DNA of 64,000 bases from Pseudomonadota bacterium (GTDB taxonomy: Bacteria; Pseudomonadota; Gammaproteobacteria; Burkholderiales; Burkholderiaceae_C), in contig JAJZVU010000012.1 in the NCBI GenBank assembly GCA_021845505.1, positions 1-64,000 of the forward strand, read 5' to 3'. The stretch's first letter is position 1, and each line of letters begins with the position of its first letter. The position numbers and the translations under genes are program-made. The notes under the pieces were generated by a model, which did not search any database, was not told the DNA's origin, and was given only the letters and a program-made list of their open reading frames with translations. Of the stretch, positions 1-64,000 are shown one piece after another.

Positions 1-87
1 ACTCCTTCCCATCCCGAACAGGACCGTGAAACGCCTCAGCGCCGATGATAGTGCGCATGCGCGTGTGAAAGTAGGACATCGTCAGGC
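1..87 (+). rRNA. rrf: 5S ribosomal RNA, 3' part
   Basis: The first 87 bases match the 3' two thirds of a betaproteobacterial 5S rRNA: the CCATCCCGAACAGGACCGTG block, the loop region around GCGCCGATGATAGTGC, and the terminal stem strand ending in GTCAGGC. The 5' part lies outside the window, so this is the end of an rRNA operon read on the plus strand. It is followed at once by a strong rho-independent terminator. The exact 3' end is uncertain by one or two bases. Confidence 0.93.
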
Positions 88-97
88 ACCTACCCCA

Positions 98-131
98 GCC
101 CGGCCACGCGAGTGGCCGGGCTTTTGTTTTT
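98..131 (+). terminator. Rho-independent terminator of the rRNA operon
   Basis: A perfect 10-bp stem (GCCCGGCCAC pairing with GTGGCCGGGC), a 4-base loop GCGA and a tail of TTTTGTTTTT form a textbook intrinsic terminator. It sits 10 bases after the 5S rRNA and just before dusA. Confidence 0.95.
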
Positions 132-136
132 GGAAA

Positions 137-1186
137 ATGCCGCTCGAAAATGCCGCGGCCGCTCCGGCGGCCCTCGGGATGCAGCCGCCGGCCGTCGACG
201 CCGGCCGCTGGCGGCTGTGCGTGGCGCCGATGCTCGACTGGACCGACCGCCACTGCCGGTATTTCCACAGGCTGCTCAGCCGGCGCGCCAGGCTGTACAC
301 CGAGATGGTGACCACCGGCGCGCTGCTGCACGGCCACCGGCACCGGCACCTGGACTTCGACCGTTGCGAGCACCCGCTGGCGCTGCAGCTCGGCGGCAGC
401 GAACCCGCCGATCTGGCGGCCTGCGCGCGCCTGGCGCGCGACTGGGGCTACGACGAGATCAACCTCAATTGCGGATGCCCGAGCGAACGGGTGCAACGCG
501 GGGCGTTCGGCGCCTGCCTGATGGCCGAGCCGGCGCTGGTGCGCGACTGCGTCGCGGCGATGCGCGACGCGGTGGGCGACGACCTGGCGGTGACGGTCAA
601 GCACCGCGTCGGCCTCGACCGGGTCGAGAGCTACGACTTCGTCAGGGATTTCGTCGGGCAGGTGGCCGAAGGCGGCTGCCGGGTGTTCATCGTGCATGCC
701 CGCAACGCCTGGCTGCAGGGCCTGAGCCCGAAGGACAACCGGGAAATCCCCCCGCTGCGCCCTGAGTTCGTCTACCAGCTGAAGCGCGACTTCCCGTCGC
801 TGGTGCTGGTGCTCAACGGCGGGGTTCGCGACGATGCCGAACTGGCGCGCCATCTGGCCCGGGTCGACGGAGTGATGGTCGGGCGCGAGGCCTACCAGCG
901 CCCGTGGTGGCTGAGCACCTGGGATGCGGCGTACTTCGGCGAGCCGGCCGGGGCGGCGACCCGCGAAGCCGTCGAGTCCGAGCTGCAGCAGTACCTGCTG
1001 CGCCAGGCGGCGCTGGGAGTCCCGCCCGCCGCGGTGCTGCGCCATGCGCTGAACCTGTGGAAGGGCGAGCCCGGGGCGCGGCTATGGCGCCAGGTGCTGT
1101 CCGACCCGCGGCAGCGCGGCCAGGCGCCGCAGGCGCTGCTGGCCGCCGCGACCCGCGCCCGCGTGGGCGGCGCCGCGGCGCACTGA
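137..1186 (+). CDS. dusA: tRNA-dihydrouridine(20/20a) synthase DusA
   Basis: FMN-dependent reductase that makes dihydrouridine in the D-loop of tRNA. The 349-residue product has the DusA signatures in order: VAPMLDWTDRHCR (about 29-41), LQLGGSEP (83-90), INLNCGCPSERVQ (108-120) holding the catalytic Cys at about 114, VKHRVGLD, the SPKDNREIPPL segment typical of DusA rather than DusB or DusC, and LNGGVRD plus DGVMVGREAYQ for FMN phosphate binding. ATG 137 follows the rRNA terminator by six bases; ATG 179 is an equally possible start and would leave room for a promoter. NLNCGC replaces the commoner NLNVGC. The family call is firm and the start is uncertain. Confidence 0.93.
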   Translation: MPLENAAAAPAALGMQPPAVDAGRWRLCVAPMLDWTDRHCRYFHRLLSRRARLYTEMVTTGALLHGHRHRHLDFDRCEHPLALQLGGSEPADLAACARLARDWGYDEINLNCGCPSERVQRGAFGACLMAEPALVRDCVAAMRDAVGDDLAVTVKHRVGLDRVESYDFVRDFVGQVAEGGCRVFIVHARNAWLQGLSPKDNREIPPLRPEFVYQLKRDFPSLVLVLNGGVRDDAELARHLARVDGVMVGREAYQRPWWLSTWDAAYFGEPAGAATREAVESELQQYLLRQAALGVPPAAVLRHALNLWKGEPGARLWRQVLSDPRQRGQAPQALLAAATRARVGGAAAH

Positions 1187-1218
1187 CCCGGCCGCGAGGC
1201 GGCCCCGGCCGCCGCGGC

Positions 1219-1410
1219 TCAACCCTGCAGGGTTTCGTCCAGGCCCTCTCCGGGCTTCCACGGGCGCCCGAGGCGCGCCTCGATGTACTCGCGGATCAGC
1301 CGCCGCACGACCTGCGATGGGGTCTGGTCCTCCAGCGCGCACAAATGCTCGAACACGGCCTTCTTGCGCGGATCGATCAGCACGGTCAGGCGGGTGGTGC
1401 GTTGTTCCAT
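1219..1410 (-). CDS. Ribbon-helix-helix (CopG/Arc-like) transcriptional regulator
   Basis: A 63-residue protein. Residues 5-12 (TTRLTVLI) fit the DNA-contacting beta strand of ribbon-helix-helix repressors, and two helices follow (about 14-26 and 30-45, with the turn at DQTPSQV). There is no C-terminal sensor domain such as the ACT domain of NikR, so it would have to sense a ligand through its small body or act with a partner. It is transcribed away from the hyf-like operon and its start lies 77 bp from hyfB, with a 31-bp dyad between the two. By position it is the likely autoregulator and operon regulator; the target and signal are inferred. It converges on dusA with a 32-bp gap that holds a short GC hairpin. 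Confidence 0.8.
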   Translation of the reverse strand: MEQRTTRLTVLIDPRKKAVFEHLCALEDQTPSQVVRRLIREYIEARLGRPWKPGEGLDETLQG

Positions 1411-1441
1411 GGGGTGGTCGAACTCAGGCGTTTTGCATTAA

Positions 1442-1472
1442 CATGGCATGTGCATACTATGCGAATTCCATG
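1442..1472. promoter_or_regulatory. 31-bp dyad, candidate operator of the Hyf-like operon and RHH gene
   Basis: An imperfect inverted repeat centred on C1457: 12 of 15 symmetric positions pair, with a perfect core GCATA-C-TATGC and outer arms CATGG/CCATG. It lies in the 76-bp gap between the divergent RHH regulator and hyfB. It overlaps a possible hyfB promoter (TTGCAT at 1433-1438, TACTAT at 1455-1460, 16-bp spacer), so a bound repressor would cover the -10. Dyads of this kind are the usual targets of RHH repressors. Function is inferred from position. Confidence 0.6.
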
Positions 1473-1486
1473 AGAAAGCAAAACCC

Positions 1487-3490
1487 ATGGACCCGAGGCA
1501 GCTGATCCTCCTGGCGCTGGCCATGGTGGGGACCTGGCTGGCTCTCGGGCTGGCGGGGCTGGCGCGGCCGCGAGCCACCCGCTGGATCGCCCATCGCCTG
1601 TTTCCGCTGGGGGCCTTGGCCTGCCTGGGCATCGCCGGCGTCGGCCTGGGTGCGCTGCTCGGGCCCGCGGGCGACCTGGTGCTGCCGCTCGGGCTGCCCG
1701 GCCTGCCGATGCACCTGCACATCGATGCGCTGAGCGGCTTTTTCCTGCTGCTGCTGGGGTCCAGCAGCGCCGGCACCTCGCTGTTCGCCGCCGGTTACTT
1801 TCGCGCCGGCGAAGGCACGGCTCCCGGGCTGCTGGGCATGCAGTACCACCTGTTCCTGGCCGCGATGGTCATGGTGATGCTGGCCGCCGACGCCTACACC
1901 TTCATGCTGGCCTGGGAGGTGATGGCGCTGTCGTCGTATTTCCTGGTGCTCAGCCAGCATCGCCTGCCGGAGATCCGCGCCGCCGGGTTCCTCTACCTGC
2001 TGCTGGCGCACCTCGGAGCGATCGCGCTGCTGCTGTGCTTCGGGGTGATGATGCAAGGCGGCGAGCCCGGGCTGACCTTCGCCGCGATGCGCGCGGCGCA
2101 TTTCAGCGTGGCCTGGGCCAGCCTGGGATTCGGGCTGGCCACCCTGGGCTTCGGCGCAAAGGCCGGCCTGGTTCCGTTGCATGTCTGGCTGCCCGAGGCC
2201 CACCCGGCCGCTCCGTCACCGGTTTCGGCGCTGATGAGCGGGGTGATGCTCAAGACCGCGCTGTACGGCATGTTGCGCGTCAGCCTGGACCTGCTGCACG
2301 CCCCGGCGTGGTGGTGGGGGCTGCCGCTGCTGGGACTCGGGCTGTTCGGCGCGCTGTACGGGGTGTTGTTCGCCGCGGTGCAAAACGACATGAAGCGCCT
2401 GTTGGCGTATTCGTCGATCGAGAACATCGGCATCGCCTTTGCCGCCCTCGGGCTGGCGCTGGTGTTCCACGGCACCGGGATGGCGGTGCTGGCGGCGCTG
2501 GCGCTGGCGGCCATGCTCTACCACTCGCTGAACCACGCGTTTTTCAAGAGCCTGCTGTTCTGTGCGACCGGCTCGGTGCTCCACGCGACCCGCAGCCGCA
2601 ACCTGGGCAGCCTGGGCGGCTTGCTGCGGCGCATGCCCTGGGTCGGCTGGACCGCGCTGGTGGGCACGCTGGCGATCGCCGGGCTGCCCCCTCTCAACGG
2701 TTTTGTCTCGGAATGGCTGCTGCTGCAGGCCTTCCTGTTCAGCCCGCGGCTTCCCCATCCGTTCTTCAACCTGCTGATCCCCCTCGGTGCCGCGCTGCTG
2801 GTGTTGACCGCGGCGCTGGCCGGCTATGTGATGGTCAAGTTCTACGGGGTGATCTTCCTCGGCCGCCATCGGGAGCCGGGGCTGGAACATGCGCACGACT
2901 GCGGTCGCTTCGAGCGGGTGGCGCTGGGCTGGTTCGCGCTCGCCTGCGTGCTGCTGGGCCTGCTGCCGGGGCTGGTGCTGCGGCTGATCGACCCGGTGGA
3001 CACGCTGCTGCTCGGCCAGGGGCTGGGCCGGCCGGGCGATTGGCTGCGGCTGGTTCCGCAGGACGCCGCGCAGGCGGCCTACGACCCGCTGGTGCTGGTC
3101 GCTGTGGTGGCCCCGGTGGTGCTGCTGACCGCATGGATCACCCACCGGCTGTACACCGGGCGTACCCGCCGCGCCGACCCCTGGGATTGCGGCCATGCCG
3201 ATCCCAGCCCGCGGCTGCAGGACACCGCCGAGGGCTTCGGGCAGCCGGTGCGGCGGCTGTTCGCGCCGTTCTTCCTCAGCCGTGTCGAACTGCCGTCGCC
3301 CGCCGACGAGGCGCCGCGCTACCGGGTGCTGATCGCCGACCGCTTGTACGCCCAGGTCTACCAGCCCGCGGCCGACGCGGTGCTGTGGCTGGCGCAGCAG
3401 GTGGGCAAGTTGCAGCACGGCCGCATTTCCATCTACCTGCTCTACAGCTTCGTCACGCTGCTGGTGATGCTGATGGTGGTGCTGCGATGA
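1487..3490 (+). CDS. hyfB: Hydrogenase-4/Ehr-type membrane subunit B (NuoL/M antiporter-like)
   Basis: A 667-residue polytopic membrane protein of the proton-translocating antiporter family, close to E. coli HyfB (about 670 residues). The channel residues expected in NuoL/M proteins are present: Glu in AWEVMALSSYFLVLS and Lys in GFGAKAGLVPLHVWLPEAH, plus LLAYSSIENIG and NHAFFKSLLF. A C-terminal cytoplasmic or amphipathic section ends in a last hydrophobic helix. ATG 1487 is chosen because it gives the family N-terminus; the reading frame is open further upstream across the dyad. First gene of a six-gene operon; its stop overlaps the hyfC start (ATGA). It probably pumps ions for the complex. 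Confidence 0.9.
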   Translation: MDPRQLILLALAMVGTWLALGLAGLARPRATRWIAHRLFPLGALACLGIAGVGLGALLGPAGDLVLPLGLPGLPMHLHIDALSGFFLLLLGSSSAGTSLFAAGYFRAGEGTAPGLLGMQYHLFLAAMVMVMLAADAYTFMLAWEVMALSSYFLVLSQHRLPEIRAAGFLYLLLAHLGAIALLLCFGVMMQGGEPGLTFAAMRAAHFSVAWASLGFGLATLGFGAKAGLVPLHVWLPEAHPAAPSPVSALMSGVMLKTALYGMLRVSLDLLHAPAWWWGLPLLGLGLFGALYGVLFAAVQNDMKRLLAYSSIENIGIAFAALGLALVFHGTGMAVLAALALAAMLYHSLNHAFFKSLLFCATGSVLHATRSRNLGSLGGLLRRMPWVGWTALVGTLAIAGLPPLNGFVSEWLLLQAFLFSPRLPHPFFNLLIPLGAALLVLTAALAGYVMVKFYGVIFLGRHREPGLEHAHDCGRFERVALGWFALACVLLGLLPGLVLRLIDPVDTLLLGQGLGRPGDWLRLVPQDAAQAAYDPLVLVAVVAPVVLLTAWITHRLYTGRTRRADPWDCGHADPSPRLQDTAEGFGQPVRRLFAPFFLSRVELPSPADEAPRYRVLIADRLYAQVYQPAADAVLWLAQQVGKLQHGRISIYLLYSFVTLLVMLMVVLR

Positions 3491-4470
3491 GTCGACTGCC
3501 CGCGCTTCCCGGAATCGCGCTCAGCTGGTCCGGGCTTTTCACCCAGTGCATCGTGGTGCTGCTTTCGGTGGCACTGGCGCCGTTGTTCTCCGGCTGGCTG
3601 GCGCAGTGCCGGGCCTGGCTGAGCAATCGCAGCGCGCCGCCGCTGTGGCAGCCCTACCTGCGACTGCGCAAGCTGTTCGCCAAGGACGCGGTGCTGGCCC
3701 ACGATGCCTCGCCGCTGTTCCGGGCCGTGCCCTATCTGCAGTTCGGCCTGATGGTCGCCGCGGCGGCCATCATCCCGTCGCTGTCGACCGACCTGCCGCT
3801 GGCTGCGGTGGCCGACGCCATCGCGCTGGTCGGATGCTTCGCGCTGGCGCGGGTGTTCATCGCGCTGGCCGGGATGGACATCGGGACGGCCTTCGGAAGC
3901 ATGGGGTCGCGGCGCGAAATGCTCGTCGGCTTCCTGGCCGAGCCGGCGCTGCTGATGGTGCTGTTCACCTCCTCCCTGGTGTCGGGCAGCACGCTGCTGC
4001 CCACCATCGCCGAGGCGCTGCGCCGGCAGTCGCTGGCCATCCACCCGGGGCTGGATTTCGCCGCGGTGGCCTTCGTCATGGTGCTGCTGGCCGAGAACGC
4101 GCGCATTCCGGTCGACAACCCGAGCACCCACCTCGAGCTCACGATGATCCACGAGGCGATGCTGCTGGAGTACTCGGCGCGCCACCTGGCGCTGGTGGAA
4201 TGGGCCAACAGCCTGAAGCTGTTCAACTACGCCTGCATCGGCTTCGCGCTGTTCCTGCCGTGGGGGCTGGCCGGCCATGCCGACGGCCTGCTGTGGCTGC
4301 TGCCCGCGCTGCCGCCGCTGCTGCTCAAGCTCGCGCTGGCCGGCATGGGCATCGCGCTGCTGGAGACCCTCAGCGCCAAGCTGCGCATCTTTCGCGTTCC
4401 CGAGTTCCTCGCCAGCGCCTTCCTGCTGGCGGTGATCGGGCTGCTGGTCGGCCTGATGCTGGAGCACTGA
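3487..4470 (+). CDS. hyfC: Hydrogenase-4/Ehr-type membrane anchor subunit C (NuoH/HycD-like)
   Basis: A 327-residue integral membrane protein of the NuoH/HycD/EchB family, which anchors the hydrophilic arm and carries the quinone-cavity-like region. Diagnostic are AENARIPVDNPSTHLELTM (about 203-221) followed by IHEAMLLEYSARHLALVEW, which supply the acidic residues on the membrane interface loop. About eight hydrophobic segments are seen. It begins inside the hyfB stop codon (ATGA), showing translational coupling, and is followed one base later by GTG of hyfE. Assignment to subfamily is confident. Confidence 0.92.
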   Translation: MSRLPALPGIALSWSGLFTQCIVVLLSVALAPLFSGWLAQCRAWLSNRSAPPLWQPYLRLRKLFAKDAVLAHDASPLFRAVPYLQFGLMVAAAAIIPSLSTDLPLAAVADAIALVGCFALARVFIALAGMDIGTAFGSMGSRREMLVGFLAEPALLMVLFTSSLVSGSTLLPTIAEALRRQSLAIHPGLDFAAVAFVMVLLAENARIPVDNPSTHLELTMIHEAMLLEYSARHLALVEWANSLKLFNYACIGFALFLPWGLAGHADGLLWLLPALPPLLLKLALAGMGIALLETLSAKLRIFRVPEFLASAFLLAVIGLLVGLMLEH

Positions 4471-4471
4471 C

Positions 4472-5131
4472 GTGGCCCCGCTGTCGACCCAGCTGATCCA
4501 TCTGTGCGCGGCGCTGCTGCTGCTGCTGGCCTTCGCGATGCTGGCGCAGCGCCGGGTGGCCAACCTGGTCGGGCTGTTCGCCGCCCAGGGCCTGATCCTC
4601 GCCGCCTGCGCCGCCATCGTCGCGGCCAGCACCGGGCAGACCGAGCTCTACGAGTCGGCCGCGCTGACCCTGCTGCTCAAGGTGCTGCTGCTGCCGTGGG
4701 TGCTGCGGCTGCTCATCCGCAGGCTGGACGCCCAATGGGATACCGAGACCCTGCTGCGCATCCCCACGATGCAGATCGTGGGCATCGTGCTGGTGATGTT
4801 CGCCTTCGTGCTGGCGCAGCCGATCTCCCGCTACGCCGGCGCGCTCACGCGGGGCACGCTGGGAATCGCGCTGGCCGTGGTGTTCCTCGCGCTGCTGATG
4901 ATGATCGTGCGGCGCACCGCGATCGCCCAGGTGATCGGCTTCCTGGCGATGGAAAACGGCTTGCTGTTCGCCGCCACCAGCGCGACCTACGGCATGCCGA
5001 TGGTGGTCGAGCTGGGGATCGGGCTGGACGTGCTGGTCGGGGTCTTCGTGCTGGGCATCTTCTTCTTCCAGATCCGCGAGCAGTTCGACAGCCTCGAACT
5101 GCGCCATCTGGAAAACCTCAAGGACGAGTGA
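4472..5131 (+). CDS. hyfE: Hydrogenase-4/Ehr-type membrane subunit E (NuoK-like)
   Basis: A 219-residue membrane protein matching HyfE of hydrogenase-4 (about 216 residues). Its C-terminal half resembles NuoK, with the buried glutamates in FLAMENGLLFAAT and MVVELGIGLDVLVG, and it ends with a charged tail containing LRHLENLKDE. The start is GTG at 4472, one base after the hyfC stop; the stop abuts the GTG of hyfF. HyfE is absent from hydrogenase-3, so its presence places the cluster with the hydrogenase-4/Ehr lineage rather than with Hyc. Confidence 0.9.
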   Translation: MAPLSTQLIHLCAALLLLLAFAMLAQRRVANLVGLFAAQGLILAACAAIVAASTGQTELYESAALTLLLKVLLLPWVLRLLIRRLDAQWDTETLLRIPTMQIVGIVLVMFAFVLAQPISRYAGALTRGTLGIALAVVFLALLMMIVRRTAIAQVIGFLAMENGLLFAATSATYGMPMVVELGIGLDVLVGVFVLGIFFFQIREQFDSLELRHLENLKDE

Positions 5132-6592
5132 GTGGAACTGGCCGCCGTTCTGCTGCTGCCGCTGCTGGCCTCGGGGCTGCTGGCGCTGTTCGGCCACGGC
5201 CGGCAGGCGCCGCACCTGAACCTGGCTGCGAGCGCGGCGACTTTCGTCGCCAGTTGCGCGCTGACCCTGCGGGTGATCTCCGGCGGGCCGTTCCAGGCCT
5301 TCGACAGCCAGTTCTTCATCGACCCCTTCAATGTGTTCCTGGTCGTTCTGACGGCCTTCATCGGCATGACCACGGCCGGCTTCTCGCGGCCCTACATGCG
5401 CATCGAGCAGTCCCACGGCCGCGTCGACGCCGCGCGCCTGCGGCTGTATCACAGCATGTACCAGATGTTCATGTTCACCATGCTGCTGGCGCTGACGACC
5501 AACAACATGGGCATGCTGTGGGTGGCGATGGAGGCAGCGACCCTGTCGACCGTGTTGCTGGTGTCGCTGTACCGCACCAAGGCCAGCCTCGAGGCGGCAT
5601 GGAAGTATTTCATCCTGTGCGGCGTCGGAATCGCATTGGCGCTGTTCGGCACCGTGCTGCTCTACCTGGCCGCGGAGCGGGTGCTCGGCGCCACCGGGAT
5701 GAGCGCCCTGCTGTGGACCCGGCTGGACGCGGCGCGCACCCGGCTGCAGCCGGCCATCGTCGGCATCGCCTTCGTGTTCCTGCTGGTCGGCTACGGCACC
5801 AAGGTGGGGCTGGTGCCGCTGCACAGCTGGCTGCCCGATGCCCACGCCGAGGGTCCGACGCCGATCTCCGCGGTGCTGTCCGGACTGCTGCTCAACGTCG
5901 CGCTGTACGCGGTCGTGCGCACCAAGGTGCTGGTCGAGGGCGCGGTGCAGGCGAGCTGGCCGGGCGCGATGCTCATGGCCTTCGGACTGCTGTCGGTGGT
6001 GGTCGCCGCGTTCCTGCTGTGGCGCCAGAGGGATGTCAAGCGGCTGTTCGCCTACTCTTCCATCGAACACATGGGGATCATCACCTTCGCGTTCGGAATG
6101 GGCGGGCCGATCGCCAATTTCGCCGCGCTGCTGCACATGACCGGGCACGCGCTGACCAAGAGCGCGATCTTCTACAGCACCGGCCACGCCTCGCAGAAGG
6201 CCGACAGCCAGCGCATCGATGCGATCGAAGGCCTGCTCGAGCGTTCGCCGGCGCTGGGCTGGGCGCTGATGCTGGGGGCGCTTTCGATCATCGGCATGCC
6301 GCCGTTCGGGGTGTTCGCCAGCGAGTTCCTGATCCTCACCCAGGCCATGCAGGCCCAGCCCTGGGCGACGCCCATCCTGCTGCTGGCGCTGGGGGTGGCC
6401 TTCGGCGCGATCTTCCTGCGCGTGCAGGGCATGGTGTTCGGCGCCGGCCGCCTGCGCCGGCTGCCGCACCAGCCCTGGATGCTGCCGGCCTTCGTGCACA
6501 TGGGGCTGGTGCTGCTGCTGGGCCTGTGGATCCCGGGGTTCCTGGCTTCGTGGTGGCACCTGGCGGCGGGCATGATCGGAGGCGGACCATGA
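5132..6592 (+). CDS. hyfF: Hydrogenase-4/Ehr-type membrane subunit F (NuoN/M antiporter-like)
   Basis: A 486-residue polytopic antiporter-like subunit, the second in this operon. Conserved channel features are Glu in LWVAMEAATLSTVLLVS, Lys in GYGTKVGLVPLHSWLPDAH, the Pro-rich break GPTPISAVLSG, and LFAYSSIEHMGI. The start is GTG directly after the hyfE stop. The order B-C-E-F-G-I follows E. coli hyf but without hyfA, hyfD and hyfH. The retained Glu and Lys argue that ion pumping is kept. The stop overlaps the start of a 25-codon frame leading into hyfG. Confidence 0.9.
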   Translation: MELAAVLLLPLLASGLLALFGHGRQAPHLNLAASAATFVASCALTLRVISGGPFQAFDSQFFIDPFNVFLVVLTAFIGMTTAGFSRPYMRIEQSHGRVDAARLRLYHSMYQMFMFTMLLALTTNNMGMLWVAMEAATLSTVLLVSLYRTKASLEAAWKYFILCGVGIALALFGTVLLYLAAERVLGATGMSALLWTRLDAARTRLQPAIVGIAFVFLLVGYGTKVGLVPLHSWLPDAHAEGPTPISAVLSGLLLNVALYAVVRTKVLVEGAVQASWPGAMLMAFGLLSVVVAAFLLWRQRDVKRLFAYSSIEHMGIITFAFGMGGPIANFAALLHMTGHALTKSAIFYSTGHASQKADSQRIDAIEGLLERSPALGWALMLGALSIIGMPPFGVFASEFLILTQAMQAQPWATPILLLALGVAFGAIFLRVQGMVFGAGRLRRLPHQPWMLPAFVHMGLVLLLGLWIPGFLASWWHLAAGMIGGGP

Positions 6593-6666
6593 GCCGCTAC
6601 GGCCGATCCCCAGGCATGCTCTGCCTTCCCGGGAGGGCGGGCGCCGCGACGGGGGACGAGCGATGA
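6589..6666 (+). CDS. 25-codon open frame bridging hyfF and hyfG
   Basis: ATG at 6589 overlaps the hyfF stop (ATGA), and its TGA at 6664-6666 overlaps the hyfG ATG (again ATGA), so it fills the 70-base gap exactly. The predicted peptide begins MSRYGRSPGM and contains no motif I recognise. It may be a coupling leader that carries ribosomes from hyfF to hyfG, or chance. GC-rich DNA holds many short open frames, so confidence is low. Confidence 0.22.
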   Translation: MSRYGRSPGMLCLPGRAGAATGDER

Positions 6667-8186
6667 GCGAGCGGGGTGGCGACCTGCCGCGGGTGTGCGC
6701 CGGCTGCTGGCCGCTGCGGCTGCAGCGGGTCGACGCGCTGGGCTGGCGCGCGCTGGCGCAGCAACTGCACGACCGCGGCGCGCTGCTGCTGAGCCTGTGG
6801 GGGCAGGCGCAGGGGGCGGGAAGCCGCATCTGGGGTTGCTGGCTGGCCGACGGGCAGCTCGTGCTCGGTTGCCTGGACCTGCCACCCGGGGTCGAGCATT
6901 ACCCGGGGCTGCAGGACCTGTTTCCCGTGGCCGGGCGGCTGCAGCGCGCGCTGCGCGACCTGCTGGGGCCGCAGGCCCAGGGCATGGATGCGCGCCCCTG
7001 GCTGCGCCACGACGCGTGGACGGCCGACTGGCACCCGCTGCGCGACACCACGCCGCCCAGCCCGGGCCCCGGCGAGCGCTACGCCTTTGTCGAGGTCGAC
7101 GGGGTCGGCGTGCACGAAATCGCCGTCGGGCCGGTGCACGCCGGGATCATCGAGCCGGGCCAGTTCCGCTTTTCGGTCGTCGGGGAAAAGGTGTTGCGGC
7201 TCGAGCAGCGCCTGGGGTTCACCCACAAGGGCGTGGCGCTGCGCTTCCAGCAACTCGACCTGGAGGGCGGGTTGCGGCTGGCCGCACGCCTGAGCGGCGA
7301 CAGCGCGGCGGCCTTCGGCTGGGCCTACTGCATGGCGCTGGAGGCGCTGGCCGACCTGCAGCCGCCGCCGCGGGCGCTGCACCTGCGGGCGCTGCTGCTC
7401 GAGCGCGAGCGCGTGGCCAACCACCTGGGCGACCTGGGGGCCATCGCCAACGACGCCGGTCTGGCCTTCGCGCTGGCCCAGTTCTCGCGCCTGAAGGAAG
7501 ACCTGCTGCGGCTGAACGCCGAGCTGTTCGGCGCGCGCTACCCGATGGACGCGCTGCGGGTCGGCGGCGTTGCCCGCGACCTCGATGCGGCCGGCCTGCA
7601 CGCGCTGCGCCAGCAGGGCAGGGTGCTGCGCGAACAGGCCTTGCGCCTGCGCGACATACTCGACGAGCACGAGGGGCTGCACGACCGGCTGCGCGGCACC
7701 GGGCGCGTCGCCCCGGAGTTGGCGCGGCGCCTGGGGTTGCTCGGGCTGGCCGGGCGCGCCAGCGGACAGCCGCTGGACCTGCGCGCGCTGGGCTGCTGGG
7801 CGCCCTACGACCGGCTGCCGATGCAGCCTGCGCTCGAGCAGGACGGGGACGTCGCGGCCCGCTTCGCGGTGCGCTACCACGAACTGCTGGCTTCGCTTCA
7901 GGGTTGTCGCGACCTGATCGACAGCCTGCCGGCAGGCGAGGTGCTCGGCGCGCTGCCGCGGCCGCCGCGGGCAGGACTGGGGATCGGGCTGGTCGAGGGC
8001 TGGCGCGGTCCGGTGCTGGTGGCGCTGCAGCTCGGCGAAGACGGGCGCATCGTGCGCTGCCATGCCCACGACCCGTCGTGGCAGAACTGGCAGGCGCTGG
8101 AGTGGGCGGTGATCCAGGACATCGTCGCCGACTTCCCGTTGATCAACAAGTCCTTCAACCTGTCCTACTCGGGACACGACGGCTGA
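6663..8186 (+). CDS. hyfG: Ehr-type large subunit (HyfG/HycE/NuoD-like) lacking [NiFe] cysteines
   Basis: A 507-residue protein with a NuoC-like N-terminal domain (about 1-135) fused to a NuoD/HycE-like domain (about 140-507), the fusion typical of HyfG. Family landmarks are VGPVHAGIIEPGQFRF (155-170), FTHKGVALRFQ (186-196), LLLERERVANHLGDLGA, and the C-terminal ALEWAVIQDIVADFPLINKS. In true [NiFe] hydrogenases the L1 site reads ERxCGxC; here the same place (about 209-220) reads RLSGDSAAAFGW with no cysteine. The C-terminal DPCxxC is replaced by the end FNLSYSGHDG. No metal site of the hydrogenase kind can form, so hydrogen chemistry is unlikely. It resembles the Ehr group of complexes. The actual substrate is unknown. 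Confidence 0.88.
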   Translation: MSERGGDLPRVCAGCWPLRLQRVDALGWRALAQQLHDRGALLLSLWGQAQGAGSRIWGCWLADGQLVLGCLDLPPGVEHYPGLQDLFPVAGRLQRALRDLLGPQAQGMDARPWLRHDAWTADWHPLRDTTPPSPGPGERYAFVEVDGVGVHEIAVGPVHAGIIEPGQFRFSVVGEKVLRLEQRLGFTHKGVALRFQQLDLEGGLRLAARLSGDSAAAFGWAYCMALEALADLQPPPRALHLRALLLERERVANHLGDLGAIANDAGLAFALAQFSRLKEDLLRLNAELFGARYPMDALRVGGVARDLDAAGLHALRQQGRVLREQALRLRDILDEHEGLHDRLRGTGRVAPELARRLGLLGLAGRASGQPLDLRALGCWAPYDRLPMQPALEQDGDVAARFAVRYHELLASLQGCRDLIDSLPAGEVLGALPRPPRAGLGIGLVEGWRGPVLVALQLGEDGRIVRCHAHDPSWQNWQALEWAVIQDIVADFPLINKSFNLSYSGHDG

Positions 8187-8196
8187 GGCGCGCGCC

Positions 8197-8715
8197 ATGT
8201 GGCAGACCCTGAAACAGATCGCCCGCGTCGGGCTGATCAGCGAGCCGCCGACCCGCCACAGCGAGCGCTGCAGCGACGGCGACGCGCAGCCGCTGCACGC
8301 CGAGATGGCGCGCCTGCTGGGGCGCGCGCTGGCCGTGCGGGTGGTCGACGCGGGTTCATGCAACGGTTGCGAGCTGGAGATCAACGCGCTGGGCAACCCC
8401 TACTACAACCTGGAGGGCCTGGGCGTGCACCTGGTGGCCAGCCCGCGCCATGCCGACCTGCTGCTGGTCACCGGCCCGGTGAGCCTGCACATGCAGCAGG
8501 CGCTGGAGCGCACCTACGCCGCGATGCCCGAGCCGCGACTGGTGGTCGCGGTCGGCGACTGCGCGCGCGACGGCGGGGTGTTCGGCTGCAGCTACGCCTG
8601 CCGCGGCGGGCTGCGCGGCCTGCTGCCGGTGGATGTCTACGTCGCCGGCTGCCCGCCGACGCCGCGCGACCTGCTGGCCGGCATGCTGCAGGCGGTGCGC
8701 TCGCGCGCCGGCTGA
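8197..8715 (+). CDS. hyfI: Ehr-type small subunit with one [4Fe-4S] cluster (HyfI/HycG/NuoB-like)
   Basis: A 172-residue NuoB/HycG-family protein. Cysteines at about 55 and 58 (SCNGCELE), 122 (VGDCARDGG) and 152 (VAGCPPTP) are the four ligands of the cluster equivalent to N2 of complex I, all present. It therefore keeps electron transfer next to the HyfG site even though the [NiFe] ligands are gone. It lies 10 bp after hyfG and is the last gene of the operon; it converges on mnmH with a 22-bp gap. The electron donor subunits HyfA and HyfH and the Hyp maturation proteins are not encoded nearby. Confidence 0.93.
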   Translation: MWQTLKQIARVGLISEPPTRHSERCSDGDAQPLHAEMARLLGRALAVRVVDAGSCNGCELEINALGNPYYNLEGLGVHLVASPRHADLLLVTGPVSLHMQQALERTYAAMPEPRLVVAVGDCARDGGVFGCSYACRGGLRGLLPVDVYVAGCPPTPRDLLAGMLQAVRSRAG

Positions 8716-8737
8716 GCCCGTCGGCCCGGCAGCGGGT

Positions 8738-9829
8738 TCAGGCGTCGGCCGCGAGTGGGGCGCCGGCCGGCGCCGCGCCCTCGTCGCGCAGCAGGCGCTC
8801 GGCCGTTTCCGCGAAGGCGTCGGCAGCGCGGATGTCCACCCGCGCCGCGCTGCCCAGCCCGGGGAAGTTGCGCTCCATCGAAGCCCGGTAGCTGGGGTCG
8901 TAGTGCTGCTGCAGCAGCTCGACCACCAGGGCGTCGAGCTCGCCGCGCGCGGCCATCGCGCACCAGCGCTCGACCACCGCGTGGCCGCGCAGCTCGCGCA
9001 ACGCGCGCAGGCGCTGCTGCAGCCCGGGCAGGTCGGCGCTCACGCCGGCGTAGTCCTCGCGCAGGATGCGCACCCGCACCTCGTCGCCCGCGTGCAGCAG
9101 CAGGCAGGGCGAGGCGCGCATGGCCTCGAGCAGCGGGCCCGGCACCTGCAGGCGGCCGATCTTGCGGCTTTCGCTCTCGGCGTAGGCCACGCGTGCGGGA
9201 TCGAAGCCGCGCAGGCGTTCCCAGATCGCCGTCTCGAAGGCCTTCTGCGAGGGTTGCTCGACGCCGGGCAGGGCCCCCAGCACCGAGCCGCGGTGGGCGG
9301 CCAGGGCCTCCAGGTCCAGCACCTGCGCGCCGCGCGCCTGCAGCGCCTGCAGCAGCCGGCTCTTGCCGCAGCCGGTGGGGCCGCACAGGATGCGCAGGCG
9401 CTGGCCGCCGGCGAGTCGCGCCAGTTCGCCCACCAGCGCGGCGCGCAGCGCCTTGTAGCCACCGCGCACCACGCTGACCGCGAAGCCCACCTGCGCCAGC
9501 ACGTGGGCCATCGCCGCCGAGCGGCTGCCGCCGCGCCAGCAATACACCAGCACGCGTTGGCGGCGCGGCCACTCGGCGGCTCCCGCCTCCAGGTGCAGCG
9601 CGATGTTGCGCGCCACCAGCGCCGCGCCCAGGCGCTTGGCCTCGAAGGCTCCGCGCTGCTTGTACAGCGTGCCGACCTCGGCGCGCTGGGCGTCGTCGAG
9701 GACCCACCAGTTGAGCGCCCGCGGCAGGTGGTCGAGGGTGTATTCCCCGGGGCTGCGCACGTCCAGCAGGGAGTCGAAATCGCCCAGTCGCTGCAGCGCC
9801 TGCGGAGCTTCGATGGCCTGCGGGTTCAT
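8738..9829 (-). CDS. mnmH: tRNA 2-selenouridine/geranyl-2-thiouridine synthase MnmH (SelU)
   Basis: A 363-residue protein with an N-terminal rhodanese domain (about 5-125) and a C-terminal P-loop domain. The catalytic cysteine is Cys97 in VYCWRGGSRS, the same position as in E. coli SelU, and the P-loop is GPTGCGKS (about 150-157). The family converts 2-thiouridine at wobble position 34 to geranylthio- and then selenouridine using selenophosphate. Its start overlaps the tesA stop by 4 bp (ATGA), so the two are co-translated. SelD is not in this window, so selenium use by this strain cannot be judged here. Confidence 0.93.
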   Translation of the reverse strand: MNPQAIEAPQALQRLGDFDSLLDVRSPGEYTLDHLPRALNWWVLDDAQRAEVGTLYKQRGAFEAKRLGAALVARNIALHLEAGAAEWPRRQRVLVYCWRGGSRSAAMAHVLAQVGFAVSVVRGGYKALRAALVGELARLAGGQRLRILCGPTGCGKSRLLQALQARGAQVLDLEALAAHRGSVLGALPGVEQPSQKAFETAIWERLRGFDPARVAYAESESRKIGRLQVPGPLLEAMRASPCLLLHAGDEVRVRILREDYAGVSADLPGLQQRLRALRELRGHAVVERWCAMAARGELDALVVELLQQHYDPSYRASMERNFPGLGSAARVDIRAADAFAETAERLLRDEGAAPAGAPLAADA

Positions 9830-10482
9830 CGGCCGCGCGCCCCGCCGGCTCCCAGCAGCGGCTGCAGCTGCGGCCACACGGTGTCGAGCATGGTCGGCTG
9901 CGCCTTCGCGGTGGGGTGGATGTCGTCGGACTGGAACCAGTCGGGATGGTCGACGACCCGCGCCAGCAGGAAGGGCACGAGAGCCGTGTGCTCGAGCTGC
10001 GCCACGCGCGGGAAGATGTCGGCGAAGCGCTTGGTGTAGGCGGGGCCGTAGTTGGGCGGCATGCGCATTCCGATCAGCAGCACGCGGGCGCCGAAGTCCC
10101 GGCAGGCGCTGGCCATCGAGCGCAGGTTGGACTCGGTGGCGGCCAGCGACAGGCCGCGCAGCGCGTCGTTGCCGCCGAGTTCGATCACCACGACCTTCGG
10201 CTTGTCGCGCCCGAGCAGTGCCGGCAGCCGGCTGAGCCCGCCGGCGGTGGTCTCGCCGCTGATGCTGGCGTTGACCACCCGCCATGCGGGGTCGCGCTGG
10301 CGCATGCGCCGCTGCAGCAGCGCGACCCAGCCGCTGCCGGTTTCCAGCCCGTATCCCGCCGACAGGCTGTCGCCGATGACCAGCAGCACCGGTCGCGCCG
10401 CGGTCGCCGCCCAGGCCCCGCCGCAGCTCGCCGCCAGTGCCAGCAGCAGGATTCCTACAATGCCCCTTCGTACCAGCCGCAT
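9826..10482 (-). CDS. tesA: Periplasmic GDSL arylesterase/lysophospholipase TesA-like
   Basis: A 218-residue SGNH hydrolase with a signal peptide (charged MRLVRRG, hydrophobic stretch 8-19, likely cleavage after AWA near 25). Catalytic blocks are GDSLS (Ser about 39), GGND (about 103-106) and DDIHP (Asp 186, His 189). The family hydrolyses thioesters and lysophospholipids in the periplasm. The start is ATG 10482 because an AAGGA ribosome site lies seven bases upstream, within the divergent ybbA gene. The two start codons are only three bases apart. Downstream it is coupled to mnmH. Confidence 0.9.
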   Translation of the reverse strand: MRLVRRGIVGILLLALAASCGGAWAATAARPVLLVIGDSLSAGYGLETGSGWVALLQRRMRQRDPAWRVVNASISGETTAGGLSRLPALLGRDKPKVVVIELGGNDALRGLSLAATESNLRSMASACRDFGARVLLIGMRMPPNYGPAYTKRFADIFPRVAQLEHTALVPFLLARVVDHPDWFQSDDIHPTAKAQPTMLDTVWPQLQPLLGAGGARGR

Positions 10483-10485
10483 GCC

Positions 10486-11195
<710 letters not shown>

Positions 11196-11199
<4 letters not shown>

Positions 11200-11948
11200 C
11201 CCTGCGCCTCCTGTATGGTTTCCACGCGGTGGGGGCGCGCTTGCGCGCTGCGCCGCAGACGGTGCGCGAGTTGCTGCTCGACGCTGCGCGCCACGACGCC
11301 AGGATGCGCCAGCTGCGCGAGCGCGCCGAGCAGGCGGGGGTCGCGGTGCAGGCCGTGGCGGCGGCGCGGCTCGACGCCCTCGTGGCCGAGCGTCGCCACC
11401 AGGGGGTGGTCGCCAGGGTCGAGGCGCTGGCCCAGCCGACGAGCCTGGACGGGGTGCTCGACGCCGCCGGTCCGCAGCCGTTGCTGCTCGGGCTGGACGG
11501 CATCACCGATCCGCACAACCTGGGCGCGATCCTGCGCAGCGCCGACGCTGCCGGGGTGCATGCGGTGTTCGCTCCCAAGGACCGGGCGGTCGGCCTGACA
11601 GCGGCTGCCGCCAAGGTGGCCAGCGGCGCCGCCGACAGCGTGCCCTACCTGATGGTGACCAACATGGCGCGCGCGCTGGCGGGCTTGCGCGAACGCGGGG
11701 TGCGGGTGATCGGCGCTGCCGGCGAGGCGCAGTGCAGCGTCTACCAGGCCGATCTCACGGGGCCCTGCGCGCTGGTGCTGGGCGCCGAGGGCAGCGGCTT
11801 GCGGCGGCTGGTGCGCGAGGGTTGCGACCTGCTGGTGCGAATCCCCATGCTCGGCAGCGTGGAAAGCCTGAACGTCTCGGTCGCTGCCGGGGTGTGTCTG
11901 TTCGAGGCGGTGCGCCAGCGCCAGGCGGCCGCGCCCGGCCCGGGCTGA
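11196..11948 (+). CDS. rlmB: 23S rRNA (guanosine-2'-O-)-methyltransferase RlmB (TrmH/SpoU family)
   Basis: A 250-residue SPOUT methyltransferase. It has an N-terminal substrate-binding domain (about 1-80, starting LLYGFHAVGARL) and a knotted SAM-binding domain with the three SpoU motifs: DPHNLGAILRSADAAG, LVLGAEGSGL and IPMLGSVESLNVSVA. RlmB makes Gm2251 in the peptidyltransferase region of 23S rRNA. The RlmB assignment rests on the N-terminal GFHAV motif and length; a second SpoU protein occurs at 27.9 kb. Coupled to ybbA by a 4-bp overlap. Confidence 0.88.
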
Positions 11949-11988
11949 ACGCCGCCGGCCGGCCGCTCCGCCGGCGCCGGCGCCGGCG

Positions 11989-13278
11989 TCAGCCCGGCTC
12001 GGCGCCGGCAAGGTGCCGGTGGGCGCGTCGCAAGCCCAGCCAGACCAGCAACCCCAGCAGCGGGATCGACAGCCCCTGGGCGAGTTCGGGGTCGACATGC
12101 AGCCAGGGGCGCGCGGCGCCGAACAGATGGCCGACCAGCGACGAGGCGTAGTAGGTGATCGCCGCCACCGACAGCCCCTCGACCGTCTGCTGCAGCCGCA
12201 GTTGCAGGTACTGGCGCCGGCTCATCGAGGCCAGCAGCTCACGGTTTTGCTGCTGCATCTGCACCTCCACCCGGGTGCGCAGCAGGTTGGAGCAGCGGGA
12301 AATCCTCTCCGACAGACCTTGCAGCCGGCGCGCGGTGTGGGCGCAGGTCTGCATGGCCGGGCTGAGGCGGCGGTCCATGAACTGGCCCATGGTCTGCAGC
12401 CCGCCGAAGGGCTGTTCGTGCAGGTCCTGGATGCGCCGCCCCACCAGGTCGTAGTAGGCCGCGGCCGCGGTGAATCGCGCATGGTGGCGGGCGTACAGCC
12501 CCTCGACCGCCGAGGCCAGCTGCGACAGCTCGTCCAGGCTCTGGCGATCACGCTGCGCGTCGGAAGATCGGATGGCGTCCATCAGGTGCGCCAGCTCGGC
12601 CTCGAAGCGAGCCAGCTGCGGGCCGACTGCGCGCGCCACCGGCAGCGCCAGCAGCGCCAGCAGCCGGTAGGTCTCGATTTCCAGCAGGCGTTGCGCCATG
12701 CGGCCGCGGCGCCGCGCCGAAATGTCGCGGCCGACGACGACAAAGCGAGCGAATCCGTCGGCGTGGATTCGCAGGTCGGTGTACACCCGCGCCTGGCGAT
12801 CGGCCACCTCGGAGCCGACCAGAGCGTCGGCGTCGACCACCCGCTCGAGCTCCAGGCTCGGCCAGTCGGCGGCCGCGTCGAGCTCGGGCAGCACCGCGAC
12901 GTGGATGGCGCACAGCAGCTCGCCGGGAATCGCCTCGCGCCAGGCCCGGGACAGCTGCTGCGCTGCGCCTTCGGCGAACCACTCGCCGGGCTCCTGCGAC
13001 AGGCCGGGGCGGATGAAGGTGTAGGACACGAATTCGCCGTGCCGCTCCCAGCGCAGCCGCAGCGGCCCGATCTGGGAGGAACAGAAGCTGCTGGTCGCCG
13101 CCGGCAGCGCCAGGTGCTGCTCCTCGAGCAGCCGGCACAGGTGCAGGTGGGCCTGTGCCTGTTGCGCGGCGTCGGCCAGGAAGGCCATGTGGCTGATCAG
13201 GCACGGCGCCGGCAGGCGCTCGAACGGCCGGGCATGGATTTCGTTGTGCAGCGGCTGGCGCAGCGGGTGTTCTTGCAT
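11989..13278 (-). CDS. DUF3422 family membrane-anchored protein
   Basis: A 429-residue protein of the DUF3422 family, recognised by its N-terminus (HPLRQPLHNEIHARPFERL) and overall plan: a soluble domain to about 210, a long helical region with coiled-coil character (about 215-370), and two C-terminal hydrophobic helices (about 370-390 and 400-420) that would tether it to the inner membrane. The function of the family is unknown; the layout resembles membrane-attached helical sensor or scaffold proteins. Start ATG 13278 gives the family N-terminus; the frame is open further upstream. It converges on rlmB with a 40-bp gap full of GC palindromes. Confidence 0.82.
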   Translation of the reverse strand: MQEHPLRQPLHNEIHARPFERLPAPCLISHMAFLADAAQQAQAHLHLCRLLEEQHLALPAATSSFCSSQIGPLRLRWERHGEFVSYTFIRPGLSQEPGEWFAEGAAQQLSRAWREAIPGELLCAIHVAVLPELDAAADWPSLELERVVDADALVGSEVADRQARVYTDLRIHADGFARFVVVGRDISARRRGRMAQRLLEIETYRLLALLALPVARAVGPQLARFEAELAHLMDAIRSSDAQRDRQSLDELSQLASAVEGLYARHHARFTAAAAYYDLVGRRIQDLHEQPFGGLQTMGQFMDRRLSPAMQTCAHTARRLQGLSERISRCSNLLRTRVEVQMQQQNRELLASMSRRQYLQLRLQQTVEGLSVAAITYYASSLVGHLFGAARPWLHVDPELAQGLSIPLLGLLVWLGLRRAHRHLAGAEPG

Positions 13279-13358
13279 GGCGGCGTGGCAGGGGGGTGGC
13301 GCAGCATAGCGCGTCGGCCGCGGGTGCCTCGCGCTGCGGTGCAGCACGAATTCATGCC

Positions 13359-13364
13359 TATAAT
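13359..13364 (+). promoter_or_regulatory. Consensus -10 element (TATAAT) upstream of rpsB
   Basis: A perfect TATAAT, rare in this GC-rich sequence, sits 168 bp before rpsB. No good -35 is seen at 17 bp spacing (GCGGTG region). It would give an rpsB leader of about 160 bases, of the size used for autogenous control by S2 in other bacteria. The leader is GC-rich and contains no open gene. Confidence 0.55.
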
Positions 13365-13531
13365 GCGAAGGTTTTGTCGGGGCACGCAATCGCGGCCTCG
13401 GCAGACCGCTGCGGCCAGCCGCGGCGAAATTCGCGAACCGGCCCGACCAGGTGCCCGGCGCCAGCGCAGGCCCGATGCGGCCGGCGGCGCGGGGTGAGGG
13501 CCGTCTTTCAGACCCAACCTAGGAATCTGCG

Positions 13532-14290
13532 ATGTCTGTGTCGATGCGAGAAATGCTCGAAGCCGGTGTGCACTTCGGGCACCAGACGCGGTTCTGGAAC
13601 CCGAAGATGGCTCCGTACATTTTCGGCCACCGCAACAAGATCCACATTGTCAACCTCGAGAAGACGTTGCCGATGTTCCAGGACGCGTGCAAGTACGCCC
13701 GCCAGATGGCGGCGCGCCGCGGCACCATCCTGTTCGTCGGCACCAAGCGCCAGGCCGGGGAGATCGTGCAGGCGGAGGCCCAGCGCTGCGGCATGCCCTT
13801 CGTCAACGCGCGCTGGCTGGGCGGCATGCTGACCAACTTCAAGACCGTCAAGGCCTCGATCAAGAAGCTCAAGGACATGCAGACCCAGATCGCCGATGGC
13901 GCGCTGGAGCACATGACCAAGAAGGAACAGCTGATGTTCCAGCGCGAGCTGGCCAAGCTGGAGAAGTCCATTGGCGGCATCCAGGACATGAATGCCCTGC
14001 CGGACGCGATGTTCGTCATCGACGTCGGCTACCACAAGATCGCGGTCGAGGAGGCCCACATGCTGGGCATCCCCATCATCGGCGTGGTGGATACCAACCA
14101 TTCGCCGGTGGGAATCGACCATGTCATTCCCGGCAACGATGACTCGGGCAAGGCGGTGGCGCTGTACGCCCGCGGCATCGCCGACGCGATCCTCGAGGGG
14201 CGCAACGATGCGCTGAACGAGGTCGCGCAGGGAGCGGGCGAGGAAAGCGCCGAATTCGTCGAGGTCGCCGACGAGCCCCCGGCTGCCTGA
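13532..14290 (+). CDS. rpsB: 30S ribosomal protein S2
   Basis: A 252-residue S2 protein. It begins [25 protein letters not shown]-like in plain family form and contains [24 protein letters not shown] and the conserved VVDTNHSP region. S2 binds the head of the 30S subunit late in assembly. First gene of the classical rpsB-tsf-pyrH-frr order. The last 20 residues are acidic and variable, as usual. A perfect hairpin follows before tsf. Confidence 0.98.
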
Positions 14291-14356
14291 GGCAGCGCGG
14301 GCCGGCGGGTGCCGGCCCCGCGGGCGACGCCGGCGCGGCGGGCCCGATGGTTCTCG

Positions 14357-14380
14357 AAGGGGGCTGCTCGCAGCCCCCTT
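14357..14380 (+). terminator. Perfect hairpin between rpsB and tsf (possible attenuator)
   Basis: An 11-bp perfect stem (AAGGGGGCTGC pairing with GCAGCCCCCTT) with a 2-base loop lies between rpsB and tsf. Only a short T-poor tail (TTGTTC) follows, so termination would be partial. A leaky terminator between these two genes is known in E. coli and would explain unequal S2 and EF-Ts output. Confidence 0.6.
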
Positions 14381-14411
14381 GTTCAATCCAGGATCGATTC
14401 AGGAGTGCAAT

Positions 14412-15320
14412 ATGGCGGCAATCACCGCATCCATGGTCGCTGAGCTGCGAGCCAAGACCGACGCCCCGATGATGGAGTGCAAGAAGGCCCTGACCGAGGC
14501 CGCCGGCGACATGGCGCGCGCCGAGGAACTGCTGCGCGTCAAGCTGGGCAGCAAGGCCAGCAAGGCGGCGGCCCGCATCACCGCCGAGGGCATCGTCGCG
14601 GTCCACCTGCACGGTGGCGTCGGCGCGCTGGTCGAGATCAACTGCGAGACCGACTTCGTCGCCAAGAACGACGACTTCCTGCAGTTCGGCAAGCTGCTGG
14701 CGCGCCTGGTCGCCGAGCACGATCCCGCCGACGTCGCCGCGCTGTCGGCGCTGACGGTCGACGGCGCCAGCGTGGACGCGCTGCGCACCGCGCTGATCGG
14801 CAAGATCGGCGAGAACATGACCATCCGCCGCTTCAAGCGCTTCGCGGCCGGGCATCAGCTCGCCAGCTACCTGCACGGCACGCGCATCGGCGTGGTCGTC
14901 GAGTACGACGGCGACGCGCAGGCGGCCAAGGACGTGGCGATGCACGTGGCGGCGATGAAGCCGGTGGCGCTGTCGGCCTCCGAGGTGCCGGCCGCGCTGA
15001 TCGAGTCCGAGCGCTCGATCGCCAGCCAGAAGGCGGCCGAGGATGCCGACAAGGCGCGCGCCGAGGGGCGGGCGGTGCAGCCGCCCGAGATCGTCGCGCG
15101 GCGCGTCGAGGGCGCGGTGCAGAAGTACCTGAAGGAGGTCTCGCTGCTGAACCAGGCCTTCGTGAAGAACGACAAGCAGACCGTGGAGCAGATGCTGGCC
15201 GCGGCCAAGACCCGGGTCGCCGGCTTCACGCTGTACGTGGTCGGCGAGGGCATCGAGAAAAAGTCGGAGAATTTCGCCGACGAGGTCGCCGCGCAGATGG
15301 CGGCCGCGCGCGGAGCCTGA
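14412..15320 (+). CDS. tsf: Translation elongation factor EF-Ts
   Basis: A 302-residue guanine-nucleotide exchange factor for EF-Tu. It has the UBA-like N-terminus ([21 protein letters not shown] region) and the EF-Ts signatures [11 protein letters not shown] and [15 protein letters not shown], followed by the two core subdomains. ATG 14412 is preceded by AGGAG at good spacing. It is 121 bp after rpsB and 54 bp before pyrH, in the usual operon. Confidence 0.97.
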
Positions 15321-15374
15321 GCCCGTCGCCACGGCGTCGACACCCTGCAGCCCCATCCTCCGGAGAATTCCAGC

Positions 15375-16085
15375 ATGAGCGGTTACAAACGCGTGTTGCT
15401 CAAGCTCTCGGGCGAGGCGCTGATGGGTGACGACCCCTACGGGATCAACCGCGCGACCATCGTCAAGATGGTCGAGGACATCGCCCAGGTGGTGCACAGC
15501 GGGGTGCAACTGGCCATCGTCATCGGCGGGGGCAACATCTTCCGCGGCGTCGCCGGAGGCGCGGTCGGCATGGACCGCGCCACCGCCGACTACATGGGCA
15601 TGCTGGCCACCGTGATGAACTCGCTGGCGCTGGCCGACGCGATGCGCCACGGCGGCCTGGTGGCGCGGGTGATGTCGGCCATCAGCATCGACCAGGTGGT
15701 CGAGTCCTACGTCAGGCCCAAGGCGCTGCAGTACCTGGAGGAGGGCAAGTCGGTGATCTTCGCCGGCGGCACCGGCAACCCGTTCTTCACCACCGACACC
15801 GCGGCTGCGCTGCGCGCCGCCGAGATCGGCGCCGAGGTGATGCTCAAGGCGACCAAGGTCGACGGGATCTACACCGCCGACCCGGCGCGCGATGCGCGCG
15901 CCGAGCGCTTCGAGCGCATCAGCTTCGACGAGGCGATCGTCCGGCGCCTGCAGGTGATGGACGCGACCGCCTTCGCGCTGTGCCGCGACCAGGGCCTGCC
16001 GATCCGGGTGTTCAGCATCTTCAAGTCCGGCGCATTGCTGCGCGTGGTGCAGGGCGAGCCCGAGGGCACGCTGGTGCACCTTTGA
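15375..16085 (+). CDS. pyrH: UMP kinase
   Basis: A 236-residue hexameric UMP kinase of the amino-acid-kinase fold, not related to eukaryotic NMP kinases. It begins [16 protein letters not shown] and contains [11 protein letters not shown], the [17 protein letters not shown] nucleotide region and the [14 protein letters not shown] segment. It makes UDP from UMP for RNA and cell-envelope precursors. Preceded by a CGGAGAA ribosome site. Confidence 0.97.
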
Positions 16086-16109
16086 CCCTGTGGCTACCGA
16101 GTCCCGATC

Positions 16110-16670
16110 ATGACCATCGCCGAGATCAAGAAGAACTGTGAGCAGCGCATGCACAAGACCCTGGAGGCCCTGCGTGCCGACCTGAGCAAGGTGCGCACCG
16201 GGCGCGCGCATGCCGGGTTGCTCGACCACATCACCGTGGACTACTACGGCAGCCCGATGCCCATCAACCAGGTGGCCAACGTCAACCTGCTCGACGCCCG
16301 CACCATCAGCGTGCAGCCGTGGGAGAAGAAGATGGTGCAGGCCGTCGAGAAGGCGATCCGCGAATCCGACCTGGGGCTCAACCCGATGACCCAGGGGGAC
16401 CTGATCCGCGTTCCGATGCCCGCGCTGACCGAGGAGCGGCGGCGCGACCTGGTCAAGGTGGTCAAGCAGGAGGGCGAGTCGGCCAAGGTCGCGGTGCGCA
16501 ACCTGCGGCGCGACGCCAACCAGCAGGTCAAGGACCTGGTCAAGGCCAAGCAGGCCTCGGAGGACGAGGAACGCCGCGCGCAGGACGACATCCAGAAGAC
16601 CACCGACCGCTTCATCGCCGACGTCGACAAGATGATCGCGCAGAAGGAATCGGAGATCATGGCCGTCTGA
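16110..16670 (+). CDS. frr: Ribosome recycling factor
   Basis: A 186-residue protein of standard RRF length. Landmarks are [17 protein letters not shown], the VDYYGSP segment and the C-terminal [24 protein letters not shown] block (read in parts), which belongs to the three-helix bundle. RRF splits post-termination ribosomes with EF-G. It lies 24 bp after pyrH and 25 bp before uppS. Confidence 0.97.
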
Positions 16671-16695
16671 GCGACCGCAGCCGATCCCCACAGCC

Positions 16696-17460
16696 GTGTC
16701 CAGCAAGACTTCCGCCTCCGCCAAGGCCCCCCACGCGAAGTCGCCGGCCGTCGTGCCGCGGCATGTCGCGGTGGTGATGGACGGCAACGGCCGCTGGGCG
16801 ACGCGACGCCTGTTGCCGCGCAGCGCCGGGCACAAGTTCGGCGCCGACGCCCTCAAGCGCCTGGTGCGTGGCTGCGTGCAACAGGGGGTGGCCCACCTGA
16901 CGGTGTTCGCCTTTTCCTCGGAGAACTGGAACCGCCCGGAGCAGGAGGTCACGGCGCTCATGCAGTTGTTCGTGCAGGCCTTGCAGAAGGACACCGGCGA
17001 TCTGGCGGCCCAAGGCGTCAGCCTGCGTTTCATCGGTGACCGCGCCCCGTTGCACAGCGAAATGCAGGAACTCATGCGCCACGCCGAGACCTTTCCGGTG
17101 CAGCAGCCTCGCCTTCGCCTCAACGTCGCCCTCAACTATGGCGGCCGCTGGGACATCGTGCAGGCCGCGCGGGCGCTGCAGGCCGAGGGCGGCGACTGGA
17201 CCGAGGCCAACCTTGCGCGCCATCTGTGCCTGGCCGACATCCCCGAGCCCGACCTGCTGATCCGCACCGGGGGGGAGCACCGCATCAGCAATTTCCTGCT
17301 GTGGCAACTGGCGTATACCGAGCTGTACTTCACGAATACCCTCTGGCCCGATTTCACCGAGGAATCGCTGGCCGACGCCATCGCCGATTACTCCCGCCGC
17401 GAGCGCCGCTTCGGCCGCGTTGCCGGCGCGAAGGCAGCCGGCGGGCTGCGCGTGGCCTGA
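16696..17460 (+). CDS. uppS: Undecaprenyl diphosphate synthase (cis-prenyltransferase)
   Basis: A 254-residue cis-prenyltransferase that builds the C55 carrier lipid for peptidoglycan and O-antigen. Motifs are HVAVVMDGNGRWA with the metal-binding Asp (about 29), SAGHKFG, FAFSSENWNRP, LNYGGRWDIV and RTGGEHRISNFLLWQ. The start is taken as GTG 16696; the first 20 residues are an Ala/Lys/Ser-rich extension. It is followed by cdsA, so isoprenoid lipid carrier and phospholipid genes are adjacent. Confidence 0.95.
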   Translation: MSSKTSASAKAPHAKSPAVVPRHVAVVMDGNGRWATRRLLPRSAGHKFGADALKRLVRGCVQQGVAHLTVFAFSSENWNRPEQEVTALMQLFVQALQKDTGDLAAQGVSLRFIGDRAPLHSEMQELMRHAETFPVQQPRLRLNVALNYGGRWDIVQAARALQAEGGDWTEANLARHLCLADIPEPDLLIRTGGEHRISNFLLWQLAYTELYFTNTLWPDFTEESLADAIADYSRRERRFGRVAGAKAAGGLRVA

Positions 17461-17480
17461 GGGCGGGACCGAGCGCCGCG

Positions 17481-18302
17481 ATGCTGCGCACCCGCCTGAT
17501 CACGGCCGCGGTCCTGCTGGCGCTGTTCCTGCCGCTCGTGCTGTGGGCCGGGCCGCGGGGCTTCGGCGCCGGCATGGCGGTTTTTTCCGCGCTGGGAATG
17601 TGGGAATGGGCGCGGCTGGCCGGCATGCGTTCGTGGCGGGCTGTAGCCTGGGCGCTGGCGTGGTTGCTGGCCGTCGCCGCGGTGCTGGCCGGTGCGCTGC
17701 CCGCTGTCGTGACCGAATCGGTGCTGGCGCTGGCGGCGCTGGCGTGGCTGGGGCTGCTGGCCGGCAGCCTGCCGCGCGCTGCGCTTCCGGGGTGGCTCGG
17801 CACTCCGCTGGTGGCGAGCGCCCTGGGCTTTGTCGTGCTGTTTGCCGCCTGGCTGGCGCTGTGGCATGCTCGCAGCCTGGGCGTCGGGTTCCTGCTGTCG
17901 GTGCTGCTGCTGGTGTGGATCGCCGATGTCGCCGCGTATTTCGGCGGCCGCGCGCTGGGCGGGCCGCGCCTGGCGCCGCGCATCAGCCCGGGCAAGACGG
18001 TGTCGGGCGCGGTGTGCGGGGTGCTGGCGGTGGTCGCGTACGCGGCGGTGTGCGCCCGTCTCCCGGCGTTGAGCGATACCCTCGGGGCGCGCCTGGCCGC
18101 TCGCTGGGGCCTGGGCGGCAGCCTGCTGGCGGCGGGTGCGCTGGCGACGCTGAGCGTGGCGGGCGATCTGTTCGAGTCCTTGCTCAAGCGCCGTGCCGGG
18201 GTGAAGGACAGCAGCACCCTGTTGCCGGGGCACGGCGGGGTGCTCGACCGAGTCGATGCCCTGTTGCCGGTGTTGCCGATGGTGATGCTGCTGCTGCCAT
18301 GA
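17481..18302 (+). CDS. cdsA: Phosphatidate cytidylyltransferase (CDP-diglyceride synthase)
   Basis: A 273-residue inner-membrane enzyme with about seven to eight hydrophobic segments that makes CDP-diacylglycerol. The C-terminal signature is present: FESLLKRRAGVKDSSTLLPG then HGGVLDRVDA, where the usual Ser after DR-x-D is Ala. ISPGKTVSG is also conserved. The ATG follows uppS by 20 bp; the stop overlaps dxr (ATGA). Confidence 0.95.
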   Translation: MLRTRLITAAVLLALFLPLVLWAGPRGFGAGMAVFSALGMWEWARLAGMRSWRAVAWALAWLLAVAAVLAGALPAVVTESVLALAALAWLGLLAGSLPRAALPGWLGTPLVASALGFVVLFAAWLALWHARSLGVGFLLSVLLLVWIADVAAYFGGRALGGPRLAPRISPGKTVSGAVCGVLAVVAYAAVCARLPALSDTLGARLAARWGLGGSLLAAGALATLSVAGDLFESLLKRRAGVKDSSTLLPGHGGVLDRVDALLPVLPMVMLLLP

Positions 18303-19474
18303 AAAGCCTGACCATCCTGGGTAGCACCGGGTCGATCGGCCGCAGTACCCTGGACGTGGTGCGACTGCACCCCGAGCAGTTCGAGGTGCACGCGCTGACC
18401 GCGCGTCGCAGCGTCGACGTGCTGCTCGAGCAGTGCCTGCGCTTCAAGCCGCGCTACGCGGTGCTCGAGGACCACGAGGCGGCGCGACGCCTGGACGCCG
18501 AACTGCGACGGCACCGCAGCCCGACCGAGGTGCTGGCCGGGCCCGCCGCGTTGCTCGAGGTGGCGCAGGCGCCGCAGGTGCGGATGGTGATGGCGGCGAT
18601 CGTCGGCGCGGCCGGGCTCGAGCCCACGCTGGCGGCGGCGCGCGCGGGCAAGCGCGTGCTGCTGGCCAACAAGGAGTCGCTGGTGGTCGCCGGCGAACTG
18701 TTGCTGCAGGCGCTGCGCGAAGGCGGGGGCGAGCTGCTGCCCATCGACAGCGAGCACAGCGCGGTGCTGCAAAGCCTGCCCGAGCAGCGCGAGCGCTGGG
18801 CCAGCGACGTGCGTTCGATCACCCTGACGGCCTCGGGCGGGCCGTTCCGCCAGCGCGACCCGGCCGAGCTGCGCGACATCACCCCGGATCAGGCCTGCGC
18901 CCATCCGAACTGGAGCATGGGGCGAAAGATCTCGGTCGATTCGGCAACCATGATGAACAAGGCGCTGGAAGTCATCGAGGCGCACTACCTGTTCGGCATG
19001 CCCGCCGCGGCGATCGAGGTGTTGATCCATCCGCAAAGCATCGTGCATTCGATGGTCACCTACCACGACGGCTCGGTCGTGGCGCAGCTCGGGGTTCCCG
19101 ACATGCGCACGCCCATCGCCTATGGGCTGGCGTGGCCTCGACGCATCGCGTCGGGAAGCTCGTGGCTCGACCTGGCGCGCGTGGGCACGCTGCAATTCGA
19201 GGCCCCCGACGAGCGGCGCTTTCCCGCGCTGGGGCTGGCCTACGCGGCACTGGGAATGGCCGGCGGGGCCTGTGCCGTGCTCAACGCGGCCAACGAGGTC
19301 GCGGTGCAGGCCTTCCTCGAAGGCGCGCTGGCCTTCACCGACATCCATCGGGTCAACGCGCACACGCTGGAATCGCTGGGCGGCGAGCGGGCGCACGACC
19401 TGGGGGCGCTGCTCGAACTCGACTCCCGCGCGCGCAGCGCGGCCGCGGCGCGCGCCCGTGCGCTGGCGCGCTGA
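18299..19474 (+). CDS. dxr: 1-deoxy-D-xylulose 5-phosphate reductoisomerase
   Basis: A 391-residue enzyme of the MEP isoprenoid pathway. It has the NADPH-binding ILGSTGSIGRSTLDV (about 5-19), LLANKESLV, IDSEHSAVLQ, the flexible-loop TASGGPFR, the metal/substrate block HPNWSMGRKISVDSATM and the INHPQSIVHSM-like VLIHPQSIVHSM. It starts within the cdsA stop. Together with uppS two genes upstream it supplies undecaprenyl phosphate. Confidence 0.97.
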   Translation: MKSLTILGSTGSIGRSTLDVVRLHPEQFEVHALTARRSVDVLLEQCLRFKPRYAVLEDHEAARRLDAELRRHRSPTEVLAGPAALLEVAQAPQVRMVMAAIVGAAGLEPTLAAARAGKRVLLANKESLVVAGELLLQALREGGGELLPIDSEHSAVLQSLPEQRERWASDVRSITLTASGGPFRQRDPAELRDITPDQACAHPNWSMGRKISVDSATMMNKALEVIEAHYLFGMPAAAIEVLIHPQSIVHSMVTYHDGSVVAQLGVPDMRTPIAYGLAWPRRIASGSSWLDLARVGTLQFEAPDERRFPALGLAYAALGMAGGACAVLNAANEVAVQAFLEGALAFTDIHRVNAHTLESLGGERAHDLGALLELDSRARSAAAARARALAR

Positions 19475-19543
19475 GGGCGGCAGCATGGGCCGCCGCGGCT
19501 GCACTCGGGCGCGTCGCGACGCGAGCGCCGGGCAGGGGGGGCC

Positions 19544-20908
19544 ATGCTGACCCTGCTGGCCTTCGTGTTCGCGCTGGCGCTGCTGATCGCGGTGCACGAA
19601 GCCGGGCATTACCTCGCCGCCGTGGCGTGCAACGTGCGGGTCCTGCGCTTTTCCATCGGTTTCGGCAGGCCGCTGCTGCGCCTGCGGGTCGGCCGCGACG
19701 CCACCGAATGGGTGCTGGCGGCGATTCCCCTCGGGGGGTTCGTGCGCATGCTCGACGAACGCGAGGCCCCGGTGCCGCCGCAGCAACTGCACCGCGCCTT
19801 CAACCGCCAGGGGCCGTGGAAGCGCGCCGCGGTGGTGGCGGCGGGTCCGGCGGCCAACCTGCTGCTGGCCGCCGCGCTGTTCTCCGCGGTGCAGATGATC
19901 GGCGTGCGGCTACCCGTGCCGCTGCTCGGGGCGCCGCCGGCTGGCAGCGCGGCGGCGGCGGCCGGGGTGCTCGCCGGCCAGCGGGTGCTGGCCACCCGCA
20001 TCGGCCGCAGCACGCGCCCGGTGCAGTCGTGGTCGCAGTTGCAGCTGCGGCTGCAGCAGGCCGCGCTGGACGGCAGGCGGGTCGGGCTGCTGGTGGAGCA
20101 GGGCGGCCGGCAGCGCGAGCTGACGCTGGACTTCCGGGGCGACGCGCTGCGCGCATCGCGCGCCGACTTCCTGCGCTCCTTCGGCTTGCGGCTGCAGGGG
20201 GCGCCGGCGCGCATCCTGCGTGTGCTGGATGGCCAGCCGGCGGCGCGCGCCGGGCTGCAGGCAGGCGACCTGGTCGTGGCCGCGGGTGCCGGCCCGCAGG
20301 CCCTGCGCCCGGTCGATGCGCAGGGCCTGCTGCAGGCACTGGCGAGCGGCGACGGGCGACCGCTGGTGCTGCGGGTGCTGCGCGCCGGGCGCAGCGTGGA
20401 CCTGCTGGTGCGACCGCGCATGCAGCGCGGCCCCGGCGGGCGCGCGCATTGGCGAATCGGCGCGCTGCTGGACGGGAGCGTGCCGACGGTGCTGGTGCGC
20501 CGGCCGGCGCTGGCGGCGATGCGCGAAGGGGTGCGCAGCACCTGGCAGTTGAGCGTGCTGAGCGTGCGGACCCTCGGGCGCATGCTGGTCGGGCGCGCCT
20601 CGCTGGATGAACTCAGCGGACCGGTGACCATCGCCGACTACGCGGGGCGCAGCGCCGCGCTGGGCCTGACCGCCTACCTCAACTTCCTGGCCGTGGTCAG
20701 CCTCAGTCTGGGGGTGCTCAACCTGCTGCCGATACCGGTCTTGGACGGGGGGCATCTCCTGTATTATGCGTTTGAAATTCTGACCCGCAGGGCGGTTCCG
20801 CAGCGCTTGCAGCAGGTGCTGCAGCAGGGCGGACTGGTGCTGATCGCGCTGATGATCGCGATCGCTTTGTACAACGATATCGTCCGGGTATTCGGGTCAT
20901 TCCACTGA
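19544..20908 (+). CDS. rseP: Site-2 intramembrane metalloprotease RseP
   Basis: A 454-residue zinc protease of the inner membrane. The active site HEAGH lies at about 18-22 in the first transmembrane helix and the second metal site is NLLPIPVLDGGH near the C-terminus. Periplasmic PDZ domains occupy roughly 115-310 (ARILRVLDGQPAARAGLQAGD marks the second, split here for length as in the sequence). RseP cleaves the anti-sigma factor RseA and cleans signal peptides; its place before bamA and skp fits envelope-stress control of outer-membrane assembly. Confidence 0.95.
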   Translation: MLTLLAFVFALALLIAVHEAGHYLAAVACNVRVLRFSIGFGRPLLRLRVGRDATEWVLAAIPLGGFVRMLDEREAPVPPQQLHRAFNRQGPWKRAAVVAAGPAANLLLAAALFSAVQMIGVRLPVPLLGAPPAGSAAAAAGVLAGQRVLATRIGRSTRPVQSWSQLQLRLQQAALDGRRVGLLVEQGGRQRELTLDFRGDALRASRADFLRSFGLRLQGAPARILRVLDGQPAARAGLQAGDLVVAAGAGPQALRPVDAQGLLQALASGDGRPLVLRVLRAGRSVDLLVRPRMQRGPGGRAHWRIGALLDGSVPTVLVRRPALAAMREGVRSTWQLSVLSVRTLGRMLVGRASLDELSGPVTIADYAGRSAALGLTAYLNFLAVVSLSLGVLNLLPIPVLDGGHLLYYAFEILTRRAVPQRLQQVLQQGGLVLIALMIAIALYNDIVRVFGSFH

Positions 20909-20929
20909 GAAAACCAATCCGAGGTGAAT

Positions 20930-23215
20930 TTGAGGCTTCGTCACGCATTGCAGGGTACTGCCGTGGCCGTCATGGCCGTGGCCTGCGCCCAGGCCCACGC
21001 CGCCGACAACTTCGTCATCAAGGACATCCGGGTCGACGGCCTGCAGCGGACCCAGCCGGGAACGGTGTTCACCTACCTTCCTTTCCGCGTCGGCGATCAC
21101 TACACCCCGGAACTCGGCGCCGCGGCGATCCGCGCGCTGTTCGCCACCGGGCTGTTCAAGAATGTCAGCATCCGCACCGCGGGTGACGTGGTCACCGTGG
21201 TGGTCGAGGAGCGCCCGGTGATCGCCAATGTCGAGTTCATCGGCACCAAGGAGTTCTCCAAGAAGGCGCTGGTGGCCTCGCTGAAGGAACTCGGCCTCGG
21301 CGAGGCGCAACCGTACAACCAGGCCCTGCTCGATCGGGCCGAGCAGGCGCTCAAGCAGCAGTACCTGGCCAAGGGCTACTACGCGGCGCAGGTCAGCGCC
21401 ACGGTGACGCCGCTGCAGCGCAACCGGGTCGACGTGACCTTCAATGTCGACGAGGGAGGGGTCGCGAAGATCCGGTCGCTGCGAGTCGTCGGCAACCATG
21501 TGTTCAGCGAGGGCACGCTGCTCGACCTGTTCTCGCTGTCGACCCCGGGCTGGCTGACCTGGTACACCAAGGCCGACGAGTACTCGCGGGCGAAGCTGAA
21601 CGCCGACCTGGAGACCCTGCGCTCGTACTACGTCGATCGGGGCTACCTGGACTTCCGCATCGAGTCGACCCAGGTGGCGCTGTCGCCCGACAAGGAATCG
21701 ATCGCCATCACGGTCAACGTGCACGAAGGGCACAAGTTCGTCGTCACCGGCTACCGTCTCGAAGGCAACTACCTCGGGCTGGACGACCAGTTCCGCGCGC
21801 TGGTCGAACTCAAGCCGGGCGACACCTACAGCGCCAAGAAGCTCGACGAGAGCGTCAAGGCGATGGTCAACCGCTTCGGGGTGTTCGGCTACGCGTTCGC
21901 GCGGGTGCAACCGACGCCGCAGATCGACCGCAAGCGCCACCAGGTGTTCTTCACCATCGACGCCGACCCGGGTCGCCGCATCTACGTGCGCAGGATCCAC
22001 ATCGGGGGCAACACCCGCACCAGCGACACGGTGATACGGCGCGAGTTCCGGCAGTTCGAGGACGCCTGGTACGACGCCGACCGCATCAAGCTGTCGCGCG
22101 ACCGGGTCGACAGGCTGGGATTCTTCGAGAGCGTGCACATGAACCCGGTGGAGGTGCCGGGCACCAACGACGAAGTCGACCTCGACATGAGGGTGAAGGA
22201 AAAGCCCACCGGGATGCTCGGCCTGGGAATCGGCTTTTCCAGTGCCAACAGCCTGTCGTTCAATGCGTCGATCAGCCAGGAAAACATTTTCGGCAGCGGC
22301 AACAACGTCAGCCTTTCGCTCGACACCTCGAGCTACTACCGCACCGTCGCGCTGAGCAGCACCAACCCGTATTTCACCCGCGACGGCATCAGCCGCACCC
22401 TCAGCGTGTACTACCGCACGGTGCGGCCGTATACCTCGCAGGGCAACAACTACAAAATCGTCACCCCGGGTTTCAGCGTGCAGTTCGGCGTGCCCTTCAC
22501 CGAACTCGACCGGGTGTTCTTCGGCGTCGGCTTCGAACAGTACACCCTCGACCTGGCGCCTGGAGCCCCCGCGGCCTACATTTCGTACGTCAACGAATTC
22601 GGCAAGAGCTCGACCGGCGTTCCGCTGACCATCGGCTGGCAGCGCGACAGCCGCAACAGCGCGCTGGTTCCCACCGACGGTCGCTTCCAGTCGCTGAGCA
22701 TCGCGTACAGCCCCTTCGCGAGCCTGCGCTACATGCGGGCGACCTACCAGTACCAGCAGTTCTTCCCGGTCAGCCGGCGCACCGACCTGGCCTTCAACGG
22801 CATCGTCGGCTACGCGCGCGGCCTCAACGGCCACCCGCTGCCGATCTTCAAGAACCTGTACGCCGGGGGGATCGGCACGGTGCGCGGCTTCCAGCAGAGC
22901 TCGCTGGGCCCGCACGACGCGCAGAACAACGCGCTGGGCGGAGCCAAGCTGCTGGTCACCGACTTCGAGTACGACTTTCCGTTCCCGGGCACCGGCGCCG
23001 ACCGCAGCCTGCGCATGTCGGCCTTCCTCGACAGCGGCTACGTCTGGGGGGAGAACCAGCCGGTGCACCTGGCGGACATGCGCGCCTCGGTGGGTATCGG
23101 CGTGTCGTGGATTTCACCGATCGGACCGCTGAAATTCAGCATCGCCAAGCCGATCCGCACCCGCCCCGGCGACCAGACCCAGACTTTCCAGTTCACCGTC
23201 GGCACAGCGTTCTGA
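20930..23215 (+). CDS. bamA: Outer-membrane protein assembly factor BamA
   Basis: An Omp85 protein of about 761 residues: signal peptide (to about 25, AQAHA), five POTRA repeats (about 26-425) and a 16-strand beta barrel ending in the C-terminal FTVGTAF signature, with the lid-loop VRGF motif (GTVRGFQQSS). It inserts barrel proteins into the outer membrane. No ATG is available. GTG 20924 is possible, but the ribosome site GAGG at 20921-20924 overlaps it, while TTG 20930 is five bases beyond; I favour TTG. It is 21 bp after rseP and 8 bp before skp. Confidence 0.95.
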   Translation: MRLRHALQGTAVAVMAVACAQAHAADNFVIKDIRVDGLQRTQPGTVFTYLPFRVGDHYTPELGAAAIRALFATGLFKNVSIRTAGDVVTVVVEERPVIANVEFIGTKEFSKKALVASLKELGLGEAQPYNQALLDRAEQALKQQYLAKGYYAAQVSATVTPLQRNRVDVTFNVDEGGVAKIRSLRVVGNHVFSEGTLLDLFSLSTPGWLTWYTKADEYSRAKLNADLETLRSYYVDRGYLDFRIESTQVALSPDKESIAITVNVHEGHKFVVTGYRLEGNYLGLDDQFRALVELKPGDTYSAKKLDESVKAMVNRFGVFGYAFARVQPTPQIDRKRHQVFFTIDADPGRRIYVRRIHIGGNTRTSDTVIRREFRQFEDAWYDADRIKLSRDRVDRLGFFESVHMNPVEVPGTNDEVDLDMRVKEKPTGMLGLGIGFSSANSLSFNASISQENIFGSGNNVSLSLDTSSYYRTVALSSTNPYFTRDGISRTLSVYYRTVRPYTSQGNNYKIVTPGFSVQFGVPFTELDRVFFGVGFEQYTLDLAPGAPAAYISYVNEFGKSSTGVPLTIGWQRDSRNSALVPTDGRFQSLSIAYSPFASLRYMRATYQYQQFFPVSRRTDLAFNGIVGYARGLNGHPLPIFKNLYAGGIGTVRGFQQSSLGPHDAQNNALGGAKLLVTDFEYDFPFPGTGADRSLRMSAFLDSGYVWGENQPVHLADMRASVGIGVSWISPIGPLKFSIAKPIRTRPGDQTQTFQFTVGTAF

Positions 23216-23223
23216 GGCCCGCC

Positions 23224-23784
23224 TTGACCAAGCACCTGAAACTCGCACTGCGCCGCCCGATCCTGGCGGTGTGCCTGGCCGCCGGCATGTGCGGCGCGGC
23301 CGCGGTCCAGCCGGCGTTGGCGCAAGGGGCGTCGAGCGCCCCCAGCGGCAAGATCGGATTCGTCAACACCGAGCGCATCCTGAAGGATTCGCTGCCCGCC
23401 AAGGCGGCCCAGCAGAAGCTGGAGGCCGAGTTCCTGCCGCGCGACAAGGAGTTGCGCAGCATGGCCCAGAGCATCAAGGCGCTGAGCCAGAAGCTCGACA
23501 AGGACGGGCCGGTGATGAGCGATGGCGAGCGCGCGAAAGACCAGCAGCAACTCGCCGACCTGAACCGCCGCTTCCAGCGCAAGCAGCGGGAATTCGCCGA
23601 GGACCTGAACGCCCGCCGAAGCGCGGCGCTGGCCGCGGTGCTGGCGCAGGCCAACAAGGTGGTCAAGCAGGTGGCCCAGCAAGGCAACTACGACATCGTG
23701 TTCCAGGATGCGGTGTACGTGAATCCCCGCATCGACATCACCGACAAGGTCCTCAAGGCGCTCGACGCCCAGGCCGGGAAGTAG
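23224..23784 (+). CDS. skp: Periplasmic chaperone Skp (OmpH)
   Basis: A 186-residue Skp-family protein: signal peptide ending AQPALA-type near residue 33, then KIGFVNTERIL, a long charged coiled-coil (about 60-140) that forms the chaperone tentacles, and YDIVFQDAVYVNPRIDITD at the C-terminus. It carries unfolded outer-membrane proteins to the Bam complex. The only start that leaves a signal peptide is TTG 23224, 8 bases after the bamA stop. The stop abuts lpxD. Confidence 0.92.
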   Translation: MTKHLKLALRRPILAVCLAAGMCGAAAVQPALAQGASSAPSGKIGFVNTERILKDSLPAKAAQQKLEAEFLPRDKELRSMAQSIKALSQKLDKDGPVMSDGERAKDQQQLADLNRRFQRKQREFAEDLNARRSAALAAVLAQANKVVKQVAQQGNYDIVFQDAVYVNPRIDITDKVLKALDAQAGK

Positions 23785-24867
23785 ATGAGCCAGAGCGCGT
23801 CGGGCGCAGGCGAGGGCCTGCCGGTCGCTGAAATCGTCGCGCGCCTGGGCGGCCGGCTGCTGGGCGACGGCTCGACGCGCGTGGGCCGCTTCGCGCCGCT
23901 GGAACGCGCCGGGCCGGGCGACATCGCGTTCCTCAACCGCCCCGAACAGGCCGCTGCGCTGCAGCAATGCCGCGCTTCCTGCGTGATCGTTCCGCAGGCC
24001 GTCGATGCCGGCGAAGGCTTCGCTGCGGTCATCCGGGTCGACGACCCGTATCTGTACTATGCCCGGCTTTCGCAGTGGCTGCTGGAGCTGCAGTCGCCGC
24101 CGCAGCAGCACGGCCGCCACCCCGCGGCCTGGGTCGACGCCGCGGCGCAGGTCGACGCGCTGGCGTGGATCGACGCCTGCGCGGTGGTCGAGCGCGACGC
24201 GGTCATCGGTGCGCGCGCCTGGATCGGCGCCGGCTGCTTTGTCGGGCGCGGCGCGCGCATCGGCGCGGACACGCGGATGCTGCCGCACAGCGTGGTCATG
24301 CACGACTGCCGGGTCGGCGAGCGCTGTACGCTGCACCCGGGCGCGGTGGTCGGGGCCGACGGATTCGGCTACGCCCGCGACGCGCAGGGAGTCGGGGTGA
24401 AGATCGCCCAGACCGGCCGCGTGGTCATCGGCAACGACGTCGACATCGGTGCCAACACCACGGTCGATCGCGGGGCGCTGGACGACACGTCGATCGGCGA
24501 CGGGGTGAAGATCGACAACCTCGTGCAGGTGGCGCACAACGTGCGCATCGGCAACCACACGGCCCTTGCCGGCTGCGTGGGAATCGCCGGCAGCGCACGC
24601 ATCGGCTCGTATTGCTTCATCGGCGGCGGCGTCGGCATCGCGGGCCACCTGGAGATCGCCGACCACACGGTGATCGGCGGCATGTCGCTGGTGTCGCGCT
24701 CGGTTCGCCAGCCGGGGCACTACACCGGAGCCTTCCCGCTGGATCGCCACGAGAATTGGTCGGCCAACGCGGCCGCGCTGCGCCACCTGGCCGAATTGCG
24801 CGATCGCGTGCGCCAGCTCGAGAGCAGGCTGCAGGCCCGGCCGAACCCCGCACAAGACCCGACATGA
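23785..24867 (+). CDS. lpxD: UDP-3-O-(3-hydroxyacyl)glucosamine N-acyltransferase
   Basis: A 360-residue left-handed beta-helix acyltransferase, the third step of lipid A synthesis. It has an N-terminal uridine-binding domain (about 1-105), then hexapeptide repeats (about 110-330) including [12 protein letters not shown] and [17 protein letters not shown], where the catalytic His is about 251. A C-terminal helix ([13 protein letters not shown]) follows. It begins right after the skp stop and overlaps fabZ by ATGA. Confidence 0.96.
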
Positions 24868-25310
24868 CCGTGTTCGACATCCAACAGATCCAGAAGCTGC
24901 TTCCGCATCGCTATCCCTTCCTGCTCGTCGACCGCGTCGTCGAGTTCGTCAAGGGCGAGCGCATCCTGGCGTTCAAGAACGTGTCGTTCAACGAACCGTA
25001 CTTCACCGGGCATTTCCCGCAGAAGCCCATCATGCCGGGGGTGCTGATCCTGGAGGCGCTGGCGCAGGCCGCCGGCATCCTGGCCTTCGGAACCCTGGAC
25101 CTGCAGGCCGCCGAGGACTCGGTGTACTACCTGGTCGGGGTCGACGGCGCGCGGTTCAAGCGTCCGGTCGAGCCCGGCGACCAGTTGATGCTCGACGTGC
25201 GGCTGGCCCGCCACCTGCGCAACATCTACAAGTTCCAGGCCGTGGCGCGGGTGGGCGACGAGGTGGCCGCGGAAGCCGAGCTGATGTGCACCGAGCGGGT
25301 GATCGACTGA
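24864..25310 (+). CDS. fabZ: 3-hydroxyacyl-[ACP] dehydratase FabZ
   Basis: A 148-residue hot-dog-fold dehydratase of fatty acid synthesis. The active residues are His50 ([14 protein letters not shown]) and Glu64 (LILEALAQ); [14 protein letters not shown] is the N-terminal signature. It competes with LpxA for 3-hydroxyacyl-ACP, and its place inside the lpx run reflects that balance. ATGA overlap with lpxD. Confidence 0.97.
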
Positions 25311-25335
25311 GTCAGCGCCAGCCGGAGCCCCAGCA

Positions 25336-26130
25336 TTGGTCCGCATCCATCCCACCGCGCTGGTCGACAGCGCAGCCGAACTGGCCGACGAGGTCGACAT
25401 CGGCCCCTATTGCGTCGTCGGCCCGCAGGTGCGAATCGACTCGGGAACACGCCTGGTTTCGCATGTCAGCGTGCAGGGCCGCACGCGCATCGGGCGCGAC
25501 AACCTGATCCACTCGTTCTGCTCCATCGGCGCGATCCCGCAGGACAAGAAGTACGCGGGTGAGCCCACCGAGCTGCATATCGGAGCGCGCAACACCATCC
25601 GCGAATGCTGCACCTTCAACGTGGGCACTGCGCAGGATGTCGGGATCACGCGGGTCGGTGACGACAACTGGATCATGGCCTACGTGCACGTGGCGCACGA
25701 CTGCCAGGTGGGCAACCACGTGGTGTTCGCCAACAGCACCCAGCTCGCGGGACACGTCCACGTCGGCGACTGGACGGTGCTGGGCGGCTTCACCGGGGTG
25801 CACCAGTTCGTGCACATCGGCGCCCATGTGATGGCGGGCATCGCCGCGGTGCTGACCCAGGACGTGCCTCCGTTCGTGCTCCTCGGTGGCACGCCGGCGG
25901 TACCCCATGGCATCAATGCCGAGGGACTGCGGCGGCGCGGCTTCAGCGCCGAGCGCATCGCCGGGCTGCGGCGCGCGTATCGCCTGCTGTATCGGCAGGG
26001 ATTGAGCCTGGAGCAGGCGCGCGCCAGGCTGGCCGAGCAGCGCGTTGCGCAGCAGGGCGAGGCCGCGGCCGACCTCGGCCAGCTGCTCGACTTCCTGGCC
26101 GCCAGCAACCGCGGAATCGTGCGCCCCTGA
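25336..26130 (+). CDS. lpxA: UDP-N-acetylglucosamine acyltransferase
   Basis: A 264-residue left-handed beta-helix enzyme that starts lipid A synthesis. It has IHPTALVD at the N-terminus, hexapeptide repeats, the catalytic-His region [16 protein letters not shown] and [13 protein letters not shown], and the C-terminal helical domain with [11 protein letters not shown]. The start is TTG 25336, supported by GGAG eight bases upstream; no ATG or GTG fits the family N-terminus. Confidence 0.96.
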
Positions 26131-26145
26131 GGGCGCCGGGACGCG

Positions 26146-27309
26146 ATGGAGCCGCCCGAGGTCGCGCTGGTCGCCGGGGAACCCTCCGGCGACCTGCTGG
26201 GCTCCCATGTGGTGGCCGAGTTGCTTCGACGCCTGCCGGGACTGGGCTGCGCCGGAATCGGCGGCCAGCGGCTGCGCGAAGCGGGGCTGCGCGCCTGGTG
26301 GAACAGCGAGCGCCTGGCGGTCAACGGCTTCGCCGCGGTGCTGCCGCGGCTGCCCGAATTGCTGTGGATCCGCTGGCGGCTGGGGCAAAGGCTGCTGGCC
26401 CGGCCGCCGCGGGTGTTCGTCGGCGTCGATGCCCCGGATTTCAACCTGGCGCTGGAGGCCCGGCTGCGGGTCGCCGGCATCCCCACCGTGCACATGGTCA
26501 GCCCTTCGATCTGGGCCTGGCGGCGCGAGCGCATCCAAGGCATCGAGCGCGCGGTCGACCACCTGCTGTGCGTGTTTCCCTTCGAGCCCCGGCTGTATGA
26601 GGGGACCCGCGTGCGGGCCAGCTACATCGGGCACCCGCTGGCCGAGGTCATCCCGCAGCATCCCGACGCCGCCGACGCGCGCCTGCGGCTGGGGCTGGGA
26701 GCGCCGGCCGGCGGCGTGCTCGCCGTGTTGCCGGGCAGCCGGGCGGGGGAGGTGCAGCACATCGCCGGCCCGTTTTTCGACGCCGCCGCGCGGCTGCAGC
26801 GCCAACGCGCGATGACCGTGGTGGTGGCCGCCGCCCACGCCGGACTGCTGCCGGCGCTGCGGCGAGCCGCCGCGCGCCATCCCGGACTGCAGCTGCACTG
26901 GGTGCTGGGCGACTCGCACGCGGTGCTGCAGGCCTGCGACCTGGCGCTGGTGGCCAGCGGCACGGCGACGCTGGAGTGCGCGCTGTTCAAGCGGCCGATG
27001 GTCATCGGCTACCGCTTGCCGTGGCTGTCGTGGCGGCTGATGAAGGATCGCGGCTACCTGCCGTGGGTGGGACTGCCGAACATCCTGGCCGGCGAGGGGC
27101 TGGTCGATGAACTGCTGCAGCAGGGCTGCACCGGCGAGGCCTTGGCGCGACACGCCGGGCAACTGCTGGACGATGCGCCGCGGCGCGACCGCTTGCGGCA
27201 GCGCTTTTCCGAGATGCACGCGTCGCTGCTGCGGCCGACCGCGGCGCTTGCGGCGCAGGCCATCGCCGAGGCAGGCGGCCTGCGCACGCCGGCGGGGGGG
27301 GCGCGGTGA
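26146..27309 (+). CDS. lpxB: Lipid-A-disaccharide synthase
   Basis: A 387-residue GT19 glycosyltransferase joining UDP-diacylglucosamine and lipid X. Motifs are [48 protein letters not shown] and, in the C-terminal half, LPGSRAGEV and [13 protein letters not shown]. It lies 15 bp after lpxA and overlaps rnhB (GTGA). Confidence 0.96.
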
Positions 27310-27908
27310 GCCAGCCGCTGATCGCGGGTTGCGACGAGGTCGGGCGGGGGACCTGGGCCGGTCCGGTGGTCAGCTGCGCGCTGATCCTCGACCCGGCGCG
27401 CGTGCCGGCCGGAGTCGCCGACTCCAAGACCCTGTCGCCGCGGCGGCGCGCGGCGCTCGACCAGGCGATCCGCGCCTGCTGCCTGGATTGCTCGATCGGG
27501 CTGGCCAGCGCGGCGGAAATCGATTCGATCAACATCCTGCAGGCCACGCTGCTGTCGATGCGCCGGGCGGTGGCGGGGTTGCGGCTGCGGCCGGAGCTGG
27601 TGCTGGTCGATGGCAACCGGGCGCCCGCGCTGGACGTGCCGGTGCGCACGGTGGTCGGCGGCGACGCCAGCGAGCCGGTGATCGGCGCCGCGTCGATCGT
27701 CGCCAAGGTGTGGCGCGACGCCCACATGGCCGAGCTGGCGCGCCGCCATCCCGGCTACGGCCTGGAGCGCCACTTCGGCTACGGCACCGCGCAGCACCTG
27801 CAGGCGCTCGAGCGCCTGGGGCCCTGCGCCGAGCACCGCCGCAGCTTCGCGCCGGTGCGCAGGCTGCTGGCGGCAGGCGGCGCGGGAGCCTCGGAGGCGC
27901 TCGCATGA
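27306..27908 (+). CDS. rnhB: Ribonuclease HII
   Basis: A 200-residue RNase HII, which nicks RNA in RNA/DNA hybrids and at single ribonucleotides. The carboxylates begin with Asp10-Glu11 in AGCDEVGRG; further motifs are [19 protein letters not shown] and [15 protein letters not shown] start overlapping the lpxB stop; the stop overlaps the next gene (ATGA), so lpxB, rnhB and the methyltransferase are translationally linked. Confidence 0.96.
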
Positions 27909-28693
27909 AACGCATCCACTCGGCCGACAACCCGCTGTTCCGCCGATTGCTGGCGCTGGCGCAGCAGCCGGCCGCGGTGCGCCGGCTGGGCCAGGCCTGG
28001 CTGGAAGGCCCGCACCTGGGCCAGGCCGCGCTCGATTCCGGGTTGCAGGTGGTGGCGCTGGTGTGCGCCGAGGACGCGCTGCACGACCCGCAGGTCGCCG
28101 CGCTGGCCGGGCGCGTGCCGGACTCGCGCCAGGTGCTGCTCGGCGCTGCGCTGTTCCGCAGGCTGTCGGCGGTCGCCCATGGCCCCGCGGTCGGCCTGCT
28201 GGTCGCGCGGCCGGCCGCGCCGCCGCGGCGCCCGGGGGTGGCCGTGGTGCTCGACCGCCTGCAGGATGCCGGCAATGTCGGAACCGTGCTGCGCACCGCC
28301 GCGGCCGCCGGGGCCACGATGGCCTACTGCCTGCGCGGCTGTGCCGGCGCCTGGACCCCGAAGGTGCTGAGGGCCGGCATGGGGGCGCACTTCGCCATCG
28401 CGGTGGTCGAGGACGTGAGCTGGGAGGACATCCGCGCCGGGCTGCCCCGGCCGCTGTATGCCACCGCGTCGCAGGGCGCGCGAGCGTTGTACGGCCTGGA
28501 CCTGCGCCACGCGGTGACCTGGGTGTTCGGCAACGAGGGCGGCGGGGTCGACGAGGCGATCGCAGGCGACTGCGACGCGCTGGTGGCGATCCCCCAGCGC
28601 GGCCCGGTGGAGTCGCTGAACGTCGCGGCCGCCGCTGCGGTGTGCCTGTACGAGGGGTTGCGCCAGCAACTGGCGGCCGCGGCCGGCGGCTGA
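27905..28693 (+). CDS. TrmH/SpoU-family RNA 2'-O-methyltransferase
   Basis: A 262-residue SPOUT methyltransferase with an N-terminal substrate-binding part (about 1-105) and the SpoU motifs [26 protein letters not shown] and [22 protein letters not shown]. Its target RNA cannot be told from sequence; similar genes next to rnhB in Burkholderiales are annotated only as RNA methyltransferase. The end of the gene lies in a 21-bp tandem repeat, and each repeat copy carries the same stop. Confidence 0.9.
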
Positions 28694-28754
28694 GCCGGCT
28701 ACGCCGGCGGCTGAGCCGGCTACGCCGGCGGCTGAGCCGGCTACGCCGGCGGCT
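28685..28754. repeat. 21-bp tandem repeat (3.3 copies) across two convergent gene ends
   Basis: The unit, starting GGCGGCTGAGCCGGCTACGC, repeats with a 21-bp period at 28685, 28706, 28727 and (partly) 28748 without mismatch. Each unit contains a TGA in frame with the plus-strand methyltransferase and a CTA (TAG on the minus strand) in frame with the DegV-like gene. So the tail codons of both convergent genes have been copied as a block. No T-run follows, so it is not an obvious terminator. Confidence 0.9.
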
Positions 28755-29802
28755 GGTACAGCGCGGCGCCGAGCGACCCGGCCGAGGCCCAGATGCGCCC
28801 GGCCGCGCTCATGTGGGTCAGGTGCAGCGTGGCGCGGGAGGCGATCGCCTGCTGGCGCAGCGCTTCGTACTCCGGCCAGGCCTGCAGTTCGCGCAGGCTG
28901 CCGTCCAGGCTGATCTGCACCCAGGCGCCGGCAGCCGGCCCGTCGCGCAGTCGTTCGGTGAGCTGCGCCAGCACCGCCGCCGCGGCGCTGCGCCAGTTCT
29001 TCAGGCGCTGGTCGCAGAACAGCCCGCTCGCGTCGGCCTCCAGCACCGGGCTGCGGTGCCACAGGTGGCGCAGCGGCCGCGCGCAGGCCGCCTGCCAGGC
29101 GCCGAGGCCCTCATGGCCCTGGCGCTGCAACGCTTGGCCGGCATCGGCCGGGTGCTGCGGCGCGAGCCAGAGCCGGGTGTGGTCGCGCAGGCTGCGGGCG
29201 CGCCGCGCCACCTCGGCGGGCGCGATGCCGGCCTGCAGCATCTGCAACAGCATGCGCGCCTGCAGCGCGGTACCGCACAACAGCGAGCCGCTGTCGACCA
29301 GCGCCAGCTGCAGCCCCGGGTCGAGGCCCCGCTGCAGCCGCATGTCGCGGATGTCCTGAGCGTGGGAGTCGATCATCTGCTGCAGCGGCGTGGCCACGTC
29401 GACGAATTCGCGCCGCGTCCCGAGGTGGATCAGCCAGTCGGCGTTGATCGCCAGCGGCGGATACAGCCGGTACTCCAGCGAGTCCACTCCCGGCGCCGCG
29501 ACCTGCGCCCCGCGCAGCCGCTCGCGGCTGAGGTGGCGCAAGCGCGAGCGGGCGCCCTTTTCCAGCACCGTGCGGCCCGCCCAGCGCACCGCCAGCGGCA
29601 GCAGGCGCAGGCGCGCGTGGCCGAGCATCGACGAGGACACGTCGGCCGAGGCATCGACCAGCACGACCCCGAAAGGCAGCGTGGCGCGGGTCGGGTCGAC
29701 CGGCAGCAGGGATTCGCGCTGCTCCTGCTGCTGCTGGGTGGAGGCGAAGCCGAGCAGGTACTCGTTCTTCTTCTCCGCAGCTTCCTCGATCTTGCTGTTC
29801 AT
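28741..29802 (-). CDS. DegV-like protein (divergent fatty-acid-binding fold)
   Basis: A 353-residue protein. After a polar N-terminus (Gln-rich at about 23-29) the segment FGVVLVDASADVSSSML followed by LLPLAVRWAGRTV fits the start of the DegV family (DSTADLP then PL-x-V-x-x). Later LALVDSGSLLCGTALQARML matches the DegV VDSxSxSxG-type block, and ARSLRDHTRLWLAP the following helix and strand. DegV proteins bind fatty acids for phosphorylation by FakA in Gram-positives; no FakA is seen here. The assignment is by pattern only. It follows ppsR by 39 bp and is probably co-transcribed. The C-terminus ends in the tandem repeat. Confidence 0.6.
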   Translation of the reverse strand: MNSKIEEAAEKKNEYLLGFASTQQQQEQRESLLPVDPTRATLPFGVVLVDASADVSSSMLGHARLRLLPLAVRWAGRTVLEKGARSRLRHLSRERLRGAQVAAPGVDSLEYRLYPPLAINADWLIHLGTRREFVDVATPLQQMIDSHAQDIRDMRLQRGLDPGLQLALVDSGSLLCGTALQARMLLQMLQAGIAPAEVARRARSLRDHTRLWLAPQHPADAGQALQRQGHEGLGAWQAACARPLRHLWHRSPVLEADASGLFCDQRLKNWRSAAAAVLAQLTERLRDGPAAGAWVQISLDGSLRELQAWPEYEALRQQAIASRATLHLTHMSAAGRIWASAGSLGAALYQPPA

Positions 29803-29841
29803 GGCGGGGTGGGGCGGTTGGGAGGTGCCGGGCTCAGTATC

Positions 29842-30660
29842 TCAGTATTCCAGCCGGTCGGGGCGGATCTGCTGCAAGATGGTGGTGGCGATTTCCTCGA
29901 TCGACTTGTTGGTCGAGGACAGCCAGCGCACACCGGCGCGGCGCATCAGGCGCTCGGCCTCGGCGACTTCCTCGGTGCAGTTGTCCAGCGAAGCGTAATG
30001 GCTGCCCGGCCGGCGCTCGTTGCGGATCTCGCTCAGGCGCTCCGGGGCGATGCTCAGCCCGAAGAGCTTGCTGCGGTAGGGCAGCAGGTCCTGCGGCAGG
30101 CTCATGCGGGCGAAGTCCTCGGGGATCAGCGGGTAGTTGGCCGCCCGCACGCCGTGCTGCATCGCCAGGTACAGCGAGGTCGGCGTCTTGCCGCTGCGCG
30201 ACACCCCGACCAGGATCACGTCGGCCAGCGCCAGGTTGCGCGAGGACTGGCCGTCGTCGTGCATCAGCGCGAAGTTGATCGCGTCCATCCGGTTGTGGTA
30301 GCGCTCGCTCCTGGCGACGTCGGAGAACTGCCCGATGCGGTGATTGGACTTGAGCCCGAAGGCCACCTCCAGCGGTTCGATGAAGGTGGTGAACATGTCC
30401 ATCACCAGGCCGTTGCAACCCCGGATGACGTCGAGCACCTCGGGGTCGACCAGGGTGATGAACACCACCGGCGGGCGCCCCTCCTGGCGCGCCGCGTGGT
30501 CGATGCGCGCCACCGCCTGCACCGCCTTGTCCACGCTGTCGACAAAGGGCAGGCGAACCCGATGGGGCTGCAGGTCGAACTGGGCGAGGATCGAGTTGCC
30601 GAAGGTCTCGGCGGTGATGCCGGTGCCATCGGAAACGAAGAAGACGGATCGTTGGGCCAT
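29842..30660 (-). CDS. ppsR: PEP synthase regulatory protein (bifunctional kinase/pyrophosphorylase)
   Basis: A 272-residue DUF299 protein. It begins RSVFFVSDGTGITAETFG and carries the P-loop GVSRSGKT (about 152-159). PpsR inactivates PEP synthase by ADP-dependent phosphorylation of a threonine next to the catalytic histidine and reactivates it by phosphorolysis. It is divergent from ppsA across 204 bp, which supports this identity over the PPDK-regulating paralogue. Confidence 0.95.
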   Translation of the reverse strand: MAQRSVFFVSDGTGITAETFGNSILAQFDLQPHRVRLPFVDSVDKAVQAVARIDHAARQEGRPPVVFITLVDPEVLDVIRGCNGLVMDMFTTFIEPLEVAFGLKSNHRIGQFSDVARSERYHNRMDAINFALMHDDGQSSRNLALADVILVGVSRSGKTPTSLYLAMQHGVRAANYPLIPEDFARMSLPQDLLPYRSKLFGLSIAPERLSEIRNERRPGSHYASLDNCTEEVAEAERLMRRAGVRWLSSTNKSIEEIATTILQQIRPDRLEY

Positions 30661-30864
30661 GTCGAACTGCGAAGGATCAGCACACTAGAATCCCCGGCAA
30701 CCAGCCTGTCGCGAGACCGCCTCGCGCCGCTGCCGCCGGAGAACTCGAACAACCACTGCGGCCATCGCGGCGCCGGGCCTGGCCCTTGCGACGCCGTCGC
30801 GCGGGGGACGCTGCCCGCGGCGACAGGCGCAACGATTCTTCTTTCATTCTATTGAGGGTATTCC

Positions 30865-33255
30865 ATGTCCAACCAGACTCCCCGACACGCCCAGGCGTGG
30901 GTGGTTCCGTTCCAACACTTGCGAATGCAGGATGTGGAAGTCGTAGGCGGCAAGAACGCCTCGCTGGGCGAGATGATCAGCCAGCTCAGCGCCAGCGGAG
31001 TGCGCGTACCCGGGGGATTCGCGACGACGGCCCATGCCTTCCGCGAATTCCTGCGCCAGGGGGGGCTGGACAGCCGCATCGCGGCCGCGCTGCAGTCGCT
31101 GGACACCGAGGACGTGCGCGCGCTGGCGTCCATCGGAGGGCAGATCCGCCAGTGGGTGATCGACACCCCGCTGCCGGCCGAGCTCGAGCGGGCGATCCGC
31201 GGCCATTTCGATGAACTGTGCGAAGGCCAGGCGGACGCCAGCTTCGCGGTGCGCTCGTCGGCGACCGCCGAGGACCTGCCCGACGCGTCGTTCGCCGGGC
31301 AGCAGGAGACCTACCTCAACGTGCGGGGGATCGACGCGGTGCTCGACAAGGTGCGCCATGTCTTCGCGTCGATGTTCAACGACCGGGCGATTTCCTACCG
31401 GGTGCACCAGGGCTTCGACCACGCGCAGGTGGCGCTGTCGGCGGGCATCCAGCGCATGGTGCGCAGCGACCTCGGAGCCGCCGGGGTGATGTTCACCATG
31501 GACACCGAGAGCGGCTTCAACGACGTGGTGTTCATCACCTCGTCGTACGGCCTCGGCGAGACGGTGGTCCAGGGGGCGGTCAACCCCGACGAGTTCTACG
31601 TCTTCAAGCCCACGCTGCGCGCCGGCAAGGCCGCGGTGATCCGGCGCAACCTGGGGTCGAAGCTCATCCGCATGGAGTTCGCCCCGGCAGGCTCGGCCGA
31701 GCTGGTGCGCACCGTCGACACCCCGCCCGAGCTGCGCAACCGCTACAGCCTGAGCGACCAGGAGGTCAGCGAACTGGCGCGCTTCGCGCTGACCATCGAG
31801 CAGCACTACGCGCGGCCGATGGACATCGAATGGGGCAAGGACGGTGCCGACGGGCGGCTGTACATCCTGCAGGCGCGCCCCGAGACGGTCAAGTCGCGCG
31901 CCCACGGCCGGGTGGAGCAACGCTATGCGCTGGCGCAGCGCGGGCATCCGCTGGTCAGCGGGCGGGCCATCGGGCAGAAGATCGGCGCCGGGCCGGTGCG
32001 CATCGTCGAATCGGTGCAGCAGATGGACCAGGTGCGCGCTGGAGACATCCTGGTCACCGACATGACCGACCCGAACTGGGAGCCGGTGATGAAGCGCGCG
32101 GCGGCGATTGTCACCAACCGCGGCGGCCGCACCTGCCACGCGGCGATCATCGCACGCGAACTCGGCATTCCGGCAGTCGTGGGTTGCGGCAACGCCACCG
32201 AGATCCTCCAGGAAGACATGCTGGTCACGGTGTCGTGCGCCGAGGGCGACACGGGGATCGTCTACGAAGGCCTGCTGGAGACGACGGTGACCGAGGTCAA
32301 GCGCGGCGAGATGCCGCAGATCCCGGTCAAGATCATGATGAACGTCGGCAACCCCCAGCTGGCCTTCGACTTCTCGCATATCCCCAACTCGGGGGTCGGG
32401 CTGGCCCGCCTGGAGTTCATCATCAACAACAACATCGCCATCCATCCGCGGGCGGTGCTCGAATACCCGAACGTCGACGCGGACCTGAAGAAGGCCGTGG
32501 AGAGCGTGGCGCGCGGGCATGCCAGTCCGCGTGCCTTCTATGTCGACAAGCTGGCCGAGGGCATCGCCACCATCGCCGCCGCGTTCCACCCCAAGCCGGT
32601 GATCGTCCGCTTGTCGGACTTCAAGTCCAACGAGTACAAGAAGCTCATCGGCGGATCGCGCTACGAACCCGACGAGGAAAACCCGATGCTGGGCTTCCGC
32701 GGCGCGTCGCGCTACGTGGCACCGGATTTCGCCCAGAGCTTCGAGATGGAATGCCTGGCGCTGAAGCGGGTGCGCGAGGACATGGGGCTGGACAACGTGG
32801 AGATCATGGTGCCCTTCGTGCGCACCCTGGCCGAGGCGCAGGGAGTGGTCGGCCTGCTCGAACGCAACGGCCTGAAGCGCGGCGTGAACGGGCTGCGCCT
32901 GATCATGATGTGCGAACTGCCTTCCAACGCGGTGCTGGCGGACCGATTCCTCGAGTACTTCGACGGATTTTCCATCGGGTCCAACGACCTCACCCAACTC
33001 ACCCTCGGGCTGGACCGCGACTCCGGACTGGTCGCCGGTGCGTTCGACGAGCGGGACCCGGCGGTGCTGGCACTGCTCGAGCAGGCGATCACCGCCTGCC
33101 GGGCCGCCGGCAAGTATGTCGGGATCTGCGGTCAGGGGCCGTCGGACCATCCGGACCTGGCGCGCTGGCTGATGGATCGCGGGATCGCGTCGATCTCCCT
33201 GAATCCCGACACGGTGATCGCGACCTGGCAGGAGCTGGCCCAGCCACAAAGCTGA
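30865..33255 (+). CDS. ppsA: Phosphoenolpyruvate synthase
   Basis: A 796-residue pyruvate, water dikinase that makes PEP from pyruvate and ATP for gluconeogenesis. It has an N-terminal ATP-grasp domain ([30 protein letters not shown]), the swivelling domain with the phospho-accepting His at about 425 ([15 protein letters not shown]) and the C-terminal TIM barrel with the catalytic Cys in [11 protein letters not shown]. The Thr before His (RTCH) is the residue regulated by PpsR. A GAGGG ribosome site precedes ATG 30865. Confidence 0.97.
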
Positions 33256-33275
33256 GGTGGCAGGCCAGGCTGGCG

Positions 33276-33447
33276 TATACTTAGCGGTTTCTTTGCCACA
33301 CCGGGGCAGTCTGGTGCGAACATGGCGAACTTGGCGAACGTGACGGCGCGAGCTTGACGACGCCCGTCCTGGCCAGTCAGCGCCCGGGTGGCTTTCGATC
33401 CACAGGGAAAACTCTCCGCCGATCTGCGGGCGAGTGCAGGAGAAGCC
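33276..33447 (+). promoter_or_regulatory. Promoter and long 5' leader of the rpsF operon
   Basis: TATACT at 33276-33281 is a good -10 element after ppsA; the -35 is poor. The leader to rpsF is about 160 bases and has no gene. It contains a small CACC/GGTG hairpin (33297-33316) and three GCGAAC copies spaced 9 bp apart (33316, 33325, 33334). Leaders of rpsF operons in several bacteria carry an RNA structure bound by the S6:S18 dimer for feedback; whether this one fits that model cannot be decided by eye. Confidence 0.4.
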
Positions 33448-33810
33448 ATGCGTCACTATGAAATCGTGTTGATCATCCACCCCGACCAGAGCGAACAGGT
33501 CGGAGCGATGGTCGAGCGCTACAAGAACGTGGTCACCGGCAAGGGCGGTGTGGTGCACCGCTTCGAGGACTGGGGCCGCCGCCAGATGGCCTACCAGATC
33601 CAGAAGCTGGCCAAGGCCCACTATGTGTGCCTGAACATCGAGGCGGACCAGGAAGTGCTGGCCGAACTCGAGCACAGCTTCAAGTTCAGCGACGCCGTGC
33701 TGCGCCACCTGGTGGTTCGCATGGACAAGGCAGAGACCCAGCCGTCGGTGATGATGCGCTCGGTCGAACGCGACGAAGCCCGCAAGGCGCATTCGGAGCA
33801 GGCAGCCTGA
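33448..33810 (+). CDS. rpsF: 30S ribosomal protein S6
   Basis: A 120-residue S6 protein: [17 protein letters not shown] start, [17 protein letters not shown] centre and a charged tail. S6 binds the 30S platform with S18. ATG 33448 has AGGAG seven bases upstream. First gene of rpsF-priB-rpsR-rplI; priB starts within its stop codon. Confidence 0.97.
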
Positions 33811-34148
33811 GCATCAACCGCGTGGAGATTCGCGCCGAGCTGCGCGAGCGCGGGGCCTTGCGCTACACCCCGGCCGGGGTCGAGGCGCTGGACCTGCGGG
33901 TCGGGCATCAGTCGACGCAAAGCGGGCCGGGCGGCGCGCAAAGCATCGAACTCGAACTGCAGTGCGTGGCCTTCGCCGCGATGGCCCGCAAGCTGCAGCG
34001 GGTGCAGCCGGGGCAGGCGCTGCATCTGGTGGGTTTCCTGATGCCCAGCCGCCGCGGAGCGCGAATCCTCAAGCTCAACATCATCGATTGGATCCAGGAG
34101 GGCGATCATGGCCTACTTCAAGAAAACCGACCGCAAGAACAAACCTAA
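33807..34148 (+). CDS. priB: Primosomal replication protein N (PriB)
   Basis: A single-domain OB-fold protein that binds single-stranded DNA and helps PriA restart forks. Homology begins at [10 protein letters not shown], equivalent to TNRLVLSG of E. coli PriB, and continues with [17 protein letters not shown] and [11 protein letters not shown]. No ATG, GTG or TTG gives this N-terminus. CTG 33807, overlapping the rpsF stop (CTGA) and preceded by GGAG at 8 bases, fits best (113 residues); GTG 33822 would drop the conserved NR. The C-terminus runs 41 bases into rpsR. Confidence 0.85.
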
Positions 34149-34389
34149 GCGCAACCAGCAGTCCTCTCTGTTCAAGCGCAAGCGCTTCTGCCGCTTCACC
34201 GTCGCCGGGGTCGAGCACATCGACTACAAGGATATCGACACCCTGCGCGATTTCCTGGCCGAGAACGCCAAGATCATTCCGGCGCGACTGACCGGCACCC
34301 GCGCGATCTACCAGCGCCAGCTCAACACCGCGATCAAGCGCGCGCGCTTCCTCGCGCTGCTGCCGTTCTCCGACCAGCACAAGAGCTGA
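34108..34389 (+). CDS. rpsR: 30S ribosomal protein S18
   Basis: A 93-residue S18 protein: lysine-rich N-terminus ([16 protein letters not shown]), the RNA-binding [19 protein letters not shown] and the C-terminal [18 protein letters not shown]. It starts inside priB, with AGGAGGG upstream of ATG 34108 also within priB. This 41-base overlap is larger than usual for the operon. Confidence 0.97.
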
Positions 34390-34418
34390 AGCGCCACGCA
34401 GCCGCAAAGGACATTCCC

Positions 34419-34871
34419 ATGCAAGTCATCCTCCTCGAAAAGGTCGCCAACCTGGGCAATCTGGGCGACGTGGTCAAGGTGCGCGACGGCTACGGCCGCA
34501 ACTTCCTGATCCCCCAGCGCAAGGCCCGAACCGCCACGCCGCAGGCGCTGGCCGAGTTCCAGGCGCGCCGCGCCGAGCTCGAAAAGGCCGCCGCCGACAA
34601 GCTCGCCGCGGCGCAGGCCGCCGCCGCCAAGCTCGACGGCCTGACCGTGCAGCTGGTGCAGAAGGCCGGTGTCGACGGCAGGTTGTTCGGCTCGGTGACC
34701 ACCCAGGACATCGCGGCCGGGCTGGCCAAGGCCGGCTTCGACGTTCCCAAGGCCGCGGTGCGGTTGCCGCAGGGGCCGCTGAAGACCGTCGGCGACCACA
34801 GCGTGCAGCTGGCGCTGGCCACCGACGTGACCGTCACCGTCACCGTATCGGTGCTGGGCGAGCACGCCTGA
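34419..34871 (+). CDS. rplI: 50S ribosomal protein L9
   Basis: A 150-residue L9 protein: N-terminal domain [19 protein letters not shown] with [16 protein letters not shown], a long connecting helix rich in Ala, Glu and Lys, and a C-terminal domain with [11 protein letters not shown]. It lies 29 bp after rpsR and is followed by an intrinsic terminator. Confidence 0.97.
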
Positions 34872-34909
34872 GCTCGGCTGCGGGCCACGCGCCCGAGGCC
34901 GTCGAGACA

Positions 34910-34942
34910 GCCCCGCGAGGCGCACCGCCCGCGGGGCTTTTT
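34910..34942 (+). terminator. Rho-independent terminator after rplI
   Basis: A GC stem of 8 bp (GCCCCGCG with CGCGGGGC) is followed by TTTTT; flanking GACAG and CTGTC extend the symmetry around the T-run, so it may also act on the other strand. It ends the rpsF-priB-rpsR-rplI unit and separates it from the lipoprotein gene and dnaB. Confidence 0.9.
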
Positions 34943-35076
34943 GCTGTCTCGCCCATTTGCGCCGTTGCGACTGTGTTGGCGCGGGTTGCTTGCGGAATCA
35001 CGCGCGATACCGGAAAAAGCTGACAGACCCCCACCTAGACTGCGGTCCAGTCTGGCATCCTCGAGGGGGTCGGCCC

Positions 35077-36696
35077 ATGTCTCGGACCACACGGCGCCTG
35101 GTCGGCGCGATCGGCGTCGGCTTGCTGCCGGCCTGGCTGGCCGGCTGCGGCGGCGGCCCGCCCGCGGTGACGCCGGGGGCGTCGCAGCTGGTGTCGGTGC
35201 CCCGGACCGATGGCCTGCTGTCTCCGAACGGGCCGTTGACCGCTGCGCAGATCTACGCCCTCGACCCGAGCGCGGTCGCCCAGGCCTTCCGGCTCAGCCC
35301 CGACCCGATGGCCGCCGCCGAACTGGTGAAACTGCAGGACGAGAACTCGCAGCAGGTGCCTGCGCTCGGCGCCCACGCCAACCCGGCGGTGCCGAAGCTG
35401 GAGTACGCGTCGTCCTCGCAGACCTACACCTACCTGTACTGCTACACCACCGGGTGGCTGGAGCAGGGGAGCACCCGGTTGCCGCTGGGTGTCAGCGGCG
35501 GCGATGACTTCTACTTGAGCGGCTGGGCGATGCAACCCGGCGCCAACGGCTCGAGCAGTTACGTGAAGGTGCCTGTGCGCGTGCCCTCGGCCAGTTCGCT
35601 GAGCCCGGTCAACTGGCACCTGGTGTACTACACGACCCAATACACCCCGGCGCAGCTCGACAGCCTGTGCGAATCGTCGCTGCTGGCCGATGCGACCACG
35701 CTGAGCGAGCAGGAGTACCCGGGTGCCAGCGGAACCGTGCAGGTCCAGGACATCATCGCGCGCGGGCGCAACAACAGCCTGGCCAGCGACCATCCGTTCC
35801 TGCCGCTGGCGGGCAGCGTGGGCGATGGCCGGATCCACACCCTGGTTTCGCTGGGCGACAGCCTGTCGGACACCGACGCCAGCAGCAACATGCTGTTCCA
35901 CATCGTGCCCAACCGGGACACCTGGCTGGCCGGCCATTTCAGCAACGGCTGGGTGTGGAGCGAGTACGCCGCCAACGACCTCGGCGTGACCCCGTACAAC
36001 GAGGCCTGGGCCGCCGCCGGCGCGTCGTCGCAGTCGGTGCTGCGCACCCTGCCCGGAGCCAACTGGCTGGCCAGCGCCGGCGTGGGCTTCTATTTCCCTT
36101 CGATCGTGCAGCAGGCCGGTCTGTACGACAAGCGGGTCGTCGAACTCTACCCCCGGGATCCCAACGAGACCTTGTATACCCTGCTGATCGGCGGCAACGA
36201 TTTCGTCAACTACGACGAACCGGTGGCGACGGTGCTTTCGCAGGTCCAGAGCGCGCTGCAGCAACTGATCACCGTCGACGGCGCGAAGAACATCGTGATG
36301 ATGAACCTGCCCGACGTGACCGCGGCGCCGGTGTTCCTGGTGACCAAGGCGGCGATCAAGCCCACGGTCCAGGCCAGCCTCGACGCCTACGACGCGCAAC
36401 TGCCCGCGCTGGTCGCGCAAATCGATTCCCAGTATCCCCAGGCCCGAGTCACGCTGTTCGATACACGGGGCGTGTTCGACACCATCCTGCACGACCCGCA
36501 GGCCTACGGCTTTGTCAACGCCAGCCAGTCCTGCCTGCGCGACCCCAGCGGCACCTATTCCCAGACGGAGAGCATGCGCGCCGGGTGCAACGGCTACAAC
36601 TACGTGTTCTGGGACAACCTGCACCCTACGACCGCGGTGGACCAGATCATCGGCCAGAGCTTCGCGACCTTCGCGCGCCAGAACTACGCCTTCTGA
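35077..36696 (+). CDS. Secreted GDSL/SGNH hydrolase lipoprotein (phospholipase/acyltransferase-like)
   Basis: A 539-residue exported lipoprotein: charged start, hydrophobic core and lipobox LAGC with Cys24. A region of unknown fold (about 30-255) precedes an SGNH domain with LGDSLSDTDASSN (Ser about 262), NGWVWSEYAANDLGV, IGGNDFVNY and DNLHPTTAVDQ (Asp513, His516). The order and motif forms fit the thermolabile-haemolysin/lipid acyltransferase group, so it probably cleaves lipid esters at the cell surface. The first methionine of the frame (34957) lies before the signal peptide; ATG 35077 is chosen. It sits alone between the rplI terminator and dnaB, where most relatives have no gene, suggesting insertion. 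Confidence 0.82.
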   Translation: MSRTTRRLVGAIGVGLLPAWLAGCGGGPPAVTPGASQLVSVPRTDGLLSPNGPLTAAQIYALDPSAVAQAFRLSPDPMAAAELVKLQDENSQQVPALGAHANPAVPKLEYASSSQTYTYLYCYTTGWLEQGSTRLPLGVSGGDDFYLSGWAMQPGANGSSSYVKVPVRVPSASSLSPVNWHLVYYTTQYTPAQLDSLCESSLLADATTLSEQEYPGASGTVQVQDIIARGRNNSLASDHPFLPLAGSVGDGRIHTLVSLGDSLSDTDASSNMLFHIVPNRDTWLAGHFSNGWVWSEYAANDLGVTPYNEAWAAAGASSQSVLRTLPGANWLASAGVGFYFPSIVQQAGLYDKRVVELYPRDPNETLYTLLIGGNDFVNYDEPVATVLSQVQSALQQLITVDGAKNIVMMNLPDVTAAPVFLVTKAAIKPTVQASLDAYDAQLPALVAQIDSQYPQARVTLFDTRGVFDTILHDPQAYGFVNASQSCLRDPSGTYSQTESMRAGCNGYNYVFWDNLHPTTAVDQIIGQSFATFARQNYAF

Positions 36697-36760
36697 CAGG
36701 CCGGCCGGAGCCGGGCCGCGCTGGCTCGCGCCGGGGACCTGGCCTGCTACAGTGGCACCC

Positions 36761-38125
36761 ATGTCCGCCTTGATCGAAGATCCCGCAGTCGACGGCTTGC
36801 GCACGCCACCGCATTCCGCGCAGGCCGAGCAGTCTGTGCTCGGTGGCCTGCTGCTCGACAACGAGGCCTTCGACCGGGTTGCCGACCTGCTGCACGGCCA
36901 GTTGTTCTACCGTCACGAGCATCGCCTGATCTACCAGGCGATCGCCGACCTGATCCAGGGGGGCAAGCCGGCCGACGTGGTCACCGTGCTCGAGGCCCTC
37001 AGGCTGCACGGCCAGGACCAGGCCTGCGGCGGGCTGCAGTACCTCAACGCGCTCGCGCAAAGCGTGCCCAGCGCAGGCAACATCCGCCGCTATGCCGAGA
37101 TCGTGCGCGAGCGCGCGGTGCTGCGCAGTCTCGTGTCGGTCAGCGACGAAATCGCCCAGAGCGCCCTCAATCCCCAGGGGCGCGCGGTGCAGCAGATCCT
37201 CGACGAGGCCGAGTCGCGCATTTTCGCGATCGCCGAGGACGGGGCCCGCGGCAAGGCGGGCTTCCAGCCGATGAAGCAGTTGCTCGGGCAACTGCTCGAC
37301 CGCGTGCAGGAACTGTCGGAGCAGGGCGGCTCGGAGATCACCGGCGTGGCCAGCGGGTTCATCGACCTCGACCGCATGACCGCCGGCATGCAGCCCGGCG
37401 ACCTGATCATCGTCGCCGGCAGGCCGTCGATGGGCAAGACCTCGCTGGCGTTGAACATCGCCGAGCACGTGGCGGTCAACGAACAGCTGCCGGTCGCGGT
37501 GTTCAGCATGGAAATGGGCGCCTCGCAACTGGTGTTGCGCATCGTCGGCTCGCTCGGCCGCATCGACCAGTCGCACCTGCGCACCGGACAGCTCAGCGAG
37601 GACGAATGGACGCGGCTGCCCGAGACCATCGAGCGCCTCGACGACGTGCAGATCCATATCGACGAGTCGCCCGCGCTCAACCCGCTGGAGGTGCGCGCGC
37701 GGGCGCGCCGCCTGGCGCGCCAATGCGGCAAGCTGGGGTTGATCGTGGTCGACTACCTGCAGCTGATGAGCTCGGCTCGCGACGGGGAGAACCGGGCCAC
37801 CGAGATCTCCGAGATTTCCCGCTCGCTCAAGGCGCTGGCCAAGGAACTGCAGTGTCCGCTGATCGCGCTGTCGCAGCTCAACCGCGACCTGGAAAAGCGC
37901 GCCGACCGCAGGCCGGTGATGAGCGACCTGCGGGAATCGGGAGCGATCGAGCAGGATGCCGACGTGATCCTGTTCATCTACCGCGACGAGGTCTACAACA
38001 AGGACTCCAAGGACCAGGGGATCGCCGAGATCATCATCGCCAAGCAGCGCAACGGCCCGATCGGCACGGTCAACGTCGCCTTCCTGCGCCAGCTCACCCG
38101 CTTCGAGAACCTGGCGAGGGGGTGA
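36761..38125 (+). CDS. dnaB: Replicative DNA helicase DnaB
   Basis: A 454-residue hexameric helicase. The N-terminal collar domain (about 1-115, starting with PPHSAQAEQSVLGGLLL) is joined to a RecA-like motor with Walker A GRPSMGKTS, LSQLNRDLEKRADRRP and MSDLRESGAIEQDADVILFI. TACAGT 11 bp before ATG 36761 may belong to its own promoter. The helicase loads at forks and works with PriB of the same region. It converges on phoH across the large inverted repeat. No intein is present. Confidence 0.97.
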   Translation: MSALIEDPAVDGLRTPPHSAQAEQSVLGGLLLDNEAFDRVADLLHGQLFYRHEHRLIYQAIADLIQGGKPADVVTVLEALRLHGQDQACGGLQYLNALAQSVPSAGNIRRYAEIVRERAVLRSLVSVSDEIAQSALNPQGRAVQQILDEAESRIFAIAEDGARGKAGFQPMKQLLGQLLDRVQELSEQGGSEITGVASGFIDLDRMTAGMQPGDLIIVAGRPSMGKTSLALNIAEHVAVNEQLPVAVFSMEMGASQLVLRIVGSLGRIDQSHLRTGQLSEDEWTRLPETIERLDDVQIHIDESPALNPLEVRARARRLARQCGKLGLIVVDYLQLMSSARDGENRATEISEISRSLKALAKELQCPLIALSQLNRDLEKRADRRPVMSDLRESGAIEQDADVILFIYRDEVYNKDSKDQGIAEIIIAKQRNGPIGTVNVAFLRQLTRFENLARG

Positions 38126-38148
38126 GCCCCCTTCTGAGCCCCCTTCGT

Positions 38149-38561
38149 CGCCGGGGGCGACCCCGGCTCCGTCCCCCCGAGGGGGACGCCTCCGGCCTTG
38201 GGGCGGCCCTGCGGCCGTTCGGCACTCGGCAGCGAGGTGCAGCGCAGGGGCGGCGACTGTCAGGCGGCGGTGGGGCCGGGACCTCCGGGTGAGGGTGCTG
38301 GGGCCTACGGCCACTCATGGCTCCTGCGCGCCTTGCCCCAGAGACCGATCGGGTCCGCGGTCGAGCGCGGAGGCCAACAGCCCCCCCCCCCCCCCCCGCG
38401 AGATCCCAGCGCCCCCACCCGGAGGTCCCGGCCCCACCGCCGCCTGACGCTCCCCGCCACCGCACAACCCACCGCAGCCCAGGGCCGATCGGCCGCAGGG
38501 CAGCCCCAAGGCCGGAGGCGCCCCCCTTGGGGGGGAGCGCCGGGGGTCGCCCCCCGGCGCC
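38149..38561. repeat. Large imperfect inverted repeat between dnaB and phoH
   Basis: This roughly 440-bp non-coding gap is built as two inverted arms of about 155 bp (38149-38303 and 38403-38561) around a loop of about 100 bp. Matching blocks include GCCTCCGGCCTTGGGGC (left) against its complement GCCCCAAGGCCGGAGGC (right), CCTGCGGCCG against CGGCCGCAGG, and CAGGCGGCGGTGGGGCCGGG against its complement. Both convergent genes end just outside it. It could fold into a very stable hairpin in either transcript and may end both, or be a head-to-head pair of a dispersed repeat. Confidence 0.85.
38381..38397. repeat. Homopolymer run of 17 C
   Basis: Seventeen consecutive C occur in the loop of the inverted repeat, right before the right arm. 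Tracts of this length slip during replication and sequencing, so the true length may vary or be an assembly artefact. Confidence 0.95.
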
Positions 38562-38568
38562 CGGGGGG

Positions 38569-40308
38569 CTACAGAATCTCCGTGGCGTAGTCGGCCAGGC
38601 GGCTGCGTTCGCCGCGGGCGAGGGTGATGTGGCCGGAGTGCTTCCAGCCCTTGAAGCGGTCGACCGCGTAGGCCAGGCCGGAACTGCCCTCGGTCAGGTA
38701 CGGGGTGTCGATCTGCGCCAGGTTGCCCATGCAGATGATCTTGGTGCCGGGGCCGGCACGGGTGATCAGGGTCTTCATCTGCTTGGGGGTCAGGTTCTGC
38801 GCCTCGTCGATGATCACGTACTTGCTGAGGAAGGTCCTGCCCCGCATGAAGTTCATGCTCTTGACCTTGACCTTCGAGCGGATCAGTTCCTGGGTCGCCG
38901 CGCGCCCCCATTCGCCGCCGTGGTTGCCGCTGCCCGACTGGTTGAGCACCTCGAGGTTGTCGTCGAGCGCGCCCATCCAGGGAGACATCTTTTCTTCCTC
39001 GGTTCCGGGCAGGTAGCCGATGTCCTCGCCGACCGGGACCGTGACCCGGGTGATGATGATCTCGTTGTAGCGACGTTCCTCCAGCACCTGGTGCAGCCCG
39101 GCCGCCAGCGCCAGCAGGGTCTTGCCGGTGCCGGCCTGGCCGCTGAGGGTGACGAAGTCGATGTCCGGGTCGAGCAGCAGGTTCAACGCGAAGTTCTGCT
39201 CGCGGTTGCGAGCGCACACGCCCCACACGCTGTTCTTGGCGTGGGTGTAGTCGCGCACCACCTGCAGCACCGCGGTGGCGGCGCGGATTTCCTTCACCCT
39301 GGCGTACAACGGCGACGCGTTGGGCGCCTCCCAGTAGACCGCCTGGTTGACCAGCATCGCCGACACCAGCGGACCCTGCAGGCGGTAGAAGGGCTGCCCG
39401 CCCTGCTGCCAGCTCTCCAGCGACTGGGCCTGCTTGTCCCAGAAGTCGTCGGGCAGCGCCATCACCCCGGTGTACAGCAGGTCGGCGTCGTCCAGGGTCT
39501 TGTCGTTGGCGTAATCCTCGGCGTGCAGCCCCAGCGCGCGCGCCTTGACGCGCATGTTGATGTCCTTGGACACCAGCACCACCGGGCGCTCGGGATGGGC
39601 CTGTGTCAGCGCCTGCAGCACCGCGAGGATCTGGTTGTCCGCCTTGCCCTGGGGCAGCGCCTCGGGTAGCCGGCCTTCATGGGCGCGGGTCTGGAAGAAC
39701 AGCCGCCCGCGGGCCTCGCGATGCCCGCTGTGGTCGAGCGCGATGCCCTTGTCGATTCCCGCCTCGACCCCGGCCACCAGCGCGTCGAGCTCGCGGCTGG
39801 CCTGGCGGGCGTTGCGCGCGACCTCGGACATGCCCTTCTTGTGGCCGTCGAGTTCCTCCAGCGTGACCATCGGCAGGTAGACGTCGTGCTCCTCGAAGCG
39901 GAACAGACACGTGGGGTCGTGCATCAGCACGTTGGTGTCCAGCACGAACAGCTTGCTCGGTCCGCCGGGCGATGGGGTCGCGCGCCTGGACGACGGGCCG
40001 CTCGAGGCCCTGGGCGCAGGCCGGGCGGGCGGCTTCGCCTGCACCGGCGCGGGCGCCGGCGCCGGGGTGCGCGTGGGCTCCCGCGCCGGCTCCAGCGCGG
40101 GTTCCAGCGCGGACTCCAGCGCGGGCTCCAGCAGTCGGGCAGCCGCCGGCTGGCTGGCGGGCCGACCGGTCTTCGGGGCCTTGGCCCGCGCCGGCGCGGT
40201 TGCGCGCGACGGGGCGCGCGCCTGGCTGGCGGACGCCGCGGCGTCGGGCACCCCCGCAGGGGCCTTCAGCAGGGAGCCGAGTTTGGTCGGGGGCTTGGGC
40301 AGGGGCAT
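38569..40308 (-). CDS. phoH2: PIN domain-PhoH family ATPase/ribonuclease
   Basis: A 579-residue protein in three parts: an Ala/Pro-rich disordered N-terminus (about 1-118) with repeated EPALEP units, a PIN nuclease domain (about 119-265; LFVLDTNVLMHDP and LVSKDINMRVKARALG carry acidic active residues) and a PhoH ATPase domain (about 340-579; Walker A SGQAGTGKTLLAL, Walker B VIIDEAQNLTP). Proteins of this build act as RNA-unwinding ribonucleases. The N-terminal extension is much longer than in typical relatives. Probably transcribed after bcp, with a 177-bp gap holding a GC hairpin (40338-40361). Confidence 0.9.
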   Translation of the reverse strand: MPLPKPPTKLGSLLKAPAGVPDAAASASQARAPSRATAPARAKAPKTGRPASQPAAARLLEPALESALEPALEPAREPTRTPAPAPAPVQAKPPARPAPRASSGPSSRRATPSPGGPSKLFVLDTNVLMHDPTCLFRFEEHDVYLPMVTLEELDGHKKGMSEVARNARQASRELDALVAGVEAGIDKGIALDHSGHREARGRLFFQTRAHEGRLPEALPQGKADNQILAVLQALTQAHPERPVVLVSKDINMRVKARALGLHAEDYANDKTLDDADLLYTGVMALPDDFWDKQAQSLESWQQGGQPFYRLQGPLVSAMLVNQAVYWEAPNASPLYARVKEIRAATAVLQVVRDYTHAKNSVWGVCARNREQNFALNLLLDPDIDFVTLSGQAGTGKTLLALAAGLHQVLEERRYNEIIITRVTVPVGEDIGYLPGTEEEKMSPWMGALDDNLEVLNQSGSGNHGGEWGRAATQELIRSKVKVKSMNFMRGRTFLSKYVIIDEAQNLTPKQMKTLITRAGPGTKIICMGNLAQIDTPYLTEGSSGLAYAVDRFKGWKHSGHITLARGERSRLADYATEIL

Positions 40309-40485
40309 GGAGGCAGGATACGCGGATCGGATCGGGGCCTGCCCGGCAGGGGCCGGGCAGGGGACTGCAGGCCGCGCGCGCTCGGTGCCGCGTCGCGGCG
40401 CGCGCCGGGCGGCGGCGCGACCCGGCAGCCTGGCGTGCCGGAGATGGGCAGGTCCAACGCGTGGCAGGGGCGGGCGGGCACGTCC

Positions 40486-40950
40486 TCAGAGCTTGCGCAC
40501 CGCCTCGAGGACTTCCTGCACATGGCCGGCGACCTTCACGCCGCGCCATTCCTGGCGCAGCACGCCTTCGGCATCGACCAGGAAGGTGCTGCGCTCGATT
40601 CCCTTGACCTTCTTGCCGTACATGATCTTGTTCTTCACCACCCCGAACATGTGGCAGAGCTTTTCCTCGGTGTCGGCGATCAGGTCGAAGGGCAATTCCA
40701 GCTGGCTGCGGAATTTGTCGTGGGACGCCAGGTTGTCGCGCGAAACGCCGAAGATCATCGCCCCGGCCTGCTCGAACTCCGAGTACAGGTCGCGGAACTG
40801 CAGGGCTTCGGTGGTGCAGCCCGGGGTCATGTCCTTGGGATAGAAGTACAGGATCAGCTTCTTGCCCAGATAGCTCTTCGGGCTGAATTTGATCTCACTG
40901 GTGGCGATTGCCTCGAAATCGGGAACCACCTTGTTCAGAACCAAAGCCAT
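40486..40950 (-). CDS. bcp: Thioredoxin-dependent peroxiredoxin Bcp (PrxQ)
   Basis: A 154-residue peroxiredoxin. The peroxidatic Cys is in DMTPGCTTEALQF. The resolving Cys found five residues later in many Bcp proteins (TPGCTxEAC) is replaced by Leu, so it would work as a 1-Cys enzyme or use the Cys in EEKLCHMFGV. YGKKVKGIERSTFLVD is the family core. ATG 40950 gives the family N-terminus; the frame is open upstream. Confidence 0.93.
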   Translation of the reverse strand: MALVLNKVVPDFEAIATSEIKFSPKSYLGKKLILYFYPKDMTPGCTTEALQFRDLYSEFEQAGAMIFGVSRDNLASHDKFRSQLELPFDLIADTEEKLCHMFGVVKNKIMYGKKVKGIERSTFLVDAEGVLRQEWRGVKVAGHVQEVLEAVRKL

Positions 40951-41119
40951 GAAGTCTCCTGTCAGCGCCGGCCATGCCGGCGTTCCCCGGAAGCGCTCCC
41001 GGCGCGGCCAGGCTGCAGGGCAGCCGCTCGGGTGCAAGATTCCATTTTACCAACTCGGGTTACAAATCCCCCGCCGCGCGCGCCCCCCGCGCCCGCCCGC
41101 GGCCGGCACCCCGGCCGCA

Positions 41120-41506
41120 TCAGGGCTGCGCGGCCGGGTCGACCAGCAGCGCAGCCACCGCCCGCCGACCTTCGCCGACCAGGATGTTGTAGGTGCGGCA
41201 GGCCGCCGCGGTGCTCATGATCTCGAAGCCGATGCCCTTGTCGATCAGGGCGCGCAGCAGCGAAGGATGGGCGAAGCGCTGGGTGCCGCCGGTGCCGATG
41301 ATCACCACCTCCGGGCGCAAGCCGGCCAGGCGCGCGAAGTCGTCCGCGGTGAGCGCGGCGAAGCCCTCGACGCCCCAGGGTTCGGGCGCCGTGTCGGCGC
41401 CCATGCAGATGCCTTGCAGGTAGCGCACCTGGTTGACTTCGACAAAACCCGGCCCGTGGGCGCTGACCTTGTAGCCGGCTTCGCTGTTTTCCGCCTGGAA
41501 TTTCAT
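41120..41506 (-). CDS. Mth938-like domain protein (DUF498)
   Basis: A 128-residue protein of the Mth938/Xcc1710 (DUF498) fold, also seen in the NDUFAF3 assembly factor of mitochondrial complex I. Motifs are EVVIIGTGGTQRF and GIGFEIMSTAAACRTYNIL. Its bacterial role is not settled. GTG 41509 and ATG 41506 are adjacent start options. It lies upstream of bcp on the same strand with a 169-bp gap and is divergent from alaA. A link to the complex I-like operon at 1.5 kb is tempting but unsupported. Confidence 0.85.
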   Translation of the reverse strand: MKFQAENSEAGYKVSAHGPGFVEVNQVRYLQGICMGADTAPEPWGVEGFAALTADDFARLAGLRPEVVIIGTGGTQRFAHPSLLRALIDKGIGFEIMSTAAACRTYNILVGEGRRAVAALLVDPAAQP

Positions 41507-41684
41507 CACTGCCCCGGTTGCGCCGCCGCGCCGCGCTGCGCAGCGGCTACATTATAGGGTTCACCCCCCGGCACGATGCGCGCCGGGGCCGCGGGGTCCG
41601 GGGCCCCGCGCGGGCGGCGCCCGGCGCCGCCCGTCGCGGCAGACATCGCGTTCCGACCCGGGGACGCACAGTCGGGAACATTTC

Positions 41685-42923
41685 ATGGCGACGCGGGAAT
41701 TTCACAAGTCGGACAAGCTGGCGGACGTGTGCTACGACATCCGCGGCCCGGTGCTGGACAAGGCGCGACAGATGGAGGAGGACGGCCAGCGAATCATCAA
41801 GCTGAACATCGGCAACCTGGCCGTGTTCGGCTTCGATCCGCCGGAGGAAATCGTCCAGGACATGATCCGCAACCTGCCGAGTGCCGCCGGGTACACCGAC
41901 TCCAAGGGCCTGTTCGCGCCGCGCAAGGCGATCCAGCACTACACCCAGGAAAAGGGAATCGCCGGGGTCGAGATCGACGACGTGTTCATCGGCAACGGCG
42001 CGTCGGAGTTGATCACCATGAGCATGAATGCGCTGCTCAACAACGGCGACGAGGTGCTGCTGCCGGCGCCCGACTACCCGCTGTACACGGCCGCGGTGTC
42101 GCTGTCGGGCGGCCGTCCGGTGCATTACCTGTGCGACGAGCAGAGCGACTGGCTGCCCGACCTGGACGACATCCGGCGCAAGGTCACCCCGGCGACCAAG
42201 GCGCTGGTGGTGATCAATCCGAACAACCCGACCGGCGCGCTGTACCCCAGGGAATTCCTGCTGGAGTTGGTGGAGATCGCCCGCCAGCACCAGTTGATCG
42301 TGTTCGCCGACGAGATCTACGACAAGACGCTGTACGACGGCAACGTCCACACCAGCATCGCGTCGCTGGCCGACGACGTGCTGTTCATCACCTTCAACGG
42401 CTTGTCGAAGAACTACCGCTCGTGCGGATACCGGGCGGGCTGGATGGTGGTGTCGGGCGACAAGCGCCATGCCCGCGACTACATCGAGGGCCTGGCCATG
42501 CTCGCCTCGATGCGGCTGTGCGCCAACACGCCGGGCCAACTGGCCATCCAGACCGCCCTCGGCGGCTACCAGAGCATCAAGGACCTGGTCGCGCCGGGCG
42601 GGCGGCTCACCCGCCAGCGCGACCTGGCCTACGAACTGCTGACCCAGATCCCCGGGGTCAGCGTGGTCAAGCCCAAGGCGGCGCTGTACATGTTTCCCCG
42701 CCTCGACCCCAGGGTGTACCCGATCGCCGACGACCAGCAGTTCGCCTTCGAGCTGCTGGCCGAGGAGAGGGTGCTGATCGTGCAGGGCAGCGGCTTCAAC
42801 TGGCCGCGCCCGGACCACTTCCGGCTGGTCTTCCTGCCCAATGCCGACGACCTGGGCGAGGCGATCTCGCGCATCGCCCGCTTCCTCGACCGCTACCGCC
42901 GCCGGCAGGTCGCAGCCGCGTGA
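41685..42923 (+). CDS. alaA: Glutamate-pyruvate aminotransferase AlaA-like
   Basis: A 412-residue class I PLP aminotransferase. It opens with DKLADVCYDIRGPVLDKARQ, as in E. coli AlaA, and has APDYPLYTAAVSLSGG, NPNNPTGALY, FADEIYDKTLYDG and the PLP lysine in FNGLSKNYRSCGYRAGW. It should make alanine from pyruvate and glutamate. The usual LNIGNPAPFGF is LNIGNLAVFGF here. It precedes hom and thrC in the order common in Burkholderiales, where it supplies amino groups near the threonine branch. Confidence 0.9.
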   Translation: MATREFHKSDKLADVCYDIRGPVLDKARQMEEDGQRIIKLNIGNLAVFGFDPPEEIVQDMIRNLPSAAGYTDSKGLFAPRKAIQHYTQEKGIAGVEIDDVFIGNGASELITMSMNALLNNGDEVLLPAPDYPLYTAAVSLSGGRPVHYLCDEQSDWLPDLDDIRRKVTPATKALVVINPNNPTGALYPREFLLELVEIARQHQLIVFADEIYDKTLYDGNVHTSIASLADDVLFITFNGLSKNYRSCGYRAGWMVVSGDKRHARDYIEGLAMLASMRLCANTPGQLAIQTALGGYQSIKDLVAPGGRLTRQRDLAYELLTQIPGVSVVKPKAALYMFPRLDPRVYPIADDQQFAFELLAEERVLIVQGSGFNWPRPDHFRLVFLPNADDLGEAISRIARFLDRYRRRQVAAA

Positions 42924-43003
42924 CCCGCGCCCGCGCCTCGAGCCGACGCAGCATCGCCGCCGGGCGATGGGCCTCGTGCGGCCCCTGACTCCTTGCCTGT
43001 CCT

Positions 43004-44314
43004 ATGAAACCCATGCGAATCGCACTCCTGGGCGCCGGCACCGTGGCCTCCGGGGTGGTCCGTGTCCTGCAACGCAACCAGGACGAACTGTGTCGCCGCG
43101 CCGGGCGCGGCATCGAAGTCGTCGCGGTGGCCGCGCGCAACGCGGCCAAGGCGCGCCAGGCGCTGGGCGAAGGCCTGCCGATGCACGCCGACTTCCTGGC
43201 GCTGGCCACGCGCGAGGACGTGGACATCGTGGTCGAGCTGATGGGAGGCCTCGAGCCGGCGCGCGAACTCGTGCTGGCGGCGATTCGCGCCGGCAAGCAC
43301 GTGGTGACGGCCAACAAGGCGCTGCTGGCGCACCACGGCAACGAGATCTTCGCCGCGGCGCAGTCGCACGGAGTGGTCGTCGCGTTCGAGGCGGCGGTGG
43401 CCGGAGGCATTCCGATCATCAAGGCGGTGCGCGAGGGCCTGGCGGCCAACCGCATCGAATGGGTGGCCGGGATCATCAACGGGACGACCAATTTCATCCT
43501 GTCCTCGATGCGCGAGCAGGGGCTGGACTTCGCCAGCGCGCTGGCCAAGGCGCAGCAACTGGGCTATGCCGAGGCCGACCCCGGCTTCGACATCGACGGC
43601 GTCGACGCCGCCCACAAGATCACCCTGTTGTGCGCAATGGCCTTCGGGGTGCCGGTGCAGTTCCAGCGCGCCCATGTGCAGGGAATCCGCGATCTCGACG
43701 GAGCCGACATCCGCTACGCCGAGCAACTGGGCTACCGCATCAAGCTGCTCGGCCTCACCCGCCGCTCGCAGCAGGGCATCGAGCTGCGGGTGCACCCGAC
43801 CCTCATCCCGTCGGCCCGCCTGATGGCCAATGTCGAAGGGGCGATGAACGCGGTGATGGTGCAGGGCGACGCGGTCGGCCCGACGCTGTTCTACGGCAAG
43901 GGGGCGGGCGCCGAGGCGACCGCCTCGAGCGTGATCGCCGACCTGGTCGACATCACCCGGCTGCATACCGCCGACCCCGAGCACCGCGTTCCCCACCTGG
44001 CGTTCCAGCCCGGCGCGCTGGCCGACACGCCGATCCTGCCGATGTCCCAGGTGCGCACTTCGTACTACCTGCGCATCCATGTGCGCGACGAGGCCGGGGT
44101 GCTGGCCGAGATCACCCGCATCCTGGCCGAGCAGGGCATGTCCATCGATGCGCTGCTGCAGCGACCGTCGGGCGAGAACGACCAGCACACCGATGTCATC
44201 CTGCTGACCCACGAGACCCTGGAATGGCGCATGGACGAGGCGCTGGCGCGCATCCAGGCGCTGGACAGCGTGCTGGCGCCGGTGGTGCGCCTGCGCAAGG
44301 AGGAGTTGCGTTGA
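43004..44314 (+). CDS. hom: Homoserine dehydrogenase
   Basis: A 436-residue monofunctional enzyme: NAD(P)-binding IALLGAGTVASGVVRVL, catalytic domain with TANKALLA, GIINGTTNFILS and EADPGFDIDGVDAAHK, then a C-terminal ACT domain (about 350-425; YYLRIHVRDEAGVLAEIT) for feedback by threonine. It reduces aspartate semialdehyde to homoserine. ATG 43004 and 43013 are both possible. The stop overlaps the thrC start (TGATG). Confidence 0.96.
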   Translation: MKPMRIALLGAGTVASGVVRVLQRNQDELCRRAGRGIEVVAVAARNAAKARQALGEGLPMHADFLALATREDVDIVVELMGGLEPARELVLAAIRAGKHVVTANKALLAHHGNEIFAAAQSHGVVVAFEAAVAGGIPIIKAVREGLAANRIEWVAGIINGTTNFILSSMREQGLDFASALAKAQQLGYAEADPGFDIDGVDAAHKITLLCAMAFGVPVQFQRAHVQGIRDLDGADIRYAEQLGYRIKLLGLTRRSQQGIELRVHPTLIPSARLMANVEGAMNAVMVQGDAVGPTLFYGKGAGAEATASSVIADLVDITRLHTADPEHRVPHLAFQPGALADTPILPMSQVRTSYYLRIHVRDEAGVLAEITRILAEQGMSIDALLQRPSGENDQHTDVILLTHETLEWRMDEALARIQALDSVLAPVVRLRKEELR

Positions 44315-45726
44315 TGGACTACGTCAGCACCCGCGGCGCCTCGCCCCGCGCCCGTTTCGACGACATCCTGCTCGAGGGCCTGGCCCCCGACGGCGGGCTG
44401 TACCTGCCCGAGCACTATCCGCGGCTGCAGCGCGAACAGCTGCAGCGCATGCAGCCGCTGGCCTACGCCGAACTGGCCTTCGAGGTGTTGCGCCCCTTCG
44501 TCGAGCCGATGCCGGCGCAGGCGCTGCGCGACAGCCTGCGCCGTACCTACACCGCGGCGACCTTCGGCAGCGACGCCATCATCCGGCTGCAGCCCATCGA
44601 TTCGCGGCTCACGCTGCTCGGGGTGTCGCAGGGGCCGACGCTGGCGTTCAAGGACATGGCGATGCAGTGGCTCGGCCACCTGTTCGAGCAGGCGCTGGAG
44701 CCATCCGGCGGGGAGTTGAACATCCTCGGCGCGACCTCGGGAGACACCGGCAGCGCGGCCGAGTACGCGATGCGCGGGCGGCGCGGAATCCGGGTGTTCA
44801 TGCTGTCGCCCTTCGGCCGCATGAGCCCGTTCCAGACGGCGCAGATGTACAGCCTGCACGAACCCAACATCCACAACATCGCGGTGCAGGACGTGTTCGA
44901 CGGCTGCCAGGACCTGGTCAAGGCGGTGTCGGCGGACCTGGAGTTCAAGCGCCGCTGGCGGATCGGCAGCATCAACTCGATCAACTGGGCGCGCGTGGCG
45001 GCGCAGGTGGTGTACTACTTCGCCGGCTACCTGCGCAGCGTGCGCAGCGTGGGCGACCCGCTGGACGTGACCGTGCCTTCGGGCAATTTCGGCAACATCC
45101 TGGCCGCCCACGTGGCGCGGGAGATGGGACTGCCGCTGCGCCGCCTGGTGCTGGCCACCAACGAGAACGACGTGCTCGACGAGTTCCTGCGCAGCGGGGT
45201 GTACCGGCCGCGCAGCACCGAGCAGACGCATCACACGTCGAGCCCGTCGATGGACATCTCCAAGGCGTCGAACTTCGAGCGTTTCGTGTTCGACCTGCTC
45301 GGGCGCGACGCCGAGCGCACGCGCCGCCTGTTCGAGCAGGAACTGGCGCGCAAGGGCTGCTTCGACCTGGGCGCGGAGCCTGCGTTCGCGCGGGCGCGCC
45401 AGGGCATGGCCTCGGGCCGCAGCGACCATGCCACGCGCTTGCGCACCATCCGCGAGGTCTGGGAGCAATCGGGAGTGATCATCGACCCCCACACCGCCGA
45501 CGGGGTCGCGGTGGCGCGACAGCACCTGGAACCGGGGGTGCCGATGCTGGTCGTCGAGACCGCGCTGCCGGCCAAGTTCGACGCCACCATCCGCGAGGCC
45601 ATCGGCCGCGATCCCGAGCGCCCGCAGGCGGCCCGCGGGCTGGAGGCCAAGGCGCAGCGCTTTGTCGTGATGAACCCCGACGTCGATGCGTTGAAGGCCT
45701 ATATCGCCAGCCATTGCGCGGCCTAG
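44314..45726 (+). CDS. thrC: Threonine synthase
   Basis: A 470-residue PLP enzyme, long form as in enterobacteria. It has YVSTRGASPRARFDDIL, the PLP lysine in GPTLAFKDMAMQWLG, GATSGDTGSAAEYAMRG and VPSGNFGNILAA. It makes threonine from phosphohomoserine. ATG 44314 shares its A with the hom stop and has AGGAG upstream. Homoserine kinase is not in the window. Confidence 0.96.
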   Translation: MDYVSTRGASPRARFDDILLEGLAPDGGLYLPEHYPRLQREQLQRMQPLAYAELAFEVLRPFVEPMPAQALRDSLRRTYTAATFGSDAIIRLQPIDSRLTLLGVSQGPTLAFKDMAMQWLGHLFEQALEPSGGELNILGATSGDTGSAAEYAMRGRRGIRVFMLSPFGRMSPFQTAQMYSLHEPNIHNIAVQDVFDGCQDLVKAVSADLEFKRRWRIGSINSINWARVAAQVVYYFAGYLRSVRSVGDPLDVTVPSGNFGNILAAHVAREMGLPLRRLVLATNENDVLDEFLRSGVYRPRSTEQTHHTSSPSMDISKASNFERFVFDLLGRDAERTRRLFEQELARKGCFDLGAEPAFARARQGMASGRSDHATRLRTIREVWEQSGVIIDPHTADGVAVARQHLEPGVPMLVVETALPAKFDATIREAIGRDPERPQAARGLEAKAQRFVVMNPDVDALKAYIASHCAA

Positions 45727-45734
45727 CCATCGCG

Positions 45735-46271
45735 ATGATGCACGTCGCCGGTTTCGTCGGCTCCTCGGGCAGCGGCAAGACGACCCTGATCGAGGCGCTG
45801 CTGGGGGAGTTCGCGCTGCGCGGGCTGCGCGCGTCGGTGATCAAGCACGCCCACCACGGATTCGAACTCGATCGCCAGGGCAAGGACTCGTGGCGCCACC
45901 GCAAGGCCGGCGCCTTCGAGGTGCTGGTGGCCTCGCCGCACCTGCTGGCGCTGCAGCGCGAGACGCGTCAGCCGCGCGAGTACGCGCTGGCCGAACTGCT
46001 GCCCCTGCTGCAGGCGGTGGACTGGGTGCTGGTCGAAGGCTTCCGCGGCGCGCCGATCCCTAAAATCGAGGTGTGGCGCCAGGCCACCGGCAAGCCCTTG
46101 CTGCTCGGCGACGACCCGCGCCTGCTGGCGGTGGCGTGCGAAGGCACCGCTGCGCCCGGCCTGGGCGGCGCGGCGCAGCGCCTGGACCTGGGCCAGCCGG
46201 CGCGGATCGCCGACTGGATGCTGAGCCAATCCCGACGTTTCGTCTACGCCGATGAACCAAGCCTCGAGTGA
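45735..46271 (+). CDS. mobB: Molybdopterin-guanine dinucleotide biosynthesis adaptor protein MobB
   Basis: A 178-residue P-loop GTPase: VGSSGSGKTTLIEALL (about 7-22), IKHAHHGFELDRQGKDS and VDWVLVEGFRG with KIEVWR. It assists GTP-dependent attachment of GMP to molybdenum cofactor. ATG 45735 and 45738 are tandem start options. Its 3' end overlaps moeA by 20 bp, so it heads a molybdenum-cofactor operon. Confidence 0.93.
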   Translation: MMHVAGFVGSSGSGKTTLIEALLGEFALRGLRASVIKHAHHGFELDRQGKDSWRHRKAGAFEVLVASPHLLALQRETRQPREYALAELLPLLQAVDWVLVEGFRGAPIPKIEVWRQATGKPLLLGDDPRLLAVACEGTAAPGLGGAAQRLDLGQPARIADWMLSQSRRFVYADEPSLE

Positions 46272-47481
46272 TTCCCTGGATGTCGACACCGCGCTGGCGC
46301 GCCTGCTCGAGCGGGCACGGCCGCTGACCCCGCCGCAGGCGCTGCCGGTCGAGCAGTGCCTGGGCCGGGTGCTGGCGCAGGATGTGCGCAGCCCGATCGA
46401 CGTGCCCGGCTGGGACAACAGCCAGATGGACGGCTATGCGTTGCGCAGCGGCGACGTCGCCAGCGCCGGGGCGCGGCTGGAGGTGAGCCAGCGCATCGCC
46501 GCCGGCCAGGTCGGCCAGCCGTTGCAGCCGGGACAGGCTGCGCGCATTTTCACCGGCGCTCCGATTCCCCCCGGGGCCGACGCGGTGGTCATGCAGGAGC
46601 AGTGCCGGGTCGAGGGCCAGCAGGTGCTGGTCGACCACCTGCCACGCCCCGGCGAATGGGTGCGTCCGCGCGGATTCGATGTGCGCGAAGGCAGCACGGT
46701 GCTGCACGCCGGCCAGCGCCTGCGCCCGCAGGACCTGGGCCAGGCCGCCTCGGTCGGGGTGGCGCGCTTGCAGGTGGCTCCCCGCCCGCGGGTGGCGCTG
46801 CTGTGCACCGGCGACGAACTGGCGATGCCGGGCCAGCCCTTGCGCACCGGAGGGGTCTACAACAGCAACCGCTTCCTGCTGCGCGCGCTGCTCGAGGCTC
46901 TGGGCTGCCAGGTCAGCGACCTCGGCCAGGTGGCCGACACCCTGCCGGCCACCCGCCAGGCGCTGGCCGACGCCGCGCGCGAACACGATCTGGTGCTGAG
47001 TTCGGGCGGCATGTCGGTGGGCGGCGAGGACCACGTGCGTCCGGCGGTGCAGGCGCAGGGCGAACTGGCGCACTGGCGCATCGCCATCAAGCCGGGGCGC
47101 CCGCTGGCCTTCGGGGCCATCCGGCGCGCGCAGGGGAGCAGCGCGCATTTCATCGGCCTTCCGGGCAATCCGGTTTCGAGCTTTGTCACCTTTCTGGTCT
47201 TCGTGCGACCTTTCGTGCTGGCGCTGCAGGGGGCGTCGCGGCTTGCGCCGCAAGCGCTGTGGCTGCCCAGCGCGAGCCGCTGGCCGCGCGCGGACAAGCG
47301 GCGCGAATTCCTGCGCGCCCGCCTGGACGCCCAGGGCAGGGTGGAACTGCACGAGGAGCAGAACTCGGCGGTGCTGAGCTCGACGGTGTGGGGCGACGGG
47401 TTGGTGGACAATCCCGCCGGACAGACCTTCGAACCGGGAGACCTGGTGCGCTTCATCGCCTTTTCCGATCTGCTGAACTGA
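46252..47481 (+). CDS. moeA: Molybdopterin molybdenumtransferase MoeA
   Basis: A 409-residue enzyme that inserts molybdenum into adenylylated molybdopterin. It has VPGWDNSQMDGYAL, RIFTGAPIPPGADAVVMQE, RPRVALLCTGDEL, SSGGMSVGGEDHV and FIGLPGNPVSSFVTFLVF, in the domain order of the family. It overlaps mobB and is followed by moaD after 12 bp. Confidence 0.96.
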   Translation: MNQASSDSLDVDTALARLLERARPLTPPQALPVEQCLGRVLAQDVRSPIDVPGWDNSQMDGYALRSGDVASAGARLEVSQRIAAGQVGQPLQPGQAARIFTGAPIPPGADAVVMQEQCRVEGQQVLVDHLPRPGEWVRPRGFDVREGSTVLHAGQRLRPQDLGQAASVGVARLQVAPRPRVALLCTGDELAMPGQPLRTGGVYNSNRFLLRALLEALGCQVSDLGQVADTLPATRQALADAAREHDLVLSSGGMSVGGEDHVRPAVQAQGELAHWRIAIKPGRPLAFGAIRRAQGSSAHFIGLPGNPVSSFVTFLVFVRPFVLALQGASRLAPQALWLPSASRWPRADKRREFLRARLDAQGRVELHEEQNSAVLSSTVWGDGLVDNPAGQTFEPGDLVRFIAFSDLLN

Positions 47482-47493
47482 GGGGGCTTGGCG

Positions 47494-47751
47494 ATGCCGA
47501 CGACCATCCGCTATTTCGCCAGCGTGCGCGAGACCATCGGTTGCGCCAGCGAGCAGCTGGAGCTTCCGGCCGAGTTGCGCACCCTGGGCCAGGCGCGCCA
47601 ATGGCTGGCGCAGCGCAGTCCGCGGCATGCCGACGCGCTCGGCCCGCAGCGCACCCTGCGCATGGCGTGCAACCACGTGATGGCGGGCGCCGAGGCACCG
47701 CTGGCCGACGGCTGTGAACTGGCCTTCTTTCCTCCGGTCACCGGGGGCTGA
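47494..47751 (+). CDS. moaD: Molybdopterin synthase sulfur carrier subunit MoaD
   Basis: An 85-residue ubiquitin-like protein ending in the GG tail (FFPPVTGG) that is thiocarboxylated by MoeB. The N-terminus TIRYFASVRETIG is typical. ATG 47494 follows a GAGGGGG ribosome site; TTG 47488 is in frame but too close to it. Confidence 0.95.
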   Translation: MPTTIRYFASVRETIGCASEQLELPAELRTLGQARQWLAQRSPRHADALGPQRTLRMACNHVMAGAEAPLADGCELAFFPPVTGG

Positions 47752-47779
47752 ACGGCGTCGCCCACCCAGGAGCGCATCG

Positions 47780-48271
47780 ATGTTCGAAGTCCGCATCCAG
47801 GCCGAAGCCTTCGACAGCGCGCAGGCCGCGCAGCGGCTGCGCGCCGGTCGCCGGGATGTCGGCGCGGTGGTGGTGTTCGAAGGCGTCTGCCGCGAGGAAG
47901 CTCCGGCGCCCGGCCAGGCCGGAGTGCAGACGCTGGAACTCGAGCATTACCCCGAGATGACCCGCGCCAGCATCGAGGCGATGGTCGAGCAGGCACGCGC
48001 CCGCTGGCCCTTGCTGGGCGCGCTGGTGGTGCACCGGGTCGGCGTGCTGTGCCCCGGCGATCCGATCGTGCTGGTCGCGGTGGCCAGCAGCCATCGCCAC
48101 GCGGCCTTCGAGGCCTGCGCCTTCCTGATGGATTACCTGAAGACCCAGGCTCCGTTGTGGAAGAAGGAAACCACCGCCGAGGGCGCGCGTTGGGTCGATG
48201 CCCGGGAAGCCGACGATGCGGCGCTGGCGCGCTGGGGGGTCCGCTCCGACAACCGCGACGCGGGTCGCTGA
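47780..48271 (+). CDS. moaE: Molybdopterin synthase catalytic subunit MoaE
   Basis: A 163-residue large subunit of molybdopterin synthase. It has GAVVVFEGVCREE, the LELEHYPEMTRASIEAM block, VHRVGVLCPGDPIVLVAVAS, and YLKTQAPLWKKE with the active-site lysines. It partners MoaD, 28 bp upstream. A GC hairpin without T-run follows the stop. Confidence 0.96.
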   Translation: MFEVRIQAEAFDSAQAAQRLRAGRRDVGAVVVFEGVCREEAPAPGQAGVQTLELEHYPEMTRASIEAMVEQARARWPLLGALVVHRVGVLCPGDPIVLVAVASSHRHAAFEACAFLMDYLKTQAPLWKKETTAEGARWVDAREADDAALARWGVRSDNRDAGR

Positions 48272-48279
48272 GGCGCGCC

Positions 48280-48299
48280 GGGCCCGCCGCGGCGGGCCC
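48280..48299 (+). terminator. GC hairpin after moaE, weak terminator candidate
   Basis: A 9-bp perfect stem (GGGCCCGCC with GGCGGGCCC) and 2-base loop lies 8 bp after the moaE stop. No T-run follows, so it is at most a pause or protection structure. It lies between convergent transcripts. Confidence 0.4.
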
Positions 48300-48329
48300 T
48301 GGCCGATGCTCCCGGGGCGCGGCCCGGGC

Positions 48330-48662
48330 TCAGGCGCCGGTCAAGCGGCCGAGCCAGCGAGCCCAGTCCCGGAGCGAGCCGCGATGGCGCCGCCAGCCCA
48401 GCCAGAGCAGCCAGCCACGGCGCAACCAGCGCAGCGCGGGGCGAGGCCGCGCCAGCAGCACCAGGCCGCAGGCCAGCGCGCCGAGCGCGGCGTGTTCGCG
48501 CAGTAGCGAGCCCAGGCGAGCGACCAGGCTGCGCCCTTGCTGCGCCACCGAAAGCAGGCCCTCGACTTCCCGCAGCACCCCCAGGCACTGCGCGCGCTGC
48601 TCGGCGATGCGCCAGCGCAGCTGCTGCTTGCGCAGCAGCAGATCGACCTGTTCAGGGCTCAT
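48330..48662 (-). CDS. YqjK-like envelope protein
   Basis: A 110-residue basic protein: an N-terminal helix rich in Gln, Arg and Leu (about 5-45), one hydrophobic helix (about 58-75) and an Arg/Trp-rich C-terminus. It is the last of three minus-strand genes matching the yqjD-yqjE-yqjK order; its start overlaps the yqjE-like stop by 11 bp. The family role is unknown. Confidence 0.7.
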   Translation of the reverse strand: MSPEQVDLLLRKQQLRWRIAEQRAQCLGVLREVEGLLSVAQQGRSLVARLGSLLREHAALGALACGLVLLARPRPALRWLRRGWLLWLGWRRHRGSLRDWARWLGRLTGA

Positions 48663-49038
48663 GGTCGCGCGCTGTCAGCGCCTGGCGATCGCGCTCGAGT
48701 TCGGCCAGGCTGGCACTGAACAGCCCGCTGCCGGCGCGCCAGGCGCGCGCGGCGACGCCGGCAGCGCCGACCCCGAGCAGCAGCGCGACCGCCGTGGCCA
48801 GCGCCAGCCCGAGCTGGCGATGGCTGTCCCACAGCGCCACGGTCAGCCAGACCAGCGCGAACACCACCGCGAAGCCCAGCAGCACCGCCGCGAGCACCAA
48901 TCCGAGCAGCAGCCGCGCCAGGCGCAGCTTCTCCTCCTGCAGCTCCAGCGCGAGCAGCTGCAACCGGGTCTGCGCCGACTGCAGCAGCAGGTCCAGCCGT
49001 TGGCGCAGGCCGTGGGCCGCGCCGCGCGGGGTCGACAC
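48652..49038 (-). CDS. YqjE-like (phage holin superfamily III-like) membrane protein
   Basis: A 128-residue protein: amphipathic N-terminus (RLDLLLQSAQTRLQLLALELQEEK-type helix, about 15-38), two hydrophobic helices (about 42-65 and 75-98) and a charged tail. Proteins of this type are annotated as holin-like, but in this cluster they are chromosomal inner-membrane partners of YqjD rather than lysis proteins. Between yqjD-like and yqjK-like genes. Confidence 0.75.
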   Translation of the reverse strand: MSTPRGAAHGLRQRLDLLLQSAQTRLQLLALELQEEKLRLARLLLGLVLAAVLLGFAVVFALVWLTVALWDSHRQLGLALATAVALLLGVGAAGVAARAWRAGSGLFSASLAELERDRQALTARDHEP

Positions 49039-49074
49039 GCCGGGGGCTCCGTCGGGATGCCAGCGAGCCGGGCT

Positions 49075-49413
49075 TCAGCGCCGGCCGATCAGCAGGCCGA
49101 GCAGGAAGGCCACCCCGGCGGTGGCGCCGATGGACTTCCAGGGGTTGTCGTGCACGTAGTCGTCGGTGGCGCGCGCCATCTCCCGGCCGCGCTCGAGCAT
49201 TTCGGCCTCGAGATCGGACAGTTGCGACTTCAGGCCGCCGAGGCGTTCGCCGAGCCGGGCGCGCACATCGGCGATGCGCTCGCCGGCCTGGCTGGCGGTC
49301 AGGCTCAGCAGTTCCTCGGCGTCGGAGGCGACTTCACGCAGGTCGGCCACCAGCTTGTCGGTGGTCTTGCTGTCGACTGCGGCGGTTTCCAGCTTGCCGG
49401 CGAGTTTGGCCAT
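49075..49413 (-). CDS. YqjD/ElaB family (DUF883) membrane-anchored ribosome-binding-like protein
   Basis: A 112-residue protein: helical N-terminal part (about 15-85) and one C-terminal membrane helix with glycine zipper ending LLIGRR (GATAGVAFLLGLLIGRR). E. coli YqjD binds ribosomes in stationary phase through its N-terminus and anchors by this tail. DNPWKSIG before the helix is the family signature. ATG 49413 has AGGAGAG upstream. First gene of the three-gene set, divergent from clpB. Confidence 0.88.
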   Translation of the reverse strand: MAKLAGKLETAAVDSKTTDKLVADLREVASDAEELLSLTASQAGERIADVRARLGERLGGLKSQLSDLEAEMLERGREMARATDDYVHDNPWKSIGATAGVAFLLGLLIGRR

Positions 49414-49624
49414 GACGGACTCTCCTGAGGGTTGGCATACGAAAGGCGGCGCAAGCAACGCGCGACGACGGCACCGGGGCCCGGCCTGGGCCCGGCCGGC
49501 AAGCCGAGCTTACTTGCAGGCGCGATCGCGCGCGCACGGGCGCCGCAAAGGCACGCCAGCATGATGCCATCGTCCACTCCGGTACGCCATGCAGCCAGAT
49601 CAACTTCGCCCGGTTCGCCGACGC

Positions 49625-49652
49625 CTTGAAAATGCCGCCAGGCTCCACATGT
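49625..49652 (+). promoter_or_regulatory. Sigma-32 (heat-shock) promoter of clpB
   Basis: CTTGAA (49625-49630), a 14-bp spacer and CCACATGT (49645-49652) closely match the heat-shock consensus CTTGAA-N13-15-CCCCATnT. It lies 25 bp before the clpB start, leaving a leader of about 20 bases. Heat-shock control of clpB is well known in proteobacteria. Confidence 0.8.
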
Positions 49653-49677
49653 TGTGTGGGTACACACGGAGGAATCC

Positions 49678-52275
<2,598 letters not shown>

Positions 52276-52376
52276 CCGACCGCATGCCGCGGCGCGCCGG
52301 CGCGCCGGCGCTACGATGACGCCTTTGACCCCAGCGGGCGCGCAGCGGGCGCGCCCGCGCAGCTCGAGCGCGTGAC

Positions 52377-52976
52377 ATGAATGGATCGATCGGCCGCCTG
52401 GCGCGTGCCCTGATGGCGGCGACGGCGGCGCTGCTGATGCTGGCCGCCTGCGGCAAGAAGCTCCACTGGGACCTGGACTATGTCGGCGCGGTGCTGCCGA
52501 ACCTGCAGTTCCATCTGGTCGACGACACCGGCAAGCCGGTGACCGCGGCCGACTTCCGGGGCAAGGTGGTGGTGCTGTATTTCGGCTACACCCACTGCCC
52601 CGACGTGTGTCCGCTGACCATGTCGCACCTGGCGGCGGCGGTCCAGCAACTGGGCAGCCGGGCGAGCGACGTGCGGATCCTGTTCGTGTCGGTCGACCCG
52701 GCGCGCGACACCCCGGCGATCCTCAAGGCCTACACCGGCGCGTTCAGCCCGCAGGCCGAGGGGCTGACCGGCTCGATGGCGCAGATCCAGGCAGTGGCCA
52801 AGCGCTACCACGTCGCGTTCAACTACGGCGAAAAGGACCGCTACGGCAACTATGTGGTCAGCCACAGCGCGGCGATCTATGTGTTCGACCGCCACGGTCG
52901 CGGCAGGCTGATCGGCTCGGACAGCGCGGCGCCGGCGCAGATCACCCACGACCTGCGGCAGTTGCTCGACGACTGA
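52377..52976 (+). CDS. Sco1/SenC copper chaperone lipoprotein
   Basis: A 199-residue thioredoxin-fold protein anchored by a lipobox (MLAAC, Cys25). The copper ligands are Cys74 and Cys78 (THCPDVCP) and the His in VVSHSAAIYV. Sco proteins deliver copper or reduce the CuA-site cysteines of cytochrome oxidase. It converges with the CtaG-like gene, another oxidase assembly factor, which supports that role. Confidence 0.93.
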   Translation: MNGSIGRLARALMAATAALLMLAACGKKLHWDLDYVGAVLPNLQFHLVDDTGKPVTAADFRGKVVVLYFGYTHCPDVCPLTMSHLAAAVQQLGSRASDVRILFVSVDPARDTPAILKAYTGAFSPQAEGLTGSMAQIQAVAKRYHVAFNYGEKDRYGNYVVSHSAAIYVFDRHGRGRLIGSDSAAPAQITHDLRQLLDD

Positions 52977-53002
52977 ATCGCGCGCAGGCGGCGCGCCGCG
53001 CG

Positions 53003-53878
53003 TCAGGCGCGCCGCATCGAGCGGCCCGCGGCGCGTTGCGCCGCGCGCGCCGGCTGTGCGGCGGCGCCTTGCGGCGCGCCGCGGTCGGAAAGCCGCATCC
53101 AGCGCCTGAGCGCGGCCATCGCCGCCATCACGTTCACCGCCGAAGCCGGGATCCACAGGATCAGCCCGCCGAGGTGCTGGTCGCTCATCGCGCTCAGCCC
53201 GGCGATCGCCCGTCCGCACAGGTTGTAGATGGGGTACCAGTCGCTGCTGCTCAGCGCCAGGATCGCCCCCAGCAGCATCTGCGGCAGCATGCCGATGACC
53301 GGCAGGAAGACGCGCAGTCCGGCGCGCAGGTGGGCCGGCGGGCTGGGGCGGGGGTCGAGCACCAGCCACCAGAACAGCAGCCCGTCGAGCACCATGGTCC
53401 AGTTCATCGCCTGGTACAGCCGGGTGTTGAGCATGACCCCCACATGCACCGCGGGCACCAGCCAGAACACCACCAGCCCGGCGAACAGCAGCACCGCGAC
53501 CCAGGGGTTGAGCAGCACCGCGCCCAGCCAGCGCACCGGCGGCAGGCGCAGCAGCGGCAGCAGCAGCGCGCGGCGCCAGCGCGCGGGCAGGCCGGCGCGC
53601 CAGGTCGGCCCGGGCCAGGCGGAGATCACCAGCATCGGCGCCAGGTCGTGCAGCACCATCTGCTGGGTCATGTGGACGAAGAACTCGTGCTCGGCGACGT
53701 AGTCCCACTGGGTCTGCAGCGCCTGCCACAGCAGCAGCCAGCCGATCCAGAACAGCCCCTGGCGCCACGCCGCGGTGCGCCTGCGCAGGCTGCCTCGCAG
53801 GTACAGCACCGCTCCGCCTGCGAGGAACAGCGCCATCGGCAGCGAGGGATACCAGGGTACGAACCAGTTCCAGGACAT
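53003..53878 (-). CDS. ctaG: Cytochrome c oxidase assembly protein, caa3-type CtaG family
   Basis: A 291-residue membrane protein with about seven hydrophobic segments. HMTQQMVLHDLAPMLVISAW, with two histidines, and AMNWTMVLDGLLFWWLVLDP are family signatures. It is not the Cox11-type CtaG. The family is needed for active haem-copper oxidase, probably in copper delivery. ATG 53878 gives the family start MSWNWFVPW. The C-terminal tail is rich in Ala and Arg. Confidence 0.88.
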   Translation of the reverse strand: MSWNWFVPWYPSLPMALFLAGGAVLYLRGSLRRRTAAWRQGLFWIGWLLLWQALQTQWDYVAEHEFFVHMTQQMVLHDLAPMLVISAWPGPTWRAGLPARWRRALLLPLLRLPPVRWLGAVLLNPWVAVLLFAGLVVFWLVPAVHVGVMLNTRLYQAMNWTMVLDGLLFWWLVLDPRPSPPAHLRAGLRVFLPVIGMLPQMLLGAILALSSSDWYPIYNLCGRAIAGLSAMSDQHLGGLILWIPASAVNVMAAMAALRRWMRLSDRGAPQGAAAQPARAAQRAAGRSMRRA

Positions 53879-54086
53879 GGCAGGGATGCGCGGGGCCCCC
53901 AAGCCGTGGCGGGCTGAAGGGCTACAGCATAACCGGGCCGCCCGGCAACGATCGGTTGCACTTTGACTTGGGACAGGACGCGGCGGGCGCAAAGCCATTG
54001 CAATCGAGGCAGAGCGCGCGTCGCGGGTCCACGGCCCGGCGCCGCGGCCGCAGTCGCAGTCGCTGTCGAACTTCAGGAGAGCACGC

Positions 54087-54656
54087 ATGGCCCCGTCCAC
54101 CCCGACCCTCAGTGCCGGCGTGAGCACTTGCGATTTCTGCGACCAGCAGGCCGAGGCGATCGAGCGCGGCGAGGTGCGGGTGCTGCCGCCGGTGTTCCGC
54201 CACTACGGTCGTCAGGGCCATTTCTTCGGGCAGGTGGCCACCGTGCAGTGCCTGGAGGACAACGCGCTGCTGCGCGCCACGCTGGAGCAAGCCGGCATGG
54301 CGCGCGTGCTGGTCGTCGCCGGAGGCGCCTCGCTGCGCACTGCGCTGATCGGCGGCAGGCTGATCGAACTGGCGCTGCGCAACGGCTGGGCCGGGCTGGT
54401 GATCGACGGCTGCGTGCGCGACGTGCAGGAGATCCAGGCGCGGCCGATCGGAGTGCGGGCCTTGGCCCACGTTCCGATGCCCCCGCGCAAGCTCGGGACC
54501 GGTCAATGCCAGGTCGCGGTGCGCGTCCAGGGGGTCGCGGTGCAGCCCGGAGACTGGCTGTACGCCGACGCCGACGGCATGCTGGTCAGCGCCCACCCGC
54601 TGCACCAGCCCGCGCAGCCGCTGCAGCAGGCGGCACTGCAGGACGACGACGCCTGA
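54087..54656 (+). CDS. rraA: RraA family protein (RNase E inhibitor-like/HMG aldolase-like)
   Basis: A 189-residue RraA-fold protein: STCDFCDQQ, LPPVFRHYGRQGHFFGQV, VVAGGASLRTALIGG, GLVIDGCVRDV and the C-terminal PGDWLYADADGML. In E. coli RraA masks RNase E; many relatives are divalent-metal 4-hydroxy-4-methyl-2-oxoglutarate/oxaloacetate aldolases with the G-x-x-R/D motif that is kept here (IDGCVRD). Both roles are possible. It converges on lexA with a 42-bp gap. Confidence 0.88.
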   Translation: MAPSTPTLSAGVSTCDFCDQQAEAIERGEVRVLPPVFRHYGRQGHFFGQVATVQCLEDNALLRATLEQAGMARVLVVAGGASLRTALIGGRLIELALRNGWAGLVIDGCVRDVQEIQARPIGVRALAHVPMPPRKLGTGQCQVAVRVQGVAVQPGDWLYADADGMLVSAHPLHQPAQPLQQAALQDDDA

Positions 54657-54698
54657 GGCTCGCCGGCGCGGGCCGGCGGCCGCAGCGACAGGCTCGCG

Positions 54699-55361
54699 CT
54701 ACAGGCTCGCGCGCAGCAGCCCGACGGCCACGCCCTCGATGTCCAGCGCCTGCCCCGGCTCGACCACGATGGGCGCGAAGTCCGGGTTCTCCGGCAGCAG
54801 TTCGATGCGCGAGGCGGTGCGTCGCAGCCGCTTGACGGTGACCTCGTCGCCCAGGCGGGCGATCACGATCTGGCCGTTGCGCACCTCGCGGGTCTGCCGC
54901 ACCGCCAGCAGGTCGCCGTCGAGGATCCCGGCGCCCTGCATGCTCGAGCCGCGCACCTTCAGCAGGTAGTCGGGGCGGGCGCTGAACAGCCCGGCGTCGA
55001 CCCCGACGGTGGCCTCGACGTGCTGCTGGGCGAGGATCGGGCTGCCGGCCGCGACGCGCCCGATCAGCGGCAGCATCAGCTGCTCCATGCCGGGCAGCGA
55101 ACGCAGCGCGGCGCCGCGCGGGCGCAGCGCCAGCCGCGCCTGCGGGGTCAGCCGGATTCCCCTCGAGGTGCCGGAGGACAATTCGAGCATGCCCTTGCGC
55201 GCCAGCGCGTGCAGATGGTCTTCGGCGGCATTGGCGGAGCGGAACCCCAGCTCTGCGGCGATCTCGGCCCGGGTGGGCGGATAGCCGCTGCGCTCGATGG
55301 CGCGCGCGATCAGGCGCAAGATCTCGTCCTGGCGGGGGGTAAGCTTCGCGGCGTCGGGCAT
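54699..55361 (-). CDS. lexA: SOS repressor LexA
   Basis: A 220-residue repressor: winged-helix DNA-binding domain (about 1-70; [40 protein letters not shown]) and a C-terminal self-cleaving protease domain with the Ala-Gly cleavage site ([10 protein letters not shown]), the serine in [12 protein letters not shown] and the lysine in [12 protein letters not shown] 55361 gives the family start [11 protein letters not shown] LexA box lies about 60 bp upstream, so it is autoregulated. Confidence 0.96.
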
Positions 55362-55422
55362 GCAGGCGATCCTCCGGGCGACCTTCTTCTGGCGGCCCTC
55401 GACAGGCACTGTACGAAATAAG

Positions 55423-55438
55423 CTGTATTTTTATCCAG
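55423..55438. promoter_or_regulatory. LexA operator (SOS box) between lexA and the asparaginase gene
   Basis: CTGTATTTTTATCCAG matches CTGT-N8-ACAG with one mismatch and an AT-rich centre. It is 8 bp before the asparaginase ATG and about 61 bp before lexA. A further CTGT starts at 55409 without a good right half. The site would control lexA and may also repress the divergent gene. Confidence 0.75.
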
Positions 55439-55446
55439 ATCGAGCG

Positions 55447-56445
55447 ATGACGCAAGCTGCTTCGAACGAGCGCCCCGCAACAGGCGGCGAATCCTCCCGC
55501 GCCGGTGGCGACCTGCCGCGGGTCCTGGTGCTGGGCACCGGCGGCACCATCGCCGGGGTGGCTCCCGCCGCCTCCGCGGCGACCGGGGCCGGCTACACCG
55601 CCGGAGTGCTGGGGGTCGACGCGTTGCTGGCCGCGGCTCCCGGGGTCGAGCGGGTCGCGTCGCTGGCCTGCGTGCAGCTGTGCAACATCGACAGCAAGGA
55701 CGCCCAGCCCGAGTCGTGGGTGCAGTGGGCGCGCGCCATCGAGGACTGGCGGGCCCGGCCCGGCGTGGCAGGGTGCGTGCTGACCCACGGCAGCGACACC
55801 CTGGAGGAGACGGCCTACGCGCTGGACTGCCTGCTGGCGCCCGGCGCCCCGGTGGTGCTGACCGCGGCGATGCTGCCGGCCGGCGCGCTGTCGGCCGACG
55901 GTCCGCGCAACCTGTACGACGCGGTGCGCGTGGCGGCCGACCCCGCGGCCGCGCGGCGCGGCGTGCTGTGCGTGATGCACGGCAGGGTGCACGCGGCGCG
56001 CGACGTGAGCAAGGAGTTCGCCGGCCGCGTCGATGCCTTCGGCTCCGGCGAGCGCGGCCCGTTGGGCTTCATCGGCTCCGCGGGCCTGCGCTTCACGCGC
56101 GAGCTGCCGGCAGCGCCCGGCGAGCGCCCCTGCTGGCGGGCACCTGCGGCCTGGCCGCGGGTGGAACTGGTGTGCAGCCACAGCGGCGCCGACGGCGCGC
56201 TGGTGCGCGCGCTGCTGGCGCAGTCGCTGCAGGGGTTGCTGCAGCCGCCGCTGCGCGCGCTGGTCGTGCTGGGCACCGGCAGCGGCACGGTGCACCGCGA
56301 TCTGCAGGCCGCGCTCGACGAAGCCGCCGCGGCCGGAGTGCGGGTGCAGGTGGTGCCCCGGCACGGCGCGTGCCAGGGTGGGGAGTTCGACGGCTTGAAC
56401 GCCGTCAAGGTGCGGGTGCAGATGATGCTGCAGCCGCCGATCTGA
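55447..56445 (+). CDS. L-asparaginase (type I/II family)
   Basis: A 332-residue N-terminal nucleophile-type amidohydrolase of the classical bacterial asparaginase fold. The first catalytic Thr is in VLGTGGTIAG (about 30-39). The second motif reads THGSDTLEETAYAL, with Ser where Thr is usual (HGTDT), followed by DGPRNLYDAV. No signal peptide is seen, so it should be cytoplasmic. Divergent from lexA, with the LexA box almost touching its start, so SOS regulation is possible but would be unusual. Confidence 0.88.
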   Translation: MTQAASNERPATGGESSRAGGDLPRVLVLGTGGTIAGVAPAASAATGAGYTAGVLGVDALLAAAPGVERVASLACVQLCNIDSKDAQPESWVQWARAIEDWRARPGVAGCVLTHGSDTLEETAYALDCLLAPGAPVVLTAAMLPAGALSADGPRNLYDAVRVAADPAAARRGVLCVMHGRVHAARDVSKEFAGRVDAFGSGERGPLGFIGSAGLRFTRELPAAPGERPCWRAPAAWPRVELVCSHSGADGALVRALLAQSLQGLLQPPLRALVVLGTGSGTVHRDLQAALDEAAAAGVRVQVVPRHGACQGGEFDGLNAVKVRVQMMLQPPI

Positions 56446-56483
56446 AGCCGCGGCCCGATCCGCCGGGCCGCCGCCGCGGTCGA

Positions 56484-58605
<2,122 letters not shown>

Positions 58606-58677
58606 ACCGCCGACCGGTTCACCGATCGCCCCACCCGCCGGCCCGCCGGCCGCCTCAGCGAGCGAATCCCCAGCCCC

Positions 58678-60270
<1,593 letters not shown>

Positions 60271-60395
60271 GGCCCGAGCGATCCGCGGCGTTGCATGGTC
60301 CTCGCGGATCGATGTCCGTGGCGCTGGCCGCAGCGGCCGCTTCGACTTCGGACGATCGAGCGCGCGTGCCGGTGCGCGACGCTTCGGGGGCGCGC

Positions 60396-60758
60396 TCAGC
60401 GTTCGCCGGCATCGCCCGAGGCGCGGGCGAGCGCGTCACGCGTGCGCGCCCTGGGCGCCGCCGGGGCCTGGGGCAGCGGTGGCGGAACGACCTTCGCGGC
60501 CGCCTGCGGGCGCGGCCGGCGGCGACGCCGGATGGCGTGCTCGACCATGGCCAGGCGGTGTTCCATGAATTCGCGCTCGGGCTCGGAGACGAACAGGTTG
60601 TCCGACGAGTCGAGGAAATCGGTGATCTGTTGCTGCTCCTGCAGGAGTTCGGGCAGTTCGGCCTGGGCGCCGGGCGGCTTGCGCGTGATCGACCTCCACC
60701 AAAGCAGGGCGCCGATGGCGGCGCACAGGGACAACGCGAACAGTGCGGGGGCATGCAT
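60396..60758 (-). CDS. Hypothetical membrane-anchored protein
   Basis: A 120-residue protein I do not recognise. One N-terminal hydrophobic helix (about 5-22, ALFALSLCAAIGALLWW) is followed by a polar helical part (about 30-75, LPELLQEQQQITDFLDSSD) and a basic, Pro/Ala-rich tail with RRRRRPRP. The plan suggests a short inner-membrane protein with a cytoplasmic tail. It converges on guaA with a 125-bp gap. Its promoter would lie in the 60759-61044 gap. Confidence 0.55.
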   Translation of the reverse strand: MHAPALFALSLCAAIGALLWWRSITRKPPGAQAELPELLQEQQQITDFLDSSDNLFVSEPEREFMEHRLAMVEHAIRRRRRPRPQAAAKVVPPPLPQAPAAPRARTRDALARASGDAGER

Positions 60759-60823
60759 GGGCGGTCTCCAGCGGGCCTCGACGCGGGCCCGACGCCGTAG
60801 TCGTTCCAGTGTAGACGCATCGG

Positions 60824-60852
60824 CTTAAAAATGGGAGAATTTCCCATATATT
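60824..60852 (+). promoter_or_regulatory. AT-rich dyad and possible promoter of the SGNH-methyltransferase-glycosyltransferase genes
   Basis: ATGGGAGAATTTCCCAT (60831-60847) is a 17-bp dyad with 6-bp perfect arms. It sits between CTTAAA (60824-60829) and TATATT (60847-60852), which are 17 bp apart and could be -35 and -10. A repressor bound there would block the promoter. The rest of the 286-bp gap up to 61044 shows no gene. Function is inferred from layout. Confidence 0.45.
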
Positions 60853-61044
60853 CCTGCCGCGCCGCTGGAGCGATCCCCGGCGGGGACGCCGCGTCGACAC
60901 GCATCGGCATGCCTGAGCCAGATCATGTCCATTTGACGCAAGGGGCCTGAAAACGCGGGCGCGCGTGCTACATTGCGCGCCGCATGCGCGGTCGATGCGT
61001 GGCCGAGGCCGCAGGGCAGGCGCGAAGTGAACAGGGGAGCAGGA

Positions 61045-61731
61045 ATGGATCCAAGCCTCGCTGCACGCAGCATCACCGTGGTCTATATGGGCGACTCGAT
61101 AACCGAGGGGCAATATGTGCACCACAGCGCGAGATGGACCGAAATCCTCACCGGACGCATCCGGCGCCAGGTCGCGGGGCGCTTCGACGAGCAGGCACTG
61201 CATTTCTTCAATCGCGGCATCTCGGGTGAGACGACGCGGCAGGGGCTCGAGCGCTTCGCGCGCGACGTGCAGGCCCTCGAACCGCGCGTCATGACACTGC
61301 AGTTCGGCTTGAATGACTGCAATTGCTGGGACACCGACCGCGGCCTTCCGCGCGTCTCCGAGGCTGCCTACAGGGCGAATCTGATCGAAATGGTCGAGCG
61401 CGCGCGCCATTTTGGCGCCAGGCATATCGTGCTCGCCAACAATCACCCGACCCTGCGCTTTCGCAGGCTGGCCTGTGGCCAGCACCTGGAAGCCCGGCGA
61501 CTGATCTACAACGACATCGCCCGGCAGGTTGCCGACCAGACGGGAGCGACCTTCTGCGACATAGCCGAGGCATTCGCCGGGCTCGACGCTGCCGGCCTGG
61601 CCGGCATGCTGCTCCCCGAACCCGATGTGCTCCATCTCAGCGTGCAGGGGCATCAGCGTTATGCCGATGCGATTTTCGAGCCGGTATGGCAGGGCGTATC
61701 CGCGTGCATCGAGGACTTGCAGAATGTCTAA
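61045..61731 (+). CDS. SGNH/GDSL hydrolase, cytoplasmic
   Basis: A 228-residue SGNH hydrolase without a signal peptide: VVYMGDSITEG (Ser about 18), GISGETTRQGL, LQFGLNDCNCWDTD (the Asn block) and DVLHLSVQGHQRYA (catalytic Asp-x-x-His). Such enzymes remove or add acyl groups, often acetyl on sugars. It is the first of three linked genes; the methyltransferase starts 8 bp before its stop. By context it may de-acylate a glycan intermediate, which is inference. ATG 61045 follows GGGGAGCAGGA. Confidence 0.82.
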   Translation: MDPSLAARSITVVYMGDSITEGQYVHHSARWTEILTGRIRRQVAGRFDEQALHFFNRGISGETTRQGLERFARDVQALEPRVMTLQFGLNDCNCWDTDRGLPRVSEAAYRANLIEMVERARHFGARHIVLANNHPTLRFRRLACGQHLEARRLIYNDIARQVADQTGATFCDIAEAFAGLDAAGLAGMLLPEPDVLHLSVQGHQRYADAIFEPVWQGVSACIEDLQNV

Positions 61732-62494
61732 ATCTTCCACCGACATCCACTGGAACGAGCGGGCCGTGCTGGAACCCGATGCGGCGGCGGTCAACATCGC
61801 CGACGTATCGCAGCGCGAGCTCGAGACGGCGTTCCTGCTCAGGCACCTGTGCCCCGTCGACAAGGTGCTCGAGGTGGGCTGCGGGAACGGCTTCCTCACC
61901 GGGATCCTGCGGCAAACGGTCGCGCACGTCGACGCCTTCGACTTCGCGGAGAACATGGTCGCGAAGGCGATCGAACTGCAGGGGGAGCGCAACAACCGCT
62001 TCTTCCACGACAACGTGCTGGCGCCTGGCGCGTGGAACGGGCCGTACGACGCGATCGTCTGCGTGCGCGTGCTCATCAACCTGCGCGACCTGGAGGAGCA
62101 GAAGCGGGCCATCGACCACATGACGCGGGCGCTGCGCCCCGGGGGACGGCTGCTGTTGATCGAGGGCTACAAGGACGGGTTCGGCGAGCTCAATCGGGTG
62201 CGCGAGACGGCCGGGCTCGATCGCCTGCAGCCGGCGGCCATCAATTTCTATTCGGCATTGGGCGATGTGCGGGCGCATCTGGACCCGTTTTACACCATCG
62301 AAGCGGAGTTCCACACCGGCTGCTTCGACTTCCTGACGCGCGTCGTCTATCCGGCGCTGGTCGGTGCCGACAAGGCGGTCGCTCACAGCGAGTTCCACCG
62401 CAGGATCCTGCCGGTCGCCCGCGCCTTCAATCCGGACGCCTTCGCGTCGCTGGCACGGCTGCGCGGCTACTCGCTGATCAAGCGTCAGGCCTGA
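61724..62494 (+). CDS. Class I SAM-dependent methyltransferase
   Basis: A 256-residue Rossmann-fold methyltransferase. Motif I is VLEVGCGNGF (about 48-57), with a following acidic FDFAENMV, motif IV CVRVLINLRD and LRPGGRLLLIEGYKDGFGELN. The last third (about 160-256) has no family I can name. The substrate is unknown; in this setting a sugar or glycolipid is plausible. It overlaps the SGNH gene by 8 bp and ends 3 bp before the next gene. Confidence 0.85.
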   Translation: MSKSSTDIHWNERAVLEPDAAAVNIADVSQRELETAFLLRHLCPVDKVLEVGCGNGFLTGILRQTVAHVDAFDFAENMVAKAIELQGERNNRFFHDNVLAPGAWNGPYDAIVCVRVLINLRDLEEQKRAIDHMTRALRPGGRLLLIEGYKDGFGELNRVRETAGLDRLQPAAINFYSALGDVRAHLDPFYTIEAEFHTGCFDFLTRVVYPALVGADKAVAHSEFHRRILPVARAFNPDAFASLARLRGYSLIKRQA

Positions 62495-62497
62495 GCG

Positions 62498-63793
62498 ATG
62501 GCCGGCAGCGAAACGACGCCGGGGCGCCGCAGCATCCTGCTGCTGTGCCATTACAACCCGCGGGCGGAAGGGACGATCGCCGATCACATCGAAGCCTTCG
62601 CGCGATATTCACGCTTCGACTATTTCATCCTGAGCAATCTGGGCGACCTGCCGGAGGCACTCGATCTCGGGCGCTTCGACGCACTGGTCTTCCATTATTC
62701 GCTGATCGCCTGCTACGACAACTACGTTTCGCCGGCGGCGCGCCGGAGGATCCGGGAATTCGGGGGGTTCAAGGCGGCCTTCGTCCAGGATGATTACCGG
62801 TGGATCGACGACACCGTCAACGCGTTCGCGTATTTCCGCATCCATGCACTGTTTCCGTTGACCGGACCTGCGATCATGGATGCGGTGTATCCGCCGCACC
62901 GCCTGCGCGGGGTGCGGCGGGAAACGGTGCTTGCCGGCTATGTGCCGGCGCGGCTGGTCGACAGGCCGGTCAAGCCGCTGCGCGAGCGGACCGTCGACGT
63001 GGCCTACCGCGCGCGCGCGCTGCCGGCCTGGGTGGGGTCGCACGGCTTGCAGAAATGGCAGATTGCCGCTCGTTTCGCGGAGGATGCGCCGCAGCATGGG
63101 CTGCGCGTCGACCTTTCCTGTCGCGAGGAGGATCGAATGTTCGGCGAGGCGTGGATCGATTTCCTCGCATCGAGTCGCGCCACACTGGGCACCGAAAGCG
63201 GCGCCAGCGTCTGCGATTTCACCGGAGACATCCAGCGCAAGGTCGAGCGGCACCTCGCCCAGTATCCGGACGATGATTTCGAGACCTTGAGGGATTTGTA
63301 TTTCAAGGACATCGACGGCCAGTTGATGATGAATGTGATCTCGCCGCGCTGCTTCGAGGCCGCGGCGTTGCGCACCCTGCTGGTCCTGTACGAGGGCGAA
63401 TATTCGGGCGTGCTTTTGCCGTGGCGACATTACGTTCCGTTGAAGCGCGACCATTCGAACATGGAGGAAGTCGCTCGCATCCTGAAGGATCCGCAGCGCG
63501 CGCAGTCGATCGTCGACTGCGCCTACGAGGAAATCGCAAGGAACGACGCCTACTCCTATGCGGCGATGGTCCGGCTGGTGGACCGGGTCATGGATGAGGA
63601 ATGGAGCGCGGCGCTGGTTCCGGCCGCCCGCCCGTATACCCACGATGAGTTCGACGAACTGGTCAGGCAGCACGTGGCCTCGCGGATCCCGGTCGAGCCC
63701 GCCGCGTCGGGGCTGAAGCGCGTCTGGCGCATGCTGCCGCAGGGGTTGCGCTCGACGGTCCGGCCCTTGCTGGGCAAGGCACTGGGCATCTAG
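62498..63793 (+). CDS. Glycosyltransferase-like protein
   Basis: A 431-residue soluble protein. The N-terminal part (about 12-135) resembles a GT-B donor domain (SILLLCHYNPRAEGTIADHI, LVFHYSLIACYDN). The C-terminal part holds NVISPRCFEAAALRTLLVLYEGEYSG and WRHYVPLKRDHSNMEEVARIL, which resembles the sugar-nucleotide end of GT-B transferases that read FE-AxxxG-x-LL and Y-x-DP-x-EL. A terminal basic stretch (KRVWRMLPQGLRSTVRPLLGK) may touch membrane. Third gene of the unit with SGNH and methyltransferase genes; probably surface-glycan work. Confidence 0.65.
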   Translation: MAGSETTPGRRSILLLCHYNPRAEGTIADHIEAFARYSRFDYFILSNLGDLPEALDLGRFDALVFHYSLIACYDNYVSPAARRRIREFGGFKAAFVQDDYRWIDDTVNAFAYFRIHALFPLTGPAIMDAVYPPHRLRGVRRETVLAGYVPARLVDRPVKPLRERTVDVAYRARALPAWVGSHGLQKWQIAARFAEDAPQHGLRVDLSCREEDRMFGEAWIDFLASSRATLGTESGASVCDFTGDIQRKVERHLAQYPDDDFETLRDLYFKDIDGQLMMNVISPRCFEAAALRTLLVLYEGEYSGVLLPWRHYVPLKRDHSNMEEVARILKDPQRAQSIVDCAYEEIARNDAYSYAAMVRLVDRVMDEEWSAALVPAARPYTHDEFDELVRQHVASRIPVEPAASGLKRVWRMLPQGLRSTVRPLLGKALGI

Positions 63794-63839
63794 GGAATCG
63801 AGCCGATTGGCAGGCTGTTGGCGGGAGCGCTCGCGCGCG

Positions 63840-64000
63840 CCGCCGCCCACGCGGCCCGCGGCGCCGTCGACTTCCCGGCTTCGCCGCGACCGGGTTGGCC
63901 AGCAGCGCGAGGCTGCCGACGAGGCCCATCGTTCGAAGGCCCGGCATGATCGGGAACCATGCCTCGTAGGCGGCTCCCCCCAGCACTCCGAGCCCCAGGG
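63840..64000 (-). pseudogene. Remnant of a cation-efflux (CDF) type membrane protein, window edge
   Basis: Reading inward from the window edge on the minus strand, about 42 codons look like transmembrane segments of a CDF metal transporter (VLGGAAYEAWFPIMPG, then RTMGLVGSLALLAN). The frame then changes character abruptly to Arg/Pro/Ala-rich sequence with no family resemblance and runs on to about 63663 over the 3' end of the glycosyltransferase gene. This fits a transporter gene broken by deletion or frameshift. Its 5' part is outside the window, so the call is tentative. Confidence 0.35.

Follow-up and report, generated by a model that had tools for sequence, protein, structure and literature searches.

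The stretch of DNA analysed here (the window, 64,000 nucleotides) carries a six-gene operon, hyfBCEFGI, which spans positions 1448-8715 with all genes on the plus strand. It opens with hyfB (1448..3490), coding for a NuoL/M-like antiporter-like subunit of 680 aa that matches the hydrogenase 4 subunit B model NF005086 with 850 bits, followed by hyfC (3493..4470; 325 aa), a NuoH-like membrane anchor recognised by the Pfam family NADHdh, by hyfE (4472..5131; 219 aa), a HyfE-like membrane subunit whose 89 bits against NF008556 stay below the curated cut-off of 136, and by hyfF (5132..6592; 486 aa), a NuoM/N-like antiporter-like subunit with 820 bits against NF005045 (hydrogenase 4 subunit F). The last two genes code for HyfG, a NuoC+NuoD-like large subunit of 507 aa (6663..8186), and for the NuoB-like small subunit HyfI (8197..8715). 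Divergent from hyfB, on the minus strand, lies a gene for a 63-aa ribbon-helix-helix protein (1219..1410; RHH_9, PF19839, Pfam E 2.3e-22), and a dus gene (26-1186) precedes it in the window. The operon contains none of hyfA, hyfD, hyfH and hyfJ, all present in the E. coli hyf operon. Long open frames hinted at a HyfF-HyfG fusion, a candidate that was rejected, the extra stretch not reading as HyfF.

The first-pass annotation had described HyfG as a large subunit without all four [NiFe] cysteines, its L1 and DPCxxC motifs being replaced, and the alignment bears this out within the 507-aa open frame. Residues C241/C244/C531/C534 of E. coli HycE align with HyfG S211/S214/S501/G504; the former L1 motif (residues 209-214; 7287..7304, plus strand) reads RLSGDS where HycE has RVCGIC, and in the former tail (residues 495-506, NKSFNLSYSGHD; 8145..8180, plus strand) HycE DPCYSC has become NLSYSG. 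Cysteine pairs elsewhere at the metal site, or a frameshift hiding a CxxC tail after 8186, had been named as what would overturn this description. Neither was found: among the eight cysteines of HyfG (residues 12, 15, 59, 70, 223, 378, 415 and 466) the sole CxxC, C12-C15, sits right at the N-terminus and does not belong to the NuoD-like part, the metal loops are free of cysteine, and the three forward frames of 8100-8300 hold no CxxC.

Relatives were collected from 200 genomes of the order, 56 of which have a strong Ehr HyfG match, from named genome contigs (the best 80 of 574 were kept), from 274 genomes of the class and from plasmids by tblastn. One row with its tail out of frame (L124), identical sequences and ten non-Ehr rows were excluded before the counts; at least three Ehr genomes have partial or split genes, and the Ehr count leaves out weaker hits of other types (G004, G139, G177, G190). 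Throughout the 145 distinct rows D213, N495, K496, S497, Y502 and D506 are invariant (145/145), R209, G212, N499 and G504 are at least 98.6% conserved, and the chain ends one residue past D506 (145/145), whereas E. coli HycE and HyfG run on for 33 residues. The resulting signature is G-D-S/T together with NKSxNxSYxGxD. In the former metal loops 10 of 17 residues are at least 98% conserved, compared with 64 of 363 in the whole NuoD-like part (hypergeometric p 1e-4 against that part, 145 rows). This pattern indicates that the metal site of HyfG is rebuilt and conserved, not merely emptied.

Three of the former cysteine places are Ser in 85-88% of the 145 rows (S211 in 86%, S214 in 85%) and the fourth is Gly. 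Serine as a new metal ligand was rejected as a family rule, since 12-15% of rows have another residue there, usually Ala, Thr, Cys or Asn. A cysteine elsewhere in HyfG taking over was rejected as well: 47 residues are invariant in the 145 rows and none of them is Cys.

The surroundings of the site were also retained. HyfG E164 (7152..7154, plus strand), which by alignment to 6cfw_L is the equivalent of MbhL E21 and HycE E193 in the proton-donating loop, is Glu in 138/138 Ehr rows, and R448, H254 and E407, the counterparts of HycE canopy Arg478, H284 and E437, are kept in all 138. Since these four residues persist, a proton path is predicted to survive around the HyfG site without its metal. 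N499 occupies the place of HycE canopy Asp529 and is Asn in 136/138 rows (98.6% of the 145).

HyfI presents one [4Fe-4S] site, formed by C55-x2-C58, C122 and C152 in alignment with MbhJ and HycG; the four cysteines are kept in the 15 loci examined, and the cluster loop has a CxxC with hydrogenase-type spacing as in these two proteins. The statement that the HyfI ligands are intact thus stands. The further suggestion that electrons still seem to reach the site is less safe, the operon encoding no ferredoxin subunit of the HyfA/HyfH type. HyfB and HyfF both retain the Glu of TM5, the Lys of TM7 and the Glu of TM12 in 15/15 loci; HyfB has the Lys of TM8 as well, where HyfF, like its E. coli counterpart, carries Asn.

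HyfC was compared with its two solved relatives found, HycD of formate hydrogenlyase (FHL) and MbhM. Its coupling loop (residues 208-226, DNPSTHLELTMIHEAMLLE; 4114..4170, plus strand) reads THLELTMIHE in place of the EAEQEL of E. coli NuoH, HycD and HyfC, with a three-residue insertion; the EAEQE form is found in MbhM too. H213 is present in 64/65 rows (with one gap) and H220 in 65/65. Relatives with the gene order C-E-F-G-I-B (L049, L051) have a similar loop (STHIEVYMI, SIHYEIYMI), so the loop is not unique to Ehr. The NuoH-type loop is described as one of three lining the catalytic chamber in the sections covered of PMC7684303. The HyfG site and the coupling loop are thus both changed.

That the operon codes for an Ehr-type complex, as the first-pass annotation had it, fits the gene content, a large subunit without [NiFe] cysteines sharing one operon with small, antiporter-like and NuoH-like subunits. 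Ehr of Geobacter sulfurreducens (GSU0739-0745) and of Nitrospirales likewise has EhrS, EhrL, NuoL-like and HyfE-like subunits and no [NiFe] ligands, as far as described in the sections covered of PMC7894505, PMC12342949 and PMC10284858; the Geobacter cluster, compared here by its described gene content, differs in its genes named ehrA-1 and ehrA-2. Hyq of rhizobia (Azorhizobium hyqRBCEFGI) has the same six genes in the same order, the same HyfG signature and clade, and no A, D or H gene, but carries a helix-turn-helix leader where the window has the divergent RHH_9 gene, and three HyqG cysteines that are missing in the window. From E. coli formate hydrogenlyase-1 and -2 (Hyc/Hyf) the operon differs in lacking the [NiFe] cysteines, the C-terminal extension, HyfA, HyfD, HyfH and HyfJ and in its changed HyfC loop; the absence of the linker ferredoxins, subunits of the HycB/HyfA and HycF/HyfH types, speaks against a formate hydrogenlyase. 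Complex I shares with the window the superfamily core (NuoB, C, D, H, L/M), the pump residues and the position of cluster N2, but the window has the hydrogenase-type CxxC instead of CC and no NADH or NuoI module. A complex I quinone head-group site was rejected: Nqo4 H38 and Y87 align with HyfG I163 and G212, and HyfI has CxxC, not CC. Pyrococcus MBH belongs to the common superfamily and has the E164 equivalent (MbhL E21), but its [NiFe] cysteines are missing here. The large subunit has a CxxC pair at neither end and the genome gave no HypD match, which sets the operon apart from group 4 [NiFe] hydrogenases. Its features point to an intact complex of a known kind, Ehr/Hyq, which is a core of the complex I/group-4 hydrogenase superfamily with a conserved polar site in place of the metal.

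Pyrococcus MBS, also of the common superfamily, offers one model of what such a site could do, the proximal cluster itself reducing sulfane sulfur in the emptied cavity. MBS is a complex I relative that has also lost [NiFe] ligands (PMC7684303, sections covered), and several Ehr carriers are named Thiomonas, Thiobacillus or Thioalkalivibrio. MBS, however, retains two of the four cysteines, and it is reported in the same part of that paper to have no E21 equivalent and a shortened loop that frees one cluster iron; in the Ehr rows E164 is invariant, and the window HyfI has the hydrogenase CxxC spacing without the shortened loop. As MbsL has one acidic residue in the E21 loop (PMC9474812, in part), the argument from E164 is weaker than that from spacing. 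We consider an MBS-like reaction highly improbable.

A decaying, nonfunctional hydrogenase was proposed for Geobacter Ehr in a 2026 paper, according to which drift would be expected (PMC13194489, in part). In the clade of the window the dN/dS ratios of the 25 closest pairs are 0.066-0.217, six HyfG site residues stand at 145/145, and whole operons occur on contigs labelled with four phyla. The gene order BCEFGI is found in 62 of the 80 named loci (best 80 of 574 relatives); contig ends truncate 16 of the remaining 18, and L119 and L131 show gaps that are real or due to gene calls. In a tree of the relatives gathered here HyfG groups with members from contigs labelled Nitrospirae (L128, L131, L132). 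Site invariance, the fixed protein end, low dN/dS and intact pump residues together argue that the complex is kept by selection and is not decaying; decay is almost certainly wrong, and for this clade the conservation refutes it.

One relative (L078:1935-3548) has all four cysteines (RICGVC, ELCYSC) and yet NKSF and no C-terminal extension. This gene and an Ehr operon form a tandem, its branch lies outside the Ehr clade, and its genome, of uncertain completeness, gave no HypD match. Further four-cysteine relatives of this kind were absent from the 30 loci read from the 274 genomes of the class, 29 of which are Ehr and one like the C-E-F-G-I-B type. In the group of L049, L051 and L167 the cysteines were lost in another way (SGVGS, GLTIAGCD). 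The L078 gene suggests that NKS may have been acquired before the cysteines were lost.

The plasmid tblastn search led to an operon of Rhizobium johnstonii 3841, which we take to be the former R. leguminosarum, whose HyfG reads SGDS and CNKSFNCSYSGHDL. Five HyqG (Rhizobium, Bradyrhizobium, Azospirillum) fall inside the Ehr HyfG clade with support 95/95, on a branch that includes one other member of the class (100/100). The rhizobial "Hyq endo-hydrogenase" is thus placed by the tree in the Ehr clade. Residues C259, C491 and C497 of the R. johnstonii protein match Azorhizobium HyqG Cys-258, -491 and -497 of PMC3357923 (in part). In the window HyfG these are A262, I494 and L500, and of 140 non-rhizobial rows 30, 31 and 2, respectively, carry a cysteine at the three places; none of the cysteines of the rhizobial protein is conserved family-wide. 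As the HyqG cysteines are not general, attention shifts to D213, K496 and their neighbours.

The identity of Ehr and Hyq bears on the claim that the complex had no assigned reaction, which holds for work published under the name Ehr (PMC12342949, PMC10284858, sections covered) but not for Hyq: on the evidence of knock-outs the Azorhizobium group ascribed to it a bidirectional H2:ubiquinone reaction (PMC2650096, PMC2930871, PMC3357923, sections covered), leaving the catalytic site open (PMC3357923). The words 'Ehr' and 'Coppi' do not occur in the two of the three Azorhizobium Hyq papers that were text-searched for them, and in the open literature searched 'hyq' with 'hydrogenase' gave these three papers and otherwise two unrelated ones. 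Already in 2012 HyqG of eight genera was noted to lack both CxxC pairs, and a Ni,Fe site was doubted (PMC3357923, in part). After deletion of hyq, Azorhizobium is reported to grow diazotrophically about one fifth more slowly, with added H2 as well, and H2 recycling to disappear once hup is deleted too (PMC2650096, PMC2930871, PMC3357923, sections covered). In nodules the hup hyq double mutant released 27 umol H2 per g per h, the single mutants and the wild type about 0.3 (hup 0.32) (PMC2930871, in part). Culture H2 evolution at 20 uM O2 was 16 in hup, 175 in hyq and 540 in the double mutant, and below 1 uM O2 it was 61,000 pmol in hup against 14,000 in hup hyq, with 56,600 in nifK hup (PMC3357923, in part).

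These H2 data are the strongest reason to keep a hydrogenase reading, in which the complex, free of [NiFe] and Hyp maturation, would be the reversible H2:quinone oxidoreductase that the Azorhizobium group concluded Hyq to be. Besides the H2 evolution of the hup, hyq and double mutants (PMC3357923), H2 recycling is said to persist in strains without the whole 20-gene hup/hyp set (PMC2930871; both in part), Hyq falls within the Ehr clade, and E164, R448, H254 and E407 are kept in HyfG. On the other hand, the canopy Asp that the FHL structure paper calls strictly conserved (PMC9474812, in part) is Asn in nearly all rows, and the three HyqG cysteines are not general among the non-rhizobial ones. 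The hyq deletion also took out the regulator hyqR, the hup hyq double mutant retained about 20% of the microaerobic H2 output, the sections covered of the Hyq work (PMC3357923, PMC2930871, PMC2650096) contain no purified enzyme and no complementation, and expression of Nitrospira moscoviensis Ehr did not rise with H2 (PMC12342949, in part). We regard this reading as unlikely.

To our knowledge no known chemistry activates H2 at such a site, which counts against a hydrogenase. Very unlikely, in our view, is the wider claim that Ehr/Hyq would be a fourth kind of hydrogenase, a family of membrane-bound ion-pumping H2:quinone oxidoreductases with neither [NiFe] nor Hyp, whose site would be formed by D213, K496, N495, S497, Y502, E164 and R448 beside the HyfI cluster.

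The genome of the window organism, 99.5% complete, was searched for partners. HyfG found two matches, itself and one ordinary NuoD, and an ordinary nuo locus is present; HyfH gave one match 6-7 kb from nuoD, presumably NuoI, and HyfA four matches, all short and weak. HypD, searched with positive controls, and the Pfam NiFeSe large-subunit family had no match in this genome. HypD likewise had no match in 24/56 Ehr genomes of the order and in 7/12 genomes reached through named loci; it is found in 32/56 Ehr genomes against 31/144 others, a contrast that is weaker within families (p 0.08).

One match above the TIGR01591 formate dehydrogenase cut-off was obtained in the genome, which bears on a formate-linked Ehr, in which a formate dehydrogenase would feed the complex (FDH-Ehr). 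Such an FDH-Ehr was proposed in PMC6349859, and in Geobacter growth on formate gave higher levels of the Ehr subunits than conditions with hydrogen did (PMC7894505; both in part). Formate dehydrogenase, however, is no commoner with Ehr in the 200 genomes of the order (29/56 Ehr genomes against 78/144 others), it is not among the 30 scanned flank proteins, and the HyfA/HycB-type linker is absent from the operon, so that a formate link seems decidedly unlikely.

In the flanks many genes vary between loci; these genes are our own predictions, wrong in part of the loci, and some hyf genes were lost to the opposite strand. No recurrent electron carrier emerged when 20 unnamed and 80 named loci were clustered and 30 flank proteins were scanned with Pfam (27 matched a family). 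A strict ferredoxin motif was found in four ORFs in 80 loci, one being the HyfI of a different, second operon (L104). As raw counts, taken without a genome-wide background rate for such genes near any operon, a SulP-STAS anion transporter gene lies near the operon in 14/104 sources (at about 2 kb or less in 12, of which 9 share its strand), a gene for a spermidine-synthase-like protein in 15/104 (never more than 2 kb away, and sharing the strand in 12) and one for methionyl-tRNA synthetase in 19/104; by the same search none of the three is present in the window.

The RHH_9 protein is probably a dedicated regulator of the operon. In 19 of the 56 named loci with enough sequence the 1.6 kb upstream of HyfB contain a homologue, and 10 of the 17 strong matches (at least 70 bits) in the 200 genomes are within 11 kb of an Ehr hyfG. 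Gene tables of five alphaproteobacterial operons show a helix-turn-helix leader gene in four (Rhizobium, Bradyrhizobium), none being annotated in the operon of Azospirillum thermophilum. FNR or sigma-54 boxes were not enriched in 62 regions upstream of hyfB. NifA and sigma-54 sites have been reported for Azorhizobium; in eight plasmid-borne loci a sigma-54 match at up to two mismatches was obtained once, and not on the coding strand (L177), while two of the eight, near-identical Rhizobium loci, have a NifA-like palindrome (operon starts of L174 and L175 were guessed).

RuBisCO is found in 37/56 Ehr genomes against 37/144 others (weaker within families, p 0.13), sixteen genomes with RuBisCO matches only below 236 bits being scored as without. 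Together with the SulP neighbours this association leaves room for a transport role, in which the complex would be a redox-silent ion transporter, perhaps for inorganic carbon or another anion, with HyfG and HyfI structural. The missing donor subunit, the missing metal centre and the intact pump residues would suit such a transporter, as would the SulP-STAS genes lying close by and the RuBisCO association, but the HyfI cluster cysteines (15 loci) and the HyfG proton-path residues are kept, and the window has no SulP gene. The SulP neighbours weigh this reading up and that of a quinone:carrier oxidoreductase, set out below, down; we still doubt that the complex is redox-silent.

Ehr carriers include genera known as lithoautotrophs, N2 fixers and metal reducers. 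From these genera, from the single cluster and from the lack of a donor subunit, we tentatively read the complex as a reversible ion-pumping oxidoreductase that links quinone with a low-potential soluble carrier, a reading to which we give somewhat less than an even chance. The single HyfI [4Fe-4S] cluster would exchange electrons with ferredoxin or flavodoxin, as low-potential carrier in solution, docking directly where NuoI/HyfH would sit, and on its other side with a quinone in a cavity between HyfG, HyfI and HyfC. The proton would be handled by HyfG E164, R448, H254, E407, D213 and K496 with HyfC H213/H220, and movement of the rebuilt HyfC loop would couple the redox reaction to ion translocation by HyfB and HyfF. 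In one direction a reduced carrier would allow energy to be conserved; in the other, abundant quinol and the proton-motive force would yield low-potential reductant, a need with which the RuBisCO association fits. A quinone link was also proposed for Hyq (PMC3357923, in part).

Some observations speak against a quinone:carrier oxidoreductase. Testing of the neighbours revealed no electron partner, and the residues that bind quinone in complex I are missing. Without hup, Hyq by itself is reported to prevent almost all H2 release from nitrogenase (PMC2930871, PMC3357923, sections covered), and a ferredoxin:quinone enzyme does not easily account for this, which is why the hydrogenase reading is kept.

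The Ehr complex occurs in about half of Nitrospirales genomes (PMC12342949, in part) and in 56 of 200 genomes of the order studied here, and is treated in a literature that includes PMC6349859, PMC10284858, PMC13194489, PMC7894505, PMC8691401 and PMC12342949, as far as covered. It is a proton-pump-like complex without an agreed job; its conservation shows retention for use, and in HyfG confines the active site to a few residues. With the Ehr and Hyq literatures joined, existing knock-outs under the name Hyq become available for a family labelled "function unknown" or "nonfunctional", and with them come strains carrying the deletions, data on expression and a phenotype in H2 turnover. If these H2 data do not reflect some indirect effect, organisms have a further means of handling H2. 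If Ehr/Hyq were indeed a kind of hydrogenase, the window organism, which has neither a HypD nor a NiFeSe large-subunit match, could turn over H2 by this operon alone.

A relative of HyfG that retains all four [NiFe] cysteines, carries the NKSF motif and has no C-terminal extension was found in the related locus L078 (1935-3548), where it is arranged in tandem with an Ehr operon. The genome assembly carrying this locus gave no match to the [NiFe] maturation marker HypD. Tandem pairs of complete Ehr operons, representing two subgroups of the clade, were present in L037 (2430-17323) and L091 (4786-19515). The second operon of L104 (1305-3558) is divergent, with a HyfG tail reading CNKSFDLSYCGNDL and a HyfI-like ORF of 355 aa with the ferredoxin-type motif CIQCGDCAPACP. 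A second metal-less group, tentatively placed in the tree, is formed by L049, L051 and L167, with SGVGS/SGIDS and GLTIAGCD at the site; the gene order is C-E-F-G-I-B in L049 and L051.

Upstream of hyfB, the window contains an RHH_9 gene (1219-1410, minus strand, 63 aa), divergent from hyfB and absent from the gene listing. Linkage of this family to Ehr operons was seen in many loci, and in Cupriavidus metallidurans CH34 (L174) an RHH-like sequence lies immediately 5' of hyfB on the same strand, upstream of position 3846.

A spermidine-synthase-like protein (PF01564) is encoded within 2 kb of the Ehr operon in 15 of the 104 sources; it lies after hyfI in L085, L095, L118 and L073, and before hyfB in L079, L083, L091 and L074. 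Rhizobium loci carry a DUF4365 gene 3' of hyqI (L172, 11002-12042; likewise L176 and L179). A SulP-STAS anion transporter gene adjoins the operon in 12/104 sources, mostly on the same strand, and lies upstream of hyfB in L088, L119, L065, L041 and L047, among others. This adjacency points tentatively to inorganic carbon or to some other anion.
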